A stretch of DNA of 64,000 bases from the NCBI RefSeq assembly GCF_021117275.1, contig NZ_CP088245.1, positions 409,501 to 473,500 of the forward strand, written 5' to 3'. This DNA comes from Metabacillus sp. B2-18 (GTDB taxonomy: Bacteria; Bacillota; Bacilli; Bacillales; Bacillaceae). The position numbers and the translations under genes were made by a program. Positions 1 through 64,000 of the stretch are shown in pieces; position 1 is the stretch's first letter; each line of letters opens with the position of its first letter. Below the pieces are notes generated by a model. That model ran no database searches and was not told where the DNA came from. It saw nothing but the letters and a program-made list of their open reading frames with translations.

Positions 1-111
1 TCTGGCTGTATCTCTAGATACGTCAAACAACTCGCATATTTCTTCAATTGAAATGCGCTTGGATGTTTTTAGGTGTGCAAGGATTGATCTTAATCGTTCT
101 TCTTGGAACAT
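1..111 (-). CDS. DeoR-family transcriptional regulator, N-terminal fragment
   Basis: The first 37 residues of a minus-strand protein are present; the rest lies outside the window. The sequence begins MFQEERLRSILAHL and continues with a helix-turn-helix ending in EICELFDVSRDTAR, which matches the N-terminal HTH of DeoR-family repressors (usually about 250 aa, with a C-terminal sugar-phosphate sensing domain that cannot be seen here). An AAGGGG ribosome binding site sits upstream of the ATG at 111. The gene is divergent from the malK-like kinase. The shared intergenic region contains a 10-bp phased repeat that could be its operator, which is inference. Confidence 0.75.
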   Translation of the reverse strand, partial: MFQEERLRSILAHLKTSKRISIEEICELFDVSRDTAR

Positions 112-128
112 TATGTTACCCCTTCTTT

Positions 129-172
129 AAGTGTTTATAAGTATTTGTAAGTTATTATAAGTTATTGTAAGT
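129..172. promoter_or_regulatory. 10-bp phased AAGT direct-repeat array
   Basis: AAGT occurs five times at exactly 10-bp spacing (129, 139, 149, 159, 169), separated by AT-rich 6-mers alternating between TTAT-like and TTGT-like forms. It lies between the divergent DeoR-type gene and the malK-like gene. Repeats on one face of the helix suggest an operator for a multimeric regulator such as the adjacent DeoR protein. Function is inferred. A TATAAT-like -10 for the kinase gene lies at 239-244. Confidence 0.4.
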
Positions 173-265
173 GGATTTTCAATTACTTATTTCATCTCTA
201 AGTATTTTCGTGTTTATATTAAGAGGTATATTGTCTGTTATAATAAATTTCTGGGAGGTGAAGAC

Positions 266-1930
266 ATGATAAAGCAAAAATATAAGCTAAGTACAATCAT
301 TATTTTGTTCGTTTGTTTAGTCGTGCTTCTTTCGCTGCTCCTGACTGATTTGTTAATAAGTCATACAGTAAGCAAGACCATACGAGAAAATCAAGAAGAA
401 AAGGCAAAGATTGTCTCAAGAACAGTTGCGAAGTCTGTGATTGTAAAAAATGGACTAGAAAATAACCAACCTTATTCGAGTGAGATTCAAGATTATACTG
501 TTGACATTCAAAAAGCAGCAGATGTTATGTTTGTCGTTGTAATGGATATGAAAGCAGTAAGAAAATCACACCCTAACACTGATTTAATTGGAAAAAAATT
601 TAAAGGGGGAGATGAGGAAGCTGTTCTTAACGGTAAAGAGCATGTTTCGGTTTCAGAAGGGACGTTAGGACAATCATTAAGAGCTTTTACACCTATATAT
701 AATCATGAACAAGAACAGATAGGGGCAGTTGCTGTTGGTATTTCATTGAATAATGTGGAACAAGCATTAGAAAGAGGGCATCGTACCATCATAATTGCCT
801 CTATTATTGGTGTTTTAGTTGGGATCTTAGGTGCAATATTATTAGCTCGATATATAAAAAAGATTTTATTTGGTCTTGAACCATTTGCCATTGCTAAAAT
901 ACATGAAGAAAGAAATACGATGCTGCAATCTGTTCATGAGGGTATTATTGCGGTTGATAATGAGGCGAATATTACTCTAGTAAATAGATCGGCTTTACAC
1001 ATTTTTAAAAATACTGGACTACCAGCACAGCCTATTGGGATGAAGATAACAGAGTATTTACCATCTTCAAACTTGGATCGTGTACTTAAAACAGGAAAAG
1101 CAGAGCAAGATGTTGAGTTAACGATTAATGGGGTTTCAATATTGGTTAATCGAGCACCTCTAATAGTCAACGATCAAATTGTTGGAGCTATTTCCACCTT
1201 TAGAGATAAAACAGAGATGAATCAATTAGCTGAACAATTAACAGGGGTTCGTACCTATGCAGATGCATTACGAGCTCAATCTCATGAATTTATGAACAGA
1301 CTTCATGTTATTTTAGGTATGATTAAAATGGAAAGCTATGAAGAGCTAAGGAAGTTCATTGCTCAGGTTGTTAATCATGGTGCACATGAGGTTGGACAAG
1401 TGACAAAAAATATTAAAGATCCAGCACTAGCAGGCTTTTTACTTGGGAAGCTTAGCTTTGCAAGGGAAAATAAAGTAGAAATGATCATTGATTGTGATAC
1501 GCTTATTCCTGAACCGGTTGATCCAAGAATTACCCATGAATTAATTACGGTTATTGGCAATTTAGTAGATAATGCGATTGAAGCGATGGCTCAATATGAT
1601 AATAAAGTCTTGCAAGTCAAATTTCATTATGAAGACTCTTCTTTACAAATAAAAGTTAGGGATTCAGGTCCTGGACTTCATAAGGATCAATTTCCACATC
1701 TATTTACCAAGGGGTATTCCACAAAGGGAGATAATCGTGGGTTTGGATTATATTTAGTCAACAAAAGTATGGAACATATAGAAGGAACACTTCAAATTAA
1801 TTTAAGTATCAAAACAGGAGCAGAATTTATTGTTCAAGTTCCTTATAAAGGGGGTACCGTCAGGAAAATGCGGATTTACAACGCTAAGCCTATTTTTCTG
1901 ACGATTCCCACGTTTTTAACAACGTTATGA
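266..1930 (+). CDS. malK: DcuS/CitA/MalK-type sensor histidine kinase with transposon-altered C-terminus
   Basis: Membrane sensor kinase for a C4-dicarboxylate or malate-like ligand. It has a TM helix at about residues 11-31, an extracytoplasmic PDC-type sensor region to about 175, a second TM at about 177-197, a PAS domain at about 215-320, an H-box (SHEFMNRLHVILGM) and a HATPase domain with NLVDNAIEAM and GFGLYL. The family and the downstream malR-maeN order match B. subtilis MalK (YufL). The strong GGGAGGTG site fixes the ATG at 266. After VPYKG the frame runs into the Tn3 end at 1851, so the last six native residues (RESTSD, recovered by joining the flanks) are replaced by about 25 transposon-encoded residues. 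The kinase core is intact and may still work, but it is cut off from its regulator gene. Confidence 0.85.
   Translation: MIKQKYKLSTIIILFVCLVVLLSLLLTDLLISHTVSKTIRENQEEKAKIVSRTVAKSVIVKNGLENNQPYSSEIQDYTVDIQKAADVMFVVVMDMKAVRKSHPNTDLIGKKFKGGDEEAVLNGKEHVSVSEGTLGQSLRAFTPIYNHEQEQIGAVAVGISLNNVEQALERGHRTIIIASIIGVLVGILGAILLARYIKKILFGLEPFAIAKIHEERNTMLQSVHEGIIAVDNEANITLVNRSALHIFKNTGLPAQPIGMKITEYLPSSNLDRVLKTGKAEQDVELTINGVSILVNRAPLIVNDQIVGAISTFRDKTEMNQLAEQLTGVRTYADALRAQSHEFMNRLHVILGMIKMESYEELRKFIAQVVNHGAHEVGQVTKNIKDPALAGFLLGKLSFARENKVEMIIDCDTLIPEPVDPRITHELITVIGNLVDNAIEAMAQYDNKVLQVKFHYEDSSLQIKVRDSGPGLHKDQFPHLFTKGYSTKGDNRGFGLYLVNKSMEHIEGTLQINLSIKTGAEFIVQVPYKGGTVRKMRIYNAKPIFLTIPTFLTTL
1846..1850. repeat. Target-site duplication, left copy (TAAAG)
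   Basis: The five bases directly before the left terminal repeat are TAAAG, identical to the five bases directly after the right terminal repeat at 28469-28473. Tn3-family transposons make 5-bp duplications. Joining the flanks through one TAAAG rebuilds the kinase reading frame. Confidence 0.9.
1851..1888 (+). repeat. Tn3-type terminal inverted repeat, left end
   Basis: A 38-bp repeat beginning GGGGTACCGTCAGG and ending ACAACGCTAAG. It matches about 35 of 38 bases of the inner copy of the right-end repeat and closely resembles the repeats at 17082-17118 and 17251-17288. Confidence 0.9.
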
Positions 1931-4880
1931 AAGTTTTAGTGGTCTTAAAGAATCTAATGAGACCATTTTCTCCGAATTAAAATGGTATTCTCCTAGTAAA
2001 TTAATATGTTCCCAGCCTAAAGGTGACATATGGTGTAATAAGTCCTCATTAAAACTACCTGCCTGTTTTTGATATTCAACTGCTTTGGTCAGATGTAGAG
2101 TATTCCAGATACTGATGGCATTGATAATTATGTTTAAAGCACTGGCTCTTTGAAGCTGATGCTGTATGGTTCGTTCCCTAAGCTCTCCTTGTTTTCCGAA
2201 GAAAATAGCTCTTGCCAGTCCATTCATGGCTTCTCCTTTATTCAATCCTTTTTGTATTTTTCTTCTTAATGATTCATCCGAAATATAATTCAAAATAAAG
2301 ATCGTTTTTTCTATTCGGCCCATCTCACGTAAGGCTGTAGCCAAGCTGTTTTGTCTTGAATAAGAACCTAGTTTCCCCATAATAAGGGATGCTGAAACTT
2401 TTCCTTCCTTTATAGAATGAGCTAATCGCAAAACATCCTGATAATTTTCTTTAATGACCTTTGTATTTATTTGTCCACGTAAAATGGCTTCTAATTTTGG
2501 ATATTCACTTGCTTTATCTATTGTAAATAATTTCGAGTCTGATAAATCTCGTATTCTTGGAGCAAATTTAAATCCTAATAAATGAGTCAGCCCGAATATT
2601 TGGTCTGTGTAACCAGCAGTGTCTGTATAATGCTCTTCTATATTTAGATCCGTCTCATGGTGCAACAATCCATCCAAAACATGAATCGCATCCCTTGAAT
2701 TTGTATGAATAATCTTTGTGTAATAAGAAGAGAATTGATCACTAGTAAAACGGTAGATGGTGGTTCCTTTTCCAGTCCCGTAATGTGGGTTTGCATCTGC
2801 ATGCAGTGATGAAACACCTATCTGCATTCTCATACCATCTGACGAGGATGTTGTACCGTCGCCCCAATAGGAGTTTATGATGGAAATTTACTAATATGGC
2901 TTGGGCCTTATTCATTGCATCTTCATACAGGCGCCATTGAGATACATTGGCTAGTTGCTTATATGTAAGTCCGGGTGTGGCTTCGGCCATCTTGCTTAAG
3001 CCAATATTCATTCCCATTCCTAAAAGGGCAGCCATGATAATGATTGTTTCCTCCTTATCTGGTTTTCGAGTATTGGAAGCATGAGTGAATTGCTCATGAA
3101 ATCCTGTTATATGAGCAACATCCATAAGTAAATCAGTTAATTTTATTCTTGGTAGCATTTGATAAAGGCTTGCACTAAATTTTTTTGCTTCTTCTGGAAC
3201 ATCTTTTTCTAAGCGTGCAAGTGACAGTTTTCCTTTTTCAAGAGAAACCCCATCTAACTTGTTGGAATTGGCAGCTAACCATTTTAACCTTTCATTAAGG
3301 CTACTGGTTCTCTCTGTTATATAATCTTCGAATGATAAACTAACTGATAATCTCGTATTCCCCTTCGATTGATTCCATATATCTTCCGAAAACAAATATT
3401 CCTCAAAATCCCTATATTGTCTGCTGCCAACAATAGAAACATCTCCTGCCCGAACATGCTCCCGAAGTTCTGTTAAAACAGCCATTTCATAGTAATGACG
3501 ATTAATTGTTGTACCATCATCCTGGTATAAATGCTTTTTCCATCGTTTTGAAATAAAATCCACAGGTGAGTCATCAGGCACTTTTCGCTTTCCGGATTCG
3601 TTCATTCCTCGAATAATCTCAACAGCCTGTAAAAGTGGCTCATTTGCCTTTGTAGAATGGAATTCCAATACTCTTAATAGCGTTGGCGTATATTTTCTTA
3701 GTGAATAAAACCGTTTTTGCAGTAAGTCCAAATAATCATAGTCGGCAGGACGTGCAAGCTCCTGAGCCTCTTCTACTGAAGAGACAAAGGTATTCCATTC
3801 AATAATCGATTCTAAAACCTTAAAAACGTCTAATTTTTCCTCTCTTGCTTTAATTAATGCTTGTCCGATGTTCGTAAAGTGTATAACTTTCTCATTTAGT
3901 TTTTTACCGTTTTGTTTCTGGATTTCCTCTTGAGCCTTACGACCTTTTGATAACAAACTAAGTATTTGCCTATCATGAATTTCAAACGCATTATCTGTTA
4001 GCTCCTGAGTAAGTTGTAATAAATAGACGGTTAATATCGAATAACGTTTATTTTCTTGAAAGTCACGGAATGCATACGGCTCGTATCTTGAACCTAAGCG
4101 AGATAGCTGTAACAGACGATTGCGATGCAAATGGCTAATTTGTACCGTTTCTAATTCTATTTCTCGTATGTATTCAAGTCGTTCTATTACTTTTAGAAAT
4201 GTTTCGGGCGAAGGATGACCCGGTGGTTCCTTTAACCAACCCAATATCGTTTTATTGGATTCGGATGGATGCTGCGAAGTAATGATCTCTTCAAGCTTTT
4301 CTTTTTGTTCATTTGTAAGAGATTTACTTACCGTATTAAATAGCTTCTTTTCAGCCATTGCCCTTGCTTCCCACACCATTCTTTCAAGTGTAGTGATAGC
4401 AGGGAGTATGATTTTGTTTTTTCTTAGAAAATCTATGCATTCATGCAGTAGATGAATGGCATCACCATTTTCCAAAGCTAATTGATGAAGGCGCTTAAAT
4501 GTCATTCGATATTCACTCAGGGTAAAAGTTACAAAGTCGTATTCACTTCGAATTTCTTTCAAATGATCCCAAAGTGTATTTTCCCTTTGAGGATAATAGC
4601 TAAGCGAGGATGGACTAGCACTGATTTGTTTCGATATATATTGTATAACCGAATCTGGGATGCTTTTAATATGAGTGTATGGCCAACCGGGATACCGAAG
4701 AACAGCAAATTGAACGGCAAACCCTAAACGGTTTTCTTCCCTCCTTCGCTTATTAATTATTTCTAAATCACGTTTGGAAAAGGTGAAGTAGGTCCCCAAT
4801 ATCCATTCATCTTCAGGGATTTGCATAAAAGCCTGTCTCTGTTCCGGTGTAAGCAATTCTCTACCTCTCGCAATTTTCAT
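1925..4880 (-). pseudogene. tnpA: Tn3-family transposase, frameshifted (tnpA1)
   Basis: Transposase that would act on the repeats at 1851 and 28468. It is broken into a 712-aa 5' part (4880-2742, start MKIARGRELLTPEQRQAF) and a 302-aa 3' part in another frame (from about 2833). Family proteins are about 990 aa, so nearly the whole protein is represented. At about 2868-2872 the frame breaks within the conserved segment HHKL...YWGDGTT, which fits loss of roughly ten bases. This is next to the first catalytic Asp (GDGTT). The second Asp (in DTAGYTD) and the Glu (in SEAMNG-like GEAMNGLARAIFF) are in the 3' part. Probably inactive, unless the frameshift is a sequencing error. Confidence 0.85.
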
Positions 4881-4928
4881 TCAGTATCATCCCATTTCTG
4901 TATTTTTCAATTTATTAGCTCAATTATA

Positions 4929-4954
4929 TATCAATAGAGTGTACCCTATTGATA
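4929..4954. repeat. 9-bp dyad upstream of tnpA1
   Basis: TATCAATAG and CTATTGATA are separated by 8 bases, about 50 bp upstream of the transposase start. The position suggests an operator or a recombinase half-site pair in the transposase promoter. This is inference from position only. Confidence 0.35.
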
Positions 4955-4956
4955 AT

Positions 4957-4999
4957 AAAAAAATAGACTAATCGGTTCTTACCGTTCAGTCTATTTTTT
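4957..4999. terminator. Bidirectional terminator between GNAT gene and tnpA1
   Basis: An AAATAGACT / AGTCTATTT stem is flanked by A and T runs, with an inner CGGT/ACCG pair. It closes the minus-strand cassette at 5174-10087 before tnpA1. Confidence 0.65.
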
Positions 5000-5173
5000 A
5001 CTATCTTACTCCAGACAAGCACGCGCCCTGTTATTGAATAACATTAAAGCTTCTAATGGCTACCATTACAGTGGTCCATCACATGTAAAAAGGCACCACT
5101 CTTGTTCAGAAAGACGTCTGAATTATTTTTCACCTATTTTGATCTCAAGATCCTAAATAGGAAATATGTGTAT

Positions 5174-5701
5174 TTATTTATTCCATTCCTCTGTTTTCAA
5201 GGCAAATATATATTCGTCGCTGGTAGAACCTTTAAAAAAATCCGCATTCTTTTCAAATCCAATTTTTTTAAATCCTAGCCTTTCAACTAATTTAATTGAT
5301 TTAATGTTCCTTGTATCAATATATGCATGAAACATCTTTATTTTATAATTTGAAATTAGTATATTAATCATCTCTGTTACTGCTTGTTGTGCATATCCCT
5401 TTCCCCAGTACTTAGAAGGTAAGACATATGCTATTGAAGCTTTTAAATCTTTACTATAAATAGTTGCTTGAACCGTTCCAATATATTCCTTTAAATTTTT
5501 ATTATAGATTGCAAAATTTAACCAGATTTGCGAAAGGTGAATTGGTGCACCTTCTGCCAACCTTTCGAATTTTTCAGACAATTCACCTGAACTCTCAGGA
5601 GGATTTTCAGGGATATAGGTATATATTTTTTCATCTTTTAAAACTGAAAATAACTCCTCAGCATGATACTTGTTTAATGGTTCTAGATTCATATTAGTCA
5701 T
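5174..5701 (-). CDS. GNAT-family N-acetyltransferase (RimJ/RimL-like)
   Basis: A 175-aa protein predicted to transfer an acetyl group from acetyl-CoA to an amine. The acetyl-CoA loop is visible as YWGKGYAQQAV (Q/R-x-x-G-x-G/A type) at about residues 103-113, and the C-terminal SIKLVERLGFKKIGFEKN segment is typical of the Acetyltransf_3 (ribosomal-protein or antibiotic/amino-acid acetylating) branch. The start is supported by GGGGAG upstream. It is the last gene of the minus-strand cassette with the MFS, carbamoyltransferase and oxygenase genes, so a tailoring or self-resistance role is plausible. The substrate is unknown. Confidence 0.75.
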   Translation of the reverse strand: MTNMNLEPLNKYHAEELFSVLKDEKIYTYIPENPPESSGELSEKFERLAEGAPIHLSQIWLNFAIYNKNLKEYIGTVQATIYSKDLKASIAYVLPSKYWGKGYAQQAVTEMINILISNYKIKMFHAYIDTRNIKSIKLVERLGFKKIGFEKNADFFKGSTSDEYIFALKTEEWNK

Positions 5702-5743
5702 TTTATAACTCCCCGAAAGCCATATATTTTTTATTATAATAGT

Positions 5744-6998
5744 TTAACCATTACTATTAGATATCGAACTTTTATCTACATTGTTATTAATTTTGTTTTT
5801 ATTGAAGTAACTTTTTGTAAAGTAATATAAACCTATTAATGTAATTATTAACCCACTAATTCCAAAAAGAATTCGAACATTCTCGTTTGATTGTATTAGA
5901 CCCCCGATAAAAAGGCCAGGAATAGAAAAAATACCTATTATCATCTGGAATGATCCAAAAACACTTGCCCTACTTGATGCTTCTGTGGTTTTTTGTAGAA
6001 TTGAATTTGATAATATTGATATTTGAGCTCCAACTGTACCGGTTAGTAACCCTAAGAATAAAAATGAGAACATAGAATCTATTGAATAATGTAAACCAAT
6101 ACATATTCCATCCACAATTGTACATAAACTCAAAAGAGGTAGATAACCTAATTTATTTTGAAGATGTTTAACAATAAGACTACCTATGAATAATCCTACA
6201 GCTTCTATAACCATTAAAACGGAATAAAAGGATTCCTCCATACCTAATACTTCTGTTACAAAAACAAGATATAGTACGTTTATAATTCCACTGACACCTG
6301 AGATAACCCCTACCAGAATAGTTACTCTTAGAGCATCCTTAACATCTATCAATTTTACAAAGCCCTTTATTAAATTCCCTAAAAGATTCTTTTTATCAGT
6401 ATTTATGCTACTTTCTTCTTCATTTATGGTAGATGGTTTAGTCAAGATAGTTAAAAACGAAGCTATAAAAATACAAATAGCATAGATCAAGAAACCATAC
6501 TGCATCTAATTTAGCCACTACAAGTCCAGAAATAAGCATTCCAATGATTGTTGTTATAGACGTCCCTGATTGGAGGCGAGAGTTAGCAGTTAAAATGTAA
6601 TTTTCCTCGACTATTTCCGGTATATAACTTCCTCGACTTGGACCAGATAATATTCTAATTGAGGATACAAGGAAACTTAGAAAGTATATATAAGTAGTAA
6701 AAGGAAACAAGAACATAAATAAAGCAAAAATACCAATTAAGATATTAGAGATAGTAATTACGAGCTTCTTAGGAATCTTGTCACCTATTACTCCTCCAAA
6801 AGGTGGTAAGATGATTGAGGGAAGTAATAATACAATCATAAAAAAAGCAATAGACTTTGGATCATTATTTGATTCATTATAAACATAGACAGTTGCTGCA
6901 ATTTCAAAGAGTGAACTTCCTAATGCATTTAAACTAGTTGCTGGTAAGTAAAATGAAAAAGAGCGATTGATAAATAACTCTTTAAAAAAAGGAGACAA
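5744..6998 (-). pseudogene. MFS exporter, frameshifted
   Basis: A major facilitator transporter of about 415 aa. It reads as an N-terminal half (6998-6438, TTG start after AGGAGGG) and a C-terminal half (ending at 5744). The two halves join at about 6500: the first reads KLDAVWFLD where KLDAVYGFLIYAICIF is expected, consistent with loss of one base. Hydrophobic segments fill both halves, and the N-half has the loop GGVIGDKIPKK (the MFS G-x-x-x-D-R/K signature). It resembles drug-efflux MFS proteins (MFS_3/MefA-like). In context it would export the product of the carbamoyltransferase cassette. It is either a recent mutation or a sequence error, since the rest is well preserved. Confidence 0.75.
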
Positions 6999-7021
6999 AA
7001 TATCCCTCCTAAAATGTAATT

Positions 7022-7049
7022 AACATACACTCGTAAAGGAGTGTATGTT
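7022..7049. terminator. Hairpin between carbamoyltransferase and MFS genes
   Basis: AACATACACTC pairs perfectly with GAGTGTATGTT (11 bp, 6-base loop). The T-run is better on the plus strand. On the minus strand it could act as an attenuator or RNA-stability element between two cassette genes. Confidence 0.5.
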
Positions 7050-7053
7050 TTTA

Positions 7054-9015
7054 TTAAGTAGTAATTGTATGCTTTTCAAAAGTGAAATTTAAATAGTTTA
7101 GTTGTTCAAATGCCTCACACAATTTAAGGTGTTTTTCTAATTGAAATTCTGAATCAACTAACTCATTTAATGTCTTTTGTCCGTTATTTAAAAGGAGTGT
7201 CCTAGCTACTTCAAACTCTTCATGTTTTAAAGGAGTGATCTTTTTCCCATTTGATATTCCGAGCAATTGGTATCCTTGTGATTCCTCAGAAATAAGGGTA
7301 ATAGAAGGGCGAAAAACCGGGTACGAATTGACTTTTGATTGCCTGTCTAATTCTTTCTTTGTAATAATCCAATTTTCAATAACTAAAACATCTATATCAG
7401 TTGATAAAAAGCAATTTATAGCATCCTCTGGTGTTTCTACTATAGGTTCACCCATAACATTAAAAGACGTGTTTAGAAGAACTGGAATACTTGTTAATTC
7501 TCCAAATTTATGTAGTAACTTATGTAATCTAGGGTGTTCTTTTTCATGTAACGTTTGTAACCTAGTAGAATTATCTACATGTGTTATTGCGGGAAGTGAT
7601 TCCCTATAATCACTTTTAACATCAAAACTTAATAACATGAATGGACTTTCTCTGTTTACTTCAAAATAGGAGTCAGCACATTCCACTGGACAAACTGGTG
7701 CAAACGGACGAAAAGATTCTCTATGCTTAACTCTTTCGTTAAGTTTTGATTTCATATTCGATAACATTGGGTTGCATATTATACTTCTATGTCCAAGTGA
7801 GCGAGGGCCAAATTCAGAACCACCCTCAAACCATGCAACTATTTCACCTTTTTCTAAACGTTTAGCTACTTCATTAATTAATTGATCATTTGGAGTTCGC
7901 TCTTTATTTACAACTAAATAATTACTAAGAACATTACTTACTTCCTGCGAGGTATATTTCTTTCCTAAATAATCATGTGTTTGTTTATAATGTGCATTTT
8001 GTTTCTTTAAAAAACTATATCCATAGTAGGCACAGCCAATAGCTATACCAGCATCATTAGCAGCTGGCTGGATAAATAGTTCATTCGCATACTTACTTAA
8101 CACTTTTCCATTTGCTACACAATTAAGTGCAACTCCACCTGCATAACAAATATTTCTAGTGGTAGTTTTCTTAAATATGCTTTTAATTCTTGCCTCAAGT
8201 GCATTTTCAAGATCTCTTTGCATGATTGCTGCTAAATGTTTTTGATCTTCGTGGAACCCAGGTTTATTAAAGTTTAATTGCCAGTTATTATTGAATATAA
8301 CCTTATCTTCATTTGAAGACATGATATTTACACCCCTATGGAAATTACAATCTCCGTAAGGTGCAAGTCCCATTACCTTTCCACTTTCAAGGGGATCATC
8401 AAAGATGTAATTTGAAACAATTGCATATGCCATACCTATCCCGCCAGTGTATATCATCTCCGATGAATGGCTTGGTAAATAAAATCTATCTAACAATTTA
8501 TATGAGTTATTAGTAAATAAATAGTATGACTCTGCCTCACTCTTAAATTCTCCTTTTGGAGTAGGTCCTAGTAAATATTTCTTCATTTCCGGACCTGCCA
8601 TTACATAATCTTTTCCTTCTGGCGAAGAAGAACCCGCAGCATCAATAACCATTACTATTGATTCTGATTGCCCTGAAGGTGAAAATGCACTATAGGCATG
8701 TGCTAAGTGGTGAGATATAAAAAGATGTTTTTCTGAAAAAGGATCAAAAAGGGAAAAATCTTTTTGAAGGGGAGTGGTTAATCCCACCCCTCCATATGAC
8801 AAAGATTGAACGTTTGAAACAATTAAATCTACTTCATCAATGGAGATTCCCCTAGCATCTAGACAATATTGAATCATTCGTTCATCAGAAATTGTCCTTT
8901 CTAAATCATGTTTACGACGGGTAAGTCTTTCTTTTTGAATAGCTGCTACAACCTTGCCATCTTCTACTAAACATGCTGCAGCATCATGACTATAATTAAT
9001 TCCAAGTACAAACAT
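7054..9015 (-). CDS. NodU/CmcH/TobZ-family O-carbamoyltransferase
   Basis: A 653-aa enzyme expected to form carbamoyl-adenylate from carbamoyl phosphate and ATP and pass the carbamoyl group to a hydroxyl. Family features visible: the N-terminal start MFVLGINYSHDAAACL; the metal-binding HHLAHA at residues 102-107; VIDAAGSSSPEG; GGVALNCVANGK; the C-terminal signature EFGPRSLGHRSI followed by FRPFAPV; and LNTSFN. The length is normal for the family, which acts on Nod factors, cephamycin, tobramycin and novobiocin-type scaffolds. The ATG lies 2 bases after the oxygenase stop, so translation is probably coupled. No NRPS, PKS or glycosyltransferase is nearby, so the acceptor is unknown. It could be a hydroxyl introduced by the adjacent oxygenase. 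Confidence 0.9.
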   Translation of the reverse strand: MFVLGINYSHDAAACLVEDGKVVAAIQKERLTRRKHDLERTISDERMIQYCLDARGISIDEVDLIVSNVQSLSYGGVGLTTPLQKDFSLFDPFSEKHLFISHHLAHAYSAFSPSGQSESIVMVIDAAGSSSPEGKDYVMAGPEMKKYLLGPTPKGEFKSEAESYYLFTNNSYKLLDRFYLPSHSSEMIYTGGIGMAYAIVSNYIFDDPLESGKVMGLAPYGDCNFHRGVNIMSSNEDKVIFNNNWQLNFNKPGFHEDQKHLAAIMQRDLENALEARIKSIFKKTTTRNICYAGGVALNCVANGKVLSKYANELFIQPAANDAGIAIGCAYYGYSFLKKQNAHYKQTHDYLGKKYTSQEVSNVLSNYLVVNKERTPNDQLINEVAKRLEKGEIVAWFEGGSEFGPRSLGHRSIICNPMLSNMKSKLNERVKHRESFRPFAPVCPVECADSYFEVNRESPFMLLSFDVKSDYRESLPAITHVDNSTRLQTLHEKEHPRLHKLLHKFGELTSIPVLLNTSFNVMGEPIVETPEDAINCFLSTDIDVLVIENWIITKKELDRQSKVNSYPVFRPSITLISEESQGYQLLGISNGKKITPLKHEEFEVARTLLLNNGQKTLNELVDSEFQLEKHLKLCEAFEQLNYLNFTFEKHTITT

Positions 9016-9017
9016 GT

Positions 9018-9731
9018 TTAACCTCTTCTAAGCCCTACTGTAAGTATAGATACCTTTTCTCCTTCAACAACTGGTTCTCGTTCATGAACAGAACCACCAG
9101 CTAATAAAAGAACTAACTCACCTGGTTTCAATAAAATTCTTTTTGGTTTTCCATCATTAGAATAAACAACTAATGAGGATGGATTTTCTACATGGTCCCC
9201 CATCTCATGTGATAAACCAATAATGCAGTTAATTGAAAACACGTCTGAATCAACATGTGCGGGGATTCCATCGCCTGGTTCCTCATAATATAAATATGAG
9301 CTTATTTCATTAGGAATAACCTTATAACCAAGGGCATCGTTTACATATTGAACTAATTCATTGCTTAATGCTAGTTCCTCAGCTACTTTTCCAGCAGGAG
9401 ATAAGTAGTGCTTACCCGGTCTTACAGCAATTTTTCGTACTTCTTTAGATTCTTTTATTAAAGCATTTAGTAATTCATTAGTCATAAATGAAGGTCTTTC
9501 ATATTTTACTAGCCCTGCATCTCTAAACTGTGTCATAAGTTCCACAGCTATATTGAAAGCGTTCTCTGAAATTTCATCAGATCCCTTGTTGTTGTTTGGT
9601 GCAAGCCCACCAACAGCAAGAGATAGCAATAATTGCATATTTATTTTTTCAGCCATATCCATGCCTGTAATTAACTCATTTATATCACTTAATAATTCGT
9701 TTTTAGATTTTTGTAAGGTATCTAAACTCAT
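9018..9731 (-). CDS. 2OG-Fe(II) oxygenase-like protein
   Basis: A 237-aa protein using the ATG at 9731, placed 8 bases after AAAAAAGGAG; a longer frame from 9755 lacks a good site. The C-terminal half looks like a double-stranded beta-helix dioxygenase: the H-x-D facial-triad motif is HVDSD (His159, Asp161), the distal His is in GGSVHEREPV (His216), and a basic residue follows in ILTVGLRRG. The N-terminal 100 residues are helical and not recognised; they could bind a carrier or peptide. It lies between the small protein gene and the carbamoyltransferase. Inferred role: hydroxylating the substrate that is then carbamoylated. The family call rests on motif reading, not a search. Confidence 0.6.
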   Translation of the reverse strand: MSLDTLQKSKNELLSDINELITGMDMAEKINMQLLLSLAVGGLAPNNNKGSDEISENAFNIAVELMTQFRDAGLVKYERPSFMTNELLNALIKESKEVRKIAVRPGKHYLSPAGKVAEELALSNELVQYVNDALGYKVIPNEISSYLYYEEPGDGIPAHVDSDVFSINCIIGLSHEMGDHVENPSSLVVYSNDGKPKRILLKPGELVLLLAGGSVHEREPVVEGEKVSILTVGLRRG

Positions 9732-9753
9732 ATCTAAATCTCCTTTTTTAAAC

Positions 9754-9782
9754 AACCCATAAGAGTGTAGTTCTTATGGGTT
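9754..9782 (-). terminator. Attenuator-like hairpin after the small gene
   Basis: AACCCATAAG pairs with CTTATGGGTT (10 bp perfect, 9-base loop) between the 97-aa gene and the oxygenase gene. On the minus strand the trailing U-run is weak (GTTTAAAAAAGG). This layout would give excess transcript of the first gene, as seen for precursor-peptide genes, or would protect its 3' end. Confidence 0.55.
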
Positions 9783-9793
9783 GCTATGATCTT

Positions 9794-10087
9794 TTAGTTT
9801 GCTGGCATCTCGACAACGTTAATTAGGTCGTTAAATTTAAGCTTTAATTTTAACTGATCATGTGTTGACATCGGCTTATAGTAGCGTGCTAAATGGTTTG
9901 CCCCCTCATTATTAGCCTCTGTTTCTTGATTCTGTTTTACAGCTGTACTGATGATTCTGTTAAGTAATTCTTTTTTTTCGCCCTTAGAATTATCAGAGAG
10001 CACTTTAAGCTTTGCTTGTAACTTATCGAGACCACTTTCTAACTCTTTTGCTCTACTACCATTAATAATCATTGACAAGTTAACCAT
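9794..10087 (-). CDS. Small hydrophilic protein, first gene of the carbamoyltransferase cassette
   Basis: A 97-aa protein that I do not recognise. It has no Cys, no membrane segment and no signal peptide, and carries a charged helical N-terminal two-thirds (KELESGLDKLQAKLKVL). The C-terminal stretch ends FNDLINVVEMPAN. The frame opens at ATG 10087, but the AAAGGGGAG site lies only about 2 bases away; a TTG at 10078 has better spacing (about 9 bases). It has its own promoter and is followed by a perfect hairpin, then by oxygenase, carbamoyltransferase, exporter and acetyltransferase genes. It could be a precursor peptide (leader plus short C-terminal core), a carrier or a regulator. The precursor idea is inference. 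Confidence 0.6.
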   Translation of the reverse strand: MVNLSMIINGSRAKELESGLDKLQAKLKVLSDNSKGEKKELLNRIISTAVKQNQETEANNEGANHLARYYKPMSTHDQLKLKLKFNDLINVVEMPAN

Positions 10088-10117
10088 CTCCCCTTTGGAA
10101 ATTTTGTTACAATAATA

Positions 10118-10146
10118 TAATACTACTAATTTTTGGATATTACAAA
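10118..10146 (-). promoter_or_regulatory. Sigma-A-type promoter of the carbamoyltransferase cassette
   Basis: On the minus strand TTGTAA (10146-10141) is followed after exactly 17 bases by TATTAT (10123-10118), about 30-40 bases before the first start codon of the 97-aa gene. The match is 4/6 and 5/6 to the sigma-A consensus. Confidence 0.6.
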
Positions 10147-10840
10147 GAATTTTTCCATAATTTTATTTATTTAGTATTTTTAGTTAATGTTTGTAATGTA
10201 TATTTTTATACAGGTTCAATATTTGATGCTTATTAACAAAACTTCTCTTTAAGTAGATACTCTTATAAAATTTAAAAGTTATCTTTTTCAACAATATTTT
10301 TTAAAAATATCTTTTTATGAAGGACTAGTTTTTTTGTTCTTTGTTTTGTTATAAAGACAGATAGGGAAGAAACTCACTATAATTCTTTAAAACCTAGTAA
10401 TTTCTCATATTTTTTAAAAACATGGAAGTATTCATTTCTCCATCGATTTTAAAAAGATTTTAAAAAAGAAAGAATATCGCCTTAAAATAAATAAGCACAT
10501 TTCAAAGTATGAAATGGCCTAATGTTGGAATATCTTTATTGAAATGAATGTCCTGAGTTAACAGTTAAAGTGTAACCTTTACACTCTATATGTTATTAAG
10601 TGGACTTGTCCAATCGGACAGAACGCTGATTGAGCCATAAATAAATTTTTGTTAATCAACAGCTTCTTCTTTTTTATTGACTTTGAACTCTCTATTTGAC
10701 TCTTGCAAACTTTCTTTCTCATAGATTTTCGATCGCCAAAATAGTGCATTAAATCATTAAGTCCCTATTCAATAGTCTTTATCTCTTATGTTGAACAGAT
10801 GTTTAAAAAGTGCATTGTATCTTAAATATCATTATGAAGT
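10147..10840. other. AT-rich non-coding stretch
   Basis: About 700 bases without a convincing gene or a strong hairpin. I looked for a Tn3 terminal repeat that would pair with the one at 14073-14110 and found none, so that end of the second transposon seems to be lost or diverged. Confidence 0.4.
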
Positions 10841-10918
10841 TTAGTATAAATCACCCACGTATCTTCTTCCTACCATCTTGAAACTCTTCGGTTCATCATC
10901 TAGCGAATTTAATAGCAT
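10841..10918 (-). CDS. Possible 25-aa ORF downstream of tnpA2
   Basis: A short frame, MLLNSLDDEPKSFKMVGRRY plus five residues, starts 8 bases after a strong AAAGGAG site that lies just past the tnpA2 stop. It stops early and may be the truncated beginning of a former gene. No function can be assigned. Confidence 0.25.
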   Translation of the reverse strand: MLLNSLDDEPKSFKMVGRRYVGDLY

Positions 10919-10931
10919 TCAGGTCACTCCT

Positions 10932-13900
10932 TTACTTTATTAAAAGTATATTTTTTTCTCTTGCTACAGACACCTCAAACGGAAGTTTAGGAGGTTTACG
11001 GTTTAGATCAATGCGGTATTTTCCAAACCGATTGACATGAGCTGTAACATAGGGGCTTAAATAGGAAATCAGCTCTTCATCATAATCATTTCCGTCTTGC
11101 ATGTAGTCATGGAGAATACGAGACAAAGAGAACACATTATAAAAGATAAGACAATTGGCCACTAAGTGGTTATATTTAATAACCTTACGCTGTTTTTCCC
11201 GGTCATTTTCAGCGATAATCCCTTCACCACCAAAGAATAGCCACTTGGTAAACCCATTAAAAGCTTCACTTTTATTGGTAGCTGCTTGAATCGTTCTTCT
11301 TAGTTCCTCGTCAGCCATATATTTTAATAAAAACATCGTTCGTATTACTCTTCCAAGCTCGCGAAACGCCTGATACAACTTATTCTTTTTGCTGTATGTC
11401 CCTAGTTTATTAAGAATGGTAGAAGGAGTAATTTTACCTGACTGGATCGACATAGCAACTCTAATCATGTCTGGATAATGAGTTTCAATGAGCTCCCAAT
11501 CGATTTCCCCTGAAAAAAGTTCATCAATATGCTCGTAGATTTCTTCATTACAGGGACGGAATAATTTTAAGTCTTTCCAATTCCGTATTCTAGGCATCAG
11601 CTGAATACCTAGTAAAGAGGAAAGTCCAAAAACTGTTGTACTTTGCCCTTGAGTATCTGAATGAAGAATTTCAGGTTGAATTTCGGCTTTATCATTCATC
11701 AAAATGTCTAAAATATGTATCCCTTCCCATACGCCACAAGGAATAAAATTGCTGAATAAAGCAATATAGGTATCCGAAACATGATAATATCCAATCCCAC
11801 CATATCCACCATAACGAATATGATTTTCGGATAAAAGATTCTGCTCATATAAATCCCATTTCGTTCCGTCAGCTGAAGCTCTTTTCCCATCGCCCCAATG
11901 TTTTGGAAGATCAAATTGGTTATAGGTATTTATAATATATTGAATCGCTTTGTCTAAATTTTCAATGGTCACATGACGTTGATTAATCCAAGCTATTTGT
12001 TTTCGGTCTAAACTTCCTATTGATCGGGCAGTTTGAGTTGGTCCTAAATTACATCCATAGCAAAAGGCATTCGTTATGTATCGTTCAACTGCGTTGTCTA
12101 ATTTCGCCTCATGCCCTGAAATAGGACCAAAAAAACGAGTCCAATTTAACCAGTATTCGGTATCAGCAAGCATATCCAGTACATTAATGGGCTCTAAATT
12201 TCCAGCTATATATTCTTCAAGTTTCTTTAAACCAGGAGGGATTTTTTTCTTCTTTAACTGTCCAATCACCACTTCACCGTTTTCAATCCGCACTTGTTCA
12301 TTTCGAGGAAAGGATTGATCTGTTTGGCTCGTGATTTGTTTAAAATCTTGCTGTGTCTTTCTAACGAAATCGACTCCGGAAATAGGCAAATTCACATGCT
12401 TGCAAAAATCAGCTAAATTCTTTTCATAGTCCTCCCATGTAATGAGTTGCTTTCGATAGTCTGCATATTTTTCGCTTCCTTCTATATATAGGTCACTTGC
12501 CTTAAGCTCTAACATAATCTGCGAAAGGACACATACTTCAAAGTGTCGGCGATTGATTTCATCAGGCATTTTTTCTTTCTTCTTTTTAGGACTGATCCAA
12601 CGCCACCAGGAATCTGGTACCCAAGACAGATCTAACAAAGGAGTAATTTCCCAATCCTTTCGCCACTTTCCGTTCTTTTCGATGTGAACGACTGGTATGA
12701 ATTCCTTTTTTGTATATTGATGTGTAAGGAGAAAAGAAATCGCCTCTTCCAGTGCTTTATCTTGTGTAGTTGAACGGAGTGGAACGGATTTAAGAATTTT
12801 AAACAATGTAGCACGATGACTTTTATAAAATTGCCATAAGAATAAATAGTAGTTGTCTCCACTAAAAGCTAAATGGTTTTCGCAATCTTGTATAACCTGT
12901 GCTTCTTGTTCTTTGAGTACCTTTTGCATGGCCTGAATTCTTTCTTCAGGATTCCCTTCAGTTTGATAAGCAAGCAGTAATTCATGGAAAGTTGATATTA
13001 ACGAATCCGTGCGTTTTTGCGTCTTTTCTTTATGATCTTTTAAACGTTGACGGCCTTTTTTATGAATGCTCATCATTCTTTTAATGAGCATTTCTCCAAT
13101 ATCATCTAAAATTTTAGACAATTGCATAGATACAAAGGCAAGTGTAAGCGCATATCTTTTTTTAGATTCCATTTCTAACATACGAAAAGCGCCCAACGTT
13201 TTGGCTTCAGCTGCCATTTGTTTCACTTTGATGTAAGGAACGTCCTGAAGCAAATCGGTAGGAATTTGATGGTTTATTAACCAATTACGGCGTACAATTA
13301 AATCGTTTAGATGTGATAAAGTGGCTCTTTTCGCGTCCTCTTTTATTTCATTCCAAGGACTGTAGGTAGCGCCTTCAGGTATCTGAAAAAGTTGATCTAT
13401 GTTCTTTTTTTGTTCATCATTTAGTGCATGGTCTATCTGATGATAGATGGCACGATATGATTTATTTCGAACATCGTTTGCTGCATCTTTTAAGGTATTA
13501 TAAACAGGTAATTCGTATCGTTGTCGTATTAATTCTTCAATTGCAGCATTGACTAAGTCGGCAGGATCATCTTTGCTAAATGCTAATTTATTCATTGTAT
13601 TGGTTAAAATATGATGGGCCTCATGATCAAATGGTCGAAGCTGAAGATAATCCCGAACAAAGCGAAAATGGCGTTTAGCAGTTCTCGTTTCACTGTACGT
13701 TTTCCACTCTTCTTTGGTAGGCAAAGGCAAGTGTGCCTTTTTCGCAATATGTATAACAATCGCTTCTGGAACTTCAACAATATGTATAAAAAACCCAAGC
13801 TTCTGTACGGTTTTGGTTAAAACAAGTAATGCTAATTGTTGTAAGGTACCTTTAGACTTAGCTTCTGCCCATTCTATTTCATTTATTTTTGGTGTATATA

Positions 13901-13970
13901 CTTCTTCCAAGTCTTTCTCTGTCAGATTACTCTTAAACCTGGGGTAAATGGTATCCTGAATACTTGGCAA
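10932..13970 (-). CDS. tnpA: Tn3-family transposase, intact (tnpA2)
   Basis: A 1012-aa replicative DDE transposase, full length for the family. The N-terminal region (about 1-600) matches DUF4158 and the DNA-binding part. The catalytic domain shows WGDGKRASADGTKWD (first Asp), HSDTQGQS (second Asp) and KSEAFNGFTKWLFFGG (Glu). It diverges clearly from tnpA1 and belongs to another Tn3 branch. Its 5' end faces a GGGGTACGG-type repeat (14073-14110) that abuts merA, so this element jumped into a mer determinant. The repeat expected near its 3' end is not visible. It could still act on related ends in the element. Confidence 0.9.
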   Translation of the reverse strand: MPSIQDTIYPRFKSNLTEKDLEEVYTPKINEIEWAEAKSKGTLQQLALLVLTKTVQKLGFFIHIVEVPEAIVIHIAKKAHLPLPTKEEWKTYSETRTAKRHFRFVRDYLQLRPFDHEAHHILTNTMNKLAFSKDDPADLVNAAIEELIRQRYELPVYNTLKDAANDVRNKSYRAIYHQIDHALNDEQKKNIDQLFQIPEGATYSPWNEIKEDAKRATLSHLNDLIVRRNWLINHQIPTDLLQDVPYIKVKQMAAEAKTLGAFRMLEMESKKRYALTLAFVSMQLSKILDDIGEMLIKRMMSIHKKGRQRLKDHKEKTQKRTDSLISTFHELLLAYQTEGNPEERIQAMQKVLKEQEAQVIQDCENHLAFSGDNYYLFLWQFYKSHRATLFKILKSVPLRSTTQDKALEEAISFLLTHQYTKKEFIPVVHIEKNGKWRKDWEITPLLDLSWVPDSWWRWISPKKKKEKMPDEINRRHFEVCVLSQIMLELKASDLYIEGSEKYADYRKQLITWEDYEKNLADFCKHVNLPISGVDFVRKTQQDFKQITSQTDQSFPRNEQVRIENGEVVIGQLKKKKIPPGLKKLEEYIAGNLEPINVLDMLADTEYWLNWTRFFGPISGHEAKLDNAVERYITNAFCYGCNLGPTQTARSIGSLDRKQIAWINQRHVTIENLDKAIQYIINTYNQFDLPKHWGDGKRASADGTKWDLYEQNLLSENHIRYGGYGGIGYYHVSDTYIALFSNFIPCGVWEGIHILDILMNDKAEIQPEILHSDTQGQSTTVFGLSSLLGIQLMPRIRNWKDLKLFRPCNEEIYEHIDELFSGEIDWELIETHYPDMIRVAMSIQSGKITPSTILNKLGTYSKKNKLYQAFRELGRVIRTMFLLKYMADEELRRTIQAATNKSEAFNGFTKWLFFGGEGIIAENDREKQRKVIKYNHLVANCLIFYNVFSLSRILHDYMQDGNDYDEELISYLSPYVTAHVNRFGKYRIDLNRKPPKLPFEVSVAREKNILLIK

Positions 13971-14027
13971 TTTCTATCCCTTCTTTATCTAATAATTTCT
14001 ACAATTCTATATTTATAATAAAATAAA

Positions 14028-14048
14028 AACCTATCATTTTGATAGGTT
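14028..14048. repeat. Short palindrome upstream of tnpA2
   Basis: AACCTATCA and TGATAGGTT are separated by three T residues, about 60 bp upstream of the tnpA2 start. It may be an operator or a small hairpin; role unknown. Confidence 0.3.
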
Positions 14049-14072
14049 CGGTCGCTAATACCATATTTTCCC

Positions 14073-14110
14073 ACAATGGCCCCTCAATCTGCGAATCGTT
14101 TCCGTACCCC
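14073..14110 (-). repeat. Tn3-type terminal repeat abutting merA
   Basis: Read inward on the minus strand it starts GGGGTACGGAAACGATTCGC, a Tn3-like G-rich tip. It ends exactly where merA coding sequence resumes (14111). It differs from the 1851/28468 repeats, matching the idea that tnpA2 belongs to a separate transposon. Its partner was not found. Confidence 0.6.
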
Positions 14111-15263
14111 TAGTAAAGCAAAAAGATGAGTTAGTCAGCGAACTTCGGAATCAAAAATATGTCAATTTAATTGATGAATATGGCTTTGATTTAATTGAAG
14201 GTGAAGCAAAATTTGTTGATGAAAATACAGTTGAAGTTAATGGGAAGAAACTTTCTGCAAAGCGTTTTTTAATTGCAACGGGTGCTTCTCCTTCTTTACC
14301 GCCGATTTCAGGACTTGAAGAAGTGGATTATCTAACAAGTACAACACTACTTGAATTAAAAAAGGTGCCAAAGCGATTAACGGTTATTGGTTCGGGATAT
14401 ATCGGAATGGAACTTGGGCAATTGTTTCATAATTTAGGTTCAGAAGTAACACTTATGCAAAGAAGTGAGCGACTTTTAAAAGAATATGATCCCGAAATTT
14501 CAGAAGCCGTAGAAAAAGCGTTAATTGAACAAGGGATTAACCTTGTCAAAGGGGCAGCTTTTGAGCGTGTAGAACAAGATGGAGAGATAAAAAAGGTTCA
14601 TGTAACAGTAGATGGTAAGAAAAAAGTGGTGGAATCAGAGCAGTTACTTGTTGCAACAGGAAGAAAACCAAATACAGATGCTTTGAATTTAAGTGCCGCA
14701 GGGGTTGAAGTTGGAAAACGAAAAGAAATCCTGATAAATGACTACGCTAGGACAAGTAATGAAAAGATTTATGCAGCAGGCGATGTAACATTAGGACCTC
14801 AATTCGTTTATGTAGCAGCATCTGAAGGTGGAATTGTTGCCGATAATGCGATTGGCGGATTAAATAAAAAATTAGATTTATCCGTTGTTCCTGGCGTAAC
14901 TTTTACAAATCCTTCGATTGCAACGGTTGGTTTAACAGAAGAACAAGCAAAAGAAAAAGGCTATGAAGTAAAAAATCTGTATTGCCTTTAGATGCAGTTC
15001 CAAGAGCAATAGTAAACCGTGAAACAACAGGCGTTTTTAAGCTTGTTGCCGATGCAAAAACTTTAAAAGTACTAGGGGTTCATATCGTATCTGAAAATGC
15101 AGGAGATGTGATATATGCGGCGACATTAGCCGTTAAGTTTGGATTAACAGTCGAGAATTTAAAAGACAGCCTTGCACCATATTTAACAATGGCAGAAGGA
15201 TTAAAATTAGCTGCTCTTACCTTTGATAAAGATGTTTCGAAATTATCTTGTTGTGCAGGATGA
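14111..15263 (+). pseudogene. merA: Mercuric reductase remnant (5'-truncated and frameshifted)
   Basis: The C-terminal 60% of a MerA flavoprotein, which reduces Hg(II) with NADPH. The coding frame resumes at 14113 with [18 protein letters not shown], followed by [11 protein letters not shown], the NADPH-binding [30 protein letters not shown] and the C-terminal metal-binding SCCAG. The N-terminal region with the redox-active CxxxxC is missing, replaced by the transposon end at 14110. At about 14977 one base is missing: the frame reads [12 protein letters not shown] where [15 protein letters not shown] is expected, and continues to 15263. It resembles Bacillus mer transposon MerA. Non-functional. 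Confidence 0.9.
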
Positions 15264-15270
15264 TGGAAGA

Positions 15271-15294
15271 GGTTCCCAATAGGGAGCCTTTTTA
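15271..15294 (+). terminator. Terminator after merA
   Basis: GGTTCCC-aata-GGGAGCC followed by TTTTT, immediately downstream of the merA stop. Confidence 0.75.
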
Positions 15295-15511
15295 AGTCTG
15301 GGGAAAAAGTTAAAGAAAATGACTCTAGTTATTACGTAGTACAAAAATACTGTTCAACAAAAAAATATATTCAACAAAACCAGCTAATAGTTGTCAACAT
15401 TTTTCAATAAAAAAATTAAAATAATGATGATATACTAAAAATGAGTATGCTAAATAGCCTTCCTTATCTTAGTATTTGGAAGGTTTTGTTTTATTTTGAT
15501 AAATATAGTCT

Positions 15512-16749
15512 CTAAGCTAATTCTTGGAAAGTAGTTTTGTTCTTTAAAAGTGCGTAAATCAAGTGTAAAAGCTTATTAACACAAGCGATAATTGCTACTC
15601 TATAGGGTTTACCTTCATTGCGTTTTTTATCGTAAAACTCTCTTAATTTTCTATTCCTAGGAATAACAGTGTCACTCGTCTTTTGCTTTCGGGCATCTCG
15701 AATTCCACAGTATACAGCCATAAATAATGCTTGCCTTAGCCTTCTGGATCCTCTTTTCGTTATCCGATTTTGGGTTGCCGTAAATCGTCCAGAAGAGTAA
15801 ACGCTTGGATCAACTCCTGCAAAGGCAACTAATTTTTTAGGGTGATTAAACCGATCTATTTCTCCAATTTCGGATATGATTGTTGCCGCAATCTTTCCTC
15901 CGATACCAGGGATAGACTGGATAATCTTATATTCTTCCATTTCTTTAGCGAGGGCATCTATTTCTGCTTCAAGTTGTGATAGGTGCTCTTGGTATTGAAG
16001 AACAATGGTAATTAACATCTTTAAGTTAAAAATAAGGCTTTCATACAAGTTGCTTTGAAATGGATTTCGTAATGCTGCCTCAATAAGCTTTTGTGCTTTT
16101 TCTTTTGCCCACTTTTCAGAACGTCTTGTACATAACGATACAATCTTTTCGGTTAAAACAGATTCTGTAGTTTTTAGTACATGTTCAGAAGTAGGGAACA
16201 AGGAAAGAGTCTGTAAAGATACTTTCGAATATAAATCACCAAAGACCCCTCTATACTCAGGAAATACCTGATCTAGTACTGTTAGAAGCTGTATCTTGGT
16301 TTGAGAAGAGATACTTGAAATGGTCTCTTGTTGCCTTGTAAGATTACGAAGGTTTAAGAGTTGGATACCTCTTTTCTTATACGGTTCAATTTCTTCTTTA
16401 TAGAATAATTCACATAAAAGATAGGCATCGACAGCGTCTGTTTTAACCTTTCTTAAACTTGCACTCCTTGCTCGATAAGAGATTAGGGGATTCACAATAA
16501 TATAAATAATTGATGTTCCTCCAAAAATTGAATGACTGGAGATTGATAATGTCCTGTCGATTCTAAGATAACCGAAGGTTGTTTACCAGCAGCTACTTTT
16601 TCAACCTCTTTTAAGAATACTAATAGACCCTCGAAACCATCCACTGTATGTTTTACACTAAAGCTTTTACGAAAAGGTTGTCCCTTATCCAAGAATGCTT
16701 GTACCTGACTTTCTCCTTTCGAAACATCCAGACCTATTACTGGATTCAT
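15512..16749 (-). pseudogene. IS110-family transposase, frameshifted
   Basis: DEDD recombinase of IS110 type, about 412 aa in total. The start is ATG 16749 after GGAGGAG. The N-terminal RuvC-like domain shows GLDVSKGE (Asp), ILESTGHY (Glu) and KVKTDAVDAYLL (Asp/Asp). The C-terminal transposase_20 domain shows SIPGIGGKIAATIISEIG and DPSVYSSGRF. At about 16497 the frame breaks: EEHQLFILL-stop, where the next frame continues NPLISYRARSASLRK. One base appears lost. All catalytic motifs are otherwise present, so the lesion is recent or a sequence error. Confidence 0.85.
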
Positions 16750-16752
16750 CAA

Positions 16753-16998
16753 TCATCTCCTCCTTAGAATTTAAGATTAGTCGGTTGTCCCTAGAGCTGC
16801 TTGTACTGTCATAGGTTCGCTTGTTAAACGGGATCCATGTCCCAACCAGCCTGAAACATGATTATACAAGTAGGGAGTGAACAGTTTTGCTGACGGGATC
16901 CATGTCCCACAAGCGCTTCGTTCTACTCCGACTACCGCTATAATAAAACTAAATAAAAAAAGTTCAACCAGTAAAATCTGGTTAAACTTATATTACGA
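16753..16998 (-). ncRNA. Candidate IS110 bridge-RNA region
   Basis: This is the 246-bp non-coding end upstream of the transposase start. It contains two copies of a 17-base motif, ACGGGATCCATGTCCCA, at about 16827 and 16892; each can fold as a GGGA...TCCC stem-loop. IS110 elements are known to express a bridge RNA with two loops from a non-coding end. The decayed second copy of the IS keeps a related region at about 28100-28260. The assignment is inferred from position and paired hairpins; loop-to-target complementarity was not tested. Confidence 0.4.
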
Positions 16999-17081
16999 TC
17001 AGGCGCTTTAATTGAGAAATGAAAAAAGCCTAATTTCTTCACAGTTAATTGAGAAATTAGGCTTTTTAATATTGAAATTTC

Positions 17082-17118
17082 CTTAACGTTGTAAATCCGC
17101 ATTTTCCTGACGCTACCC
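17082..17118 (-). repeat. Internal Tn3 right-end repeat
   Basis: 37 of 38 bases of the same repeat type as the right end at 28420; the outermost base is replaced. The 60 bp before it (ATTAGGCTTTTTAATATTGA and following) also match the true right end, so this is a second copy of that transposon end. Confidence 0.8.
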
Positions 17119-17155
17119 GGGTCTCGCCAACATTTCGGAAATTTTGTACGGTAAG
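17119..17155 (+). repeat. Tn3-type repeat of another subfamily
   Basis: It starts GGGTCTCGCCAACATTTCGG and ends GTACGGTAAG. It resembles the Tn4430-type terminal repeat from memory. It directly abuts the previous repeat tip to tip, as if one transposon inserted at the very end of another. Confidence 0.55.
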
Positions 17156-17250
17156 CAGATAAAACTATAAAAATTGCCTATTATGTGTACGTTAAGACCC
17201 TAATCTATTGAGATACTCTTGATAATCATTGATATAAAGGTGTTTTTCCC

Positions 17251-17288
17251 CTTATCGTTGTAAATCCGCATAATCTTGACGCTACCCC
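17251..17288 (-). repeat. Third Tn3 terminal repeat in the cluster
   Basis: A 38-bp repeat; read on the minus strand it starts GGGGTAGCGTCAAG and ends ACAACGATAAG. It is close to the 1851/28468 type but with several differences, so it comes from a related, older element. It cuts into the HTH gene that follows. Confidence 0.75.
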
Positions 17289-17458
17289 TTATAGGAGTTG
17301 ATGAAGCTTCTAAACTTTGGGGGCTTTCTCCTGGAACAATAAAAAATTATTGTGCAGATGGGAAAATTATTTCTAAAAAAATCGGTAAAACGTGGGTTAT
17401 TTATAGAAAACAAGATAATCCAAGTAAATTAAAGAAATTTAATGACAGATGTCATTAA
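17289..17458 (+). pseudogene. Small HTH DNA-binding protein, 5' end replaced by a Tn3 end
   Basis: About 55 residues reading GVDEASKLWGLSPGTIKNY, CADGKIISKKIGKTWVIYR, then a basic tail to NDRCH. This is an excisionase/MerR-like winged HTH of the kind found on plasmids and integrative elements. The only available start (TTG 17276) is inside the terminal repeat and lacks a ribosome binding site, so the native first residues appear lost. The stop at 17458 is followed by a hairpin-rich stretch typical of transfer regions. Probably a relic. Confidence 0.5.
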
Positions 17459-17460
17459 TC

Positions 17461-17935
17461 GTGTCACTGGCTAACGCTGCACTCCTAAAAAAGGAATAAG
17501 AAATCAAGGGCAATTTCAAACAGGTATCGAACCTGTTTGAAATTGCGTGAATTAAGCTTCGCACTAATTCACTAAGCCCTAGTCAATCCCCTGTTCAAAA
17601 TAACAGGGAATGACTAGGGCTTTTCTTTTTGGTGTAGTGGATTTCTTTCTTTGTTCTCCTCAGTGTAACTTTTCGCTCATTACAGTGTGAAGGGCTAGCG
17701 TGGCTCGAAAGAAATTTGAACGGCTAGGCTAAGCAAGACTAAGTTTGCACACTACGCAAACTAACTCTCGCTAAGTCATTGGGCCGATCTAAATTTCTAA
17801 CGCCATGTTGCGTATAGCATGCAACATGGCTACTCGCCACTGGCAAGTGCGCTACTTCGCAAGCGCACCCTTCACACCGTTTTCGCTACAAGTTGTGGTT
17901 CAGCCGAACAAAAAATAAAACTTGGAGGGAATATC
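17461..17935. other. Hairpin-rich non-coding region (transfer or single-strand-origin-like)
   Basis: Four strong hairpins lie within 400 bp: 17510-17546 (15-bp perfect stem GCAATTTCAAACAGG); 17575-17622 (AGCCCTAGTCA, then T-rich, a likely terminator); 17802-17830 (GCCATGTTGC/GCAACATGGC perfect); and 17847-17868 (GTGCGCT/AGCGCAC). GC content is higher than in the neighbours. Such clusters mark single-strand origins or oriT of conjugative elements such as Tn916-like ICEs. Function is inferred; no nick site was identified. Confidence 0.45.
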
Positions 17936-18109
17936 ATGACCATTTCAATTATCTTATCAATCATTCTTTTAGGCGCAGCGTTCGTTTTATTTTTCTATAC
18001 AGCTGACAAGTATACAGCCAGCTTGATTAAAACTATAGCGTTAGTAATTTATGGCGTTGTCGCAATTGGTGCTTTAGTAAATATCATTGTTCAAGCTCTT
18101 TCATTTTAA
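17936..18109 (+). CDS. Small two-helix membrane protein of integrative-element type
   Basis: A 57-aa protein starting MTISIILSIILLGAAFVLFF, with a second hydrophobic segment TIALVIYGVVAIGALVNIIV, so two TM helices with a short polar loop (YTADKYTASL). The ATG is 6 bases after TTGGAGGG. It follows the hairpin-rich region and precedes another truncated frame, as small membrane proteins do in conjugative-element modules. No function can be assigned. A longer frame from 17819 runs through the hairpins and is rejected. Confidence 0.6.
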   Translation: MTISIILSIILLGAAFVLFFYTADKYTASLIKTIALVIYGVVAIGALVNIIVQALSF

Positions 18110-18169
18110 GTACATAGGGGAAGGTTAACCTTCCCTTTTCTTATTTAAATAAATTTTGGAGGATTAAAT

Positions 18170-18226
18170 ATGACAAAATTTAAATATGTATCCATATTTA
18201 ATTCAATCATAAACGATGGTTTTTGA
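18170..18226 (+). pseudogene. Truncated start of a further ICE-type gene
   Basis: An ATG after TTTTGGAGG begins MTKFKYVSIFNSIINDGF and stops after 18 codons, just where the presumed resolvase site of the next transposon begins. It looks like the 5' remnant of a longer gene. Confidence 0.35.
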
Positions 18227-18330
18227 TACAAAACGAAATGATGATAAAATCCCCTTTAAATTTAATATTATTTATATCAAAACTCATTTCAAAATCTATA
18301 TATCTAAAAGGTGCATTTTTGATAAAATAA
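18217..18330. promoter_or_regulatory. Putative res site upstream of tnpR
   Basis: TTTTGATA occurs at about 18221 and 18317, with its inverse TATCAAAA at 18275, in an AT-rich region directly upstream of the resolvase gene, where Tn3 elements keep their three-part res site. Subsites were not resolved further. Confidence 0.4.
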
Positions 18331-18361
18331 AAGAGATGAAATACTTAAAGGGGAAATTTTT

Positions 18362-18919
18362 ATGATAATTGGGTACGCAAGGGTCAGCACAATTGATCAA
18401 TCATTGGATTTGCAACTAGATGCGCTGAATGAATTTGGTTGCAATGAAATTTTTAAAGAAAAGGTATCCGGTGCTAAAGATGACCGTGAAGAATTAAAGC
18501 AGGCATTAAGGATGTTGCGCCCGGGAGATAAATTTGTCGTCTACAAATTAGATCGGCTAGCCAGGTCAACTAAACGATTAATTGAAATTGCGGATGAACT
18601 TCGTGAAAAACAGGTCGAGTTTGTTAGTATCCAAGATAATATTGACACCGGTACAGCTGCAGGTAAAGCTATGTTTGGAATGCTGTCAGTACTAGCAGAG
18701 TTTGAACGAGATATTATTCGTGAACGAACCATGGCTGGCCTGAAGGCAGCCAGAGCTAGAGGTCGTAAAGGTGGAAGACCTAAAGTCAATCAACAAAAAT
18801 TAAACCAAGCTATTGCCTTGTATCATTCTAAGAGGATGTCTGTGAAGGAAATTCAGGAAGCGACAGGAGTTTCTGCCGCAACATTATATAGAGCATTAAA
18901 AAAAGAGCAAACCCAGTGA
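18362..18919 (+). CDS. tnpR: Tn3-family resolvase (serine recombinase)
   Basis: A 185-aa small serine recombinase that resolves transposition cointegrates at res. The catalytic Ser is in IGYARVSTIDQSLDLQLDAL (about residue 9), with Arg/Asp residues in YKLDRLARST and the E-helix ERDIIRERTMAGLKAARARG. A C-terminal HTH is visible as SVKEIQEATGVSAATLYRAL. The length is normal and the frame intact. It has no intact transposase beside it and reads away from the stacked repeats. It overlaps the truncated end of an AbiGii-like gene on the other strand, showing where that gene was cut. Confidence 0.9.
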   Translation: MIIGYARVSTIDQSLDLQLDALNEFGCNEIFKEKVSGAKDDREELKQALRMLRPGDKFVVYKLDRLARSTKRLIEIADELREKQVEFVSIQDNIDTGTAAGKAMFGMLSVLAEFERDIIRERTMAGLKAARARGRKGGRPKVNQQKLNQAIALYHSKRMSVKEIQEATGVSAATLYRALKKEQTQ

Positions 18920-19641
18920 AGAGGTTTGCTCCATACAATATTTATAACTTTTATCTTCAATTTATTTTCTGTTGATTTGAGTTTAACATCTCCTTTTATA
19001 CAAGAGAGATAAAGCTTAAACACTTCAATAACTTCTTTAATACTCCTTGCTCTTTCAACATTTAATTTAAAGTTCAACTGCAGATTATATTCTATTTCAT
19101 CTATAATATATGAAATTTCAAGAGCATTGTTATCAATAGTTTTAAACAGGCTCTTACTCATATCCGCATAGGGTTGCCTTTGAATGGAGAATTTCTTTGC
19201 TATTCCGTTATCCTCTAAAATAATCTCAAATGGTGGCTGAAAAGGTTGTGGTACCATACTAATTTCAAACTCACCTAGTTTAATATCCTGTAAGGGAAAA
19301 TCGATAAATTCATCCATTTTAAAACGTGTTCCATTTATAGTTATACAATTATCTTGATCTGGTTTAAGTTTTATCTTACTTTGTGTTCTATACATAAACT
19401 CCGTCAATTCATTTATTGTAGAAGGTTTAAAATTTCCAGGTAAATCGTCCGGCAACTCTACACTGAGCCCCTGCAACTGCATTTCTGATGACTGGGGAGT
19501 TATCCCAACTGCCTCTTGACCTACATTAGTATAAACAAAACCATCAGGTAATTTCTCACTCAAAGAGTTTAGTATTTCTTCAGGTATCTTTTTGTCCATT
19601 TTATTTTTTTTAAAGAAAGCCTTCTCAAAATTAGCGAACAT
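18853..19641 (-). pseudogene. AbiGii-like abortive-infection toxin, 3'-truncated
   Basis: A 262-aa frame starting MFANFEKAFFKKNKMDKKIP. Genuine sequence seems to run to about 18930; the last about 25 residues are read antisense through the end of tnpR and are artefactual, so the 3' end was removed by the resolvase-bearing transposon. No TM segment or clear catalytic motif was recognised. The AbiGii assignment rests mainly on the upstream AbiGi-like partner and on this two-gene order (antitoxin then toxin, 3-base gap). AbiGii proteins are about 400 aa, so one third or more is missing. Likely inactive. Confidence 0.4.
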
Positions 19642-19644
19642 TTT

Positions 19645-20050
19645 TCACCAATCCTCCCCCAGTTCATTAAATACTAAAATTTTCGATAAAAGTATATATC
19701 TGTCATGCTCGCTTTCTCCAATTTGATTTTCAATTAGAAATTCTATAAGTTCTTTTCTATCGCTTTGATCACTAACAATAATATACTTAATTGCATCAAA
19801 ATCGAACTTTAGCCACAATTCCGGTCGTCGACTAATCCCCTGTGAATAAGCATTATAGCTCTTAGGATTCATTTGTTCTTGATCAATGACCATTGGTAAA
19901 TCCGTTTCTATATTGTTAAAATCAGGTATAAACCTCCACTCTCTTTCATCATGGAAGTTTCGCTTTTCATATTTATAAATTGATACATTTTCTTCTAGAA
20001 ATAAGATGCATTTTATTTCGGATAGTCGTCTTATATCAAAAAATAATAAT
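19645..20050 (-). pseudogene. AbiGi-like antitoxin fragment, 5'-truncated
   Basis: The frame runs to the stop at 19645 and can be followed upstream to about 20050 without any start codon: FLEENVSIYKYEKRNFHDER, then EWRFIPDF, then the part after MVIDQEQMNPKSYN. The motif HDEREWRFIP followed by LKFDFDAIKYIIV is characteristic of the AbiGi/DUF2971-like abortive-infection family. An in-frame stop lies just upstream of 20050, so the N-terminus was lost to rearrangement. The track start at 19893 is internal. Presumed dead; the family call is from motif memory. Confidence 0.4.
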
Positions 20051-20238
20051 ACCTAACAGTAAGCAAGTTATTCATCTTTCCCTTTCCACCGAATTGATTG
20101 CTCTAGAAATTCTCTTATTTCAAGGATGTACAATTATAATCGTTCACATTCTTTCTAAATCATTCACACCTTTTCATTTTTATGTGAAAAAGTATGTATT
20201 AATCTTCAACTCTATAATTCCTATAATAACAACAGAGA

Positions 20239-20252
20239 TGAAAATGCTTTCA
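20239..20252 (+). promoter_or_regulatory. Possible cre site for CcpA
   Basis: TGAAAATGCTTTCA, about 26 bases before the gutF start, differs at one core position (TG for CG) from the cre consensus. It would repress the sorbitol operon during growth on glucose. Confidence 0.45.
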
Positions 20253-20278
20253 CAAAAAAGGAACAGGAGGAAACAGAC

Positions 20279-21079
20279 ATGAGTAATTCTTGGCTAGGTT
20301 TAGAAGGAAAAGTAGCAATTGTTACCGGTGGAGCTTCTGGCATCGGATTAAATATTTGCAATGAACTAAAAAGTAATGGGGTAAAAGTTGTTGTTGCTGA
20401 CCTAAATGGTGAGGAAGGACAACAAGCAGATGGTTCTTATTTCATAAAATGTGATGTAACCAAAAAAGAAAGCGTAGATCGTGCAGTGGCACAAACAGTA
20501 GAATTGTTTGGTACTATTGATATCTTAGTCAACAACGCTGGTGTAAATTTACCAAGATTATTAGTTGATGATCGAGGAGAAAGACCAGAATATGAATTAA
20601 GTGAAAAAGATTTCGACTTTATGGTAGCGGTAAACCAAAAGGGACCTTACCTTTTTGCACAAGCATCTGCTAAAGAAATGATAAAGAAAAACAAAGGTGT
20701 TATTATAAATGTTTCGTCCGAAGCAGGACAAGAAGGATCTGCTGGACAAAGCTGCTATTCGGCAACGAAAGGTGCGGTAATTGCCTTTACACGTGCTTGG
20801 GCAAAAGAACTTGGTAAATTCAATATTCGAGTTGCTGCTATTGCACCTGGAATTATTGAAACAACTGGACTTAGAACAGATGCTTATAATGAAGCGCTAG
20901 CTTATACTCGTGGAGTGACAGTAGATGGTCTTTCAACAGACTATAGTAAATCAATCCCTCTTGGCCGAGAAGGGAAACTAACTGAAGTAGGCGATCTTGT
21001 ATCTTACCTTTCTTCCGATCGTGCTAGTTATATAACTGGAACAACGTTGAATATTTCTGGTGGAAAGTCACGAGGATAA
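20279..21079 (+). CDS. gutF: Sorbitol-6-phosphate 2-dehydrogenase
   Basis: A 266-aa short-chain dehydrogenase oxidising sorbitol 6-phosphate to fructose 6-phosphate with NAD. It shows the Rossmann motif TGGASGIG at residues 17-24, NNAG in DILVNNAGVN, and the catalytic triad S...CYSATKG (Tyr-x-x-x-Lys). The internal YELSEKDFDFMVAVN segment is typical of the SorF/GutF branch rather than generic SDRs. An AGGAGG site precedes the ATG. It is the first gene of a gutFRMCBA-type operon. A 17-codon remnant of a second gutF lies at 27556-27609. Confidence 0.9.
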   Translation: MSNSWLGLEGKVAIVTGGASGIGLNICNELKSNGVKVVVADLNGEEGQQADGSYFIKCDVTKKESVDRAVAQTVELFGTIDILVNNAGVNLPRLLVDDRGERPEYELSEKDFDFMVAVNQKGPYLFAQASAKEMIKKNKGVIINVSSEAGQEGSAGQSCYSATKGAVIAFTRAWAKELGKFNIRVAAIAPGIIETTGLRTDAYNEALAYTRGVTVDGLSTDYSKSIPLGREGKLTEVGDLVSYLSSDRASYITGTTLNISGGKSRG

Positions 21080-21214
21080 AGATACACGTATAGGAATGGG
21101 AGACAGATCATGCCTTATGAATGTCGAAGAAACAGGGAACTCTGTTAAGTAAACATTCGCTTCTCTTTTCGCTTCATTTTTAATGACATTCTTTTTGAAT
21201 AAAGAGGTGATGAT

Positions 21215-23134
21215 ATGTCTGATTTAATAATGGATGAAAAGCTTTTTGAAATTATTGAAATAGCTCGAAAGCAGCCGTACAGCTCCCTTGATTATCTAGC
21301 AGAATCACTGGGAGTTAGTACAAGGACCATTCGAAATTATGTAAAACAGATAAATAGTGGTTTAGCTGATATTGCATCTTTAGTGAAGGAAAAAGGTAAA
21401 GGCTACAAACTTGAAATTATAGATGGGCATTCGTTTCAACTTTTTCTTGAAAAAAACCGCTCGGATACAGAATTGCTTGATACGCCAAAACGTAGAATTG
21501 CATTTATTATCGACCGATTAATAAACAGTGAAGTAGCCTATACATTAGATGACTTAGCATTTGAGATGAATATTGGTCGGACCACGCTAGTAAATGAGTT
21601 GAAAAAAGTGTCGGTTTCTTTAGAGACATATAATCTAAAGATTCACGGAAAACAAAATGTAGGAATGGCACTAAGTGGCAAAGAGTTGGATATGAGGCTG
21701 TTTATCTTAGATAACATCTATGATGTATTGTATCAATCGTACCCTCTTGATGAAGATATTATAGAGGAACTCGTAAAAATCTTTCATTCGCATGATTTGG
21801 AATCAACTACACAGACGAAACTAATGGAATTTATCATTATTATGTTAGATCGACTATTGAAAGGTCATGGGATTGATGAGATACAAAATAAGTATAATCA
21901 GCTATTAAATACACAAGATTATCAAATTGCCAAAGAAATTGTTAAAGCTTTAGAGAATCAGTTGCCAATTGAGATTCCTGAAACAGAGGCATTATTTATT
22001 ACGATTCCAATAGCAGGGCGACGTACACCTACAAATAATCGGACAATGACGGATATCACGATTACAGATGATGTCAAAAAGCTGTTAGAACAAATTGTTG
22101 AGCAATTAGGTTTTAATAAAGAAATCATTAACAATAATGATCAACTTTTTGTTGATTTACAATTTCATCTCACATTTATGCTTAACCGTTTACTATTTGG
22201 ATTAAGATTAAAAAACCCATTACTAGTCGATGTAAAAAGAAAATATCCGGTGGCCTATAAAATGGCTGAAATTGCTGGTCAGGTTATTGAAAATAAATAT
22301 GATATTAAAGTGAGTGAAGATGAATTAGGGTATTTAGCCTTTTATTTTGGGGTCTTCATCACCAAGAGCGATGATAAGGTAAAACGGTTTCAAAGGGTTG
22401 CTGTTGTGTGTGGAACTGGAAGAGGCACTGCAAAGCTCATAGCCATACAATTGGAACGAATTCTCAAACAAGAGACGAAAATTGATTTATATTCCGATGT
22501 TGATGTGACAGCAGAAGTATTAAATAATTATGACCTTATCTTTTCTACTGTAAAACTATCTTATGATACAAATAAACCATTCATCATGATTAATGAAATA
22601 TTTGATGAAAGTAATGTGAAAAGAGAAATTGAGAAAACACTTTATATGCAGAAAAGTAAAGCGAACCGTGACAATGTTCATTTATCCGTTATAGCAGAAC
22701 ATATTACAGAGGAAAGCTTCTTTATCTTAGATCATTCAAAAGACTATCACGAAAATGTAAATAGTATGGTTGCTTCTTTAATTAAAAGTGGATACCTGGA
22801 TAGTGGTTTTACAGCAAGGTTAAAGGAGAGAGAAACAAAGGGATCAATGGTTTTTGATAATTTTGTAGCCTTACCGCATACATTTAATAAACTTTCAGAT
22901 CAGATTGTTCTTGCGCTTGGCATCTTCCCTGAAACAGTCAATGCAGATGGTAAGGAACTGAAACTAGTATTCCTTATGGGACTACCGGAACAGCAAACAG
23001 ATAATAATGAGTATTTTATTGTGAAAATATATGATGAAATTATCCGAATTGCCAATGATAAACAGTTAATACAAAAAATATCTAAATCAGAGGACTACCG
23101 TGATATTATTCAGCTTCTTGAAAATGGACTTTAA
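21215..23134 (+). CDS. gutR: PRD-containing transcriptional activator of the sorbitol operon
   Basis: A 639-aa BglG/MtlR-type regulator. Domains in order: N-terminal HTH_11/Mga (YLAESLGVSTRTIRNYVK, about 25-45), a second HTH, PRD1 (about 175-270), PRD2 (about 285-390, with FHLTFMLNRL and DELGYLAFYFG), an EIIB-Gat-like domain with the phosphorylatable Cys in VAVVCGTGRGTAKL, and an EIIA-like domain with His in FVALPHTFNKL. It is expected to be phosphorylated by HPr and the sorbitol EII so that activity follows sugar supply. It is the second gene, 135 bp after gutF, with AGAGGTGATG at the start. Confidence 0.9.
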   Translation: MSDLIMDEKLFEIIEIARKQPYSSLDYLAESLGVSTRTIRNYVKQINSGLADIASLVKEKGKGYKLEIIDGHSFQLFLEKNRSDTELLDTPKRRIAFIIDRLINSEVAYTLDDLAFEMNIGRTTLVNELKKVSVSLETYNLKIHGKQNVGMALSGKELDMRLFILDNIYDVLYQSYPLDEDIIEELVKIFHSHDLESTTQTKLMEFIIIMLDRLLKGHGIDEIQNKYNQLLNTQDYQIAKEIVKALENQLPIEIPETEALFITIPIAGRRTPTNNRTMTDITITDDVKKLLEQIVEQLGFNKEIINNNDQLFVDLQFHLTFMLNRLLFGLRLKNPLLVDVKRKYPVAYKMAEIAGQVIENKYDIKVSEDELGYLAFYFGVFITKSDDKVKRFQRVAVVCGTGRGTAKLIAIQLERILKQETKIDLYSDVDVTAEVLNNYDLIFSTVKLSYDTNKPFIMINEIFDESNVKREIEKTLYMQKSKANRDNVHLSVIAEHITEESFFILDHSKDYHENVNSMVASLIKSGYLDSGFTARLKERETKGSMVFDNFVALPHTFNKLSDQIVLALGIFPETVNADGKELKLVFLMGLPEQQTDNNEYFIVKIYDEIIRIANDKQLIQKISKSEDYRDIIQLLENGL

Positions 23135-23198
23135 TTTATGATTGGAGTTTCTATTTTTTAGAGGAAATCATGCTGATCTATTTGCACAACTCTGAGTC

Positions 23199-23212
23199 AT
23201 GGATTAATCCAT
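23199..23212. repeat. Perfect 14-bp palindrome between gutR and gutM
   Basis: ATGGATTAATCCAT, located 32 bases before the gutM start. It could be an operator or a weak attenuator; role unknown. Confidence 0.3.
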
Positions 23213-23243
23213 AAATAATACAACATAGAAAAGGGATGAAGAG

Positions 23244-23669
23244 ATGATTTGGTACTTGATCGTTTTAATAGGTGCAGCATGGTTGGTCCAAAGTATACTT
23301 GGCTTTTTGCAAATTAAACATTTCAATAAAAAATATGCAGAAATGCGATCTTTAGGAAGAGTGGCAATTGGTAAAAAGACGGGCATGTTTCGTGCAGGTA
23401 CTGTTGTCATGTTGTGTATAGATAAACGGAATAAAATTGTAAAGGCTGCAAAGATGCAAGGAGTTACAGTTTTCTCTCGTGTGAGAGAATTAAAGGGCTT
23501 TGAAGGAAAGTATTTGTTGAAAATCTCTACCGAAGACCTTAATAGTGTGGATAAATTAACTAGATTAGCCATTGCTGATGCCTTGAGAAGCTACGACATT
23601 ATTTCAAATGGCGGAGAGCTAAAGGTTAAAAAAGGTTGGATTGATTATTTAATTCCTAGTAAGAAATAA
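23244..23669 (+). CDS. gutM: Glucitol operon activator protein
   Basis: A 141-aa GutM-family protein with an N-terminal hydrophobic anchor (WYLIVLIGAAWLVQSILGFL, residues 2-21) and a cytoplasmic part with KKYAEMRSLGRVAIGKK, the family signature region. GutM proteins stimulate glucitol operon expression; in Lactobacillus casei the gutFRMCBA operon has it in the same place. The mechanism is not established. A pronounced AAAAGGGATGAAGAG site precedes the ATG. It is 109 bp after gutR and 15 bp before the EIIC gene. Confidence 0.85.
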   Translation: MIWYLIVLIGAAWLVQSILGFLQIKHFNKKYAEMRSLGRVAIGKKTGMFRAGTVVMLCIDKRNKIVKAAKMQGVTVFSRVRELKGFEGKYLLKISTEDLNSVDKLTRLAIADALRSYDIISNGGELKVKKGWIDYLIPSKK

Positions 23670-23684
23670 GAAAAGGGTGAAATC

Positions 23685-24230
23685 ATGGATATCATTATTA
23701 AAGGTGCAGAAAAGTTTATGGATTTGTTCCGCCATGGCGGAGACGTATTTATAGATCTTGTGACAGGAATCGTTCCATTATTAATTATGTTATTAGTTGC
23801 CATGAATGCTATTATTCGTCTAGTTGGTGAAGAGAGAGTAGAAAGAATTGCAAAAAAATCAGGTAAAAATCCTTTTACGAGATATCTTGTATTGCCGGTA
23901 ATTGGTACATTTGTTTTTGCAAATCCAATGACATTATCACTTGGAAGGTTTTTACCAGAAAAATACAAACCAAGCTATTATGCTGCAGCTTCATACTCAT
24001 GTCATACACATAATGGATTATTTCCACACGTTAACCCAGGTGAATTATTTGTGTTTCTTGGAATTGCCGCGGGTATTACAACATTAGGTCATGATACAAC
24101 AGAATTAGCCCTTCGTTATTTCCTTGTCGGTATAGTAACAAACTTTTTAAGAGGTTGGGTTACAGATTTAACGACAGCATATGTAGCGAAACAACAAAAA
24201 GTAAAATTAAGAGATACAGTTCAATTATAG
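23685..24230 (+). CDS. gutC: PTS sorbitol/glucitol transporter subunit IIC
   Basis: A 181-aa membrane subunit (SrlA/EIIC2-type) of the glucitol PTS permease. It has several hydrophobic segments, a starting helix [20 protein letters not shown] and the conserved stretch [20 protein letters not shown], then [20 protein letters not shown], which is typical of glucitol EIIC. The length is normal. It sits in a tight array with EIIB and EIIA. Together they import sorbitol and release sorbitol 6-phosphate for GutF. Confidence 0.9.
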
Positions 24231-24242
24231 GTGGTGGAAAAT

Positions 24243-25253
24243 ATGACCAAATTTAATTCTATTAAAATTTCAAAAGGATCTGGTGGTTTTGGTGGTCCAT
24301 TAGTAATAACACCAACAGCAGAGAAAAATAAAGTTGTTTATATTACAGGTGGACAAAGACCTGACATTGCAGATAAAATTGCTGAGTTAACTGGTTGTGA
24401 ACTAGTTGATGGTTTCAAGACTTCTGTTCCAGAGAATGAAATGGCATGTGTGATTATCGATTGTGGTGGGACATTACGTTGTGGATTATATCCTCAAAAA
24501 AGAATACCAACTATCAATATCATGCCTACAGGACAAAGTGGTCCATTGGCAAAACATATTACAGAAGATATCTATGTATCAGGTGTAAAGGTTGAAAACA
24601 TTCAATTAAGTGATGTAGCAGCTTCAAACGAAACAACTACTGTTGAAACTGCCGTTAAGGAAGATGAACCACAAGAAGGTAAATATAGTACGAAAAAGAA
24701 AATCAGTGAACAAACGGCTCCAAAAGGATTGTTAGCTAGAGTAGGTATGGCATTAGGCTCTGTTACAAGTATATTCTACCAAGCTGGTCGTGATGCCATT
24801 GATACAGTAATTAAGACAATTCTTCCATTTATGGCTTTTGTGGCTCTGTTAATCGGTGTCATTATTGAATCAGGTATTGGTGATGTTTTTGCCACAATCT
24901 TATCACCATTTGCAGGTAATGTTTGGGGATTAATGCTCATCGCACTAGTATGTTCATTCCCTTTACTATCACCATTCTTAGGACCTGGTGCTGTTATCGC
25001 TCAAGTAGTTGGTACATTAATTGGTGTTGAAATTGGAAAAGGTAATATCCCAGCTCATTTAGCATTACCAGCGTTATTTGCTATCAATGCTCAAGCAGCA
25101 GCCGACTTTGTTCCAGTAGGTTTAGGGCTTGCAGAAGCTGAAGTAGAAACTGTAGAGGTAGGAGTTCCATCTGTTCTTTATTCAAGGTTCCTGACCGGGG
25201 CACCAACCGTCTTTATTGCATGGCTGGCTAGTTTTGGATTATATGATAGTTAA
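24243..25253 (+). CDS. gutB: PTS sorbitol/glucitol transporter subunit IIB
   Basis: A 336-aa SrlE-type protein: a cytoplasmic EIIB domain (residues 1-about 115, start [13 protein letters not shown], phosphorylatable Cys expected in [13 protein letters not shown]) joined to a membrane domain (about 180-336) with [20 protein letters not shown] and [19 protein letters not shown]. The ATG at 24243 is preferred because AGGTGG lies 8 bases upstream; the GTG at 24231 overlaps that site. It is 12 bases after gutC, so the two are probably coupled. Confidence 0.9.
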
Positions 25254-25302
25254 TCTTAAGAAACAACATGTTTACTAAAAGAAAGAAAAGGAGATTTTCT
25301 CT

Positions 25303-25665
25303 ATGCAAACAAAATACAAAACACAAATTAATAAAATTGGCCCTTCAGTAGAAGAATTTCTTGGAGAAAAAATGTTGATTTTATTTGGAGAGAATGCACC
25401 TGCTGAATTGGCAGAGTATTGCTTGTTAATTGATGTAAATAATGTAGAAGGTGAAATTGTATCTGGTGACACCCTTCAACTCGGCGAAAATAATTATAAA
25501 GTGACAGCTGTAGGTGATGCGGTAAAGAAAAATTTATCCTCTCTAGGACACATCACATTAAAATTCGATGGCTCTGTATCTCCAGAGTTACCTGGGACAT
25601 TGTATCTTGAAAACAGTGAAATCGTTTTACCGAAATCAGGGGACCTTATTCAATTAACACAATAA
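25303..25665 (+). CDS. gutA: PTS sorbitol/glucitol transporter subunit IIA
   Basis: A 120-aa SrlB-type EIIA that accepts phosphate from HPr and passes it to GutB. The family motif GENAPAELAEYCLLI and the stretch GDAVKKNLSSLGHITLKFDG are present. The only His in the protein is in LGHITL, so it must be the phosphorylated residue if the protein is active (inference). A second His-containing motif seen in enterobacterial SrlB is absent. AAAGGAG lies 10 bases upstream. It is the last gene of the gutFRMCBA core and is followed by a T-rich hairpin. Confidence 0.9.
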   Translation: MQTKYKTQINKIGPSVEEFLGEKMLILFGENAPAELAEYCLLIDVNNVEGEIVSGDTLQLGENNYKVTAVGDAVKKNLSSLGHITLKFDGSVSPELPGTLYLENSEIVLPKSGDLIQLTQ

Positions 25666-25674
25666 TTACGAACA

Positions 25675-25755
25675 AACGATTCGCTTAACTTTTCTTAGGT
25701 AAGCCTTATGTATGTAAGGAGTAGCAAGAGTTAAGCGATCGTTTTTTCTTTTTAA
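25675..25755 (+). terminator. Attenuator or terminator between gutA and the aldolase gene
   Basis: AACGATTCGCTTAAC pairs with GTTAAGCGATCGTT (one bulge) across a 40-base loop and is followed by TTTTTTCTTTTT. It probably lowers expression of the three distal genes relative to the PTS genes. Confidence 0.6.
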
Positions 25756-25768
25756 GGAGTGAGAATAT

Positions 25769-26452
25769 ATGAAGTTAGTAGTTGATTCTGCAAATGTTGA
25801 AGCCATTAAGAATTTACATGAGTTTTTACCTCTTGATGGTGTTACGACAAATCCTAGTATCATCGTTAAAGAAAACAAGGAGTTTTTTCCACTTTTAAGA
25901 GACATACGAAACGTTATCGGTGATGAAAAAGAGCTATTTGTTCAAACGATATCAGAAAAAGCTGAGGAAATCGTAAAGGAAGCCAATTATATTTGTAATA
26001 CGCTAACAGGCAGTATTTTAATAAAGGTTCCGGTTACATTTGAGGGAATAAAGGCGATAAAAATGTTGAAACAAGATGGGATACGAACGTTAGCTACTAC
26101 TGTTTATACTCCAATGAGTGCTTTAATGGCTGCAAAAGCAGGTGCTGAATATGTTGCTCCGTATGTTAATCGAATTGATAATTTAACAGGTAATGGAGTG
26201 AAAGTTGTTTCTGACATTATACAAATTTTCTTAGCTCATAATCTACCTTGCAAAGTATTAGCCGCAAGCTTTAAAAATGTACAACAACTACAAAATGTAA
26301 TTCTATCTGGTACACATGGAATTACAGCTCCATCAGAGTTAATGAAGGAAGTGTTTAATAATCCTTCAGTGGAGAGAGATGTCAAAAGCTTTAGGGAAGA
26401 ATGGTTGAGTCAATATGGAAAAGAAAGCAAAAGCTTGATTTTAACAAAATAA
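25769..26452 (+). CDS. Fructose-6-phosphate aldolase / transaldolase-like protein
   Basis: A 227-aa class I aldolase of the small transaldolase (FSA/TalC) group. It shows the N-terminal VDSANVEAIKNL, TTNPSIIVKEN, the Schiff-base Lys in GSILIKVPVT (about residue 89), and PYVNRIDNLTGNG. FSA proteins are about 220 aa, so the length fits. In context it could cleave the fructose 6-phosphate made by GutF to dihydroxyacetone and glyceraldehyde 3-phosphate, or act as transaldolase. True substrate uncertain. AAGGAG is upstream. It sits 14 bp before the HAD gene. Confidence 0.85.
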   Translation: MKLVVDSANVEAIKNLHEFLPLDGVTTNPSIIVKENKEFFPLLRDIRNVIGDEKELFVQTISEKAEEIVKEANYICNTLTGSILIKVPVTFEGIKAIKMLKQDGIRTLATTVYTPMSALMAAKAGAEYVAPYVNRIDNLTGNGVKVVSDIIQIFLAHNLPCKVLAASFKNVQQLQNVILSGTHGITAPSELMKEVFNNPSVERDVKSFREEWLSQYGKESKSLILTK

Positions 26453-26466
26453 AGAAGGTGTAATAA

Positions 26467-27129
26467 ATGATTAAGGCAGTTGTTTTTGATTTTGACGGAT
26501 TAATTATAGATACTGAACTTGCACTATATGAAGCATTTCGGAAGATATTACAACTTGATACTAATGAATTTCCTATAGCTGATTATGCTTCCTACATTGG
26601 AACTGATTCTGAAGCTCTTTATGACTATATTTTGGAAAAAACAAATGGACAAATGACTCTAGAAGAAATTATTGAAAAATCCTCGTCACTACATAAAGAG
26701 AACCTTAAAAGCCCTGTGGCACGGGATGGCGTTGAAGATTATTTGAAAGAGGCAAAAAATGTAGGGTTGAAAATTGGGTTAGCATCTAGTTCAGATCGAA
26801 ATTGGGTTACCTTTTTTCTCAAAGAATTAAACCTATTAGAATACTTTGATATCATTCAAACAAGGGATGATGTGGAAAACGTAAAGCCAGACCCCTCTTT
26901 ATATCAGAATGTTATTAACTTTTTTGGGATAGAACCATCCGATGCAATTGCCTTTGAGGACTCTGTAAATGGTTCTAAGGCTGCATTAGCTGCAGGATTA
27001 AAATGTGTTATCGTTCCAAATAAAGTTACAGAGAATCTTCCCTTTGAGAATATCCACTTAAGATTAGATAGTATGAAAGATAAAGCATTTTCTGATGTTA
27101 TTAAAGTGATCGAAACACTTTATGTATAG
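26467..27129 (+). CDS. HAD-superfamily phosphatase / phosphoglucomutase-like
   Basis: A 220-aa HAD-IA hydrolase. Motif I is VVFDFDGLIIDTE (nucleophile Asp8, acid/base Asp10), motif II ASSSDRNWV, motif III Lys in VKPDPSLYQ, and motif IV AFEDSVNGSKAALAAG, with a helical cap between I and II. This fits the beta-phosphoglucomutase/2-deoxyglucose-6-phosphatase group. In the sorbitol operon it may dephosphorylate excess sugar phosphates (sorbitol 6-phosphate or a side product). That role is inferred from context only. AGAAGGTG is upstream. Confidence 0.85.
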   Translation: MIKAVVFDFDGLIIDTELALYEAFRKILQLDTNEFPIADYASYIGTDSEALYDYILEKTNGQMTLEEIIEKSSSLHKENLKSPVARDGVEDYLKEAKNVGLKIGLASSSDRNWVTFFLKELNLLEYFDIIQTRDDVENVKPDPSLYQNVINFFGIEPSDAIAFEDSVNGSKAALAAGLKCVIVPNKVTENLPFENIHLRLDSMKDKAFSDVIKVIETLYV

Positions 27130-27196
27130 TACTGATACTGGATTAAACTAATTTAGATTTTCTAGATAAATTTAATAGTCAAAGGAGAAAGAAAAC

Positions 27197-27463
27197 ATGG
27201 TTGAACAAACATTTATTGTATTAGAGAAAACAGGAATCCATGCACGTCCAGCAACTACAATGGTACAAGTGGCAGGTAAATTCAACTCAGATATCAATCT
27301 TGAGTACAACGGAAAAAGTGTTAACTTAAAGTCAATTATGGGTGTCATGTCTTTAGGAATACCAGTAGACGCTGAATTAAAAATAGTTGCTTCGGGGGAA
27401 GATGAGAAAGAAGCAATTGAAGCTCTAGCTGAAGAAATAACAAAACATGGGCTGTGTAAATAA
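27197..27463 (+). CDS. HPr-family phosphocarrier protein
   Basis: An 88-aa HPr paralogue. The PTS phosphorylation site is intact ([11 protein letters not shown], His16), and so is the regulatory Ser region ([12 protein letters not shown], Ser47 by my count), so it could serve both EI-dependent transfer and HPrK/CcpA signalling. A strong AAAGGAG site precedes it. It is the last intact gene of the sorbitol cluster. The host should already encode ptsH elsewhere, so this mobile cluster brings its own energy-coupling protein. It may be tuned to the imported EIIA or GutR. Confidence 0.9.
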
Positions 27464-27555
27464 TTTTAACATAGTGGTAGTATCAGAGTGCTGATCCAAT
27501 AATAATTTGCATGCGCATTTATTATAAGAGGGGGGCCATCCTTATATGTAAAAAA

Positions 27556-27609
27556 TCCGAGTACGAACTAAGTGAAAAAGATTTTGATTTCATGGTCGCT
27601 GCCGACTAA
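27556..27609 (+). pseudogene. Remnant of a second sorbitol-6-phosphate dehydrogenase gene
   Basis: SEYELSEKDFDFMVAAD then a stop. It matches PEYELSEKDFDFMVAVN of GutF (codons around 20588-20640) with many silent changes. No more of the gene is visible on either side; IS110-like sequence begins just after. It shows that a second, diverged sorbitol module once sat here. Confidence 0.7.
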
Positions 27610-27629
27610 AACGTACTTATCCTTGCCCC

Positions 27630-28275
27630 TCGTTGCAGGATTTTTTCACCAATACCAGTGATAGTCTGGAGAGTCTTATTTACTTCAATCCCTTGTGCAA
27701 GAGCACCTACTCAGTGGAATTTTGAATAGGTGCTCTTAGTATTTAAGAACAATATCTATTAAAATATTGAGATTAAAAACACGGCTATCATACATATTTT
27801 TTTGAAATGGATTTTGTTTGGTTGCTTCTCTTAGTTTCACAGCTAACTTCTGCATTGCTCTTGTTGCCTTATAAGGTTAGGTTTAAGAGTTTTATTCCTC
27901 ACTTTTTATAAGGTTCTAATCCTATAAACAAATAATATCATGCTCAACACTAAAGATCCTACATAGGCTTTTCTTTATCTAAAAATGCTTTTAAGTGACT
28001 TTCTACTTTTGCTCCAGCCAGACCAAAGGCTGGATTCTTACTTAAATCTCTTCCTTAATAATTAAATAAGTCAGTAGCCCCAAAAAATCATAGAATGTCC
28101 TAGTTCGCTTGTAAAACAGATCTATTTGTCCCAACTAGTCTGACATAAGTTTATACATGTAGGGCGAGAGCGGTGTAGCTGAGGGACCATCTCTTGGGTA
28201 CTAGGTTCTACCTACCGTTATAATAAGATCATATGTAAAAAGATTAATCAGAAATATTTGGATAACCGTATATTA
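27630..28275 (-). mobile_element. Decayed IS110-family copy
   Basis: This stretch aligns by eye with 15885-16998 of the intact IS110, for example TACATATTTTTTTGAAATGG versus TACAAGTTGCTTTGAAATGG, and with the 5' non-coding end to TATTACGATC. It has many substitutions and deletions and no open frame. It starts inside the transposase gene, so the 3' part is lost. It is older than the copy at 15378. Confidence 0.65.
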
Positions 28276-28419
28276 CGATCGGGGCTTATGTTTTAAGAAG
28301 AACAACTAACAAATCAAAGTCATTTGCTGCACAGTACAACGATACTGTTCAACAAAAAAATTATATTCAACAATCAGGCGCTTTAATTGAGAAATTAGGC
28401 TTCTTGATATTGAAATTTC

Positions 28420-28468
28420 CTTAACGTTGTAAATCCGCATTTTCCTGACGCTACCCTGACGCTACCCC
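28420..28468 (-). repeat. Tn3-type terminal repeat, right end, with 11-bp tip duplication
   Basis: On the minus strand it reads GGGGTAGCGTCA then GGGTAGCGTCAGG and on to ACGTTAAG: a 38-bp repeat whose outer 11 bases (GGGTAGCGTCA) are tandemly duplicated. The target duplication abuts the outer copy, so the extended end was used in transposition. Confidence 0.85.
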
Positions 28469-28473
28469 TAAAG
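28469..28473. repeat. Target-site duplication, right copy (TAAAG)
   Basis: Identical to 1846-1850. It also forms part of the response regulator's ribosome binding site (AAAGGAAGGG). Confidence 0.9.
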
Positions 28474-28488
28474 GAAGGGAATCAACAA

Positions 28489-29202
28489 GTGATTAATGTT
28501 TTAATAGTTGAAGATGATCCAATGGTTGCAGAATTTAACAAGCGATATTTAGAGCAAGTAGATGGTTTTTTATTAGTGAATATTGCAGATAGTGTGAAGG
28601 AAGCTTTAGATGTTATTGAGGAAAAAAATGTGGACCTTCTCCTTTTAGATGTTTTTATGCCGGGAGAAAATGGTTTATCTTTACTCAGAAAAGTTAGAGA
28701 GGAAAAACAAGATATTGATGCCATACTTATTACAGCTGCTTCTGATGTTGAGAAAATTCAGGAGGCTCTTAGAAATGGTGCGGTCGATTACTTGATTAAG
28801 CCTTTTGAATTTGACCGATTTGAACAGGCCCTAAGGACATACCGAGATCAATATGTTTATTTAAAAAGGCAAAAAACAATTAATCAAGAGGATCTTGATC
28901 AGCTTTTACTAGTAAAAGAAGAGAATAATGATCAAGGTATTTTAAAGCCTCTACCAAAAGGGTTATCGAGAAAAACTCTTGTTACGGTTCTTGAAGCGGT
29001 AAAACAACAAGGGAAAGCACCCTTTTCTACTGATGTTATCGCAGAGGTGACGGAGATATCGAGAGTATCTGTTAGGAAATATTTAAAGTTCCTAAATGAT
29101 ATTGGAGTTATTGATGAGACATTAACATACGGCATTGGGAGACCTCTATATTCCTATATATATAATACTGACAAACAATATTTGCTTGATGGATATGAAT
29201 AA
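28489..29202 (+). CDS. malR: CitB/DcuR-type response regulator, malate system
   Basis: A 237-aa regulator with an N-terminal receiver domain (EDDPMV acidic pocket, phospho-acceptor Asp in LLLLDVFMPGENG at about residue 55, Lys in YLIKPFEFDRF) and a C-terminal HTH of the CitT/DcuR type (VTEISRVSVRKYLKFLNDIG). The start is GTG 28489, with AAAGGAAGGG 9 bases upstream. Before the insertion the kinase stop (GATTAA) overlapped this GTG, so the two genes were translationally coupled. Now transcription must come from within the transposon end or from a chance promoter. It probably activates maeN downstream, as B. subtilis MalR does. Confidence 0.9.
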   Translation: MINVLIVEDDPMVAEFNKRYLEQVDGFLLVNIADSVKEALDVIEEKNVDLLLLDVFMPGENGLSLLRKVREEKQDIDAILITAASDVEKIQEALRNGAVDYLIKPFEFDRFEQALRTYRDQYVYLKRQKTINQEDLDQLLLVKEENNDQGILKPLPKGLSRKTLVTVLEAVKQQGKAPFSTDVIAEVTEISRVSVRKYLKFLNDIGVIDETLTYGIGRPLYSYIYNTDKQYLLDGYE

Positions 29203-29204
29203 TG

Positions 29205-29230
29205 AAAAAGCAGCTAACGCTGCTTTTTTT
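29205..29230 (+). terminator. Terminator after malR
   Basis: AAAAAGCAGC-taac-GCTGC followed by seven T residues. maeN therefore has its own promoter in 29231-29415. Confidence 0.75.
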
Positions 29231-29429
29231 AATTTCAAAAAGCTATCATTAGTTTCAAAATATATAAAATGTCTGAATATTTCAGTAAACTTAAAACAGA
29301 TTATGAAAGCGATTACTCAATTTGAATGGGAAACGACTAATGGAAATCATATTAATAGTGTAGGTTAACAAGAATGCAGGAAGAAGAGCATTTATGGGCT
29401 AGATGTAATTTTTTAAGGAGGGAATAAGA

Positions 29430-30743
29430 ATGGAATCAACAGCTAAGAGGCTATCATTTGATGAAAATAGTGAAGAAATGAAAGCGAGACCAAAATTAAA
29501 AATAATTAATACACCAATTTTATGGTTTGTTTTATTTGGTGTGATTACGTTGATAAGTATGTATACAGGTAGTTTACCAGGAGGTATGATTGGTAGTTTG
29601 CTTGTTATGATTATATTAGGTGAAGCTTTCGGATGGTTAGGTGATCGTACACCGATCGTTAAAACATTTCTTGGTGGAGGAGCGATTGTCGCAATCTTTG
29701 GTTCTGCGTATATGGTCTACAGCGGCCTTCTACCAGAAACCATTACAACTTCGGTAACTGATTTTATGAAAACAGGTGGATTTTTAGACTTCTATATAGC
29801 TGCATTAATTACAGGTAGTATTTTAGGAATGAATTCTAAGATACTAGTCAAGGTTGGATTACGTTATTTCTTACCGATCTTTGGGGCTGTAATTGGGGCA
29901 ATTATTATTGCAGGATTGTTTGGCTCGCTTGTTGGTTTTTCACTTCAAGATGCTATTCTAGTTATAACAATGCCAATTATGGGAGGCGGAATGGGTGCAG
30001 GTGCTGTTCCAATGAGTCAAATTTACTCCGAAATGTTAGGGAATGAACCAAGCTATTACATTTCAATGCTTGTACCAGCACTTGCCTTAGGAAATGTGTT
30101 TGCGATAGTACTTGCTAGTGTGCTAGATATGGTGGGGCGAAGATTTCCGTCTTTATCAGGAAATGGTCAATTAATTAAAGGATTTACGTATGAAAAAACA
30201 AAGCGAAAATATGATATTGAAGTAATGGGTGTTGGACTATTAGCAGCTTTAACATTCTTCACGCTCGGAAATGTTTTGGGAGACTTTGTTCCTTTACATC
30301 CTTATGCCATTATGATTATTTTAGTAGCTGCTGCAAAAGTGGCTAATATTATCCCGAAAATTGTTCTTGATGGAGCTAGTCAATGGTATCAATTTGTGGC
30401 TAGTAACTGGACTTTTGCTCTATTATTCGGTATTGGTGTGGCCTACACAGATTTAAACACTGTACTTGAAGCTTTATCATTCCAATACATCTTAACAGTT
30501 TTTGGTGTTGTTTTAGGGGCGATTATTGGGGCTGGTCTTTTAGGTAAATTAGTTGGGTTCTATCCAATCGAAGCTGCAATTACAGCTGGATTATGTATGG
30601 CAAATATGGGTGGAACAGGTGATGTGGCCGTATTGTCTGCAGCAAAACGTATGGAATTAATGCCGTTTGCACAAATCTCATCTAGATTAGGTGGGGCTTT
30701 GATATTATTACTTTCTGGCCTAATTATTCCACTTCTTGTATAG
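29430..30743 (+). CDS. maeN: 2-hydroxycarboxylate (Na+/malate) symporter
   Basis: A 437-aa transporter of the 2HCT family (CitS/MaeN/CimH). It has about 11 hydrophobic segments and both family GGxG re-entrant loops: MPIMGGGMGAGAVPMSQ and CMANMGGTGDVAVLSAA. The length is as expected (B. subtilis MaeN 448 aa). AAGGAGGG is 8 bases upstream. It follows the malate-type regulator and is preceded by a terminator, which supports regulator-dependent transcription. Substrate malate is inferred from this context. Confidence 0.9.
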   Translation: MESTAKRLSFDENSEEMKARPKLKIINTPILWFVLFGVITLISMYTGSLPGGMIGSLLVMIILGEAFGWLGDRTPIVKTFLGGGAIVAIFGSAYMVYSGLLPETITTSVTDFMKTGGFLDFYIAALITGSILGMNSKILVKVGLRYFLPIFGAVIGAIIIAGLFGSLVGFSLQDAILVITMPIMGGGMGAGAVPMSQIYSEMLGNEPSYYISMLVPALALGNVFAIVLASVLDMVGRRFPSLSGNGQLIKGFTYEKTKRKYDIEVMGVGLLAALTFFTLGNVLGDFVPLHPYAIMIILVAAAKVANIIPKIVLDGASQWYQFVASNWTFALLFGIGVAYTDLNTVLEALSFQYILTVFGVVLGAIIGAGLLGKLVGFYPIEAAITAGLCMANMGGTGDVAVLSAAKRMELMPFAQISSRLGGALILLLSGLIIPLLV

Positions 30744-30759
30744 TAGAATAATAGAATCT

Positions 30760-30788
30760 AAAGCATTGGGACGTTCTCCCAATGCTTT
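30760..30788 (+). terminator. Terminator after maeN
   Basis: AAAGCATTGGGA-cgttc-TCCCAATGCTTT, then a T-rich stretch. Confidence 0.75.
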
Positions 30789-30857
30789 CTATTTTTAAAA
30801 ACGACTGATGTTCAAGGTATTAAAATAGATACTGTATAAAGTATGGTGAAGATTTAT

Positions 30858-31760
30858 ATGGAGTTTATCTTGGTTGTGTTGCCGGCCTTTATTATTCTAG
30901 CAATAGGATATATTGGGCAAAAAAAGATAAAAATTGACCGCAAGTCTGTTTCGGTTACTGCCCTCTATTTAATGTACCCTTTTCTAGCATTTCGAACATT
31001 TTATACAAATGAGCTAACAATGGAATACCTTTATATTCTCTTGTTTTGTCTTTCGCTTTGCTTTAGTTTGTTACTTATAGTATTAACCGTATCGAGGCTA
31101 AGAAAGTTAGGACAAACGAAAACGTCTGCTGTGATTTTATCAGGTGTATTTATGAATAGCGGGAACTATGGAACACCGATCATTTTGTTTGCTTTTGGAA
31201 GTGTAGGCTTTGATTATGCCGTTATTATGATGGTTATTCAATCGATATTGATGAATACAATTGGCCTCTACTATGCTGCGAAAGGCAGTGTGGAAACAAG
31301 TGGTATGAAGGATTCATTGATGAGAATTGTTAAGATGCCGATTCTTTATGGAGCACTAATAGGGATAATTGTACAACTAAGTACTATTAAGGTTCCTGAA
31401 TTCCTAATGAGATCTGTTGATATGATAGCAGATGCAACTATTCCAACCATTATGCTCGTATTGGGTATGCAGTTAGCATCGCTAAGCCGCTCAGCTGTCA
31501 AATTAAAAAGTATTAGTGGGATTATTATCTTGAGAGTTGTGATATCGCCTATATTGGCCTGTATTATTGTAATGTTCCTTCCAATAGAAGGACAATTAGA
31601 GAAGATATTAATTGTACTTTCTGCCATGCCTACTGCTGCGAATACAACTATGTTCGCTTTACAATTTAATACTGATCCGGATTTTGTGTCATTTAGTACA
31701 ATGGTGACAACTGTATTAAGCATTATAACAGTTCCTTTAATGCTTTTGCTTGTATCTTAG
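30858..31760 (+). CDS. AEC-family (auxin efflux carrier/malate permease) transporter
   Basis: About 300 aa with some ten hydrophobic helices, typical of AEC proteins. It shows AIGYIGQKK near the N-terminus, the central GVFMNSGNYGTPIILFAFG and the C-terminal SAMPTAANTTMFALQFN, both family hallmarks. Bacterial members include malate permeases (MleP), so next to maeN a dicarboxylate substrate is plausible. I place the start at ATG 30858 because GGTGAAG lies 6 bases upstream; ATG 30843 lacks a site. A strong bidirectional terminator follows. Confidence 0.8.
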   Translation: MEFILVVLPAFIILAIGYIGQKKIKIDRKSVSVTALYLMYPFLAFRTFYTNELTMEYLYILLFCLSLCFSLLLIVLTVSRLRKLGQTKTSAVILSGVFMNSGNYGTPIILFAFGSVGFDYAVIMMVIQSILMNTIGLYYAAKGSVETSGMKDSLMRIVKMPILYGALIGIIVQLSTIKVPEFLMRSVDMIADATIPTIMLVLGMQLASLSRSAVKLKSISGIIILRVVISPILACIIVMFLPIEGQLEKILIVLSAMPTAANTTMFALQFNTDPDFVSFSTMVTTVLSIITVPLMLLLVS

Positions 31761-31780
31761 AGTATATTTTTCACTATCTA

Positions 31781-31826
31781 AATTAAAGTTGGGTTGATTT
31801 AAATTGAAATCGACCCGACTTTAATT
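31781..31826. terminator. Strong bidirectional terminator
   Basis: A 20-bp stem AATTAAAGTTGGGTTGATTT with near-perfect complement across a 6-base loop, between the convergent AEC and TauE genes. Confidence 0.75.
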
Positions 31827-31867
31827 ACAGGTGAAAATGCCTTTTAGATTTTATTTAAGAGTAAATT

Positions 31868-32743
31868 CTAAGTTACTTTGTGTAATTTTTCTAAATGACT
31901 ATTTCTTTGAAAACTCCGCACGATAGCTACTATCCAAGCAATGAAAAGAATCGAATAAATGACAAGCTTTAGGTTACCTGAAGTGCCAAATATATCTAAT
32001 ACAGTATTGAGATTTGTTAGGACGATAAACCCACCTACAACCACTCCTAGTAAGTATGCAGGGATAATACGGACTAGCCAGGCTGCAATAGGTGCAGCGA
32101 TCACACCTCCAATTACAAAAGCAGCAACCCACACATAGTTAAATTGCTCCCAGCCTAGAAAAATGATAAAACCCAAAGTGGATGCAGTAGTAACAGCAAA
32201 TTCACTAGTATCTACAGTCCCGATCACTTTGCTTGGAATGGCTCCTTTTCTAGATAATAATGCGGGGGTGTTTATTGGACCCCAACCGCCACCTCCTACA
32301 GAATCAAAGAAGCCAGCAATAGCACCAAGAGGAATTAAATACCACGCAGAGGTTTTTTGCTTCTCCTGTTTTGGGTTCCACTTGAATAGAAATCGACTTA
32401 ATACATAAATCCCCATAATCATTAAGAAGATTGAAATATAAGGTTTGATTAAATGACCCGGAAGGCTACTTAAAAATGCAGCACCGATAAAAGCACTGAT
32501 TGCTCCTGGAATCATTAAAGTTATGACCATTTTTTTATCTACATTTCCAAACTTATAATGAGATATACCTGAAACAGCAGTTGTAGCGATTTCAGACATA
32601 TGAATGGATGCTGATGCCACTGCAGGAGCAACCCCAAAAGCTAATAAAAGTGAAGTTGATGTTAGTCCATAAGCCATTCCAAGAGCACCATCAATTAATT
32701 GTGCAAAAAAACCGACGATCGCAAAGATAAGTAGTTTTCTCAT
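31868..32743 (-). CDS. TauE/SafE-family membrane protein (sulfite/anion exporter)
   Basis: A 291-aa multi-spanning protein with about eight helices. The two TauE repeats are visible: GALGMAYGLTSTSLLLAFG with HMSEIATTAVSGISH in the N-half, and FFDSVGGGGWGPINTPALL with GTVDTSEFAVTTAS in the C-half. Members move sulfite, sulfonates or other small anions. The substrate is not deducible here. The start ATG at 32743 has CTGGAGGG upstream. It stands alone, convergent with the AEC gene. Confidence 0.85.
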   Translation of the reverse strand: MRKLLIFAIVGFFAQLIDGALGMAYGLTSTSLLLAFGVAPAVASASIHMSEIATTAVSGISHYKFGNVDKKMVITLMIPGAISAFIGAAFLSSLPGHLIKPYISIFLMIMGIYVLSRFLFKWNPKQEKQKTSAWYLIPLGAIAGFFDSVGGGGWGPINTPALLSRKGAIPSKVIGTVDTSEFAVTTASTLGFIIFLGWEQFNYVWVAAFVIGGVIAAPIAAWLVRIIPAYLLGVVVGGFIVLTNLNTVLDIFGTSGNLKLVIYSILFIAWIVAIVRSFQRNSHLEKLHKVT

Positions 32744-32977
32744 TATTTACCCTCCAGTTCTAAAATAAATATATATTAATCACATGAGTTTAGTCGGAAT
32801 TATAGCGTGAGTTTATGTAAAGTGAAAGACTATCTATATTTTTCTGAGTATTTGCATATGATTAATCGTATTTTATGTGATGATGATCATTTTGTCTATA
32901 GATAATAAATAAAAATTATTTATATTGAATAGTTGATAATAATTCTTTAAGATTGTATCAACTATAAATGAATGAGG

Positions 32978-33220
32978 ATGAATGATTATATGTACCTAAC
33001 ATTAAAGGAAACAGCTGAGTATCTCTCATTGCCTGAAGATCAAATTGAAAATCTGATAGCTGAAAAGAAGGTAAGAGCCCTTTTTGATGGTGAACAATAT
33101 TTAATTAATAAAGATCAATTTAAAACACATTTTGAGCAGTTGGAAAAATATAAAGCTCTAATTGAAGAATACTTAAAAGAGCCAATACCGGAAGATATAG
33201 ATGTAAAAGATGAGGATTAA
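32978..33220 (+). CDS. Small excisionase/MerR-like DNA-binding protein
   Basis: An 80-aa protein with an N-terminal helix-turn-helix (YLTLKETAEYLSLPEDQIEN, then a wing AEKKVRALFDGEQYLINKD) of the HTH_17 type, and a charged helical C-terminus ending IPEDIDVKDED. There are three closely spaced ATGs (32972, 32978, 32990); GAGG at 32974 fits the third best, so the start is uncertain. Chromosomal Bacillus genomes carry such single-HTH proteins of unknown role. No mobile-element marks are nearby. Confidence 0.6.
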   Translation: MNDYMYLTLKETAEYLSLPEDQIENLIAEKKVRALFDGEQYLINKDQFKTHFEQLEKYKALIEEYLKEPIPEDIDVKDED

Positions 33221-33310
33221 AAATATAGAAAAATAAGGGAGACTTTTTATCGAATTAATGTTATCATTATTAATAATAAAAACAAAAAGGGTTAAGGGAG
33301 CGAAAAGAAG

Positions 33311-34273
33311 ATGCTTTCTATATATGAGGAAAATTTTAATGTTACAACTGATGTTACTTTAAGAGGTACTTTAGCTATTCCAGAATCAAGTGAAGAGAAA
33401 TATCCAGCGATCGTAATAATAAATGGTTCTGGAGGAGCTGATCGTGATGGAAACATGAAAAAGCCTGCAATAGAATCAAATTTATATAAAGAATTGGCAC
33501 ATTATTTAACACATCTAGGATTTATTTCACTAAGATATGATAAAAGATCTGTTGGTGAAAGTGATGGAGATCCAATTAAGTCAGGAATGATGGATTTAGT
33601 TAAAGATGTGAGAGGGATGGTTCAATTCTTAAAAGCACATCCAAAAGTTGATCCAACAAAAATAATTTTGCTCGGACACAGTGAAGGGTGTATTTTAGCA
33701 ACAATTGCACAGCAAGAAGTCCCCGTTGGTGGAATGGTATTAATAGCAGGGGCTGCTTCCAGTTTAAAAGAGCCAATGTTGTATCAAAATCTTATCATTC
33801 TTGATGAAATACAAAAGTTAAAAGGTTTAAAAGGAATGATGTTAAGGTTTTTATTAACTGAAGAAAAATTAAGAAAACAGTTAGATGATCTATTTCAGAA
33901 AATGACGATGTCAGAAGGAGATACAATAAGATATAAACTGAAAAAAACTCCTGCTAGGTGGTTTAGAGAGCATTTTTCATATTCAAGTGAAGAAATAGTG
34001 GAAATGTTAGGCGAGTGTGAGTATCCAATCTTAGCCATAACTGGTGATAAAGATGTTCAGGCGGACTACAATGATTTAAACAGAATGAAACAACTTGAAA
34101 AACCTAATACAAGGGCCGTTGTGATAAAGAATATGGATCATATGCTAAAGGAGTTTAAAGGGGAAAAAACTGTTTTAAACCTAATGAAGCAATACAAGCA
34201 GGAAGCAAAAGACCCTATTCATTCACAATTAAAAGTAGAGTTGGGTAATTGGTTAACAGAGCAATTTTTATAA
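33311..34273 (+). CDS. Alpha/beta-hydrolase (dienelactone/esterase-like)
   Basis: A 320-aa serine hydrolase without signal peptide. The oxyanion region is INGSGGADRDG, the nucleophile elbow is LLGHSEGCILATIA (Ser in GHSEG, about residue 127), the acid lies in AITGDKDVQADY, and the His in KNMDHMLKEF. A helical insertion at about 170-230 forms a cap. It resembles YqkD/FrsA-like peptidase_S9-related esterases; the substrate is unknown. AAGGGAG lies upstream. Single-gene unit with its own terminator. Confidence 0.8.
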   Translation: MLSIYEENFNVTTDVTLRGTLAIPESSEEKYPAIVIINGSGGADRDGNMKKPAIESNLYKELAHYLTHLGFISLRYDKRSVGESDGDPIKSGMMDLVKDVRGMVQFLKAHPKVDPTKIILLGHSEGCILATIAQQEVPVGGMVLIAGAASSLKEPMLYQNLIILDEIQKLKGLKGMMLRFLLTEEKLRKQLDDLFQKMTMSEGDTIRYKLKKTPARWFREHFSYSSEEIVEMLGECEYPILAITGDKDVQADYNDLNRMKQLEKPNTRAVVIKNMDHMLKEFKGEKTVLNLMKQYKQEAKDPIHSQLKVELGNWLTEQFL

Positions 34274-34275
34274 AA

Positions 34276-34315
34276 TAAGAAAGCCTCAGTGGATATCCAG
34301 CACTGAGGTTTTCTT
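34276..34315 (+). terminator. Terminator after hydrolase gene
   Basis: GCCTCAGTG...CACTGAGG stem flanked by AAGAAA and TTTTCTT. Confidence 0.75.
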
Positions 34316-34506
34316 GTTCTTATTAAAGAATACACTAGTGGACAAGCTCTTCAAAAAATAAAAGGTTTAGTGAAAGTAATACTAGTAGATAGGAGATAAA
34401 GAATTTTGTCGAAATATGTAGATTTTTTAGATAAATTTCTAGCGTATAACACAAATGTTCGCTATAATGATATATTGAGAATGTATCTTTAGGGGAGAGG
34501 TATACA

Positions 34507-35508
34507 ATGCAACAATCGAAACAGCTAAGGATGATAGGCATAATAACATTGATTGTTGGAATCGTCATTATAGGGACTATTTTATATAAAACAAAGGGAA
34601 TTATTTCTGACGCTGCTGCAAATTATTTTGTTGGCAATACAAAAGTAACCATTATAACATCGGATGTTCTCGTAGACCAAAGTTGGGGAAGTTTGGCGTA
34701 TAAAGGAAAGCTGAAGATTGAAGAGATGTTTCCTGTTGATGTAACACTTTATAGTGAGATAGATACAGAAAAAAGCATGAAAAAAACGATTAAAACAGCA
34801 ACAAAAGAGGGATCAAAGCTAATTATCGGACATGGTCGTGAGTTTTCAGATGTTTTTACGGAGGTTGCTGAACAAAATCCAGACATCCACTTTATAACGA
34901 TACATGGAGATTCAAAATATCCTAATCAATCTGTCTATACTTTTGACCAGGGAGAAATTGAATATTTTGCTGCTTTAGCTTCTAGTGTAGTCACAAAAAA
35001 TAACAAAATTGCTTTAATAGATGCTTTTGATGCTAGAGAAAAAAACCCTGAGTTTGAAACTGGATTAAAGTATTACAAGCCAGAAGCAACGTTTTACTAT
35101 CGATATGTGGATAGCCGTGATGACGGAAAAAAAGCAGTGCAAATCTTTCGTGAGTTAATTAATGAGGGTGTGGACGTGGTCTACAGCAAAGGAAACTCTT
35201 ATAATAGAGAAATTATAAATTTGGCTAAAAAAGAAGATATCCATGTGATAGGTTATCTTGATGATCAATCATATATGGGGAAAGATCATGTCGTAACGAG
35301 TGTTTTGAATGATGTTTCACAAGCGTATGTTGCGATTATGGAAGATTATTTCAGTGAAGATGGAATACCACATGGCAAAGTGATGTTAGGGGCAAATCAT
35401 GGTGTATATGGCCTAGCTCCCTTTGGGCCGATGTTGACTGAAGAAGAAAAAGAAATGATTAAAAAAGAGATGGAAAAGTATGAGAAAGGAAAGTTGGTTT
35501 TTCCTTAA
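34507..35508 (+). CDS. Membrane-anchored BMP-family (Med-like) substrate-binding protein
   Basis: A 333-aa protein with one N-terminal TM helix (MIGIITLIVGIVIIGTILY, about 9-27) and no lipobox Cys, followed by a periplasmic-binding fold of the BMP/Med type: VTIITSDVLVDQSWGSLAYK, LIIGHGREFSDVF, FDQGEIEYFAALAS and GVDVVYSKGNS. B. subtilis Med, a positive regulator of comK, has this fold. Here it lies 19 bases before a sensor kinase start and probably shares its transcript, so it may present a ligand (purine nucleosides are typical for BMP proteins) to that kinase. This is inferred. Confidence 0.75.
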   Translation: MQQSKQLRMIGIITLIVGIVIIGTILYKTKGIISDAAANYFVGNTKVTIITSDVLVDQSWGSLAYKGKLKIEEMFPVDVTLYSEIDTEKSMKKTIKTATKEGSKLIIGHGREFSDVFTEVAEQNPDIHFITIHGDSKYPNQSVYTFDQGEIEYFAALASSVVTKNNKIALIDAFDAREKNPEFETGLKYYKPEATFYYRYVDSRDDGKKAVQIFRELINEGVDVVYSKGNSYNREIINLAKKEDIHVIGYLDDQSYMGKDHVVTSVLNDVSQAYVAIMEDYFSEDGIPHGKVMLGANHGVYGLAPFGPMLTEEEKEMIKKEMEKYEKGKLVFP

Positions 35509-35527
35509 AAGTCTGAGGGGAGGGGTT

Positions 35528-37330
35528 GTGTTGAAGAAACTTTTAAAAAATATGTCTTTTCGCACAAAAATTCTCTCAACCCTTCTCATCTTAACCTTTG
35601 TGTTAAGTGGCTTTTCACTAATTCTTGTTCAATCTATAGATAAGGTAAATCAAGTTAGCAACAAAATAAAACAGAAGAATATCCCTGAGCTGTATTGGCT
35701 TTCAAAGTGGGATGAAGAGTTAAGTGTTAAAGGAATAGTGGTCAACGATTTCCTGGAAGAAAGCAAGTGTTGTGAGCTTTCTGCTAAGTATCAATCTGTT
35801 GAAGATACACAAGAAAGTGAATCTGGTTATAGCTCTCCAAAAATCCCGAGTTCTCTTAATAATATAAATAAGAGAATGGAATTACTGGATTTTATGATTG
35901 TTAATAATGTACAAGGTTTGTTAGATTATCATGATCAAAATGGAGCAAAGGAATTTATTGAATCTAACTATTTACCACAATACAATTTATTAAAAGAAGA
36001 GATTAAGAAAGCTAAGGAAAACACTTATTCTAAGTTAGATGGCCATTCAAATGAGTTTTCAGCCATTATAAAAAACTCACTATGGTTACTAATCTTTGTT
36101 ACGATAATAGCTATTGGCTTATCTATTTTTGCTGCTTATCGAATAAGTGCAAACCTGACAAAGCCTGTAGAATCAATGATAAACAAAGTAGATCGGATTG
36201 CCAATGGTCAATATGGGCTAACTTTGAACTCTTCAGAACAAGCTGAATTTGAACAGCTTACAAATTCGATTAATCAAATGTCTATAAAGTTGAAGGATTC
36301 CTTTAACACAATTCTTAATGACAAATTGTACAGGGAGCAAATACTAAATTCATTACCTGTTGGAATTATTACAATAAATGATACTTCTACTGAAATATCA
36401 GTCAATAAGACTGCAACGAAAATATTAGGTATGGATGAGCAACAGCTTAAACAGCTTTTTATCACACAAGGTGATAGGAAAAATGAATTTTTTTGGGAGA
36501 TACTATCTTCAAAAACGGTTTATAAACATACGAAGGTTCCTTTTATTACGAGTGAAGGAACTAAGCTGCTTCTTGTTTCACAAGCAGAAGTGCTGAACCA
36601 ACAACAAAAAGTTATAGGCAGAGTTAAAAATTTCGTTGATATTACTGAAACTGAAGAGTTGGAAAAAAGAATGAATCAATCTGAAAAATTAGCTGCAGTA
36701 GGAGAAATTGCTGCTGGTGCTGCACATGAAATTCGAAATCCTTTAACGGTTGTACATGGATTTTTATCATTAATGAACCAGTCGTTTTCGGAAAAGGTGA
36801 AAGATCAGTATCATATGTCGCTAATTATGAAAGAAATAGAACGAATAAACAGTATTATTGAGGAAATGCTTCTTCTTTCTAAGCCAGGTGCACCAATAAG
36901 AAAAAACATTTATCTTCAACATATTATGGAAGAATTTTTACCTCTTATCATCCAATCTTCTGAAGATATTGAATTTATCATTGATTTACATCCAATTCAA
37001 TTATCCGTTGATCCAAAACAGATTAAGCAGGTTTTTCATAATCTTATTCGGAACAGTATTGAAGCAATGTGTGGTAAAGGTGTTATTCATATATACTCGG
37101 AGCTAACAGAAAGTTCATATCGAATATATCTAAAGGATAGTGGATCTGGAATTCCATTGGATATGCAAAAAACAATATTTGAGCCGTTTGTAAGCTCAAA
37201 AGATAATGGAACAGGTCTAGGATTGATGATTGTTAAGAGAATTGTGGAAAATCATCAGGGTATGATCTTTATTCAGGAGAGTTCTGCGGATGGAACGATC
37301 TTTGTATTAGATCTTCCTTTAAATAAATAA
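35528..37330 (+). CDS. Sensor histidine kinase (HAMP-PAS-HisKA-HATPase)
   Basis: About 600 aa from GTG 35528, preceded by GAGGGGAGGGG; the longer frame from 35480 overlaps the upstream gene and lacks a site. TM1 is at about 14-34, with an extracellular region to about 185 containing ESKCCELS. TM2 is at about 187-208, then HAMP and a PAS domain (LPVGIITINDT). The H-box is AGAAHEIRNPLTVVHGFLSL, followed by the ATP-binding NSIEAM, DSGSGI and GTGLGLMIV. The H-box resembles sporulation/phosphorelay kinases (KinB/KinE group). No response regulator gene is adjacent, as is usual for orphan phosphorelay kinases. Confidence 0.85.
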   Translation: MLKKLLKNMSFRTKILSTLLILTFVLSGFSLILVQSIDKVNQVSNKIKQKNIPELYWLSKWDEELSVKGIVVNDFLEESKCCELSAKYQSVEDTQESESGYSSPKIPSSLNNINKRMELLDFMIVNNVQGLLDYHDQNGAKEFIESNYLPQYNLLKEEIKKAKENTYSKLDGHSNEFSAIIKNSLWLLIFVTIIAIGLSIFAAYRISANLTKPVESMINKVDRIANGQYGLTLNSSEQAEFEQLTNSINQMSIKLKDSFNTILNDKLYREQILNSLPVGIITINDTSTEISVNKTATKILGMDEQQLKQLFITQGDRKNEFFWEILSSKTVYKHTKVPFITSEGTKLLLVSQAEVLNQQQKVIGRVKNFVDITETEELEKRMNQSEKLAAVGEIAAGAAHEIRNPLTVVHGFLSLMNQSFSEKVKDQYHMSLIMKEIERINSIIEEMLLLSKPGAPIRKNIYLQHIMEEFLPLIIQSSEDIEFIIDLHPIQLSVDPKQIKQVFHNLIRNSIEAMCGKGVIHIYSELTESSYRIYLKDSGSGIPLDMQKTIFEPFVSSKDNGTGLGLMIVKRIVENHQGMIFIQESSADGTIFVLDLPLNK

Positions 37331-37361
37331 AAAGGCTGACTTTAGGGGTCAGCCTTTTTAT
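37331..37361. terminator. Bidirectional terminator between kinase and glnS
   Basis: AAAAAGGCTGAC...GTCAGCCTTTTT, serving both convergent genes. Confidence 0.8.
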
Positions 37362-37362
37362 T

Positions 37363-39039
37363 TTACTTTAACTTAAATGAACTCTTTAAAGAAACAATTC
37401 GGTTAAACACAGCTTTTTCTTCGGAAGTATGTTTCGGATCCACATTAAAATAGCCGTGACGGAAGAACTGAAACTTATCATGTGGTTGAACATCTTTCAT
37501 ATTGGGCTCTATGAACCCTTGTAGCACCTCAAGAGATTGTTGATTCACATAATCGAGGAATGTTTTTTCCTCTGACGGATCTTCTTGAACCTCAGTTTCT
37601 TCTTTATCCTTATCAAGGATAAGTGGTTCGTATAAGCGAAACTCGGCCGGTAATGAATGCTTTGCATCCACCCAGTGAAGAGTTCCTTTTACTTTACGAC
37701 CTGTAAACCCAGTTCCACTCTTTGTTTCAGGATCGTAGGTACAATGGATTTCTACAATGTTACCATCCTCATCTTTGATAACATCTTCACATTTAATAAA
37801 GTAGGCATGCTTAAGGCGAACTTCATTGCCTGGGAACAAGCGGAAATATTTTTTTGGAGGATCCTCCATAAAATCTTCTTGTTCAATATAAATTTCACGA
37901 GAAAATGGGATTTGTCTTGTTCCCATTTCAGGGACCTCAGGATTAATTTCTGCATCAAGCATTTCTACTTGATCTTCAGGGTAGTTAGTAATGACCACCT
38001 TTAGTGGCTTTAAAACACCCATTGTACGTGGTGACTGTAGTTTTAAATCTTCTCGAACAAAATGTTCAAGCATCGCCTCATCAACCGTTGCAACACCTTT
38101 TGAAACACCCGTTTCTTTTACAAATTCACGGATTGCTTTAGGAGTGTAGCCTTTTCTACGTAGGCCAGAAATCGTTGGCATACGAGGATCATCCCAACCA
38201 TCAACAAATTTTTCGTCAACTAGCTGCTTTAATTTACGCTTACTCATCACAGTATTTGTAATGCCAAGGCGGCCAAATTCGATCTGCTGTGGCTTATGCT
38301 CCATTTCACACTCTTCAATAACCCAGTTATAAAGAGGGCGTTGATCTTCAAATTCAGTTGTACAAAGTGAGTGTGTAATTCCTTCGATAGCATCTTCTAA
38401 TGGATGAGCAAAAGCATACATCGGATAGATACACCAAGCATCACCAGTATTATGATGTGTAGCATGTGACACACGATAAATAACAGGATCACGCAAATTA
38501 ATATTTGGTGAAGACATATCAATCTTGGCGCGAAGTACTTTTTCACCGTTGCCAAACTCACCCTTGCGCATGCGGTCAAATAAATCTAAATTTTCTTCAA
38601 TCGAGCGATTGCGGTAAGGACTTTCCTTACCAGGTGCCGTTAATGTTCCACGATATTCTCTTATTTCATCTGCAGTTAAGTCATCAACGTATGCTTTACC
38701 TTTGTTAATAAGAAGAACAGCACGATTGTACATTTCCTCAAAATAATCTGAAGCAAAAAACATGCCGTCCCATTCATAGCCAAGCCATGCAACATCTTCT
38801 TTTATGGATTCAACGAATTCTGTATCTTCTTTTAAAGGGTTCGTATCGTCAAAACGCAAATTTGTTTTCCCGTTAAATTCATCTGCCAATCCAAAATTTA
38901 TGACAATTGACTTCGCGTGACCAATATGTAGATATCCATTCGGTTCTGGTGGGAAGCGAGTGTATACATAGTCGCGTTTTCCCGTTTCAAGATCCTCTTT
39001 AATAATGCTCTTAATAAAGTTTGAGGAGTTTTGTTCCAA
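37363..39039 (-). CDS. glnS: Glutaminyl-tRNA synthetase
   Basis: A 558-aa class Ic synthetase charging tRNA-Gln with glutamine. It starts with the Rossmann domain [17 protein letters not shown] (HIGH motif), LRFDDTNP and [20 protein letters not shown], has the KMSKS-like loop NTVMSKRKL, and ends with the beta-barrel anticodon domain. The GlnRS-specific insertion and length match bacterial GlnRS rather than GluRS. Most Bacillus species make Gln-tRNA by the GatCAB amidotransferase route, so a glnS copy is less usual and suggests acquisition. The ATG is at 39039 with AAAGG upstream. Confidence 0.92.
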
Positions 39040-39260
39040 ATCAGATCAAACCTTTCTTTTATATGTATAAATAAGTCCTATTTGTCATTATACCAATAGA
39101 ATTGAAAAAGGTTAATTTACTTGGTCATTTTTCCGGTAATAGTATATATCATGACAAATTTTCTCAGTCTGTATACAAACTTCATGATGAAACAATGTTC
39201 AAGCGAATAGATCGCCCTTTTTTGTATAAAATAACGAAGTCTGCAGGAGGTGAAAGGAAT

Positions 39261-39386
39261 ATGCCAAATTTAAATGATAATAAATTTAGAAAGATTCAAT
39301 CAGAAAGCCAAAAACAAGGAAAGTCACAAGAGGAATATGCGGCAGAATTGGAAAACAACAAAATGAAGGCACAGAAAAGAAAATAG
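39261..39386 (+). CDS. Small hydrophilic protein (41 aa), unknown
   Basis: It reads MPNLNDNKFRKIQSESQKQG then KSQEEYAAELENNKMKAQKRK. It has a strong GGAGGTGAAAGG site 7 bases before the ATG and its own terminator. It is highly charged, without Cys, and resembles the many small Bacillus proteins of unknown or spore-related role. I do not recognise a family. Confidence 0.65.
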   Translation: MPNLNDNKFRKIQSESQKQGKSQEEYAAELENNKMKAQKRK

Positions 39387-39394
39387 TTTTTTTG

Positions 39395-39424
39395 AGGTAA
39401 GCTTAGCAGATGCTTACCTTTTTC
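39395..39424 (+). terminator. Terminator after the 41-aa gene
   Basis: AGGTAAGC-ttagcagat-GCTTACCT followed by T-rich sequence. Confidence 0.7.
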
Positions 39425-39558
39425 TAAATTTGATCCAAAATAATAGTTTTGTCGATAAAGTGTAGACTATGTCTGAATTTTACGAAGGAAAAATGTTTAT
39501 TTTAGAATCCTCTTGTTTTTATAATGATAACAGGTATAAAAATAAGGAGAATAGTAGA

Positions 39559-39873
39559 ATGGCATTATCTAAAGAGGATTGGAAAGTCATTAATTTTTTT
39601 ACATATGAAAGAGTTTTAATTGATTATACAGCCAGAACAATTTCTAGGAGAGAAGATTATAAATTAGAAGAATTAGATACAAAATATCTTGTTGAATTAA
39701 TTAAGGGAATCGGAGAGTATATACAAAAAACCTCAGATGGAATTAGAAGCTCTGAAAATACGAAACTGCTTATTGATAGTGGCATTTTTGACTATTTAGC
39801 AACAAAAGTAACATTTGAATCAGAAATTAATAAACGCTTAAGACACTTGCAAGTATCAAATGTATATAATTGA
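39559..39873 (+). CDS. Hypothetical protein (104 aa)
   Basis: The start MALSKEDWKVINFFTYERVL is supported by ATAAGGAGAATAGTAG; the longer frame from 39469 has no site. The protein is soluble and mostly helical (ELDTKYLVELIKGIGEYIQK), with no recognised domain. It stands alone between a terminator and the SAM riboswitch. Confidence 0.6.
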   Translation: MALSKEDWKVINFFTYERVLIDYTARTISRREDYKLEELDTKYLVELIKGIGEYIQKTSDGIRSSENTKLLIDSGIFDYLATKVTFESEINKRLRHLQVSNVYN

Positions 39874-39910
39874 TTTTTTATAATAACTATTAGAAATATT
39901 CAATTAATGA

Positions 39911-39939
39911 TTGACATCTATCCTGTAGAGTATTAAAGT
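39911..39939 (+). promoter_or_regulatory. Sigma-A promoter of the riboswitch operon
   Basis: TTGACA (39911-39916), a 17-base spacer, then TAAAGT (39934-39939), about 39 bases before the S-box aptamer. Confidence 0.65.
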
Positions 39940-39977
39940 ATATTTATTGTTTATTTTACTTAATCGCATAAAAAGAT

Positions 39978-40083
39978 CTCTTATCAAGAGTGGCAGAGGG
40001 ACTGGCCCGATGACGCCCGGCAACCGTTCAATTAGAATTGGTGCTAAATCCTGCAAAGCTTTTAAAGCTTTGAAAGATAAGAG
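39978..40083 (+). promoter_or_regulatory. SAM-I (S-box) riboswitch aptamer
   Basis: The P1 stem CTCTTATC/GATAAGAG encloses the classic S-box core AGAGGGACTGGCCCGATGA followed by CGCCCGGCAACC and GGTGCTAAATCCTGC. The 3' P1 strand can alternatively pair with CCTCTCTATCTTT of the terminator, giving the usual SAM-on/transcription-off switch. Confidence 0.95.
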
Positions 40084-40107
40084 AGGAGACTCCTAAAATT
40101 GTGGTGA

Positions 40108-40137
40108 AACCTCTCTATCTTTAGAGAGGTTTTTTTG
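40108..40137 (+). terminator. S-box expression-platform terminator
   Basis: AACCTCTC-tatcttta-GAGAGGTT followed by seven T residues. It is mutually exclusive with the antiterminator formed by AAGATAAGAGAGG. Confidence 0.9.
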
Positions 40138-40198
40138 TTGCCTAGTATTACTAGACATAGTTAAAAAGTTTTAAAGAAAATAAGGGGGCAATGCAACG

Positions 40199-41326
40199 AT
40201 GAAAAACAGATTTTTTAATGCAGCATTTCTTTTGACTATTGTGCTGACGTTAATTGTGACAGGTTGTTCTTCAAATAGTGGAGAAACAGCTGAATCAACT
40301 CAAGCTAAAGGAGATCCAGAAGTATCATTAGATAATGTACCTGAACGTTTTGCAAATGGTGAAGGTGCTAAAATCAAAGTTATCCGTAAAATCGGTGGAG
40401 ATGATCATACAGCTCAATTTTTAGCAGGAGCTAAAGAAGAAGGAGAAGCGTTAGGATTTACAGTTGATGTATTTACCGCAAACGGTGACACAGCTAAATT
40501 CCATGATGCAATTGCCCAGGGCTTAGAGGAAGACTATGACGGTTTTATCATTTCACATGGGGATGATGAAGCAACTGTTGATGCTGTTCAAAAGCTTGTT
40601 GATGCAGGAAAAAGTGTTGTTACATTTGATTCAAATGAAGGGTTAGCTGAAATTGGTGGGGTAACATTAACTTCACAAGATGATGAGGCGTTAGCAAAGC
40701 TCGCGTTAGATCAATTAGTTCAAGATACAAACGGGGAAGCAAACATTGTTTATCTATGGGTTGACGGGTTCCCACCAATGGTGAGAAGAAACGCAGTGTA
40801 CCAAGATATTCTTGCTAACAATTCAGGTATTAAAGAAGTAGAACGCTTTGGAGTTGCAGCAGCAGATACATCTGTTCAAACACAAAATGCTGTGGCGGCA
40901 ATGTTGAACAAACATCCAAAAGGTGAAATTGATGCTATTTTTGCAACATGGGATGCTTTTGCAATAGGTGCAGCGCGTGCGATTAAAGAAGCTGGAAGAG
41001 ATGAAATTAAGATTTATGGAATTGATGTTTCAAATGCAGATCTTCAAGAAATGCAAAATGAAAAAAGTTCTTGGAAGTACACAGCAGCTGTTGATCCGAA
41101 GTTAATTGGTGCAATTGATATGAGATTGTTAGCGAAAAAGCTTGCAGGTGAAGAAACACCAGAAGCGTATAATCTTGAAGCTTCTCTTATTTCACAGGAA
41201 GCATTGTTACAGTCAAGTGAGCCAATTAATATGGTGAATTTAGCAGATACTGTGGAAGGCTGGGGCCAATCTACTGAATTTGAAGAAGAGTGGATGAAAA
41301 CGTTAAAAGAATATTATAAGAAATAA
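40199..41326 (+). CDS. Sugar-type ABC transporter substrate-binding lipoprotein under S-box control
   Basis: A 375-aa lipoprotein: a signal peptide with lipobox LIVTGC (Cys at about 23), then an RbsB-like periplasmic-binding fold (peripla_BP_4) with HTAQFLAGAKEEGEALGFTV, GFIISHGDD and GADAIFATWDAFAIGAARA-like segments. It is the first gene behind a SAM-I riboswitch and is followed by RbsA- and RbsC-like genes. The expected ligand is a methionine-salvage sugar such as 5-methylthioribose. This follows from regulation plus family, not from binding-site residues. GGGGGCAATGCAACG lies upstream. Confidence 0.85.
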   Translation: MKNRFFNAAFLLTIVLTLIVTGCSSNSGETAESTQAKGDPEVSLDNVPERFANGEGAKIKVIRKIGGDDHTAQFLAGAKEEGEALGFTVDVFTANGDTAKFHDAIAQGLEEDYDGFIISHGDDEATVDAVQKLVDAGKSVVTFDSNEGLAEIGGVTLTSQDDEALAKLALDQLVQDTNGEANIVYLWVDGFPPMVRRNAVYQDILANNSGIKEVERFGVAAADTSVQTQNAVAAMLNKHPKGEIDAIFATWDAFAIGAARAIKEAGRDEIKIYGIDVSNADLQEMQNEKSSWKYTAAVDPKLIGAIDMRLLAKKLAGEETPEAYNLEASLISQEALLQSSEPINMVNLADTVEGWGQSTEFEEEWMKTLKEYYKK

Positions 41327-41340
41327 TGCTTTAGACTTTA

Positions 41341-41371
41341 CGAACACTCTCTAAGGTTAAGAGAGTGTTCG
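41341..41371 (+). terminator. Hairpin between binding-protein and ATPase genes
   Basis: CGAACACTCTC...GAGAGTGTTCG, then TTTTCC. Probably a partial terminator that keeps the binding protein in excess. Confidence 0.65.
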
Positions 41372-41440
41372 TTTTCCTCTGATTACCTCACATACATTAA
41401 ATCCCATAGAAGTGTAAATTAGTAGAAAGGAGGCAAATTG

Positions 41441-42946
41441 ATGAATCACTCAGTATTAGAAATGAAAAAAATTTCAATTGAATTTCCTGGTGTAAAAGCA
41501 TTAGATGAGGTTGACTTTATTATGACAAGTGGAACAACACATGCTTTAATTGGTGCGAACGGTGCTGGAAAATCAACATTAATGAAGGTGCTATCAGGTG
41601 CTTATACTCACTATACCGGGGAAATCTTAATTGACCAGACCAAAACGATCATCAAGTCACCTAAAGATGCACAAAAAAATGGTATACAAATTGTTCATCA
41701 AGAAGTCGACACTGCCCTTATCCCTTATTTAACAGTTGGAGAAAATATTATGCTTACAAAGACTGTGAATGAAATGGGAAAGAGACAATTTATTCAATGG
41801 AAAAAGCTGCATGAGCATGCAACAACAATATTAAACAGCTTGAATATAAAAGTATCTTCCACAAAACTTGTTAGTGAATTAACTTTGGCTGAGAAGCAAA
41901 TGGTTCTAATTGCAAGAACAGTTTCTTCGGATTGCAAATTTTTAATTTTAGATGAACCAACTGCACCATTAAGTCACTCTGAAACAGTGGAATTGTTCCG
42001 TATTGTTCGTGAACTGAAAGAAAAGAATGTTGGGATTATCTTTATATCACATCGTCTTCCTGAAATCTTTGAAATATGTGATGACATTACAATTATGAGA
42101 AATGGAAAACTTGTAACTCACGAAAAGATAAGTGAAACAACACCTAACCGAGTAGTGGAAAGCATGCTAGGAAAAGAGTTAGAGGAGCAATTTCCTCTAA
42201 AAGCAATTCATCCAGGAGAATTGCTCTTTGAAGTAAATAATTTAAGTGATTCTGAAAAGTTGAGTTCTGTTTCATTACAGATTCGTCAAGGTGAGATTGT
42301 AGGGATCGCAGGTCTTGTAGGTGCAGGGAAGACAGAATTATGCAAGGCATTGTTTGGAGAGACAAAGGTAAAATCTGGTGAGTTAAAACTTAATGGTAAA
42401 AAATTGTCAATTTCCAACCCATACCAGGCTGTAAAATCTGGGATTGCCTTGGTGCCAGAGGAAAGGCGAAAAGAAGGCATTCTTGTTCAAGAGTCTGTTG
42501 TGACCAATTTAACTGCAGCAAATCTAGGAGCATTTACCAAGCCTTTTAGCTTTTTGAATCGAAAAGCAGAAAAGCAAAAGGCGGTTGAGTTAATAAAAAG
42601 TTTAGGGATAAAAACACCTTCTGAGGAAACGAAAGTACAAAATTTATCTGGAGGTAATCAACAAAAAATCGCAATAGGTAAATGGCTGATAACCGATGCG
42701 GATGTCTATATTTTTGATGAACCAACTAAGGGTGTTGATGTTGGTGCTAAAAAAGATATCTTTGACCTGATCAGTGAGCTTGCGAGTAGAGGAAAAGCAA
42801 TTATTTATGCATCTTCTGAATTGGCTGAGATTATAGGTATTACAAACAGATTATATGTCCTATATGATGGTCAAATCGCTAAGGAATTAGAAACAGATGC
42901 AACGAATGAAGAAGAACTATTATATTATTCAACAGGAGGCAACTAG
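41441..42946 (+). CDS. Ribose-type ABC transporter ATPase (two NBDs)
   Basis: A 501-aa RbsA/MglA-like protein with two nucleotide-binding domains. NBD1 has Walker A GANGAGKSTLMK and Walker B FLILDEPTA. NBD2 has a degenerate P-loop GLVGAGKTELCK, signature LSGGNQQKIAIGKWL and Walker B VYIFDEPTKGVD. This tandem organisation is specific to CUT2 (ribose/nucleoside/AI-2 type) importers. The start is ATG 41441, 7 bases after AAAGGAGG. It is part of the S-box operon and energises import of the presumed methylthioribose-like sugar. Confidence 0.9.
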   Translation: MNHSVLEMKKISIEFPGVKALDEVDFIMTSGTTHALIGANGAGKSTLMKVLSGAYTHYTGEILIDQTKTIIKSPKDAQKNGIQIVHQEVDTALIPYLTVGENIMLTKTVNEMGKRQFIQWKKLHEHATTILNSLNIKVSSTKLVSELTLAEKQMVLIARTVSSDCKFLILDEPTAPLSHSETVELFRIVRELKEKNVGIIFISHRLPEIFEICDDITIMRNGKLVTHEKISETTPNRVVESMLGKELEEQFPLKAIHPGELLFEVNNLSDSEKLSSVSLQIRQGEIVGIAGLVGAGKTELCKALFGETKVKSGELKLNGKKLSISNPYQAVKSGIALVPEERRKEGILVQESVVTNLTAANLGAFTKPFSFLNRKAEKQKAVELIKSLGIKTPSEETKVQNLSGGNQQKIAIGKWLITDADVYIFDEPTKGVDVGAKKDIFDLISELASRGKAIIYASSELAEIIGITNRLYVLYDGQIAKELETDATNEEELLYYSTGGN

Positions 42947-42947
42947 G

Positions 42948-43946
42948 ATGGCAGATGTAAATCCTGTACAATCAACCAATTCAAAGAAATCATTTGATCT
43001 TTTTCAAATTTTATATAAGTATGGAACCATTTTAACAATATTTATCTTAATAGCTGTTTTTGCTGCATCCAATCCAGCATTTATTCAAGGAAATAACATA
43101 ATTAATATCTTAAGGTCCATATCCATTGTGACAATCATTGCTATTGGTATCACGATTTCTCTTTCTGTAAATGGGTTTGATTTATCTGTGGGATCTGTTG
43201 CTTCTTTATCAAATGCAATAGTCATTTCAATGTTTGTTTGGTTTTCACAGAACACAGTTATTGCCATACTTTCTGCTATTATTGCATCATTATTAGTTGG
43301 TATTTTAAACTCATTTATTATCGTAAAAATAAAGGTACCAGATATGCTACTTACGCTGGCCACTATGTTTATTATTCAAGGTATTGCACTAACGTATACA
43401 AAGGGTGCGACTGTGTCGCAAAACATGGTTATGCCTGATGGGACCTTTGCTACAGGTATGATCAGTCCTGTTTTTGAAAAGATTGGACAAGTACCATGGA
43501 TTATTATCATTATGGTCATTGTAGTTGTTGTGGTACATGTATTTCTTACCTATACAAAACATGGCCGCTATATGTATGTGATTGGCGGAAATATTGAAGC
43601 TGCGAGATTGTCAGGAATACCTGTTAACAAATATAAAGTTGTAGCCTATCTTCTTTCAGCTCTTTTTGCAGCAATTGGTGGTATTGTTTTGGCTTCAAGA
43701 GTCATGACTGCTGAAATAAATGCGGGTGCTCCCTACTTAATGGACTCTGTTGCGGCAGCATTTATCGGGTTCTCCGTTTTAGGAGCAGGAAAGCCAAATG
43801 CATTTGGGACATTTGTCGGAGCTGTTTTAATTGGAATCCTCCAAAATGGTCTAGTGATGATGTCAGTTCCTTATTTTGCGATGGATATTGTAAAGGGAAC
43901 CGTTCTTGCATTTGCCCTTGGACTAACTTACTATAAACTAAAATAA
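42948..43946 (+). CDS. Ribose-type ABC transporter permease
   Basis: A 332-aa RbsC-like permease (BPD_transp_2) with about nine hydrophobic helices. It has the family signature NGFDLSVGSVASLSNAIV near residue 80 and the EAA-like segment GGNIEAARLSGIPVNKYKV; a late SVAAAFIGFSVLGAGKPNAFG stretch is typical. The start is ATG 42948 after AGGAGGCAACTAGG, one base past the ATPase stop, so translation is coupled. A single permease gene is present and is expected to homodimerise. It completes the S-box transporter operon. Confidence 0.9.
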   Translation: MADVNPVQSTNSKKSFDLFQILYKYGTILTIFILIAVFAASNPAFIQGNNIINILRSISIVTIIAIGITISLSVNGFDLSVGSVASLSNAIVISMFVWFSQNTVIAILSAIIASLLVGILNSFIIVKIKVPDMLLTLATMFIIQGIALTYTKGATVSQNMVMPDGTFATGMISPVFEKIGQVPWIIIIMVIVVVVVHVFLTYTKHGRYMYVIGGNIEAARLSGIPVNKYKVVAYLLSALFAAIGGIVLASRVMTAEINAGAPYLMDSVAAAFIGFSVLGAGKPNAFGTFVGAVLIGILQNGLVMMSVPYFAMDIVKGTVLAFALGLTYYKLK

Positions 43947-43952
43947 GAATGT

Positions 43953-43986
43953 AAAAAGGTTACTGGAGCTTTCAGTAACCTTTTTG
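43953..43986 (+). terminator. Terminator of the S-box transporter operon
   Basis: AAAAAGGTTACTG...CAGTAACCTTTTT. Confidence 0.8.
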
Positions 43987-44364
43987 TTATTGGCACTGAA
44001 CTTCTTCAATCGACATCCTTCTACAAATATCGGGTGGTGACAGGCACCCTTTTAACTGTATAATTATAAGTGAATTTATAAATAGTTTTTCGTAAACCTG
44101 ATATCTTTTTTTGTCATACTATCTCACAAAGGAATTGACATTATTTTATTTGATCTTAAAATTAAAGGGAGAAATAGTAGTTTGTTATAAGAATTTTGAA
44201 AATAGAACCTATTCTAATAAAAGATTTTTATACGAAGTATTGTATTTAAATACATATACTGATATACTTCATACATGCATATATATTATAAATGCTACAA
44301 AACTATGTATCTTACATAGCCATTTAAATAGTTAAGAGATTAAGAGAAATAAGGGGGAGCTAAA
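43987..44364. other. Intergenic stretch with a GGTGACAGGCACC motif
   Basis: No gene seen in about 375 bases. At 44036-44048 is GGTGACAGGCACC, a near-palindromic 13-mer that I recall as a recurrent dispersed motif in Bacillaceae genomes. The remainder is AT-rich leader sequence for the amino-acid transporter; no T-box or other riboswitch core was recognised. Confidence 0.4.
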
Positions 44365-45191
44365 ATGAAAAAAGGGTTATTTGTATCTGTCCTTATGCTT
44401 TCATTTATGTTTTTGTTAGCAGCTTGTGGGACTAGTCAGGAAACAACTAGTGGTGAAGGAAGCGAAGCTGGTGAAACGGAAGAAAAGAAAACGTTAAGAG
44501 TTGTTACTGATGCTGCATATGCACCATTTGAGTATCAAGATAAAGGTGAAATTGTTGGATTTGATGTTGATTTTATTGAAGCAGTAGCTGAAGAAGCAGG
44601 TTATCAAATAGAAATTGAACATGTTGGCTGGGATCCTTTATTCGTTGAGATTAAAGATGAAATTGCAGATTTAGGTATTTCTGCTATTACAATAAACGAT
44701 GATCGTAAACAAACATATGACTTCTCTGTACCGTACTTTTTATCAACAAATAAAATCTTAGTTCCTGAAGGTAGTGACATTGCATCTGTGCAGACTTAGA
44801 AGGTAAAGTGGTTGCTGTTCAAGCAGGAACAACTGGTCAAGAAGCAGTTGAAGGAATTATGGGGAAAAACAATAAAAATATGAAACAATTTGAAAATAAT
44901 AACTTAGCGATTATGGAGCTTACTAGCGGTGGTGCTGACGCAGTAGTTGCAGATAACACAGTTGTTGAGGAGTATGTTAAAAATAACCCAGACCAAAAAC
45001 TAACAGTTGTTGAAGATACAGATAGCTTTGCTTCTGAATACTATGGGTTAATGTTCCCAAAAGGTAGTGAACTTAAAGCTGAATTTGATGAAGCCATTAA
45101 CAAAGTGTTAGACAGTGGGAAATATGCTGAAATCTATAACGAATGGTTCGGTTCAGATCCTGATATTGAAAACTTAAAGGCACAGCAATAA
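44365..45191 (+). pseudogene. Polar amino-acid ABC transporter binding lipoprotein, frameshifted
   Basis: A family-3 solute-binding protein of about 275 aa. It has a signal peptide with lipobox LLAAC, then LRVVTDAAYAPFEYQDKGEI, FDVDFIEAVAEEAGY and AISAITINDDRKQ-like segments. The frame stops at 44797 (DIASVQT-stop), while the next frame continues VAVQAGTTGQEAV to 45191. The expected DIASVADLEGKVVAVQ is regained if one base is added near 44792. Everything else is well preserved, so this is either a very recent mutation or a sequence error. Permease and ATPase genes downstream are intact. Confidence 0.85.
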
Positions 45192-45198
45192 AGGTCAA

Positions 45199-45241
45199 AA
45201 ATTGTTGCGTACCACCTTATAAAAGGTGATACGCAATTTTT
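45199..45241 (+). terminator. Attenuator between binding-protein and permease genes
   Basis: AAATTGTTGCGTA...TACGCAATTTTT enclosing CACCTT/AAGGTG. The usual position for keeping the binding protein in excess. Confidence 0.7.
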
Positions 45242-45266
45242 GCCTTTATAGGGGAGGAAGAAAAAT

Positions 45267-45923
45267 ATGGATTTTCGTTTTGATATAATCGCTGAATATG
45301 GTCCATTTTTATTAAAGGGAACATTGTTAACTATTGGCTTGTCTTTAGCTGGTATTCTCCTGGGAACTGTTCTTGGACTTGCGATTGGCTTAGGTAAAAT
45401 GCTGAATAACAAATTGCTAGCGCTTCCTTTTAAATGGTACATTACCTTTTTCCGTGGAACGCCACTTTTTGTTCAAATACTATTAGTTCATTTTGGGGTA
45501 GTACCATTTTTTACGGGTGAAACAAATGGAATTGCTGCTGCAATTATTGCACTATCATTAAATGCTGCTGCATATATTGCTGAAATTTTTAGAGGTGGAA
45601 TTCAATCCATTGATCGAGGACAGATGGAGGCAGCACGTTCATTAGGAATGAATCATGTTCAAGCCATGAGACACGTTATTCTGCCGCAGGCTTTTAAGCG
45701 AATGATTCCTCCGTTTGGAAATGAATTTATTGTGTTAATCAAAGAATCATCTCTTGCAGCAGTTGTTGCTGCCCCTGAGATTATGTATTGGGGTCGGGCA
45801 ATGTCATCTCAATATTATCGTGTATGGGAACCATACTTAACAGTGGCTGTTATTTATTTAATTTTAACTTTAACTCTTAGCTTCTTATTAAATATACTTG
45901 AAAGAAGGTTGACGACAGAATGA
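45267..45923 (+). CDS. Polar amino-acid ABC transporter permease
   Basis: A 218-aa HisM/GlnP-type permease with about five helices: [20 protein letters not shown] at the start, [13 protein letters not shown] (a signature of amino-acid permeases), and the EAA loop [22 protein letters not shown] contacting the ATPase. GGGGAGGAAG lies upstream. The stop overlaps the ATPase start by 4 bases. It resembles the B. subtilis Yck/Tcy/Art group; the substrate cannot be separated between cystine, arginine and glutamine. Confidence 0.9.
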
Positions 45924-46642
45924 TTACTGTAAAAAAATTAAAGAAATCATTTGGCGCAAACCATGTACTGAAAGATATTAATGTCACAATTAAGCCTCAA
46001 GAAGTGGTTGTTGTAATAGGTCCTTCTGGTTCAGGAAAATCTACCTTCTTACGATGCCTTAACTTGCTCGAATCGGTTTCAGGCGGACAAGTTATGATAG
46101 ATGGTATTGATTTAACGGATAAAAAGACAGATATAAATAAGGTTCGTGAAGATGTAGGAATGGTTTTTCAACAATTCAATCTTTTTCCCCACAAAACAGT
46201 TATGGAAAATATTACAATGGCACCAATAAGAGTGAAAAAAATGAAGGAGGAGTTAGCAAAAGAAAAGGCATTACAGCTCCTTCAAAAGGTAGGGTTAGCT
46301 GAAAAAGCAAATGCTTATCCAAATTCTTTGTCAGGTGGTCAAAAACAACGTGTAGCGATTGCTAGGGCATTGGCGATGGAGCCGAAAATTATGTTGTTTG
46401 ATGAGCCAACTTCTGCCCTAGATCCAGAAATGGTTGGAGAGGTTCTTGAGGTTATGAAACAATTAGCTCGAGAAGGAATGACAATGGTTGTTGTTACTCA
46501 TGAAATGGGGTTTGCAAAAGAGGTTGGTGATCGTGTGATTTTCATGGACGGTGGTTATATTATAGAAGAAAATATGCCAGAGTCATTATTTAATGATCCA
46601 CAGCATGACAGAACGAAAGCTTTCTTAAGTAAGGTATTGTAA
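45920..46642 (+). CDS. Polar amino-acid ABC transporter ATPase
   Basis: A 240-aa GlnQ/HisP-type ATPase. Walker A is [15 protein letters not shown] (about residues 35-42), the Q-loop is in [13 protein letters not shown], the signature is [15 protein letters not shown], Walker B is [14 protein letters not shown], and the switch His is in [12 protein letters not shown]. It overlaps the permease gene (ATGA), indicating coupled translation. Last gene of the three-gene amino-acid importer operon; a terminator follows. Confidence 0.92.
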
Positions 46643-46684
46643 TCTTGCATGATAATAGTATAAATGTATACTCTAGAAAATAGA

Positions 46685-46715
46685 GTAAAGGGAGACGTGT
46701 TTGGTCTCCTTTTTG
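46685..46715 (+). terminator. Terminator of the amino-acid transporter operon
   Basis: AAGGGAGAC-gtgtttg-GTCTCCTTTTT. Confidence 0.75.
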
Positions 46716-46878
46716 TGTTGAGCCCCCAAGTAATTTAGTGTGAGAGAGAGGTAATTGTGTGTTTGTTGGAAAGACAATTGTCCTTATAAGGAAGAAAACT
46801 CTTGATTATTTAGATAAAAAAAGAGATAATAGGAAAATAAAATTTGACTGAAAATTTTAAGTAGTAGGAGTTGTGGAA

Positions 46879-48240
46879 ATGAAGGTTGTTAAGTTTGGTG
46901 GTTCTTCCTTAGCATCAGGTGAACAGCTAAAAAAAGTATTAGATATTGTCGTATCAGATCCTGAGCGTAAGGTGGTTGTTGTATCTGCACCTGGAAAACG
47001 TTATTCAGATGACATTAAAGTAACAGATTTACTTATTGAATGCGCAGAAAAGCATTTAGCAAATGAAAATGCAGACTCCGTCTTTCAAACAATTATTGAA
47101 AGATATGAAAGCATCGTAAAAGAATTATCGATTTCTTCTGACATTATCAATACGATTTCAGGTGACTTGAAGAATTTACTTGATGGAGATAAAAGTAAGC
47201 CGGATAGCTATCTAGATGCAGTAAAGGCAAGTGGTGAGGATAACAACGCAAAGCTAATTGCTGCCTATTTCCAACATACTGGTTTAAATGCACAATACGT
47301 AAATCCGAAAGATGCAGGATTGCTTGTATCGGATGAACCAGGTAATGCGCAAGTATTACCTGAATCATATGAGAATTTATATAAGCTTCGTGAAAGAGAA
47401 GGAATTATCGTATTCCCAGGCTTTTTCGGATACAGCAAAACTGGAGAGGTGCTAACATTCTCAAGAAGTGGCTCAGATATTACAGGCTCGATTCTTGCTA
47501 ATGGAATTAAAGCAGATTTATATGAAAACTTTACAGATGTTGATGCCGTGTATTCTGTTAATCCGAACATTGTCCAAAATCCAAAGGAAATAAGTGAACT
47601 TACTTACCGAGAAATGCGTGAGCTATCATATGCTGGTTTTTCTGTTTTCCATGATGAGGCACTAATTCCGGCATTTAGAGCTGGTATTCCAGTAAACGTT
47701 AAAAATACTAATAACCCTTCTGCTCCTGGTACTAAGATTGTGAATGAAAGATCTAACACTAACGGACCTGTTATTGGTATCGCAAGTGATAAAGGCTTTT
47801 GCAGTATTTATGTTAGTAAATACTTAATGAATCGTGAAATCGGGTTTGGCCGCAAACTTCTACAAATTCTTGAGGACTATGGTTTAACTTATGAGCATGT
47901 ACCTTCTGGTATTGATGATGTAACAGTTATTTTAAGGCAAGGTCAAATGGATGAAGTGCTTGAAGAAAAGATCACTGAACGAATTATGACTGAATTGCAT
48001 GCGGATGAGGTTATTATTGAACATGATCTTGTATTGATTATGGTCGTAGGTGAAGGTATGCGCCACAATGTTGGTACAACTGCCCGAGCGTCAAAAGCTC
48101 TTGCAGATGCAGGGGTAAATATTGAAATGATTAACCAAGGATCTTCTGAGGTAAGTATGATGTTTGGTGTGAAACAACCACAAGAAAAGCGTGCTGTGCA
48201 AGCATTGTATAATGAGTTTTTTATTGCTGTACCGGTATAA
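46879..48240 (+). CDS. Aspartate kinase (YclM/LysC type)
   Basis: A 453-aa monofunctional aspartokinase phosphorylating aspartate as the first step to lysine, threonine and methionine. The kinase domain opens KVVKFGGSSLASGEQL; FSRSGSDITGSILA and YENFTDVDAVYS bind substrate; two C-terminal ACT domains follow (GFCSIYVSKYLMN... and VVGEGMRHNVGTTARASKAL). The length and domain plan match B. subtilis aspartokinase III (YclM). The start ATG 46879 has AGGAG 8 bases upstream. The leader shows neither a lysine riboswitch nor a T-box that I can recognise. Single-gene unit. Confidence 0.9.
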   Translation: MKVVKFGGSSLASGEQLKKVLDIVVSDPERKVVVVSAPGKRYSDDIKVTDLLIECAEKHLANENADSVFQTIIERYESIVKELSISSDIINTISGDLKNLLDGDKSKPDSYLDAVKASGEDNNAKLIAAYFQHTGLNAQYVNPKDAGLLVSDEPGNAQVLPESYENLYKLREREGIIVFPGFFGYSKTGEVLTFSRSGSDITGSILANGIKADLYENFTDVDAVYSVNPNIVQNPKEISELTYREMRELSYAGFSVFHDEALIPAFRAGIPVNVKNTNNPSAPGTKIVNERSNTNGPVIGIASDKGFCSIYVSKYLMNREIGFGRKLLQILEDYGLTYEHVPSGIDDVTVILRQGQMDEVLEEKITERIMTELHADEVIIEHDLVLIMVVGEGMRHNVGTTARASKALADAGVNIEMINQGSSEVSMMFGVKQPQEKRAVQALYNEFFIAVPV

Positions 48241-48274
48241 AAAAAGGCGTTGGGTTATTCCAACGCCTTTTTCT
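48239..48274. terminator. Terminator after aspartokinase gene
   Basis: AAAAAAGGCGTTGG...CCAACGCCTTTTT; can serve the convergent DUF3231 gene as well. Confidence 0.8.
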
Positions 48275-48285
48275 ATATAAGGATG

Positions 48286-49305
48286 TTAATGAATATTATC
48301 ACCTAGCTGTGTTCGATCAGGTGCTCCTGGTGGTTTTTCCAACCATTTATTTTTAATCATAATATCAACCCCATCCTTAGCAAATTGGGCGATCTCGACT
48401 GATAAGCGCTCGTAATTTAGAATGAGATCACTCCGTTGACTGGCCGATGCAGCAGTAGCATAGTTACCGAGTCCAGCTGATGATAGAAGAGACATTGTGT
48501 TCATCATTAACTTTTCAGAAAAAACGTTTGTTGTTGCATCAGTTACGGCATGATCAGCGGATATCGGTGCTTGTATATCGTCATTCATGAGTGTATCTGA
48601 CAGAACCTTTATCTGTTTTTTAGAAATTTCTTTTCCTTTTTTCATATAATCTTTTACTTCTTTGGACTTAGCAGTCTGCATGAAGGCAGATGAAAGCATA
48701 ACCCCGATTTGATTTGTTTCGATATTCAAGCTAAGGTGAGAAATTTCGATGGCATTTAGTATTCTTTGTTTAAATTTAGTTAAAGGGTTTAATCCACTTA
48801 AGTAGCTTTTATCATGAATGAAATCAATTTCTTTTGGATAAGGAATGTAAGGTCTTCTTAAATAAAGACCTTTTTTTAATGCTACATCAGATGCTAGTTG
48901 GTATAAGGACTGTACACGCGATAAGCAATCACCAAAATAAGCGCGAATATCAGCTCTTGCAGCTAATGATAAACTTGCCGAATGGGTAAGCATCCCTACT
49001 CTTCCAATGTGTAAGATATATGTTAATTTAAATGTATCTGTAAATAAATCAGGTGCTTCCATGGATACATCTTTATCTGTAAATCCATATGGAATAGGCA
49101 GGTTTTCCTTCTGATGAATTTGTTCAAGTTCTTCTACATGGAGAGAAGATATACGATAAGCTTCCTCAGCGACAGGGGCTATATCTGTGTCTAGCACTTT
49201 ATGTTTCATGAATTTAAGAAATGGAAGTGTCATGGTATCATATATGTAAGATGTCCAAAGGATACCGATTTCCGCTGCTGTTAAAGAAACATTATTTTGA
49301 TTCAT
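48286..49305 (-). CDS. DUF3231-family protein
   Basis: A 339-aa protein made of two similar helical halves (about 10-165 and 180-330), each resembling a ferritin-like four-helix bundle. Repeated features include NNVSLTAAEIGILWTSYIYD in the first half and ISHLSLNIETNQIGVMLSSA in the second. It is common in Bacillaceae, often in spore-formers, with no established function. AAAGGAG precedes the ATG at 49305. It is divergent from the sugar kinase gene. Confidence 0.75.
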   Translation of the reverse strand: MNQNNVSLTAAEIGILWTSYIYDTMTLPFLKFMKHKVLDTDIAPVAEEAYRISSLHVEELEQIHQKENLPIPYGFTDKDVSMEAPDLFTDTFKLTYILHIGRVGMLTHSASLSLAARADIRAYFGDCLSRVQSLYQLASDVALKKGLYLRRPYIPYPKEIDFIHDKSYLSGLNPLTKFKQRILNAIEISHLSLNIETNQIGVMLSSAFMQTAKSKEVKDYMKKGKEISKKQIKVLSDTLMNDDIQAPISADHAVTDATTNVFSEKLMMNTMSLLSSAGLGNYATAASASQRSDLILNYERLSVEIAQFAKDGVDIMIKNKWLEKPPGAPDRTQLGDNIH

Positions 49306-49417
49306 GGTGTGAAACTCCTTTTTTTATTAATCGAGCATACCTAACTTATTATTAGAATAATCACTATGGTATATACTTAAACAGTTGGCACTAATACATA
49401 TTAAAGAAGGTGAAAAA

Positions 49418-50392
49418 ATGGGTAGATTATTTTCTATTGGAGAAGTACTAATTGATTTTATTCCCGAGCAAAAAGGTATTGCATTAAAAGATGTTGTGTC
49501 ATTTGAAAGAGCACCAGGAGGAGCACCTGCTAATGTTGCAGCAGCTGTTGCAAAGTCAGGTGGAAGCGCTGCAATGATTACGAAGCTAGGTGTTGATGCT
49601 TTTGGTGATTTTCTTGTTGAAACTTTAAACAATGTTGGCGTAAATACGGAACATGTTCTTAGAACAAATGAAGCAAACACTGCCTTAGCATTTGTATCTC
49701 TTAAGGAAGATGGAGAAAGAGATTTTTCCTTTTACCGCAATCCTTCAGCTGATCTGTTACTGACTGAAGATGAGATTAGTGAAGATATTTTTAATGAAGG
49801 AGATATCCTTCATTTTTGCTCAGTTGACTTAGTAGAAAGCCCTATGAAAAAAGCTCATACTAAAGCAATTCATTCTGCTAAGAAAAAAGGTGCTGTGATC
49901 AGCTTTGATCCAAATGTACGTCTACCATTATGGGATGATCCTCAAGACTGTAGAAGAACAATTTTGAACTTTCTCCCTGAAGCACATCTTGTAAAGATTT
50001 CAGATGAGGAATTAGAGTTTATTACAGGAGTGAAAGATGTCGAAGAGGCGATTCAATCATTATTTATTGGAGATGTGAAAGCTGTTATCTACACAAAAGG
50101 ATCAGAAGGAGCTGACCTTTATGTTAATGGGGAATTTTGCATTCATTCACCTGGATACAATGTTTCTGTTCAAGATACAACAGGGGCGGGAGATGCCTTT
50201 ATTGGGGGTTTTCTTTATAAGCTACTTGAGAAGAATGTGATTGTATCTCAAATAGGTACTCTCCTAAAAGAAGAAAGTGAAGAAATCCTTGCTTATGCCA
50301 ATGCAAGTGGTGCTATAACTACAACTGGCAAAGGAGCAATTTCAGCTATTCCAACTCAAGAGCAAATTTATGCATTTATAAAAGCACAATAA
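49418..50392 (+). CDS. PfkB-family carbohydrate kinase (fructokinase-like)
   Basis: A 324-aa ribokinase-fold kinase. The N-terminal substrate region is GRLFSIGEVLIDFIPEQ, with the first PfkB signature APGGAPANVAAAVAKSGG, and the second signature with anion hole and catalytic Asp is DTTGAGDAFIGGFLYKLL. It resembles fructokinase (ScrK) and aminoimidazole riboside kinases; fructose is the likelier substrate. The start is ATG 49418 after AAGAAGGTG rather than the longer frame at 49385. No sucrose transporter or hydrolase is adjacent, so the pathway remains open. Confidence 0.85.
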   Translation: MGRLFSIGEVLIDFIPEQKGIALKDVVSFERAPGGAPANVAAAVAKSGGSAAMITKLGVDAFGDFLVETLNNVGVNTEHVLRTNEANTALAFVSLKEDGERDFSFYRNPSADLLLTEDEISEDIFNEGDILHFCSVDLVESPMKKAHTKAIHSAKKKGAVISFDPNVRLPLWDDPQDCRRTILNFLPEAHLVKISDEELEFITGVKDVEEAIQSLFIGDVKAVIYTKGSEGADLYVNGEFCIHSPGYNVSVQDTTGAGDAFIGGFLYKLLEKNVIVSQIGTLLKEESEEILAYANASGAITTTGKGAISAIPTQEQIYAFIKAQ

Positions 50393-50394
50393 AC

Positions 50395-50424
50395 AGCTTG
50401 AGGGGCTAAACAGCCTCTCAAGCT
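50395..50424. terminator. Bidirectional terminator after sugar kinase gene
   Basis: AGCTTGAGGGGCT-aaac-AGCCTCTCAAGCT, between convergent genes. Confidence 0.75.
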
Positions 50425-50426
50425 TA

Positions 50427-50561
50427 TTATTTGTCGTTAGATGAATTTCTAGAAGAGTTTGATCTATATTTGTTTTGTTTCGTTAATGTTAAATTACGAG
50501 CTCGAAGTCTAGTAGCAGGTGTATTATTATTTGGAGCTGCTTGTTCATTCCAATCAGACAT
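50427..50561 (-). CDS. Small basic hydrophilic protein (44 aa)
   Basis: It reads MSDWNEQAAPNNNTPATRLR then a K/R/N/S-rich tail ending SSNDK. It has an excellent AAAGGAGG site 8 bases before the ATG and lies just upstream of a terminator. The composition resembles small spore-associated proteins of Bacillus. No family is recognised with confidence. Confidence 0.65.
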   Translation of the reverse strand: MSDWNEQAAPNNNTPATRLRARNLTLTKQNKYRSNSSRNSSNDK

Positions 50562-50584
50562 ATAAACTTAACCTCCTTTTATTC

Positions 50585-50803
50585 TTAAACTTTCTTCCCT
50601 CTCATTAGTTTTTCAAATGTATCCATGGAAGGATCTCGTTTTATTTCATGATCAAAAGGGTTTTTTTCTTGGGAAAATTCAGGATCAGCATCAAGTCTTA
50701 TCCCCATCTGAGAACCTTCTGTTGATAACGGATCATTTATAATTGATTCCCTCTCTCCATCTTGATGGGGAGTCACCTCTGAATTCTGATTTCGCCTATT
50801 CAT
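50585..50803 (-). CDS. Hypothetical protein (72 aa)
   Basis: An acidic, disordered-looking protein, MNRRNQNSEVTPHQDGERES and on to DTFEKLMRGKKV, preceded by GAGGTGATAAG. It is 24 bases upstream of the 44-aa gene on the same strand, so the two are probably co-transcribed. Function unknown; similar low-complexity small proteins are typical of spore formers. Confidence 0.6.
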   Translation of the reverse strand: MNRRNQNSEVTPHQDGERESIINDPLSTEGSQMGIRLDADPEFSQEKNPFDHEIKRDPSMDTFEKLMRGKKV

Positions 50804-51215
50804 CTTATCACCTCAAAATTTAACTTTGGTTTTAAGATATCAAAGGAAGGGAGATTCTATTCAAAAACTTTTATTTATGATCATTTAAGATTTTAGTACA
50901 GTACCGAAGATAGAGTAGGTATAAGAATTGAATAGATAGAAACTGTTGCAATGTATAGGAAATAGTGATAATCTTTATTAGACTAATTTCTTGCTGTTAT
51001 TAGTTTTGATTAAAGGATTCATTACAAACTTACATACAATTATATAAATGAACCTTAAATGGTAAATGGGAGAATCTATCTCACAATAGCTGTCTGTCCA
51101 TGGCCTAACTTCTATATCGAAGTTAGGCCTTTTTATGTTTATATGGAATAAATTGTATAAAATGTTTAAAGCTGCTTGTTGTGCATTGATTAAATATAAC
51201 TAAGGAGGACATAAA
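50804..51215. other. Intergenic region between divergent units
   Basis: No gene seen. It contains a factor-independent terminator-like hairpin at 51102-51134 (GGCCTAACTTC/GAAGTTAGGCC plus T-run) just ahead of the first DUF2294 gene, with no matching upstream ORF. It may be the end of an unannotated small transcript or an attenuator for the following gene. Confidence 0.45.
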
Positions 51216-51914
51216 ATGAAAAATGTTGATAATTACTACCAAGAAGACCTCCTTCTTCTTAGTAGTACATTAAGTAAACTGCTAAAGCAAAGGTTTGGAA
51301 AAGGACCTGAAACATGTTACGTTACATTGCATTCAAACAGATTAGTCATCTTTATAAAAAAATATATAACTCCTGCTGAAGCCGTTTTGTTGAAGAATAA
51401 CAATGTAAGCTTATTACAGAAATTCAGGTCCGCTGTTATGGAAGAAGTATTCACTGAGTTTGGCAAAGAAGCACATGATTGCCTTGGTATTTCTTTTGAT
51501 TCTTATTATGATGATTGGAATTTTAAAAGAAACACGGGAATAATGATTTTGGAGAATAGTGGATCTAAAGAATGGCTCGAAACAACAGTACCTCCTACAA
51601 TCAGGGAGAATCTTTTTAACGGAATAATTTCGGTTAGTGAGGAAATATATAAAGTACCAAGTAGAGTAGAAATCATTAGAATGAATCAAAATATGTATGC
51701 TGTAGAATGCAGAGAACCTTTAATTCAAATTGAAAAAGTTTTGTATCGCAAAGGACATATAGAGTTGCTACAAGAGCGTTCCAATGATATTAAGAACTCC
51801 TTTATTAAACAAAAAGAGGTTTTTGAATCAATTTTCACTACAGTTGTAGAAGATATATTTATGATTTGGGACTACAAAAATGATAGGAGCTATATTTTCT
51901 TTTATTTACAATAG
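51216..51914 (+). CDS. Two-domain DUF2294 (YbcI-like) protein, paralogue 1
   Basis: A 232-aa soluble protein with two DUF2294 repeats. Repeat 1 (about 10-110) has KQRFGKGPETCYVTLHSNRL, ITPAEAVLL and the end motif YYDDWNFKRNTGIMIL. Repeat 2 (about 125-232) has KVPSRVEIIRMNQNMYAVEC, PLIQIEKVLYRKG and the end motif FMIWDYKNDRSYIFFYL. The D-W-N/D-x-x-x-x-x-S/T-G/Y end motif repeats in both halves. B. subtilis YbcI is a single-domain relative of unknown function. AAGGAGGAC is upstream. It is one of three paralogues within 3 kb. Confidence 0.8.
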   Translation: MKNVDNYYQEDLLLLSSTLSKLLKQRFGKGPETCYVTLHSNRLVIFIKKYITPAEAVLLKNNNVSLLQKFRSAVMEEVFTEFGKEAHDCLGISFDSYYDDWNFKRNTGIMILENSGSKEWLETTVPPTIRENLFNGIISVSEEIYKVPSRVEIIRMNQNMYAVECREPLIQIEKVLYRKGHIELLQERSNDIKNSFIKQKEVFESIFTTVVEDIFMIWDYKNDRSYIFFYLQ

Positions 51915-52076
51915 AAGAGATTATTTACTTTCATTTGAATATTTTATATTATTAAATTAAGAAGAAAAGATAATAATGCTTTTTCTTTTAAATGAAGCTA
52001 AGTGCTATATTTATCAACTAGAAATAAACTAATTTAAATACTTGGTAGAAATGATTTAGAAAAATAAGCTAAACAT

Positions 52077-52127
52077 AAGCCAAAATAGCAAAAAGAATAT
52101 TTCTTTTTGCTATTTTGGCTTTTTTAT
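52077..52127 (+). terminator. Long perfect terminator between paralogue 1 and the 139-aa gene
   Basis: AAGCCAAAATAGCAAAAAGA pairs with its complement across a short loop and is followed by TTTTTT. Confidence 0.8.
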
Positions 52128-52165
52128 GTTTGTTAGTTTTTGAAGGAATAGGAGCTCGTTACAAC

Positions 52166-52585
52166 ATGATAAAGCAGGATCAACAGCATACTTTCGAATA
52201 TTTACAATCTTTAAAAGTCATTAACAAAATCACAACTGTTATGTTATATGAAGTAACTCAGCTTATTGGAGATATGAAGCAGATTGTGTGTCAACAGGAG
52301 AAAGAACTTTCTAATGTTATACTTCCTATAGCAAATACTCATTCAGATATTATTAATGTTATGAAGCAAACATCAGTCTTGATGAAACTGGAACCTATTG
52401 AAAAACAGTTATTTATTAATATGGTTGCATCACTCACGGAGTTAATCTGTGAAATGCTGAAGAATATTGAGAATGCCAAAATTTTTCTGGAGAGAATGGA
52501 TGCCACTCACTCTTTTAGATTACAATTAAAATATCAATTAGATTATTTAAGTTGCTTACTGACAGAACTTATTATTGTAAATTGA
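52166..52585 (+). CDS. Hypothetical helical protein (139 aa)
   Basis: The start is placed at ATG 52166 after AATAGGAG; the longer frame from 52115 begins inside a terminator. The protein is entirely helical (TFEYLQSLKVINKITTVMLY ... FLERMDATHSFRLQLKYQLD) with heptad-like hydrophobics, no TM segment and no motif I recognise. It sits between DUF2294 paralogues 1 and 2, each separated by a terminator, so a functional link is only positional. Confidence 0.55.
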   Translation: MIKQDQQHTFEYLQSLKVINKITTVMLYEVTQLIGDMKQIVCQQEKELSNVILPIANTHSDIINVMKQTSVLMKLEPIEKQLFINMVASLTELICEMLKNIENAKIFLERMDATHSFRLQLKYQLDYLSCLLTELIIVN

Positions 52586-52586
52586 G

Positions 52587-52618
52587 ACATACTGTGGAAA
52601 ACACAGTATGTTTTTTTA
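52587..52618 (+). terminator. Terminator after the 139-aa gene
   Basis: ACATACTGTG-gaaaa-CACAGTATGT followed by TTTTTTT. Confidence 0.8.
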
Positions 52619-52696
52619 TAAGGTGTATTCTTATTGAAAAAGAAATAATCGTTCATACTAGATATTAAATAAAGAAGGAGAGAGGAGTCTAATATA

Positions 52697-53437
52697 ATGG
52701 ATGATAATGCGATATTAAGCCTTCAAAAGGATATAAGCGGCTATGTTGGTAAGATGTTTCGAGAGAGCTTTGGTAAGGGACCACAATCTGTGTATACTTC
52801 AGTAGGGTACACATTTATCACGATTTACTTAAGGAACTTTCTTACCCCCTCTGAGCGTGTTTTGTTGGAACAAGACCAGATCATGACAATCATGCAAATG
52901 AGAGATAAACTAATGGATACACTTATTCCTGAACTGAGGGCTTTTATTGAGATATCTACTAGTAAAAAAATTCAGGAAGTTTATTATGACTGGAATTTAC
53001 ACAATAAATCTGGGATGGTTACTTGTGTTAGTTCTGAACCGTTTACACCTAAAGAGGTATTAGTTGAGGAGTATATTGGCAAGGAAAAGGTTGATAACGA
53101 GGTTATTCAAATTAGTAAGCAAGCACAGAAGATACCTGAAGAGATCTATTCCTGTGAAATTAATGAAAGAACTCTAGTAATTATTCGTAATGGAATCCTC
53201 GTGAGAATTGAAAAGGAACTCATTCGACTTGGTCATGGTGATCTTTTAAAACGAGTTAAGCAGAATTTGGAGAAAGGGTATTTGCATAACAACAGCCAAT
53301 TAGAAGCTACCCTCAACAAACAAATTATCGAAATGTTTGTGGATTGGGATTTTGACTTAGATAAAAGTGTCATTCTTTTTATGTTAAATCCTACAGAGCC
53401 AAAAAAGCATAATTACAGACAAGTTGATATTGAATAG
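52697..53437 (+). CDS. Two-domain DUF2294 protein, paralogue 2
   Basis: A 246-aa protein with the same plan as paralogue 1. Repeat 1 has MFRESFGKGPQSVYTSVGYT, LTPSERVLLEQ and VYYDWNLHNKSGMVTCV; repeat 2 has KIPEEIYSCEINERTLVIIR, VRIEKELIRLGHG and MFVDWDFDLDKSVILFML. It is closer to paralogue 3 than to 1 (shared GKGPQS). GAAGGAGAGAGG lies upstream. It is 15 bases before paralogue 3, so the two form an operon. No catalytic residues are evident; the family may be ligand-binding or structural. Confidence 0.8.
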   Translation: MDDNAILSLQKDISGYVGKMFRESFGKGPQSVYTSVGYTFITIYLRNFLTPSERVLLEQDQIMTIMQMRDKLMDTLIPELRAFIEISTSKKIQEVYYDWNLHNKSGMVTCVSSEPFTPKEVLVEEYIGKEKVDNEVIQISKQAQKIPEEIYSCEINERTLVIIRNGILVRIEKELIRLGHGDLLKRVKQNLEKGYLHNNSQLEATLNKQIIEMFVDWDFDLDKSVILFMLNPTEPKKHNYRQVDIE

Positions 53438-53452
53438 AAGAGAGGTGAGGGT

Positions 53453-54106
53453 ATGGATCAAGAAACTTTAAATATGATTAGTAGCTTTACAAGTAAGTTA
53501 CTAAGAAAGAATTTTGGCAAGGGGCCACAATCCTGTCAATCAACACTGTGTGGTAAATATTTAGTTACATATATCCGTGGTTTTATTTCACCAATGGAAG
53601 AGATCCTTATACAACAAGGACAAAATAATCAGGTTGACAAGGCTAGAACCGTGATCATTAACCATATTATTGAAGAATTAAAGGATGTTGAGGAAAGTTA
53701 TCATGATTGGAATTTTCCCAATAACTCTGGAGTGATTATATTTGTTATGGATGATGAAGTAGAAAAGTGTGCATCAGACCAAAATGTTGATTTCAAGAGG
53801 CTAGAAACAGAGGTTGCTCGACTGAGTCAATTGGTGCAAAAAATTCCAGATCAAATTTATGTGTATCCTCTTTCATCTTCTCTTTATTTAATCGAGAGGA
53901 AAGGAATTCTTATTCCAATTGAAAAATCACTAATCAAGAAAGGGTTTGCAGAGGAGCTTAAGATTACAAAGGATGAATTAGAGAAAACTTATTTCCATAG
54001 ATATGGAAAATTTGATAATATATTCAATACTACTATCAAGGATATCTTTATTGATTGGAACTTTAAAGAAGATAAGTCATTTGTTGCTTTTATCTTAGGA
54101 TCTTAA
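53453..54106 (+). CDS. Two-domain DUF2294 protein, paralogue 3
   Basis: A 217-aa protein, the shortest of the three. Repeat 1 has LRKNFGKGPQSCQSTLCGKY, SPMEEILIQQG and SYHDWNFPNNSGVIIFV; repeat 2 has KIPDQIYVYPLSSSLYLIER, IPIEKSLIKKG and IFIDWNFKEDKSFVAFIL. Co-transcribed with paralogue 2 (15-base gap, AGAGGTGAGGGT site) and followed by a terminator. Tandem duplication of a rare domain organisation suggests a dosage or specialisation need that is not yet known. Confidence 0.8.
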   Translation: MDQETLNMISSFTSKLLRKNFGKGPQSCQSTLCGKYLVTYIRGFISPMEEILIQQGQNNQVDKARTVIINHIIEELKDVEESYHDWNFPNNSGVIIFVMDDEVEKCASDQNVDFKRLETEVARLSQLVQKIPDQIYVYPLSSSLYLIERKGILIPIEKSLIKKGFAEELKITKDELEKTYFHRYGKFDNIFNTTIKDIFIDWNFKEDKSFVAFILGS

Positions 54107-54116
54107 GGTGTATATA

Positions 54117-54149
54117 AAAAAGTTCACAAGATTTATGTGAACTTTTTTA
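54117..54149. terminator. Terminator after DUF2294 paralogue 3
   Basis: AAAAAAGTTCAC...GTGAACTTTTTT; also faces the convergent kinase gene. Confidence 0.8.
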
Positions 54150-54166
54150 TGCTTTATTTCATTTCA

Positions 54167-55498
54167 TTAAGCAGTATACGGCTTCTTAGAAGCATTTTGT
54201 TCTTTGGAGCTTTTCCTAACGCCTTTAAATTTGATGTTAACTATAGTCCCCTTACCAGGTTCACTTTCAAATTTTAACGTTCCACCCATAGCCTCAATCA
54301 ATCGGATCGTCACCATTAATCCTAAACCTGTTCCATTTTCTTTTGTTGTGTGATATGGCTTACCGATTCCTTGGAGTTGCTCTACTGTCATTCCTAAGCC
54401 GGTATCTATTACTTGAATGGAGATTACCTGGCTTTTTTCACAAAAGATCACAGTAATCTTCACACTTCCACTATCTGTTGCTTCAATTGCATTCTTTACC
54501 AAATTTAAGATCGCTTGTTTAAATTTAAACGGATCTACCTTAATGTATAAATCTTTTTCTATTTGGTGTTCGAGTCTAATTCCTTTTATATTAGCATAGG
54601 ATTGCATAAGGAGAATAATTTCTTTTAGTGACTTACCAACCCTAATTTCCTCAGTTTTCATGTCTTGTTGTGGTTTTGCAAAATTCAAATAATCCGAAAT
54701 GATTGACTCAGCCCGATCTAGTTCATCAATAGCGGTGTCCATATAATGATGGAGTTCTTTATCAACTTTCACTTTTGTTAGTTGAATAAATCCTCTTACC
54801 ACTGTTAATGGATTACGTACTTCATGGGCAATTGAGGCTGCAAGCTCACTTACAATATTAAGCTTTTCAGCATCATGAATTTGTTCTGATAGCTTAAGGT
54901 TAGATCGTACACTTTCTGTAAGATAAGCGTAGATCATTATACCAATTACATAGGAAGCACCCATTTGTAAGTAAAGATGACTTCCTAGTTGATATAAAAA
55001 CTCCAACTGATTTAAGTATAGAAAGTGTAATAAAATGGAAGAAATAACTACAAAAAAAGTTAGAATTGAAGTAAAGAGTGTAATAAGAATTTTGCTAACT
55101 TTACGTAATTCATGATATTTTTTCTTGATCAAAATAATAAGTATATAAAGTATGAGTGCAACAACTAGTACATTAACTGATGCAAGAAAACCGCCTAATG
55201 TAAAACGATATCCTACTAATAACAATCCACAGATAATGGTGGATACTTTCCCCATGTAGAGTGCACAAACAACAAACGGAACCCAACGTAAATCCCATAG
55301 GAAGCCGCCGTTTAATTCACCTGAAAGAATAGGGAAATACATACTTAAAATGGACGCAAAACCAAAAACTAGTCCTGCAAAAAGATCAGTTCTTTTTTTA
55401 GTAGAATGGGAAAAAATCAATTGATAAAAATAGATTGGTGATAGCACGATCAGCAGGTTGAATAACACCTGACCAATACTACTTGATGATGTTAACAA
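54167..55498 (-). CDS. Multi-TM sensor histidine kinase (5TMR-LYT/KinB-like)
   Basis: A 443-aa kinase with six hydrophobic helices in the first 195 residues, in the arrangement of 5TMR-LYT sensors (GELNGGFLWDLRWVPFVVCA and GGFLASVNVLV are typical). A HisKA domain with H-box ASIAHEVRNPLTVVRGFIQL and a HATPase domain (NLVKNAIEAT, DTGLGM, NGTGLGLMV) follow. The H-box is of the Spo0F-directed sporulation-kinase type, and no regulator gene is adjacent. The start is a TTG at 55498 behind AAGGATGTGAAGG. Likely an orphan kinase feeding the phosphorelay; inferred. Confidence 0.8.
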   Translation of the reverse strand: MLTSSSSIGQVLFNLLIVLSPIYFYQLIFSHSTKKRTDLFAGLVFGFASILSMYFPILSGELNGGFLWDLRWVPFVVCALYMGKVSTIICGLLLVGYRFTLGGFLASVNVLVVALILYILIILIKKKYHELRKVSKILITLFTSILTFFVVISSILLHFLYLNQLEFLYQLGSHLYLQMGASYVIGIMIYAYLTESVRSNLKLSEQIHDAEKLNIVSELAASIAHEVRNPLTVVRGFIQLTKVKVDKELHHYMDTAIDELDRAESIISDYLNFAKPQQDMKTEEIRVGKSLKEIILLMQSYANIKGIRLEHQIEKDLYIKVDPFKFKQAILNLVKNAIEATDSGSVKITVIFCEKSQVISIQVIDTGLGMTVEQLQGIGKPYHTTKENGTGLGLMVTIRLIEAMGGTLKFESEPGKGTIVNIKFKGVRKSSKEQNASKKPYTA

Positions 55499-55607
55499 AG
55501 ACCTTCACATCCTTATTTTTTTCATTTTTTAATATCGTTTGTCTAGTAGATGGGGAACTCATATTGGTGTTATCTAATGAAATGTTTAAACTGGCTATAA
55601 AAAAGAA

Positions 55608-55658
55608 AAAGCCAAAATAAGAGTAGTGTGTTTTCACTACATCTTACTTTGGCTTTAA
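55608..55658. terminator. Terminator-like hairpin upstream of the kinase
   Basis: AGCCAAAATAAGAGTAGTG pairs with CACTACATCTTACTTTGGCT (two bulges) and has T- and A-runs outside. It probably ends the 3D-domain gene transcript on the minus strand. The rest of 55499-55857 holds no gene. Confidence 0.6.
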
Positions 55659-55857
55659 ATTTTAGCTATTAACTAAAAGGCGTAACCTATATTAAGTTGA
55701 TATCGGTTCATTTTAAAATAGAACTGGGCATCTCTCCCTGTTCCCAATATTAATAATAAAATTTTTTAACATTTTTTTCAACTGAGAAATGCACAAAGAG
55801 ATAGATAAGCCAGAAAGCATCTGGTTTATCTATCTCTTCGTTAATTGTTATAATTTC

Positions 55858-57018
55858 TTAGTCAAGAATAACAATTTTCACTGTCTTTCGGCCCCATTGC
55901 AATGCTTTTGCACTTGATGGCATGAGAACATCAATTTTATGACCTATAATCGCACCACCTGTGTCACCAGCGATTGCAACACCATATCCTTCAACCCACA
56001 CTTTTGAACCAAGTGGGATAACGCCTGGGTCTACAGCAATTAATTTCATGTTTGGATTCTTCTTTATGTTATATCCTAAATAAGTAACATCGTTTTTAGT
56101 ATCTTCATGGCTATAAGCTGTTGCGGAAACATACATTTCTTTTCCGGAAACAGTAGAAGTGTCTTTGTTATTTGTTGGAGGAGCAACAGTTTGCTGAGCT
56201 TGTGCTTCTTCTTGAGCTTTTTTCGCCTTTGCTAATTCAACAGCTCTTGCTTTAGCAGCGGCTTGCTCTTTTTCTAACTTATCTGAAATAGAGGTAATTT
56301 GTGATTGTATAGTTGATTTTTCTTTTTCAGCGAGATTAATTTCTTCTGAAAGCTTTTGATATTTTTCCTGCATAACAGCTAATGCTTCGTTTCTTTTTAC
56401 ACGGTTTTCTTCTAGTTCAGCTTTCTTAGCTTCAAGATCACTTTGTTGTGTATGAAGAAGTTGTTGTTGACGATCAATTTCTTTTTTATCTTCTTCAATC
56501 TGCTTTAAATCAGCTTCTTGTTGATCTATTATTTTTTGATCTGCGTCTAGTAAAGTGGCAACTGCACCAACTCGTTCAAAGAAATTACCAATGCTTTCTG
56601 AATTAATGAGGGTTTCAATCACAACTGTCGTTCGGTCACTATGTTGAAGAGCGACTAAACGCTTTTCCATAATTCCTTCACGAGCATATACTTTATCAAG
56701 TAAAAGCACTATTTCCTCTTTTTTCTGTGCAATTATTTTCTGAGTTTCTGATATTTTTGCTTCTACTTCAGCTAAACTTTTCTCGTTAGTAGAAATCTGA
56801 TTTTCTAAGGCTTGTACGTTTTCTTGAATGTCTTTTACTTCTTCATTTATCGCTTGTTGCTCTTTTTCTTTTTGAAGAATGGTTTGTTGACTCTGCTCTA
56901 GCTGTTCATTGGCACGATCTAAAGATGCCTTTGTTGATTCTGCGTTTGCCACGTAAGAAATAGGTAAGGATAATAAAAGGATACCAATTGTGGCAATAGT
57001 TTGCTTAAAAGCTCGCAT
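55858..57018 (-). CDS. Secreted coiled-coil protein with C-terminal 3D domain
   Basis: A 386-aa cell-wall protein. It has a signal peptide to about residue 27 (QTIATIGILLLSLPISYVAN then AES), a PcsB-like coiled coil (about 28-270, many E/K/Q heptads), a short linker (PPTNNKDTSTVSG) and a C-terminal 3D domain (about 295-386) with the Asp triad region VDPGVIPLGSKVWVEGYG and AGDTGGAIIGHKIDVLMPS. 3D domains occur in MltA-like lytic enzymes and in YocH/YabE/YuiC of Bacillus. Likely role: peptidoglycan turnover. It is preceded on its strand by the 52-bp repeat array. Confidence 0.85.
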   Translation of the reverse strand: MRAFKQTIATIGILLLSLPISYVANAESTKASLDRANEQLEQSQQTILQKEKEQQAINEEVKDIQENVQALENQISTNEKSLAEVEAKISETQKIIAQKKEEIVLLLDKVYAREGIMEKRLVALQHSDRTTVVIETLINSESIGNFFERVGAVATLLDADQKIIDQQEADLKQIEEDKKEIDRQQQLLHTQQSDLEAKKAELEENRVKRNEALAVMQEKYQKLSEEINLAEKEKSTIQSQITSISDKLEKEQAAAKARAVELAKAKKAQEEAQAQQTVAPPTNNKDTSTVSGKEMYVSATAYSHEDTKNDVTYLGYNIKKNPNMKLIAVDPGVIPLGSKVWVEGYGVAIAGDTGGAIIGHKIDVLMPSSAKALQWGRKTVKIVILD

Positions 57019-57157
57019 ATAGCAACCCCTTTCTCGTCTATCTAGTTATAACATAGAAATAGATTTCGTAGGTTACAATTAGATTAAAAGTTCAGGGAAT
57101 TACTTCCACTCAATCTAGTATTATCTTATATTTTTAAGTTGGAATTGGCTATGTGAA

Positions 57158-57570
57158 GGGGATGAAGACCAAAACGGTATAGGGAAATAAGGGAAATGGT
57201 CTTCATAAGGGGGATGAAGACCAAAGCGGCATAGGGAAAAGAGGGAAATGGTCTTCATAAGGGGGATGAAGACCAAAACGGCAAAGGAAAAAGAGGGAAA
57301 TGGTCTTCATAAGGGGGATGAAGACCAAAGCGGCATAGGGAAAAGAGGGAAATGGTCTTCATAAGGGGGATGAAGACCAAAGCAGCAATGGAAAAAGGGG
57401 AAATGGTATTCATAAGGAGGATGAAGACCAAAAAAGCAAAGGAAGAAGAGGGAAATGGTCTTCATAAGGGGGATGAAGACCAAAGCAGCAAAGGAAAAAG
57501 AGGGAAATGTTCTTCATAAGGGGGATGAAGACCAAAGCGGCAAAGGAAAAAGAGGGAAGTGGTCTTCACC
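57158..57570. repeat. Tandem array of eight 52-bp units, each an inverted repeat
   Basis: Units start (at ATGAAGACC) at 57163, 57214, 57266, 57318, 57370, 57421, 57473 and 57525: six spacings are 51 or 52 and none is a multiple of three except 51. Each unit has arms ATGAAGACCA and TGGTCTTCAT around a purine-rich middle (GGGAAAAGAGGGAAA), with GGGGG between units. The plus strand is almost all purine. Short ORFs through it (including 57455-57778) change frame from unit to unit and are not credible genes. It lies upstream of the 3D-domain gene and downstream of the MFS gene. Confidence 0.9.
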
Positions 57571-57607
57571 AAAGAAAGAACATGAAACATGTCCTTCAAT
57601 AGAGAGC

Positions 57608-57642
57608 AAAAAAGAAGAACATCCCGAATGTTCTTCTTTTTT
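57608..57642 (-). terminator. Terminator of the MFS gene
   Basis: AAAAAAGAAGAACAT-cccga-ATGTTCTTCTTTTTT: a perfect 15-bp stem, effective in both directions. Confidence 0.85.
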
Positions 57643-57659
57643 AGGTCTTGAAGTATTAA

Positions 57660-58898
57660 TTATTGTTGCTGCCATTCTTGTAATTTACGATCTGAGGGGA
57701 GCAAGAAAGCTAAAATACCTAATACAGGTAGTAAAGCCACTCCAATCATTGTTGTTGTTAATCCTAATTTATCAATAATTGCGCCTAAAGCAACTGATCC
57801 AATTGCTCCCATACCAAATGCTAACCCAACAGTTAAACCTGACATTGTTCCGATTTTCCCAGGAACAAGTTCTTGAGCATACACAACGGTAACTGAGAAG
57901 CTTGACATTAAGATAATTCCGATGCAACCAAGCAGGATCAGAGAAGCAGTAGGACCAACAAATGGTAGCAATAATGTAAACGGCACTGTAGCTAGTAAAG
58001 AAACAAGGATCACATTACGTTTACCGAAGCGGTCTGCTAGTGGACCACCAAGAAATGTTCCAACTGCACCCATCACAAGGAAAGTAAAAATGTATAGCTG
58101 TGAGGTAGCAATCGTTAAGTCGTATTTTTCAATGGCGTAAAAGGCGTAGAAGTTAGAGATAGCACTTCCATACCAAGAACGAGCAAAAATGATGAAAATA
58201 ATGATAATGAGAGCATTACGAATTGCCTTTGATAATGATTTACTTTTATGTTCTACTTGTTGCTTCGCTTTTCTTTCAGCGTTCATAATTGATAGCTTAG
58301 TAGAATACCATTTTGCAATATAGATTAGAAAGCATACGGCTAGAGCAGCAACAACTGTAAACCAAATAGCGCCAAACTGACCTAATGGGACTAGAATTAA
58401 TGCTGTAATAACTGGTGCAAGTGCCTGACCGCTATTTCCACCAACCTGGTAGATAGATTGAGCCAATCCTCTGCGATTTCCGGCTGCCATATAAGCAACC
58501 CTCGAACCTTCAGGATGAAAAATAGCTGAACCGAGACCTATAAAAATAACAGATAGAAGGATTGTGATAAACGAAGGAGCAAAAGCTAATCCAAGAACAC
58601 CGAGCATACTACTTGTCAATCCAATCGGTAATGCATAGGGCATTGGGCGTTTATCTGTATAAAATCCTACAACTGGCTGCATAACAGACGATACCATATT
58701 TAATGAAAAAGCAATAAGACCTAGTTGAGTAAATGTAAGCCCCATCGATTTCTCCAAAATGGGGAACATTGCCGGAATAACCGATTGAATACTATCATTT
58801 AGAAGATGGCAGAGACCAATGATAAATAAAATGTTATAAACAGTTCCTGTATCACTTTGATAAGAAGCAGGCTTTTTGGGAATCGAAGCAGTAGACAT
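57660..58898 (-). CDS. MFS transporter, fosmidomycin-resistance (Fsr) type
   Basis: A 412-aa transporter with twelve predicted helices. The Fsr-like N-terminus GLCHLLNDSIQSVIPAMFPI is diagnostic of this branch, followed by QPVVGFYTDKRPMPYALPIG (MFS motif A region), IFHPEGSRVAYMAAGNRRGL (family signature) and GGPLADRFGKRN in the second half. Efflux of fosmidomycin or related phosphonates and hydrophobic drugs is the family activity; the natural substrate is unknown. AGGGAG precedes the ATG. Monocistronic with its own terminator. Confidence 0.85.
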   Translation of the reverse strand: MSTASIPKKPASYQSDTGTVYNILFIIGLCHLLNDSIQSVIPAMFPILEKSMGLTFTQLGLIAFSLNMVSSVMQPVVGFYTDKRPMPYALPIGLTSSMLGVLGLAFAPSFITILLSVIFIGLGSAIFHPEGSRVAYMAAGNRRGLAQSIYQVGGNSGQALAPVITALILVPLGQFGAIWFTVVAALAVCFLIYIAKWYSTKLSIMNAERKAKQQVEHKSKSLSKAIRNALIIIIFIIFARSWYGSAISNFYAFYAIEKYDLTIATSQLYIFTFLVMGAVGTFLGGPLADRFGKRNVILVSLLATVPFTLLLPFVGPTASLILLGCIGIILMSSFSVTVVYAQELVPGKIGTMSGLTVGLAFGMGAIGSVALGAIIDKLGLTTTMIGVALLPVLGILAFLLPSDRKLQEWQQQ

Positions 58899-58996
58899 GA
58901 TTTTTTCTCCCTTACATAAATTGTTTCGAAGTACGAAAAGACTCTAATAGTCATATTATTGTCATCACTTGGAAAAAATTCAAGGGAAAAATAAAA

Positions 58997-59022
58997 GGGC
59001 ACTTCAAATTTTTGAAGTACCC
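58997..59022 (-). terminator. Hairpin after the natB-like gene
   Basis: GGGCACTTCAAA and TTTGAAGTACCC pair with a T-run on the minus strand (from the TTTTATT complement). Confidence 0.6.
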
Positions 59023-59036
59023 AATAAAAAGGTGGT

Positions 59037-60203
59037 TTATGATTTACCAAGCACCCATTTGCTTTTCATGAACATGGCATATGCTATAAAGAATGTTAAA
59101 CAAATGAATGCTGCTGAGCTTCCAGCTACTAATAATATGCTTGTTGTATCATAAATACCGTAGATTAACTGTTTAATTAATGCGTAGATATTGAGAAATG
59201 GAATAAGAAAATGCATGGTTGATAATTCATTAGCTGAGACACCAATTAAGATGAAGTATGGAACCATCGCCAGAGTTGTAATCGGTGAGATATAATTTTG
59301 TGCTTCTTTTAAGTTGTTTGCCATTAAGCTGATTAGCATTTGTAAACTTGAGATTAATAATGCAAAGAAGATAATACCGACTAATAAGCTGATTGTAAAA
59401 AATCCTATATTTTCATCCAATTGTAATGCATCAGCAAGTTTTTCTGTAAAAACATTCACCCCAATAATGAAGGTAATGACAGAGAAAATTCCACTCACCA
59501 TACTTAATGTGCTTATGGCTAGCCATTTACCAATGATAATATGAAGACGATTAACTGGAGTCATTAGTAAAGCTTCCATTGTTTTACGTTCTTTCTCTCC
59601 TGCAAATAAATCGTTTGCTGCGGGTAGTCCTCCCATTAAAACGGCTAATACGATAATGAGTTGAGCAAAGATTGAGATTAAATACAGTGACGTATCATCT
59701 CCTTCACTCATGCTTTTGATGTTGATTTTAAAAGGCTCTAAAGAAGTTGGATCAATATTACTCTCAACTAGATATTGCTGAATATACTCTTGTTGTTTTA
59801 ATGCTAGCGTATTTGCAATTAAATCCTGGGTGCTTCCCCCTTTTGTGCTAGTTGGATCAGCTTGAACAATTACTTCAGGCATTTCATTGTTTTCTAACTT
59901 CAGACTGAAATTTTCATCGGCAGAAACTGCAACTAATGCTTCGCCCTCTTCTACTAAGTGAACAGGGTCATCTGTAGACACGATTTCGATTTCGTCTAAT
60001 TCCTCCAGCCAATCCAAAACGAGTTTATCTGTATTCTGCTCCACTGCAACGTTTACTTGTTCAACAGAATCATCCATAATGATCTTTTCCATAAAAAACA
60101 ATAATCCAATGTTAAATAATATAGGTAACATAACGCTGAGCATAATGGTTTTACGATCTCTTATAGAATCTTTCAGTTCTTTTATAAAAACATGCCAAGT
60201 CAT
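59037..60203 (-). CDS. natB: ABC-2 type exporter permease, NatB-like
   Basis: A 388-aa membrane subunit with an N-terminal helix (IMLSVMLPILFNIGLLFFME), an extracytoplasmic domain of about 140 residues, and five helices in the C-half, with the ABC2 signature FAGEKERKTMEALLMTPVNR. This architecture matches B. subtilis NatB (386 aa), which with NatA exports sodium. The start is immediately next to the ATPase stop (60203 shared), so translation is coupled. The divergent two-component genes are NatRK-like, as in B. subtilis. Confidence 0.85.
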   Translation of the reverse strand: MTWHVFIKELKDSIRDRKTIMLSVMLPILFNIGLLFFMEKIIMDDSVEQVNVAVEQNTDKLVLDWLEELDEIEIVSTDDPVHLVEEGEALVAVSADENFSLKLENNEMPEVIVQADPTSTKGGSTQDLIANTLALKQQEYIQQYLVESNIDPTSLEPFKINIKSMSEGDDTSLYLISIFAQLIIVLAVLMGGLPAANDLFAGEKERKTMEALLMTPVNRLHIIIGKWLAISTLSMVSGIFSVITFIIGVNVFTEKLADALQLDENIGFFTISLLVGIIFFALLISSLQMLISLMANNLKEAQNYISPITTLAMVPYFILIGVSANELSTMHFLIPFLNIYALIKQLIYGIYDTTSILLVAGSSAAFICLTFFIAYAMFMKSKWVLGKS

Positions 60204-60943
60204 TATTCATTCCCCCTAATAATCCGAGACATAAAGATATAGTTTAAATCATCACTTTCTTCTTGCTTGTATAGGTCCTCGGTAGATCCGTTATATATCA
60301 TTTCTCCTTTATGAATCATAATAATAGATTGGCAAAGCTGTTTTACCTCTTCCATAATGTGACTAGAGAAAATAATTGTTTTCCCCTCACGTCTAAGCTG
60401 ATGAATGAGCTCTCGAAACATATTTGCTGAGGTAATATCTAATCCTGTTGTGGGTTCGTCTAATAAAATGATCTCCGGGTTGTGGATAAGGGTCCTAGCT
60501 ATCGTTACTTTTTGACGCATGCCTTTTGAAAAGCCCCCAACCTTTCGATCCATATATTCCTTCATGCCAAATCGAACAGCAAGCTGATTGATTCGATTTT
60601 CGGTTTCATTTTTACTTAACCCGTGCAGCTTTGCGAAATAGTTAAGATTTTCACGGGCTGATAAACGATCATAAAGTCCAGTCTCACTTCCGAATAGAAC
60701 ACCAATCCGACCTTTAATTTTCATAGGTTCTTTATGAATATCAATTCCGTCAATCATAATGCTACCTTCTGTTGGCTCTAACATAGTCGATATCATCCTA
60801 AGGAGAGTGGTTTTTCCTGCACCGTTCTCCCCAAGTAAACCAACAACATCTCCTTTACGAATTTCACACGTAATATTATTTACTGCCTGGATGGTTTTCT
60901 TTTTATCTTTAAAGGACCTTGAAACATGATTTATCTTAATCAT
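60203..60943 (-). CDS. natA: ABC exporter ATPase, NatA-like
   Basis: A 246-aa ATPase. Walker A is GLLGENGAGKTTLLRMIS, Q-loop region GVLFGSETGLYDRLSARENL, signature GGFSKGMRQKVTIARTL, Walker B EIILLDEPTTGLDI, and switch His in FSSHIMEEVKQL. It matches NatA of the Na+ exporter. AGGAGGAAAAAGG is upstream. The promoter region 60944-61106 is shared with the divergent LytTR regulator, which probably binds there; no specific site was identified. Confidence 0.88.
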   Translation of the reverse strand: MIKINHVSRSFKDKKKTIQAVNNITCEIRKGDVVGLLGENGAGKTTLLRMISTMLEPTEGSIMIDGIDIHKEPMKIKGRIGVLFGSETGLYDRLSARENLNYFAKLHGLSKNETENRINQLAVRFGMKEYMDRKVGGFSKGMRQKVTIARTLIHNPEIILLDEPTTGLDITSANMFRELIHQLRREGKTIIFSSHIMEEVKQLCQSIIMIHKGEMIYNGSTEDLYKQEESDDLNYIFMSRIIRGNE

Positions 60944-61106
60944 CCTTTTTCCTCCTTGATTCCCTTAATCTATTACAATCATAAGAGTTCAGCATATTAA
61001 AAACAGCCATTCTGTCGTGAAACTTCCTTTTTTTGTCGTGAAAATGCCAATTTCCTTCATGAACATGATAAAATGTTGGTAAAAAATTCTATGAAAGAGT
61101 GCGAAT

Positions 61107-61808
61107 ATGATAAAAGTTGGTTTAGTTGATGACCAAAAATATGATTTAGAGAAACTGCAGATAACGCTTTCGAAAGAGGCTAATATTGATATTGTCTTTT
61201 CTACGAATAACTCAGAGGAAGCCTATAAATTAATTAAAAGTGCGGATATTGATTTACTTATTACTGACATTGAGATGCCAGAATTATCAGGATATGAATT
61301 AGCTGATTTTATACATAGCTATGCAATGGACATAAAGGTGATATTTGTAACTGGTCATAGTGGATATGCGGTTCATGCTTTTGAATTAGATGTTTTGGAT
61401 TATATTATGAAGCCATTTTCTAAAGATAGATTGCTTAGAGGAATTAATCGATTAGAAAAGAAAAAGGAAGTAAGCGATAAAACAAAATTGGTGCTAAAGA
61501 ATAAATCCGAAATCTATTTCATTGATAAAAAAGGGATTATTTATATTGAAAGGACGGGTAGATCGACAACAATTTATACACTTGAAGGGGAGTTTTCTAC
61601 CTATCAAACATTAAATGATTTGGAAGAAGAGCTAGCGGGTTCACATTTTGTTCGTTCGCACAGGGGGTTTATTATTAATATTCATTATGTGAAAAACTTC
61701 TCGTTATACACAAAGAACTCTTATACTGTTCATTTTCAAAAAACTAAGAATACAGCTATTATTACAAAATCAAGTCTAGATAAGCTTCAGGATCAATTTT
61801 ATAACTAG
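61107..61808 (+). CDS. natR: LytTR-family response regulator, NatR-like
   Basis: A 233-aa regulator with a receiver domain (VDDQKYDLEKLQ acidic residues, phospho-acceptor Asp in LLITDIEMPELSGYE, Lys in YIMKPFSKDRLLRG) and a C-terminal LytTR DNA-binding domain (about 130-233, with IIYIERTGRSTTIYT and FVRSHRGFIININYV-like RSHRGFIINIHYVKNF). In B. subtilis NatR activates natAB. Here it is divergent from natAB and 10 bases before the kinase gene, the same functional set. Confidence 0.85.
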   Translation: MIKVGLVDDQKYDLEKLQITLSKEANIDIVFSTNNSEEAYKLIKSADIDLLITDIEMPELSGYELADFIHSYAMDIKVIFVTGHSGYAVHAFELDVLDYIMKPFSKDRLLRGINRLEKKKEVSDKTKLVLKNKSEIYFIDKKGIIYIERTGRSTTIYTLEGEFSTYQTLNDLEEELAGSHFVRSHRGFIINIHYVKNFSLYTKNSYTVHFQKTKNTAIITKSSLDKLQDQFYN

Positions 61809-61818
61809 GGGTAAGCTG

Positions 61819-62805
61819 GTGAATTCTATTTTATATATCATCTTCATATGCAGTATGTATTTAATGGCATATTTTAAACTACTCATAGATCAACATCAAC
61901 TAGTGGTGATGCTTTTGGTGGGGATTCATGTTGCCATTATCATATTACATCGTAAAGAAATGATAATGATTTCTTCATCTTTATCAACTTTATCTTTCAA
62001 AAAAACTAGTTTCTTTTTAGTGCTTCAAGCAATATTTTTAGCAGTTATCGTAACAACAATACAGGAAAGTTCCCAAATCATTTCTTTAATTGGAATGTTT
62101 GTTTGTGAAATAGTTAGGCTAAGAAAGCTGCCGCTAGAAGTAAAAGAACAACATGAGGTTCAACAGTTGTCTAAGAAGTTGGAAGAGATGAATGAACATT
62201 TTTTAACGGTAAGATCACAACGACATGATTTTCTAAAGCATGTTAGTACATTAGAATTTCTAATAGAACATGAAACGAATCACAAAGCCAAGGAATACTT
62301 TCGTTTATTGCTTGGTGAATATAATATGGTCAACCAGGCAATAAAAGGAGAAGAATCTCATATCTCTTCCATTCTATTAAAATATAAAAAGTTAGCTGAA
62401 CAAACAGGAACAGGTATTGAATATAGCTTTAATGTACCAGTCTCGTCACTGCCTATGAAGCCAATTCATCAGGTTCAATTGATCGCAAATCTCTTAGAGA
62501 ATGCCGTTGAGGCTTCACAGAGTTATCATGAAATTTATCATCAGTCCGCCCTTGCTGTAAAAACAGAAATTCATGGCGGCATTTATATTCTTGAAATCAT
62601 AAACAATGCTATATTTACCGGTAAAAACGAAATAGATTATTTGTTTGAAAAGTTCGGTGCAACTTCAAAGGGGAAAGGTCATCAAGGTTTAGGTACCTTT
62701 ATCATCTCTAATTTAGTAAAGTCATATAATGGACGATTATCTTTTCAATATATTGAAAATACAATAAATATAAAGATAAAAATTCCACTTATAGTTAAAG
62801 GCTGA
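61819..62805 (+). CDS. natK: GHKL sensor histidine kinase, NatK-like
   Basis: A 328-aa kinase starting at GTG 61819 (GGGGTAAG upstream). Hydrophobic helices are at about 1-20, 25-45, 60-85 and 90-105, then a short helix and the H-box RSQRHDFLKHVSTLEFLIEH (GHKL/SPOB_a type, as in AgrC/NatK). An ATPase domain follows with LIANLLENAVEAS and KGKGHQGLGTFIISNL. It is shorter in the membrane part than AgrC-type peptide receptors. It is paired with the LytTR regulator. Confidence 0.85.
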   Translation: MNSILYIIFICSMYLMAYFKLLIDQHQLVVMLLVGIHVAIIILHRKEMIMISSSLSTLSFKKTSFFLVLQAIFLAVIVTTIQESSQIISLIGMFVCEIVRLRKLPLEVKEQHEVQQLSKKLEEMNEHFLTVRSQRHDFLKHVSTLEFLIEHETNHKAKEYFRLLLGEYNMVNQAIKGEESHISSILLKYKKLAEQTGTGIEYSFNVPVSSLPMKPIHQVQLIANLLENAVEASQSYHEIYHQSALAVKTEIHGGIYILEIINNAIFTGKNEIDYLFEKFGATSKGKGHQGLGTFIISNLVKSYNGRLSFQYIENTINIKIKIPLIVKG

Positions 62806-62829
62806 TTCGAAAGATGAGTCAGCCTTTTG
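62797..62829. terminator. Bidirectional terminator after natK
   Basis: AAAGGCTGA...TCAGCCTTT, overlapping the 3' end of the convergent 186-aa gene. Confidence 0.7.
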
Positions 62830-63379
62830 TAAGGTTATTTATTTTAATTAACTTCTCAACCATCCATTTAATGCTGATTGCTAAAAGGATATAAATAGGA
62901 AATGAGTAAAAATGGGACCAACTTATCTGTAGATAAATTCCTAATAATATAGCTATCGGTTCAAAAATAAATGAAAAGATAGCAGATAGGATGATGGAGG
63001 CGAAAATATATGATCTCCATTTTGTGAAAAATTGATAAAGTAACATAAAATAAATGGAAATCATTAGATCGATACATAAAATCCTTGGGCCCCAAGGTAG
63101 AATCATTTTAGGATATTCCCAAACTTGCAGCTCCCCTCCGAGAGTGTCCAAAAAGGTTACGATATTTAATGTGATAAATCCAAACAAAAGAATCGTCAAC
63201 AGTCTGCTTTTGTCTAGTAAACGAATCCATACAATAAACAAAATAACGAACGTAATAATAAGGAACCACCATTGATAGCTAAAAATAATATCATCTCGCC
63301 AATATTCCCAACGAATTTTTGATAATTTCGCTTGAGTTTCCATAATATCAATTAGGCTCGGATTCATCGCATACCTCAC
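62819..63379 (-). CDS. CBO0543-like membrane protein
   Basis: A 186-aa protein with five hydrophobic helices (for example WWFLIITFVILFIVWIRLLD and HFYSFPIYILLAISIKWMVE). The first 40 residues are hydrophilic (SKIRWEYWRDDIIF). It belongs to a small family of multi-TM proteins common in spore-forming Firmicutes; function unknown. Its ATG may be 63379 or the internal Met at 63367; no strong ribosome binding site distinguishes them. It stands alone, convergent with natK. Confidence 0.65.
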   Translation of the reverse strand: MRYAMNPSLIDIMETQAKLSKIRWEYWRDDIIFSYQWWFLIITFVILFIVWIRLLDKSRLLTILLFGFITLNIVTFLDTLGGELQVWEYPKMILPWGPRILCIDLMISIYFMLLYQFFTKWRSYIFASIILSAIFSFIFEPIAILLGIYLQISWSHFYSFPIYILLAISIKWMVEKLIKINNLTKG

Positions 63380-63700
63380 AATGTAAAATGTTGTTACTTA
63401 TTATGGGTATTTTATTAAATATTATGAGTGTATGTTGAAAGAATGGGATTTCAAGTAAGTAAAGTTTCTATAGTCGTCATATTATTGTTTTTCATGTAAT
63501 CTAGATTCAATGTCAAGTTATCGCATGCGCATTTAAACATACTTAACGAAAGTGATTATTATTCTAATAAATAGTAGTGGAGAAACATAAGATGATACGA
63601 AGCATAGTGCTTGGTATCCAAAACGTTCATTTGTAGACTATATACTTAGTGTAAGTTACTTTATTGTATCTCTTACTATTACCTGGGGGCCCTATTTAGA
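63380..63700. other. Intergenic leader of the ABC exporter gene
   Basis: About 320 bases without a normal gene. It contains one short frame at 63592-63636 (MIRSIVLGIQNVHL) behind GTGGAGAAACATAAG, which could be a regulatory leader peptide for the exporter. No clear terminator/antiterminator pair was found, so this stays a suggestion. Confidence 0.35.
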
Positions 63701-64000
63701 ATGTTAAAATTAAGATCATTTCTACATCCATACAAAATACCGATGGTGGTTGCATTGCTATTAATGTTAACTGAATTGGCAGTGGAACTATTACAACCTT
63801 TATTAATGGCAAAAATTATTGATGATGGAATACTAAAAGAGAACTATTCGATCGTTACTTTTTGGGGCGCAGTGATGTTGGGTTTGTCTCTCCTCGCATT
63901 TGCTTCAGGTATTATTAATTCTTTCTATGCTGCACATGTTAGTCAGGGCTTTGGTTTTGAAATAAGAAAACAATTATTTACAAAGGTTCAATCCTTTACC
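63701..64000 (+). CDS. ABC multidrug-type exporter (fused TMD-NBD), N-terminal fragment
   Basis: The first 100 residues of an ABC_membrane-type exporter; the gene runs off the window. It starts MLKLRSFLHPYKIPMVVALL, then LLQPLLMAKIIDDGIL, the conserved TM1-TM2 region with the IIDDGI motif of YfiB/BmrC-like heterodimeric exporters, then ASGIINSFYAAHVSQGFGFE and IRKQLFTKVQSFT. GGGGGCC lies about 11 bases before the ATG. The ATPase half is not visible, so only the family can be given. Confidence 0.8.
   Translation, partial: MLKLRSFLHPYKIPMVVALLLMLTELAVELLQPLLMAKIIDDGILKENYSIVTFWGAVMLGLSLLAFASGIINSFYAAHVSQGFGFEIRKQLFTKVQSFT

Follow-up and report, generated by a model that had tools for sequence, protein, structure and literature searches.

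A compact set of minus-strand genes in the window (the whole 64,000-nucleotide stretch of Metabacillus sp. B2-18 DNA analyzed here) places a putative hydroxylating enzyme directly ahead of a carbamoyltransferase, which raises the question of what the two enzymes modify. The answer that we favor, at about even chances, is a minimal RiPP cassette carried as cargo by a Tn3-family transposon, with the 97-aa protein as the precursor. According to the ORF list, the transcription order is the 97-aa orphan, the 237-aa oxygenase, the 653-aa carbamoyltransferase, an MFS gene, and a GNAT gene, within the following layout:

10117..10145, minus strand: candidate sigma-A-like promoter, TTGTAA-17-TATTAT (9/12 consensus bases)
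9794..10087, minus strand: 97-aa orphan protein, candidate RiPP precursor (ORF, with AAGGGGAG before the ATG)
9751..9785, minus strand: 14-pair hairpin with one G-U (RNA fold)
9018..9731, minus strand: 237-aa 2OG-Fe(II)-oxygenase-like protein (PHROG 3531, alignments with relatives)
7054..9015, minus strand: 653-aa NodU/TobZ-type carbamoyltransferase (PF02543 and PF16861)
7054..7350, minus strand: C-terminal extra domain of the carbamoyltransferase (aa 556-653), possibly RRE-like or a GdmN-type auxiliary domain
7022..7049, minus strand: hairpin between the carbamoyltransferase and MFS genes (RNA fold and terminator scan)
5744..6998, minus strand: MFS exporter gene, most likely frameshift-split into 186-aa and 253-aa ORFs
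5174..5701, minus strand: GNAT acetyltransferase, 175 aa (PF13302)
4957..4999, minus strand: intrinsic terminator (RNA fold)
10932..13970, minus strand: Tn3-family transposase, 1012-aa ORF, inside the duplicated unit
4939..14110, no strand: 9,172-bp unit with a second, 100% identical copy on contig C2

Two of these features, the extra C-terminal domain and the 14-pair hairpin, had not figured in the initial annotation of this DNA.

The five-gene operon described in that annotation holds as regards the places of its ORFs, but its MFS gene is split; the four other genes are open, each with a ribosome-binding-site-like sequence. The sigma-A promoter assigned to it is present as a sequence element at 10145-10117, but matches of this type are not enriched in the region (22 found vs. 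28.1 expected from shuffles), and as they are no commoner than in shuffles, the promoter is graded as plausible only. Since the oxygenase stop codon lies two bases 5' of the carbamoyltransferase ATG, the proposed translational coupling of these genes is plausible. The closing terminator was confirmed by folding (the 4945-5005 stretch has a z-score of -8.4, equaled by 0 of 200 shuffles), though it is absent from the output of a simple terminator scan (two sites, 2.0 expected). That output also lacks the hairpin at 9751..9785, which begins 8 bases past the 97-aa gene, is followed by only a short T run, and folds with -19.3 kcal/mol (z -5.98, 0 of 200 shuffles equal), and which is possibly an attenuator or a processing element; it does include the hairpin at 7022..7049 (z -4.59, 1 of 200 shuffles equal). 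No Rfam match was found across 4800-14500.

The view that the cassette travels inside a transposon was borne out beyond the original claim, by the identical copy of the whole unit and by the transposase itself (NF033527, 683 bits against a cut-off of 500; PF01526, E 6.6e-148), whose DNA is 86% identical to that of a Niallia plasmid across 36% of the query. The contig C2 copy spans the linearisation point of C2. As the two copies are identical, the duplication is very recent, and any frameshift in the MFS gene is present in both. Among 21 genomes of the genus, cassette DNA was detected in its own genome, plus one 94-bp match elsewhere (75% identity, at the left end of the unit). The two MFS ORFs overlap (6438-6998 and 5744-6505), each matches MFS_1 over the cut-off, and they correspond to consecutive parts of TIGR00900 (7-159 and 159-359 of 364, both below its cut-off), and they are therefore most likely one frameshifted gene. 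The GNAT protein matches PF13302 over the cut-off (E 3.5e-20). The broken MFS gene, the very recent duplication, and the absence of the cassette from every other genome searched would all suit a decaying cargo without present function, hitchhiking on active transposition; with the four other genes open and furnished with ribosome-binding-site-like sequences, we consider this quite unlikely.

The oxygenase has no relevant Pfam or NCBIfam match, and its sole match to a curated model is PHROG 3531 (E 2.8e-4). Its start is probably the ATG at 9731, with AAGGAG upstream, and with this start the previously proposed numbering of the H159/D161/H216 triad is correct. The triad, together with R218, which we take to be the 2OG-binding arginine after the distal histidine, is invariant across three distant plasmid relatives (four-row alignment A5), and it aligns with an HxD...H that a cyanophage protein has in its first half. 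That half has a weak 2OG match of its own (PF13532, E 0.0022; none at 0.001), and the second half matches PF13640 (E 7.3e-17). Two relatives of the oxygenase, L131 and L132, match PF13640 below the cut-off (E 0.02 and 0.015, respectively). A single-sequence structure model (no alignment), built as a check of the double-stranded beta-helix fold, was poor (pLDDT 35.8). Searches of genomes returned the oxygenase in its own genome only (1/397 for the order, 1/398 for the phylum, and 1/299 for the phylum with the four-row profile), and searches of the genome-contig and viral-contig collections, which are sensitive to close relatives only, returned none. The oxygenase matches a Glutamicibacter protein at E 3e-4 and two Streptomyces proteins at only 0.2, and the Streptomyces relatives are tied to it through the Glutamicibacter protein.

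The neighbors of these plasmid relatives include genes of the RiPP type. On the S. cadmiisoli plasmid, the relative is accompanied by annotated NHLP exporters, by a protein like an NHLP leader (TIGR03793, E 0.0058, below the cut-off), and by a YcaO gene (TIGR00702, E 1.7e-50); a transposase gene separates it from YcaO. The Glutamicibacter relative is accompanied by a 40-aa ORF, a SAM methyltransferase, an MFS gene, and a gene whose product is similar to the aKG-HExxH peptide hydroxylases (TIGR04267, E 0.0035), and on the plasmids of Streptomyces NBC_01006, NBC_01244, and NBC_01207 a TIGR04267-like gene is located directly upstream (E 3.3e-5, 2.6e-5, and 3.8e-5, respectively; all four matches are under the 40-bit cut-off of the model). 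This oxygenase family, which lacks a Pfam model and whose distant relatives adjoin aKG-HExxH-like and NHLP/YcaO genes, would offer a sequence handle for finding further clusters.

The assignment of the carbamoyltransferase is straightforward, as both PF02543 (Carbam_trans_N, E 2.7e-31) and PF16861 (Carbam_trans_C, E 5e-69) are matched over their cut-offs, and its solved relatives include 7xb6, NovN, GdmN, and TobZ. H102, H106, D125, and D321 (HxxxH, D, D), presumably equivalent to the metal-site residues of TobZ, are invariant in alignment A3. In a tree of 59 rows, its sister (support 99/96) is a carbamoyltransferase of Piscinibacter fused to YcaO; the node above this pair is weak (88/42), and among the tree rows the Chloroflexi enzyme of locus L033, without such a tail, shows 41% identity, slightly above that of the Piscinibacter enzyme. 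A single genome scan returned 52 carbamoyltransferase loci and a single viral scan 6. Sampling bias in the tree is possible, as the query of the genome scan contained the Piscinibacter sequence; the tree was limited to rows longer than 450 aa, and GdmN, NovN, StdF, and CgnI were not included.

The tail of this enzyme may be a RiPP recognition element (RRE), judging from sequence comparison and a low-confidence model (pLDDT 46.9) with a strand-strand-strand-helix-helix-helix (EEEHHH) order, for which Foldseek gave no match with E < 0.001. Aligned by hhalign with 19 PqqD-family proteins (of 27 PqqD matches, the ones whose frames do not exceed 161 aa), it gave a P of 1e-3 with a probability of 21% in local and 3% in global mode, and as a single sequence it gave 1%. 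PMC12710340 reports RREs fused to PF02543 carbamoyltransferases. A four-row profile including the tail extends into the C-terminal dimerisation domain of GdmN, which the tail thus resembles too, and an earlier assignment as a clear RRE was lowered after this alignment.

It is here that the main alternative has to be weighed, namely a small-molecule tailoring or inactivation cassette, in which the oxygenase and the carbamoyltransferase would act on a host metabolite, a sugar, or an incoming compound, the tail would be a dimerisation domain of the GdmN/NovN type, MFS and GNAT would provide efflux and resistance, and the 97-aa protein would be an accessory. Two relatives of known structure that have an auxiliary domain at the C-terminus, GdmN and NovN, do carbamoylate small molecules. 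Among the ten loci whose neighbor genes were viewed, other carbamoyltransferases adjoin glycosyltransferases (at L036 and L042), a 2OG oxygenase together with a methyltransferase (L065), radical SAM/SPASM and LuxR-type proteins (L033), or a condensation domain (L016); a Streptomyces carbamoyltransferase whose tail is similar adjoins a condensation domain. Within loci L015-L084, homologs of the oxygenase and the 97-aa protein were found only in L031, from the strain's own genome (BLASTP, E 0.01, frames of at least 40 aa). Against this alternative, the ORF list and family scan gave no scaffold gene in the cassette, the tree sister of the carbamoyltransferase is fused to YcaO, and the oxygenase relatives adjoin RiPP-type genes; we regard it as possible but doubtful.

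The 97-aa gene is first in the operon, with a ribosome-binding site and the strong hairpin after it, and the other two frames of the same strand are closed (codon-position GC of 0.44/0.27/0.35). Its product matched no family above chance in the family-model scans and no homolog of it was found in plasmids, viral contigs, or phages. Of 239 genomes of the order, nine matched at E <= 0.1, namely its own genome and eight others; these eight (E 0.006 to 0.095 per genome, seven of them inside frames of 195-964 aa) were taken as chance. The protein is a candidate precursor without a definable core motif. Pearlin-like logic, in which the end residues of a carrier are modified and then released as a small product, offers another role for it: a carrier or scaffold yielding a small amino-acid-like product rather than a precursor of a longer peptide. 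The length of 97 aa would fit, and very small ribosomal products exist (e.g., crocagin, with its three-residue core), but the family scan assigned none of the cassette's ORFs to a peptide-extending (LanB-like) family, and such a role seems unlikely.

The initial annotation had left the substrate between a host metabolite and the cassette's own 97-aa product; the latter is the best-supported reading, through the RiPP-type genes beside relatives of both enzymes and the crocagin precedent, and the hairpin, the EEEHHH order of the tail, and the std pathway discussed below also speak for it. On the other side stand the orphan status of the 97-aa protein, the weak direct matches of the oxygenase to its relatives, the transposase gene next to the S. 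cadmiisoli relative, the broken exporter gene, the small-molecule substrates of GdmN and NovN together with the reach of the tail profile into the GdmN domain, the low hhalign probabilities of the tail, the weak tree node and the slightly higher identity of the L033 enzyme, the low quality of both structure models, the absence of a peptidase gene and of a confirmed RRE from the cassette, and the lack of a second cassette in the other genomes searched.

Under the RiPP reading, the hairpin between the 97-aa and enzyme genes would allow the precursor to be made in excess, and the carbamoyltransferase would hold it, perhaps through its RRE-like domain. Using carbamoyl phosphate and ATP, it would carbamoylate a side chain, either the N-epsilon of lysine (giving homocitrulline) or a hydroxyl, N-carbamoylation of lysine being as possible as the O-carbamoyltransferase activity named in the initial annotation. 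The oxygenase would hydroxylate a residue of the same peptide, creating the carbamoyl acceptor or modifying the residue once it is carbamoylated. A protease encoded elsewhere would free the product and the MFS protein would export it, a step probably absent in this strain as the gene is split, while GNAT might acetylate the product or protect the host. Such a small, possibly self-sufficient set, moving between the two contigs of the genome, would serve as a simple model for how peptides are carbamoylated and hydroxylated.

The earlier statement that no described system has this exact set proved too strong: among the literature matches listed, judged by title and abstract start, no description of the exact set was recognized, but two pathways are close in kind. 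In the crocagin pathway (cgn) of Chondromyces crocatus (PMC10070186), a ribosomal precursor is hydroxylated by CgnC, an Fe/2-oxoglutarate-dependent dioxygenase, and CgnI is a carbamoyltransferase; with its predicted transport genes it resembles the cassette, CgnC and CgnI being compared by description. It differs in its 21-aa precursor and in its peptide-binding CgnB/CgnE, hydrolase CgnD, and methyltransferase CgnL, which have no counterpart in the cassette, where the ORF list and family scan (made without CgnB/E sequences) gave neither a CgnB/CgnE-type gene nor a 21-aa precursor.

The carbamoyltransferases GdmN and NovN (PMC9633730) resemble ours in their catalytic domains and in having an auxiliary domain of roughly 100 aa at the C-terminus, but their substrates are ansamycins and novobiocin precursors, not peptides. 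The Piscinibacter gummiphilus plasmid (NZ_CP136338.1, L015) has the sister carbamoyltransferase (37-41% identity), likewise with an extra domain past the core and a GNAT gene nearby. It differs in that its enzyme is YcaO-fused and accompanied by MNIO, TfuA, DUF6445, and ABC exporters, in its 57-aa peptide gene ending in SNKARQKPW, and in its GNAT, which is not closely related to ours.

The std pathway of Streptomyces thermodiastaticus, as described in a 2026 preprint (PMC13174530), combines a precursor, a NodU-like carbamoyltransferase (called there only the second one linked to RiPP biosynthesis), an iron hydroxylating enzyme, and an MFS permease. Its carbamoyltransferase converts lysine to homocitrulline and carbamoylation precedes hydroxylation, so that the opposite order, proposed initially for the cassette, is a guess. 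According to the same preprint, std differs in having an MNIO with a partner protein, YcaO-TfuA, a peptidase S8/S53 domain as fusion partner of its carbamoyltransferase, and the core motif SNKEWQE; none of YcaO-TfuA, MNIO, and SNKEWQE was found in the cassette (ORF list and family scan), the motif being absent from the 97-aa protein, and also from L083, where it was sought. The kind of system is thus known, and the particular gene set is unusual. We tentatively suggest that a Pfam-invisible 2OG-Fe oxygenase may here replace the std MNIO beside an RRE-tailed carbamoyltransferase, making a stand-alone, transposon-borne RiPP pathway of a new two-enzyme class, whose 97-aa precursor would carry a residue both hydroxylated and carbamoylated, either hydroxy-homocitrulline or an O-carbamoyl amino acid.

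The initial annotation had proposed a possible new modification cassette in this stretch. The operon is real and recently duplicated: five gene places on the minus strand have a plausible promoter ahead of them and, behind them, a terminator that is strong.

Features of the cassette, of the duplicated unit and of a related plasmid cluster
5174-5701, minus strand: GNAT
5744-6998, minus strand: MFS exporter, in two ORFs
7054-9015, minus strand: 653-aa carbamoyltransferase
9018-9731, minus strand: 237-aa oxygenase-like protein, ATG start behind AAGGAG
9794-10087, minus strand: 97-aa protein
10932-13970: Tn3-family transposase of the unit (NF033527, 683 bits)
L015:5044-13120 (Piscinibacter gummiphilus plasmid NZ_CP136338.1): carbamoyltransferase-YcaO fusion, MNIO, TfuA, DUF6445, 57-aa peptide; candidate relative of the std RiPP pathway

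The carbamoyltransferase ATG lies two bases after the oxygenase stop. The two MFS ORFs match consecutive halves of one family model, and the MFS gene is therefore not intact.

The source genome comprises two contigs, and positions 4939-14110 of the window (9,172 bp) are identical to a stretch of the second, 330-kb contig that spans its linearisation point. This duplicated unit holds the Tn3-family transposase (at the DNA level 86% identical to a Niallia plasmid across 36% of the query) together with the cassette. Its right end starts GGGGTACGG, a start often found at Tn3 ends; its left end lies midway through a palindrome, TTATCAATAGGGTACAC(n)CTATTGATA at 4925-4955, located exactly on the unit boundary (TTATCAATAGGGTACAC|nCTATTGATA). 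Positions 4800-4954 (155 bases) share 97-98% identity with Tn3-type elements from Bacillus/Enterococcus plasmids and from a vanA plasmid, pLW043, where the matching stretch takes in the beginning of a gene for a Tn3 transposase, plus its upstream region, beside a recombinase gene; the palindromic left boundary is therefore probably a resolution site of a Tn3-type element. Mobile elements of the source genome match Niallia and Geobacillus plasmids, and its G+C content is low, both of which would fit a Bacillus-like host. The cassette was not found in other genomes among those searched (oxygenase in 397 genomes of the order and 398 + 299 of the phylum, cassette DNA in 21 of the genus).

In the flanks, a left Tn3-family transposase (1925-4880) is divided between an ORF of 712 aa and one of 302 aa, which match successive stretches of the Tn3 DDE domain, and so is probably broken. 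A pair of neighbouring ORFs at 14323-15263 corresponds to consecutive portions (Pyr_redox_2, Pyr_redox_dim) of a pyridine nucleotide-disulphide oxidoreductase, a gene that consequently looks split and, judged by eye, resembles mercuric reductase.

Both Pfam domains of the carbamoyltransferase scored over the cut-off, and its solved relatives include 7xb6, NovN, GdmN and TobZ. Homologues are sparse, at 3 of 80 family genomes (E 1e-30) and 7 of 398 class genomes (1e-50), the source genome being included in both counts. The best plasmid match, a Piscinibacter protein (40%), is fused to YcaO and surrounded by MNIO, TfuA, DUF6445 and GNAT genes. A tree built from the loci at hand (59 sequences, each longer than 450 aa) made the two enzymes sisters (support 99/96) on long branches (0.69 and 1.21), the node above being weak (88/42); a Chloroflexi enzyme shows slightly higher raw identity to the cassette protein (41%). 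The Piscinibacter 57-aa peptide ends in SNKARQKPW, sharing SNK, by eye, with the std motif SNKEWQE (PMC13174530). Separately, in Methylomonas fluvii (L065:7980-10383) a carbamoyltransferase has as its neighbour a 2OG-FeII_Oxy_3 protein encoded on the other strand, so that both activities are paired again.

The carbamoyltransferase tail (residues 541-653) gave no relevant Pfam match. A profile of four tailed carbamoyltransferases reaches position 628 on GdmN, whose C-terminal domain is described as a dimerisation domain (PMC9633730). Against 19 PqqD-family proteins, hhalign returned P 1e-3, with a probability of 21% locally over 30 columns and 3% globally (1% for the single sequence). AlphaFold2 modelled the tail poorly (pLDDT 46.9), but its strands and helices follow the order by which RiPP recognition elements (RREs) are defined. 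RREs fused to PF02543 carbamoyltransferases have been reported (PMC12710340). We call the tail RRE-like rather than an RRE.

The oxygenase matched no Pfam or NCBIfam model and hit PHROG 3531 (E 2.8e-4), labelled 'ferrochelatase', as is its cyanophage member L118 (1327-2415). The label looks like a misannotation, because Pfam identifies the second half of L118 as a 2OG-Fe oxygenase (PF13640, E 7.3e-17). The first half, a weak 2OG match (PF13532, E 0.0022; none at 0.001), aligns with the cassette oxygenase at a pairwise E of 3e-9, with HxD and the distal H both included. In tblastn against plasmids nothing was found at E 1e-5, whereas a limit of E 10 gave four records: Glutamicibacter (3e-4), two Streptomyces (0.2) and Monoglobus (0.3), the last dropped as it covers only residues 70-131, outside the triad. 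H159, D161, H216 and R218 are among 16 columns invariant across the cassette, Glutamicibacter and two Streptomyces proteins. With the Glutamicibacter protein as query, a Streptomyces cadmiisoli protein (3e-26) and four other Streptomyces proteins (5e-7 to 7e-5) were recovered; the links to Streptomyces are indirect.

Neighbourhoods were viewed for five of the six plasmid records from that search, NBC_00853 being left out. In S. cadmiisoli the neighbours are YcaO, separated from the oxygenase by a transposase gene, an NHLP-leader-like protein (below curated cut-off), and HlyD and NHLP exporters; the Glutamicibacter set comprises a 40-aa ORF, oxygenase, aKG-HExxH-like protein, methyltransferase and MFS. 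An aKG-HExxH-like gene lies directly upstream of the oxygenase gene in Streptomyces NBC_01006, NBC_01244 and NBC_01207, preceded by small ORFs in the first two. Such a TIGR04267-like gene adjoins the oxygenase in four of the five records (E 0.0035 to 2.6e-5, all below curated cut-off). These three Streptomyces plasmid loci (L132:5212-7435, L133:3939-6447, L134:3620-5453) are possible RiPP clusters, in which the gene after the aKG-HExxH-like one carries its oxygenase domain of this family at the C-terminal end (TPR-type).

For the 97-aa protein, no family, solved relative or homologue was found (plasmids, viral contigs, phages and 239 order genomes). Its gene has a ribosome-binding site and gene-like codon-position composition, and the other two frames are closed. 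Downstream of the stop codon lies a 14-pair hairpin of -19.3 kcal/mol (z -6.0), a fold that none of 200 shuffles equalled; hairpins between precursor gene and enzymes are common in RiPP operons. The protein is lysine-rich, including LKLKLKF close to the C-terminus, and its core is not definable from a single sequence.

By analogy with crocagin and std, the 97-aa protein would be carbamoylated and hydroxylated by the cassette enzymes, with MFS serving export and GNAT acetylation or protection; substrate, modified residue and order of steps are inferred. The most likely reading, at about even odds, is a RiPP-type cassette of new composition; its main rival is that the cassette serves small-molecule tailoring. 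The finding is of specialist interest, its kind being already known. The crocagin precursor is hydroxylated by a 2OG-dependent dioxygenase, and a carbamoyltransferase acts afterwards, at a stage that is not settled (PMC10070186); in std, whose cluster includes an MFS permease, a NodU-like carbamoyltransferase yields homocitrulline, followed by two hydroxylations (PMC13174530). These precedents show both halves of the chemistry proposed for the cassette on ribosomal peptides.
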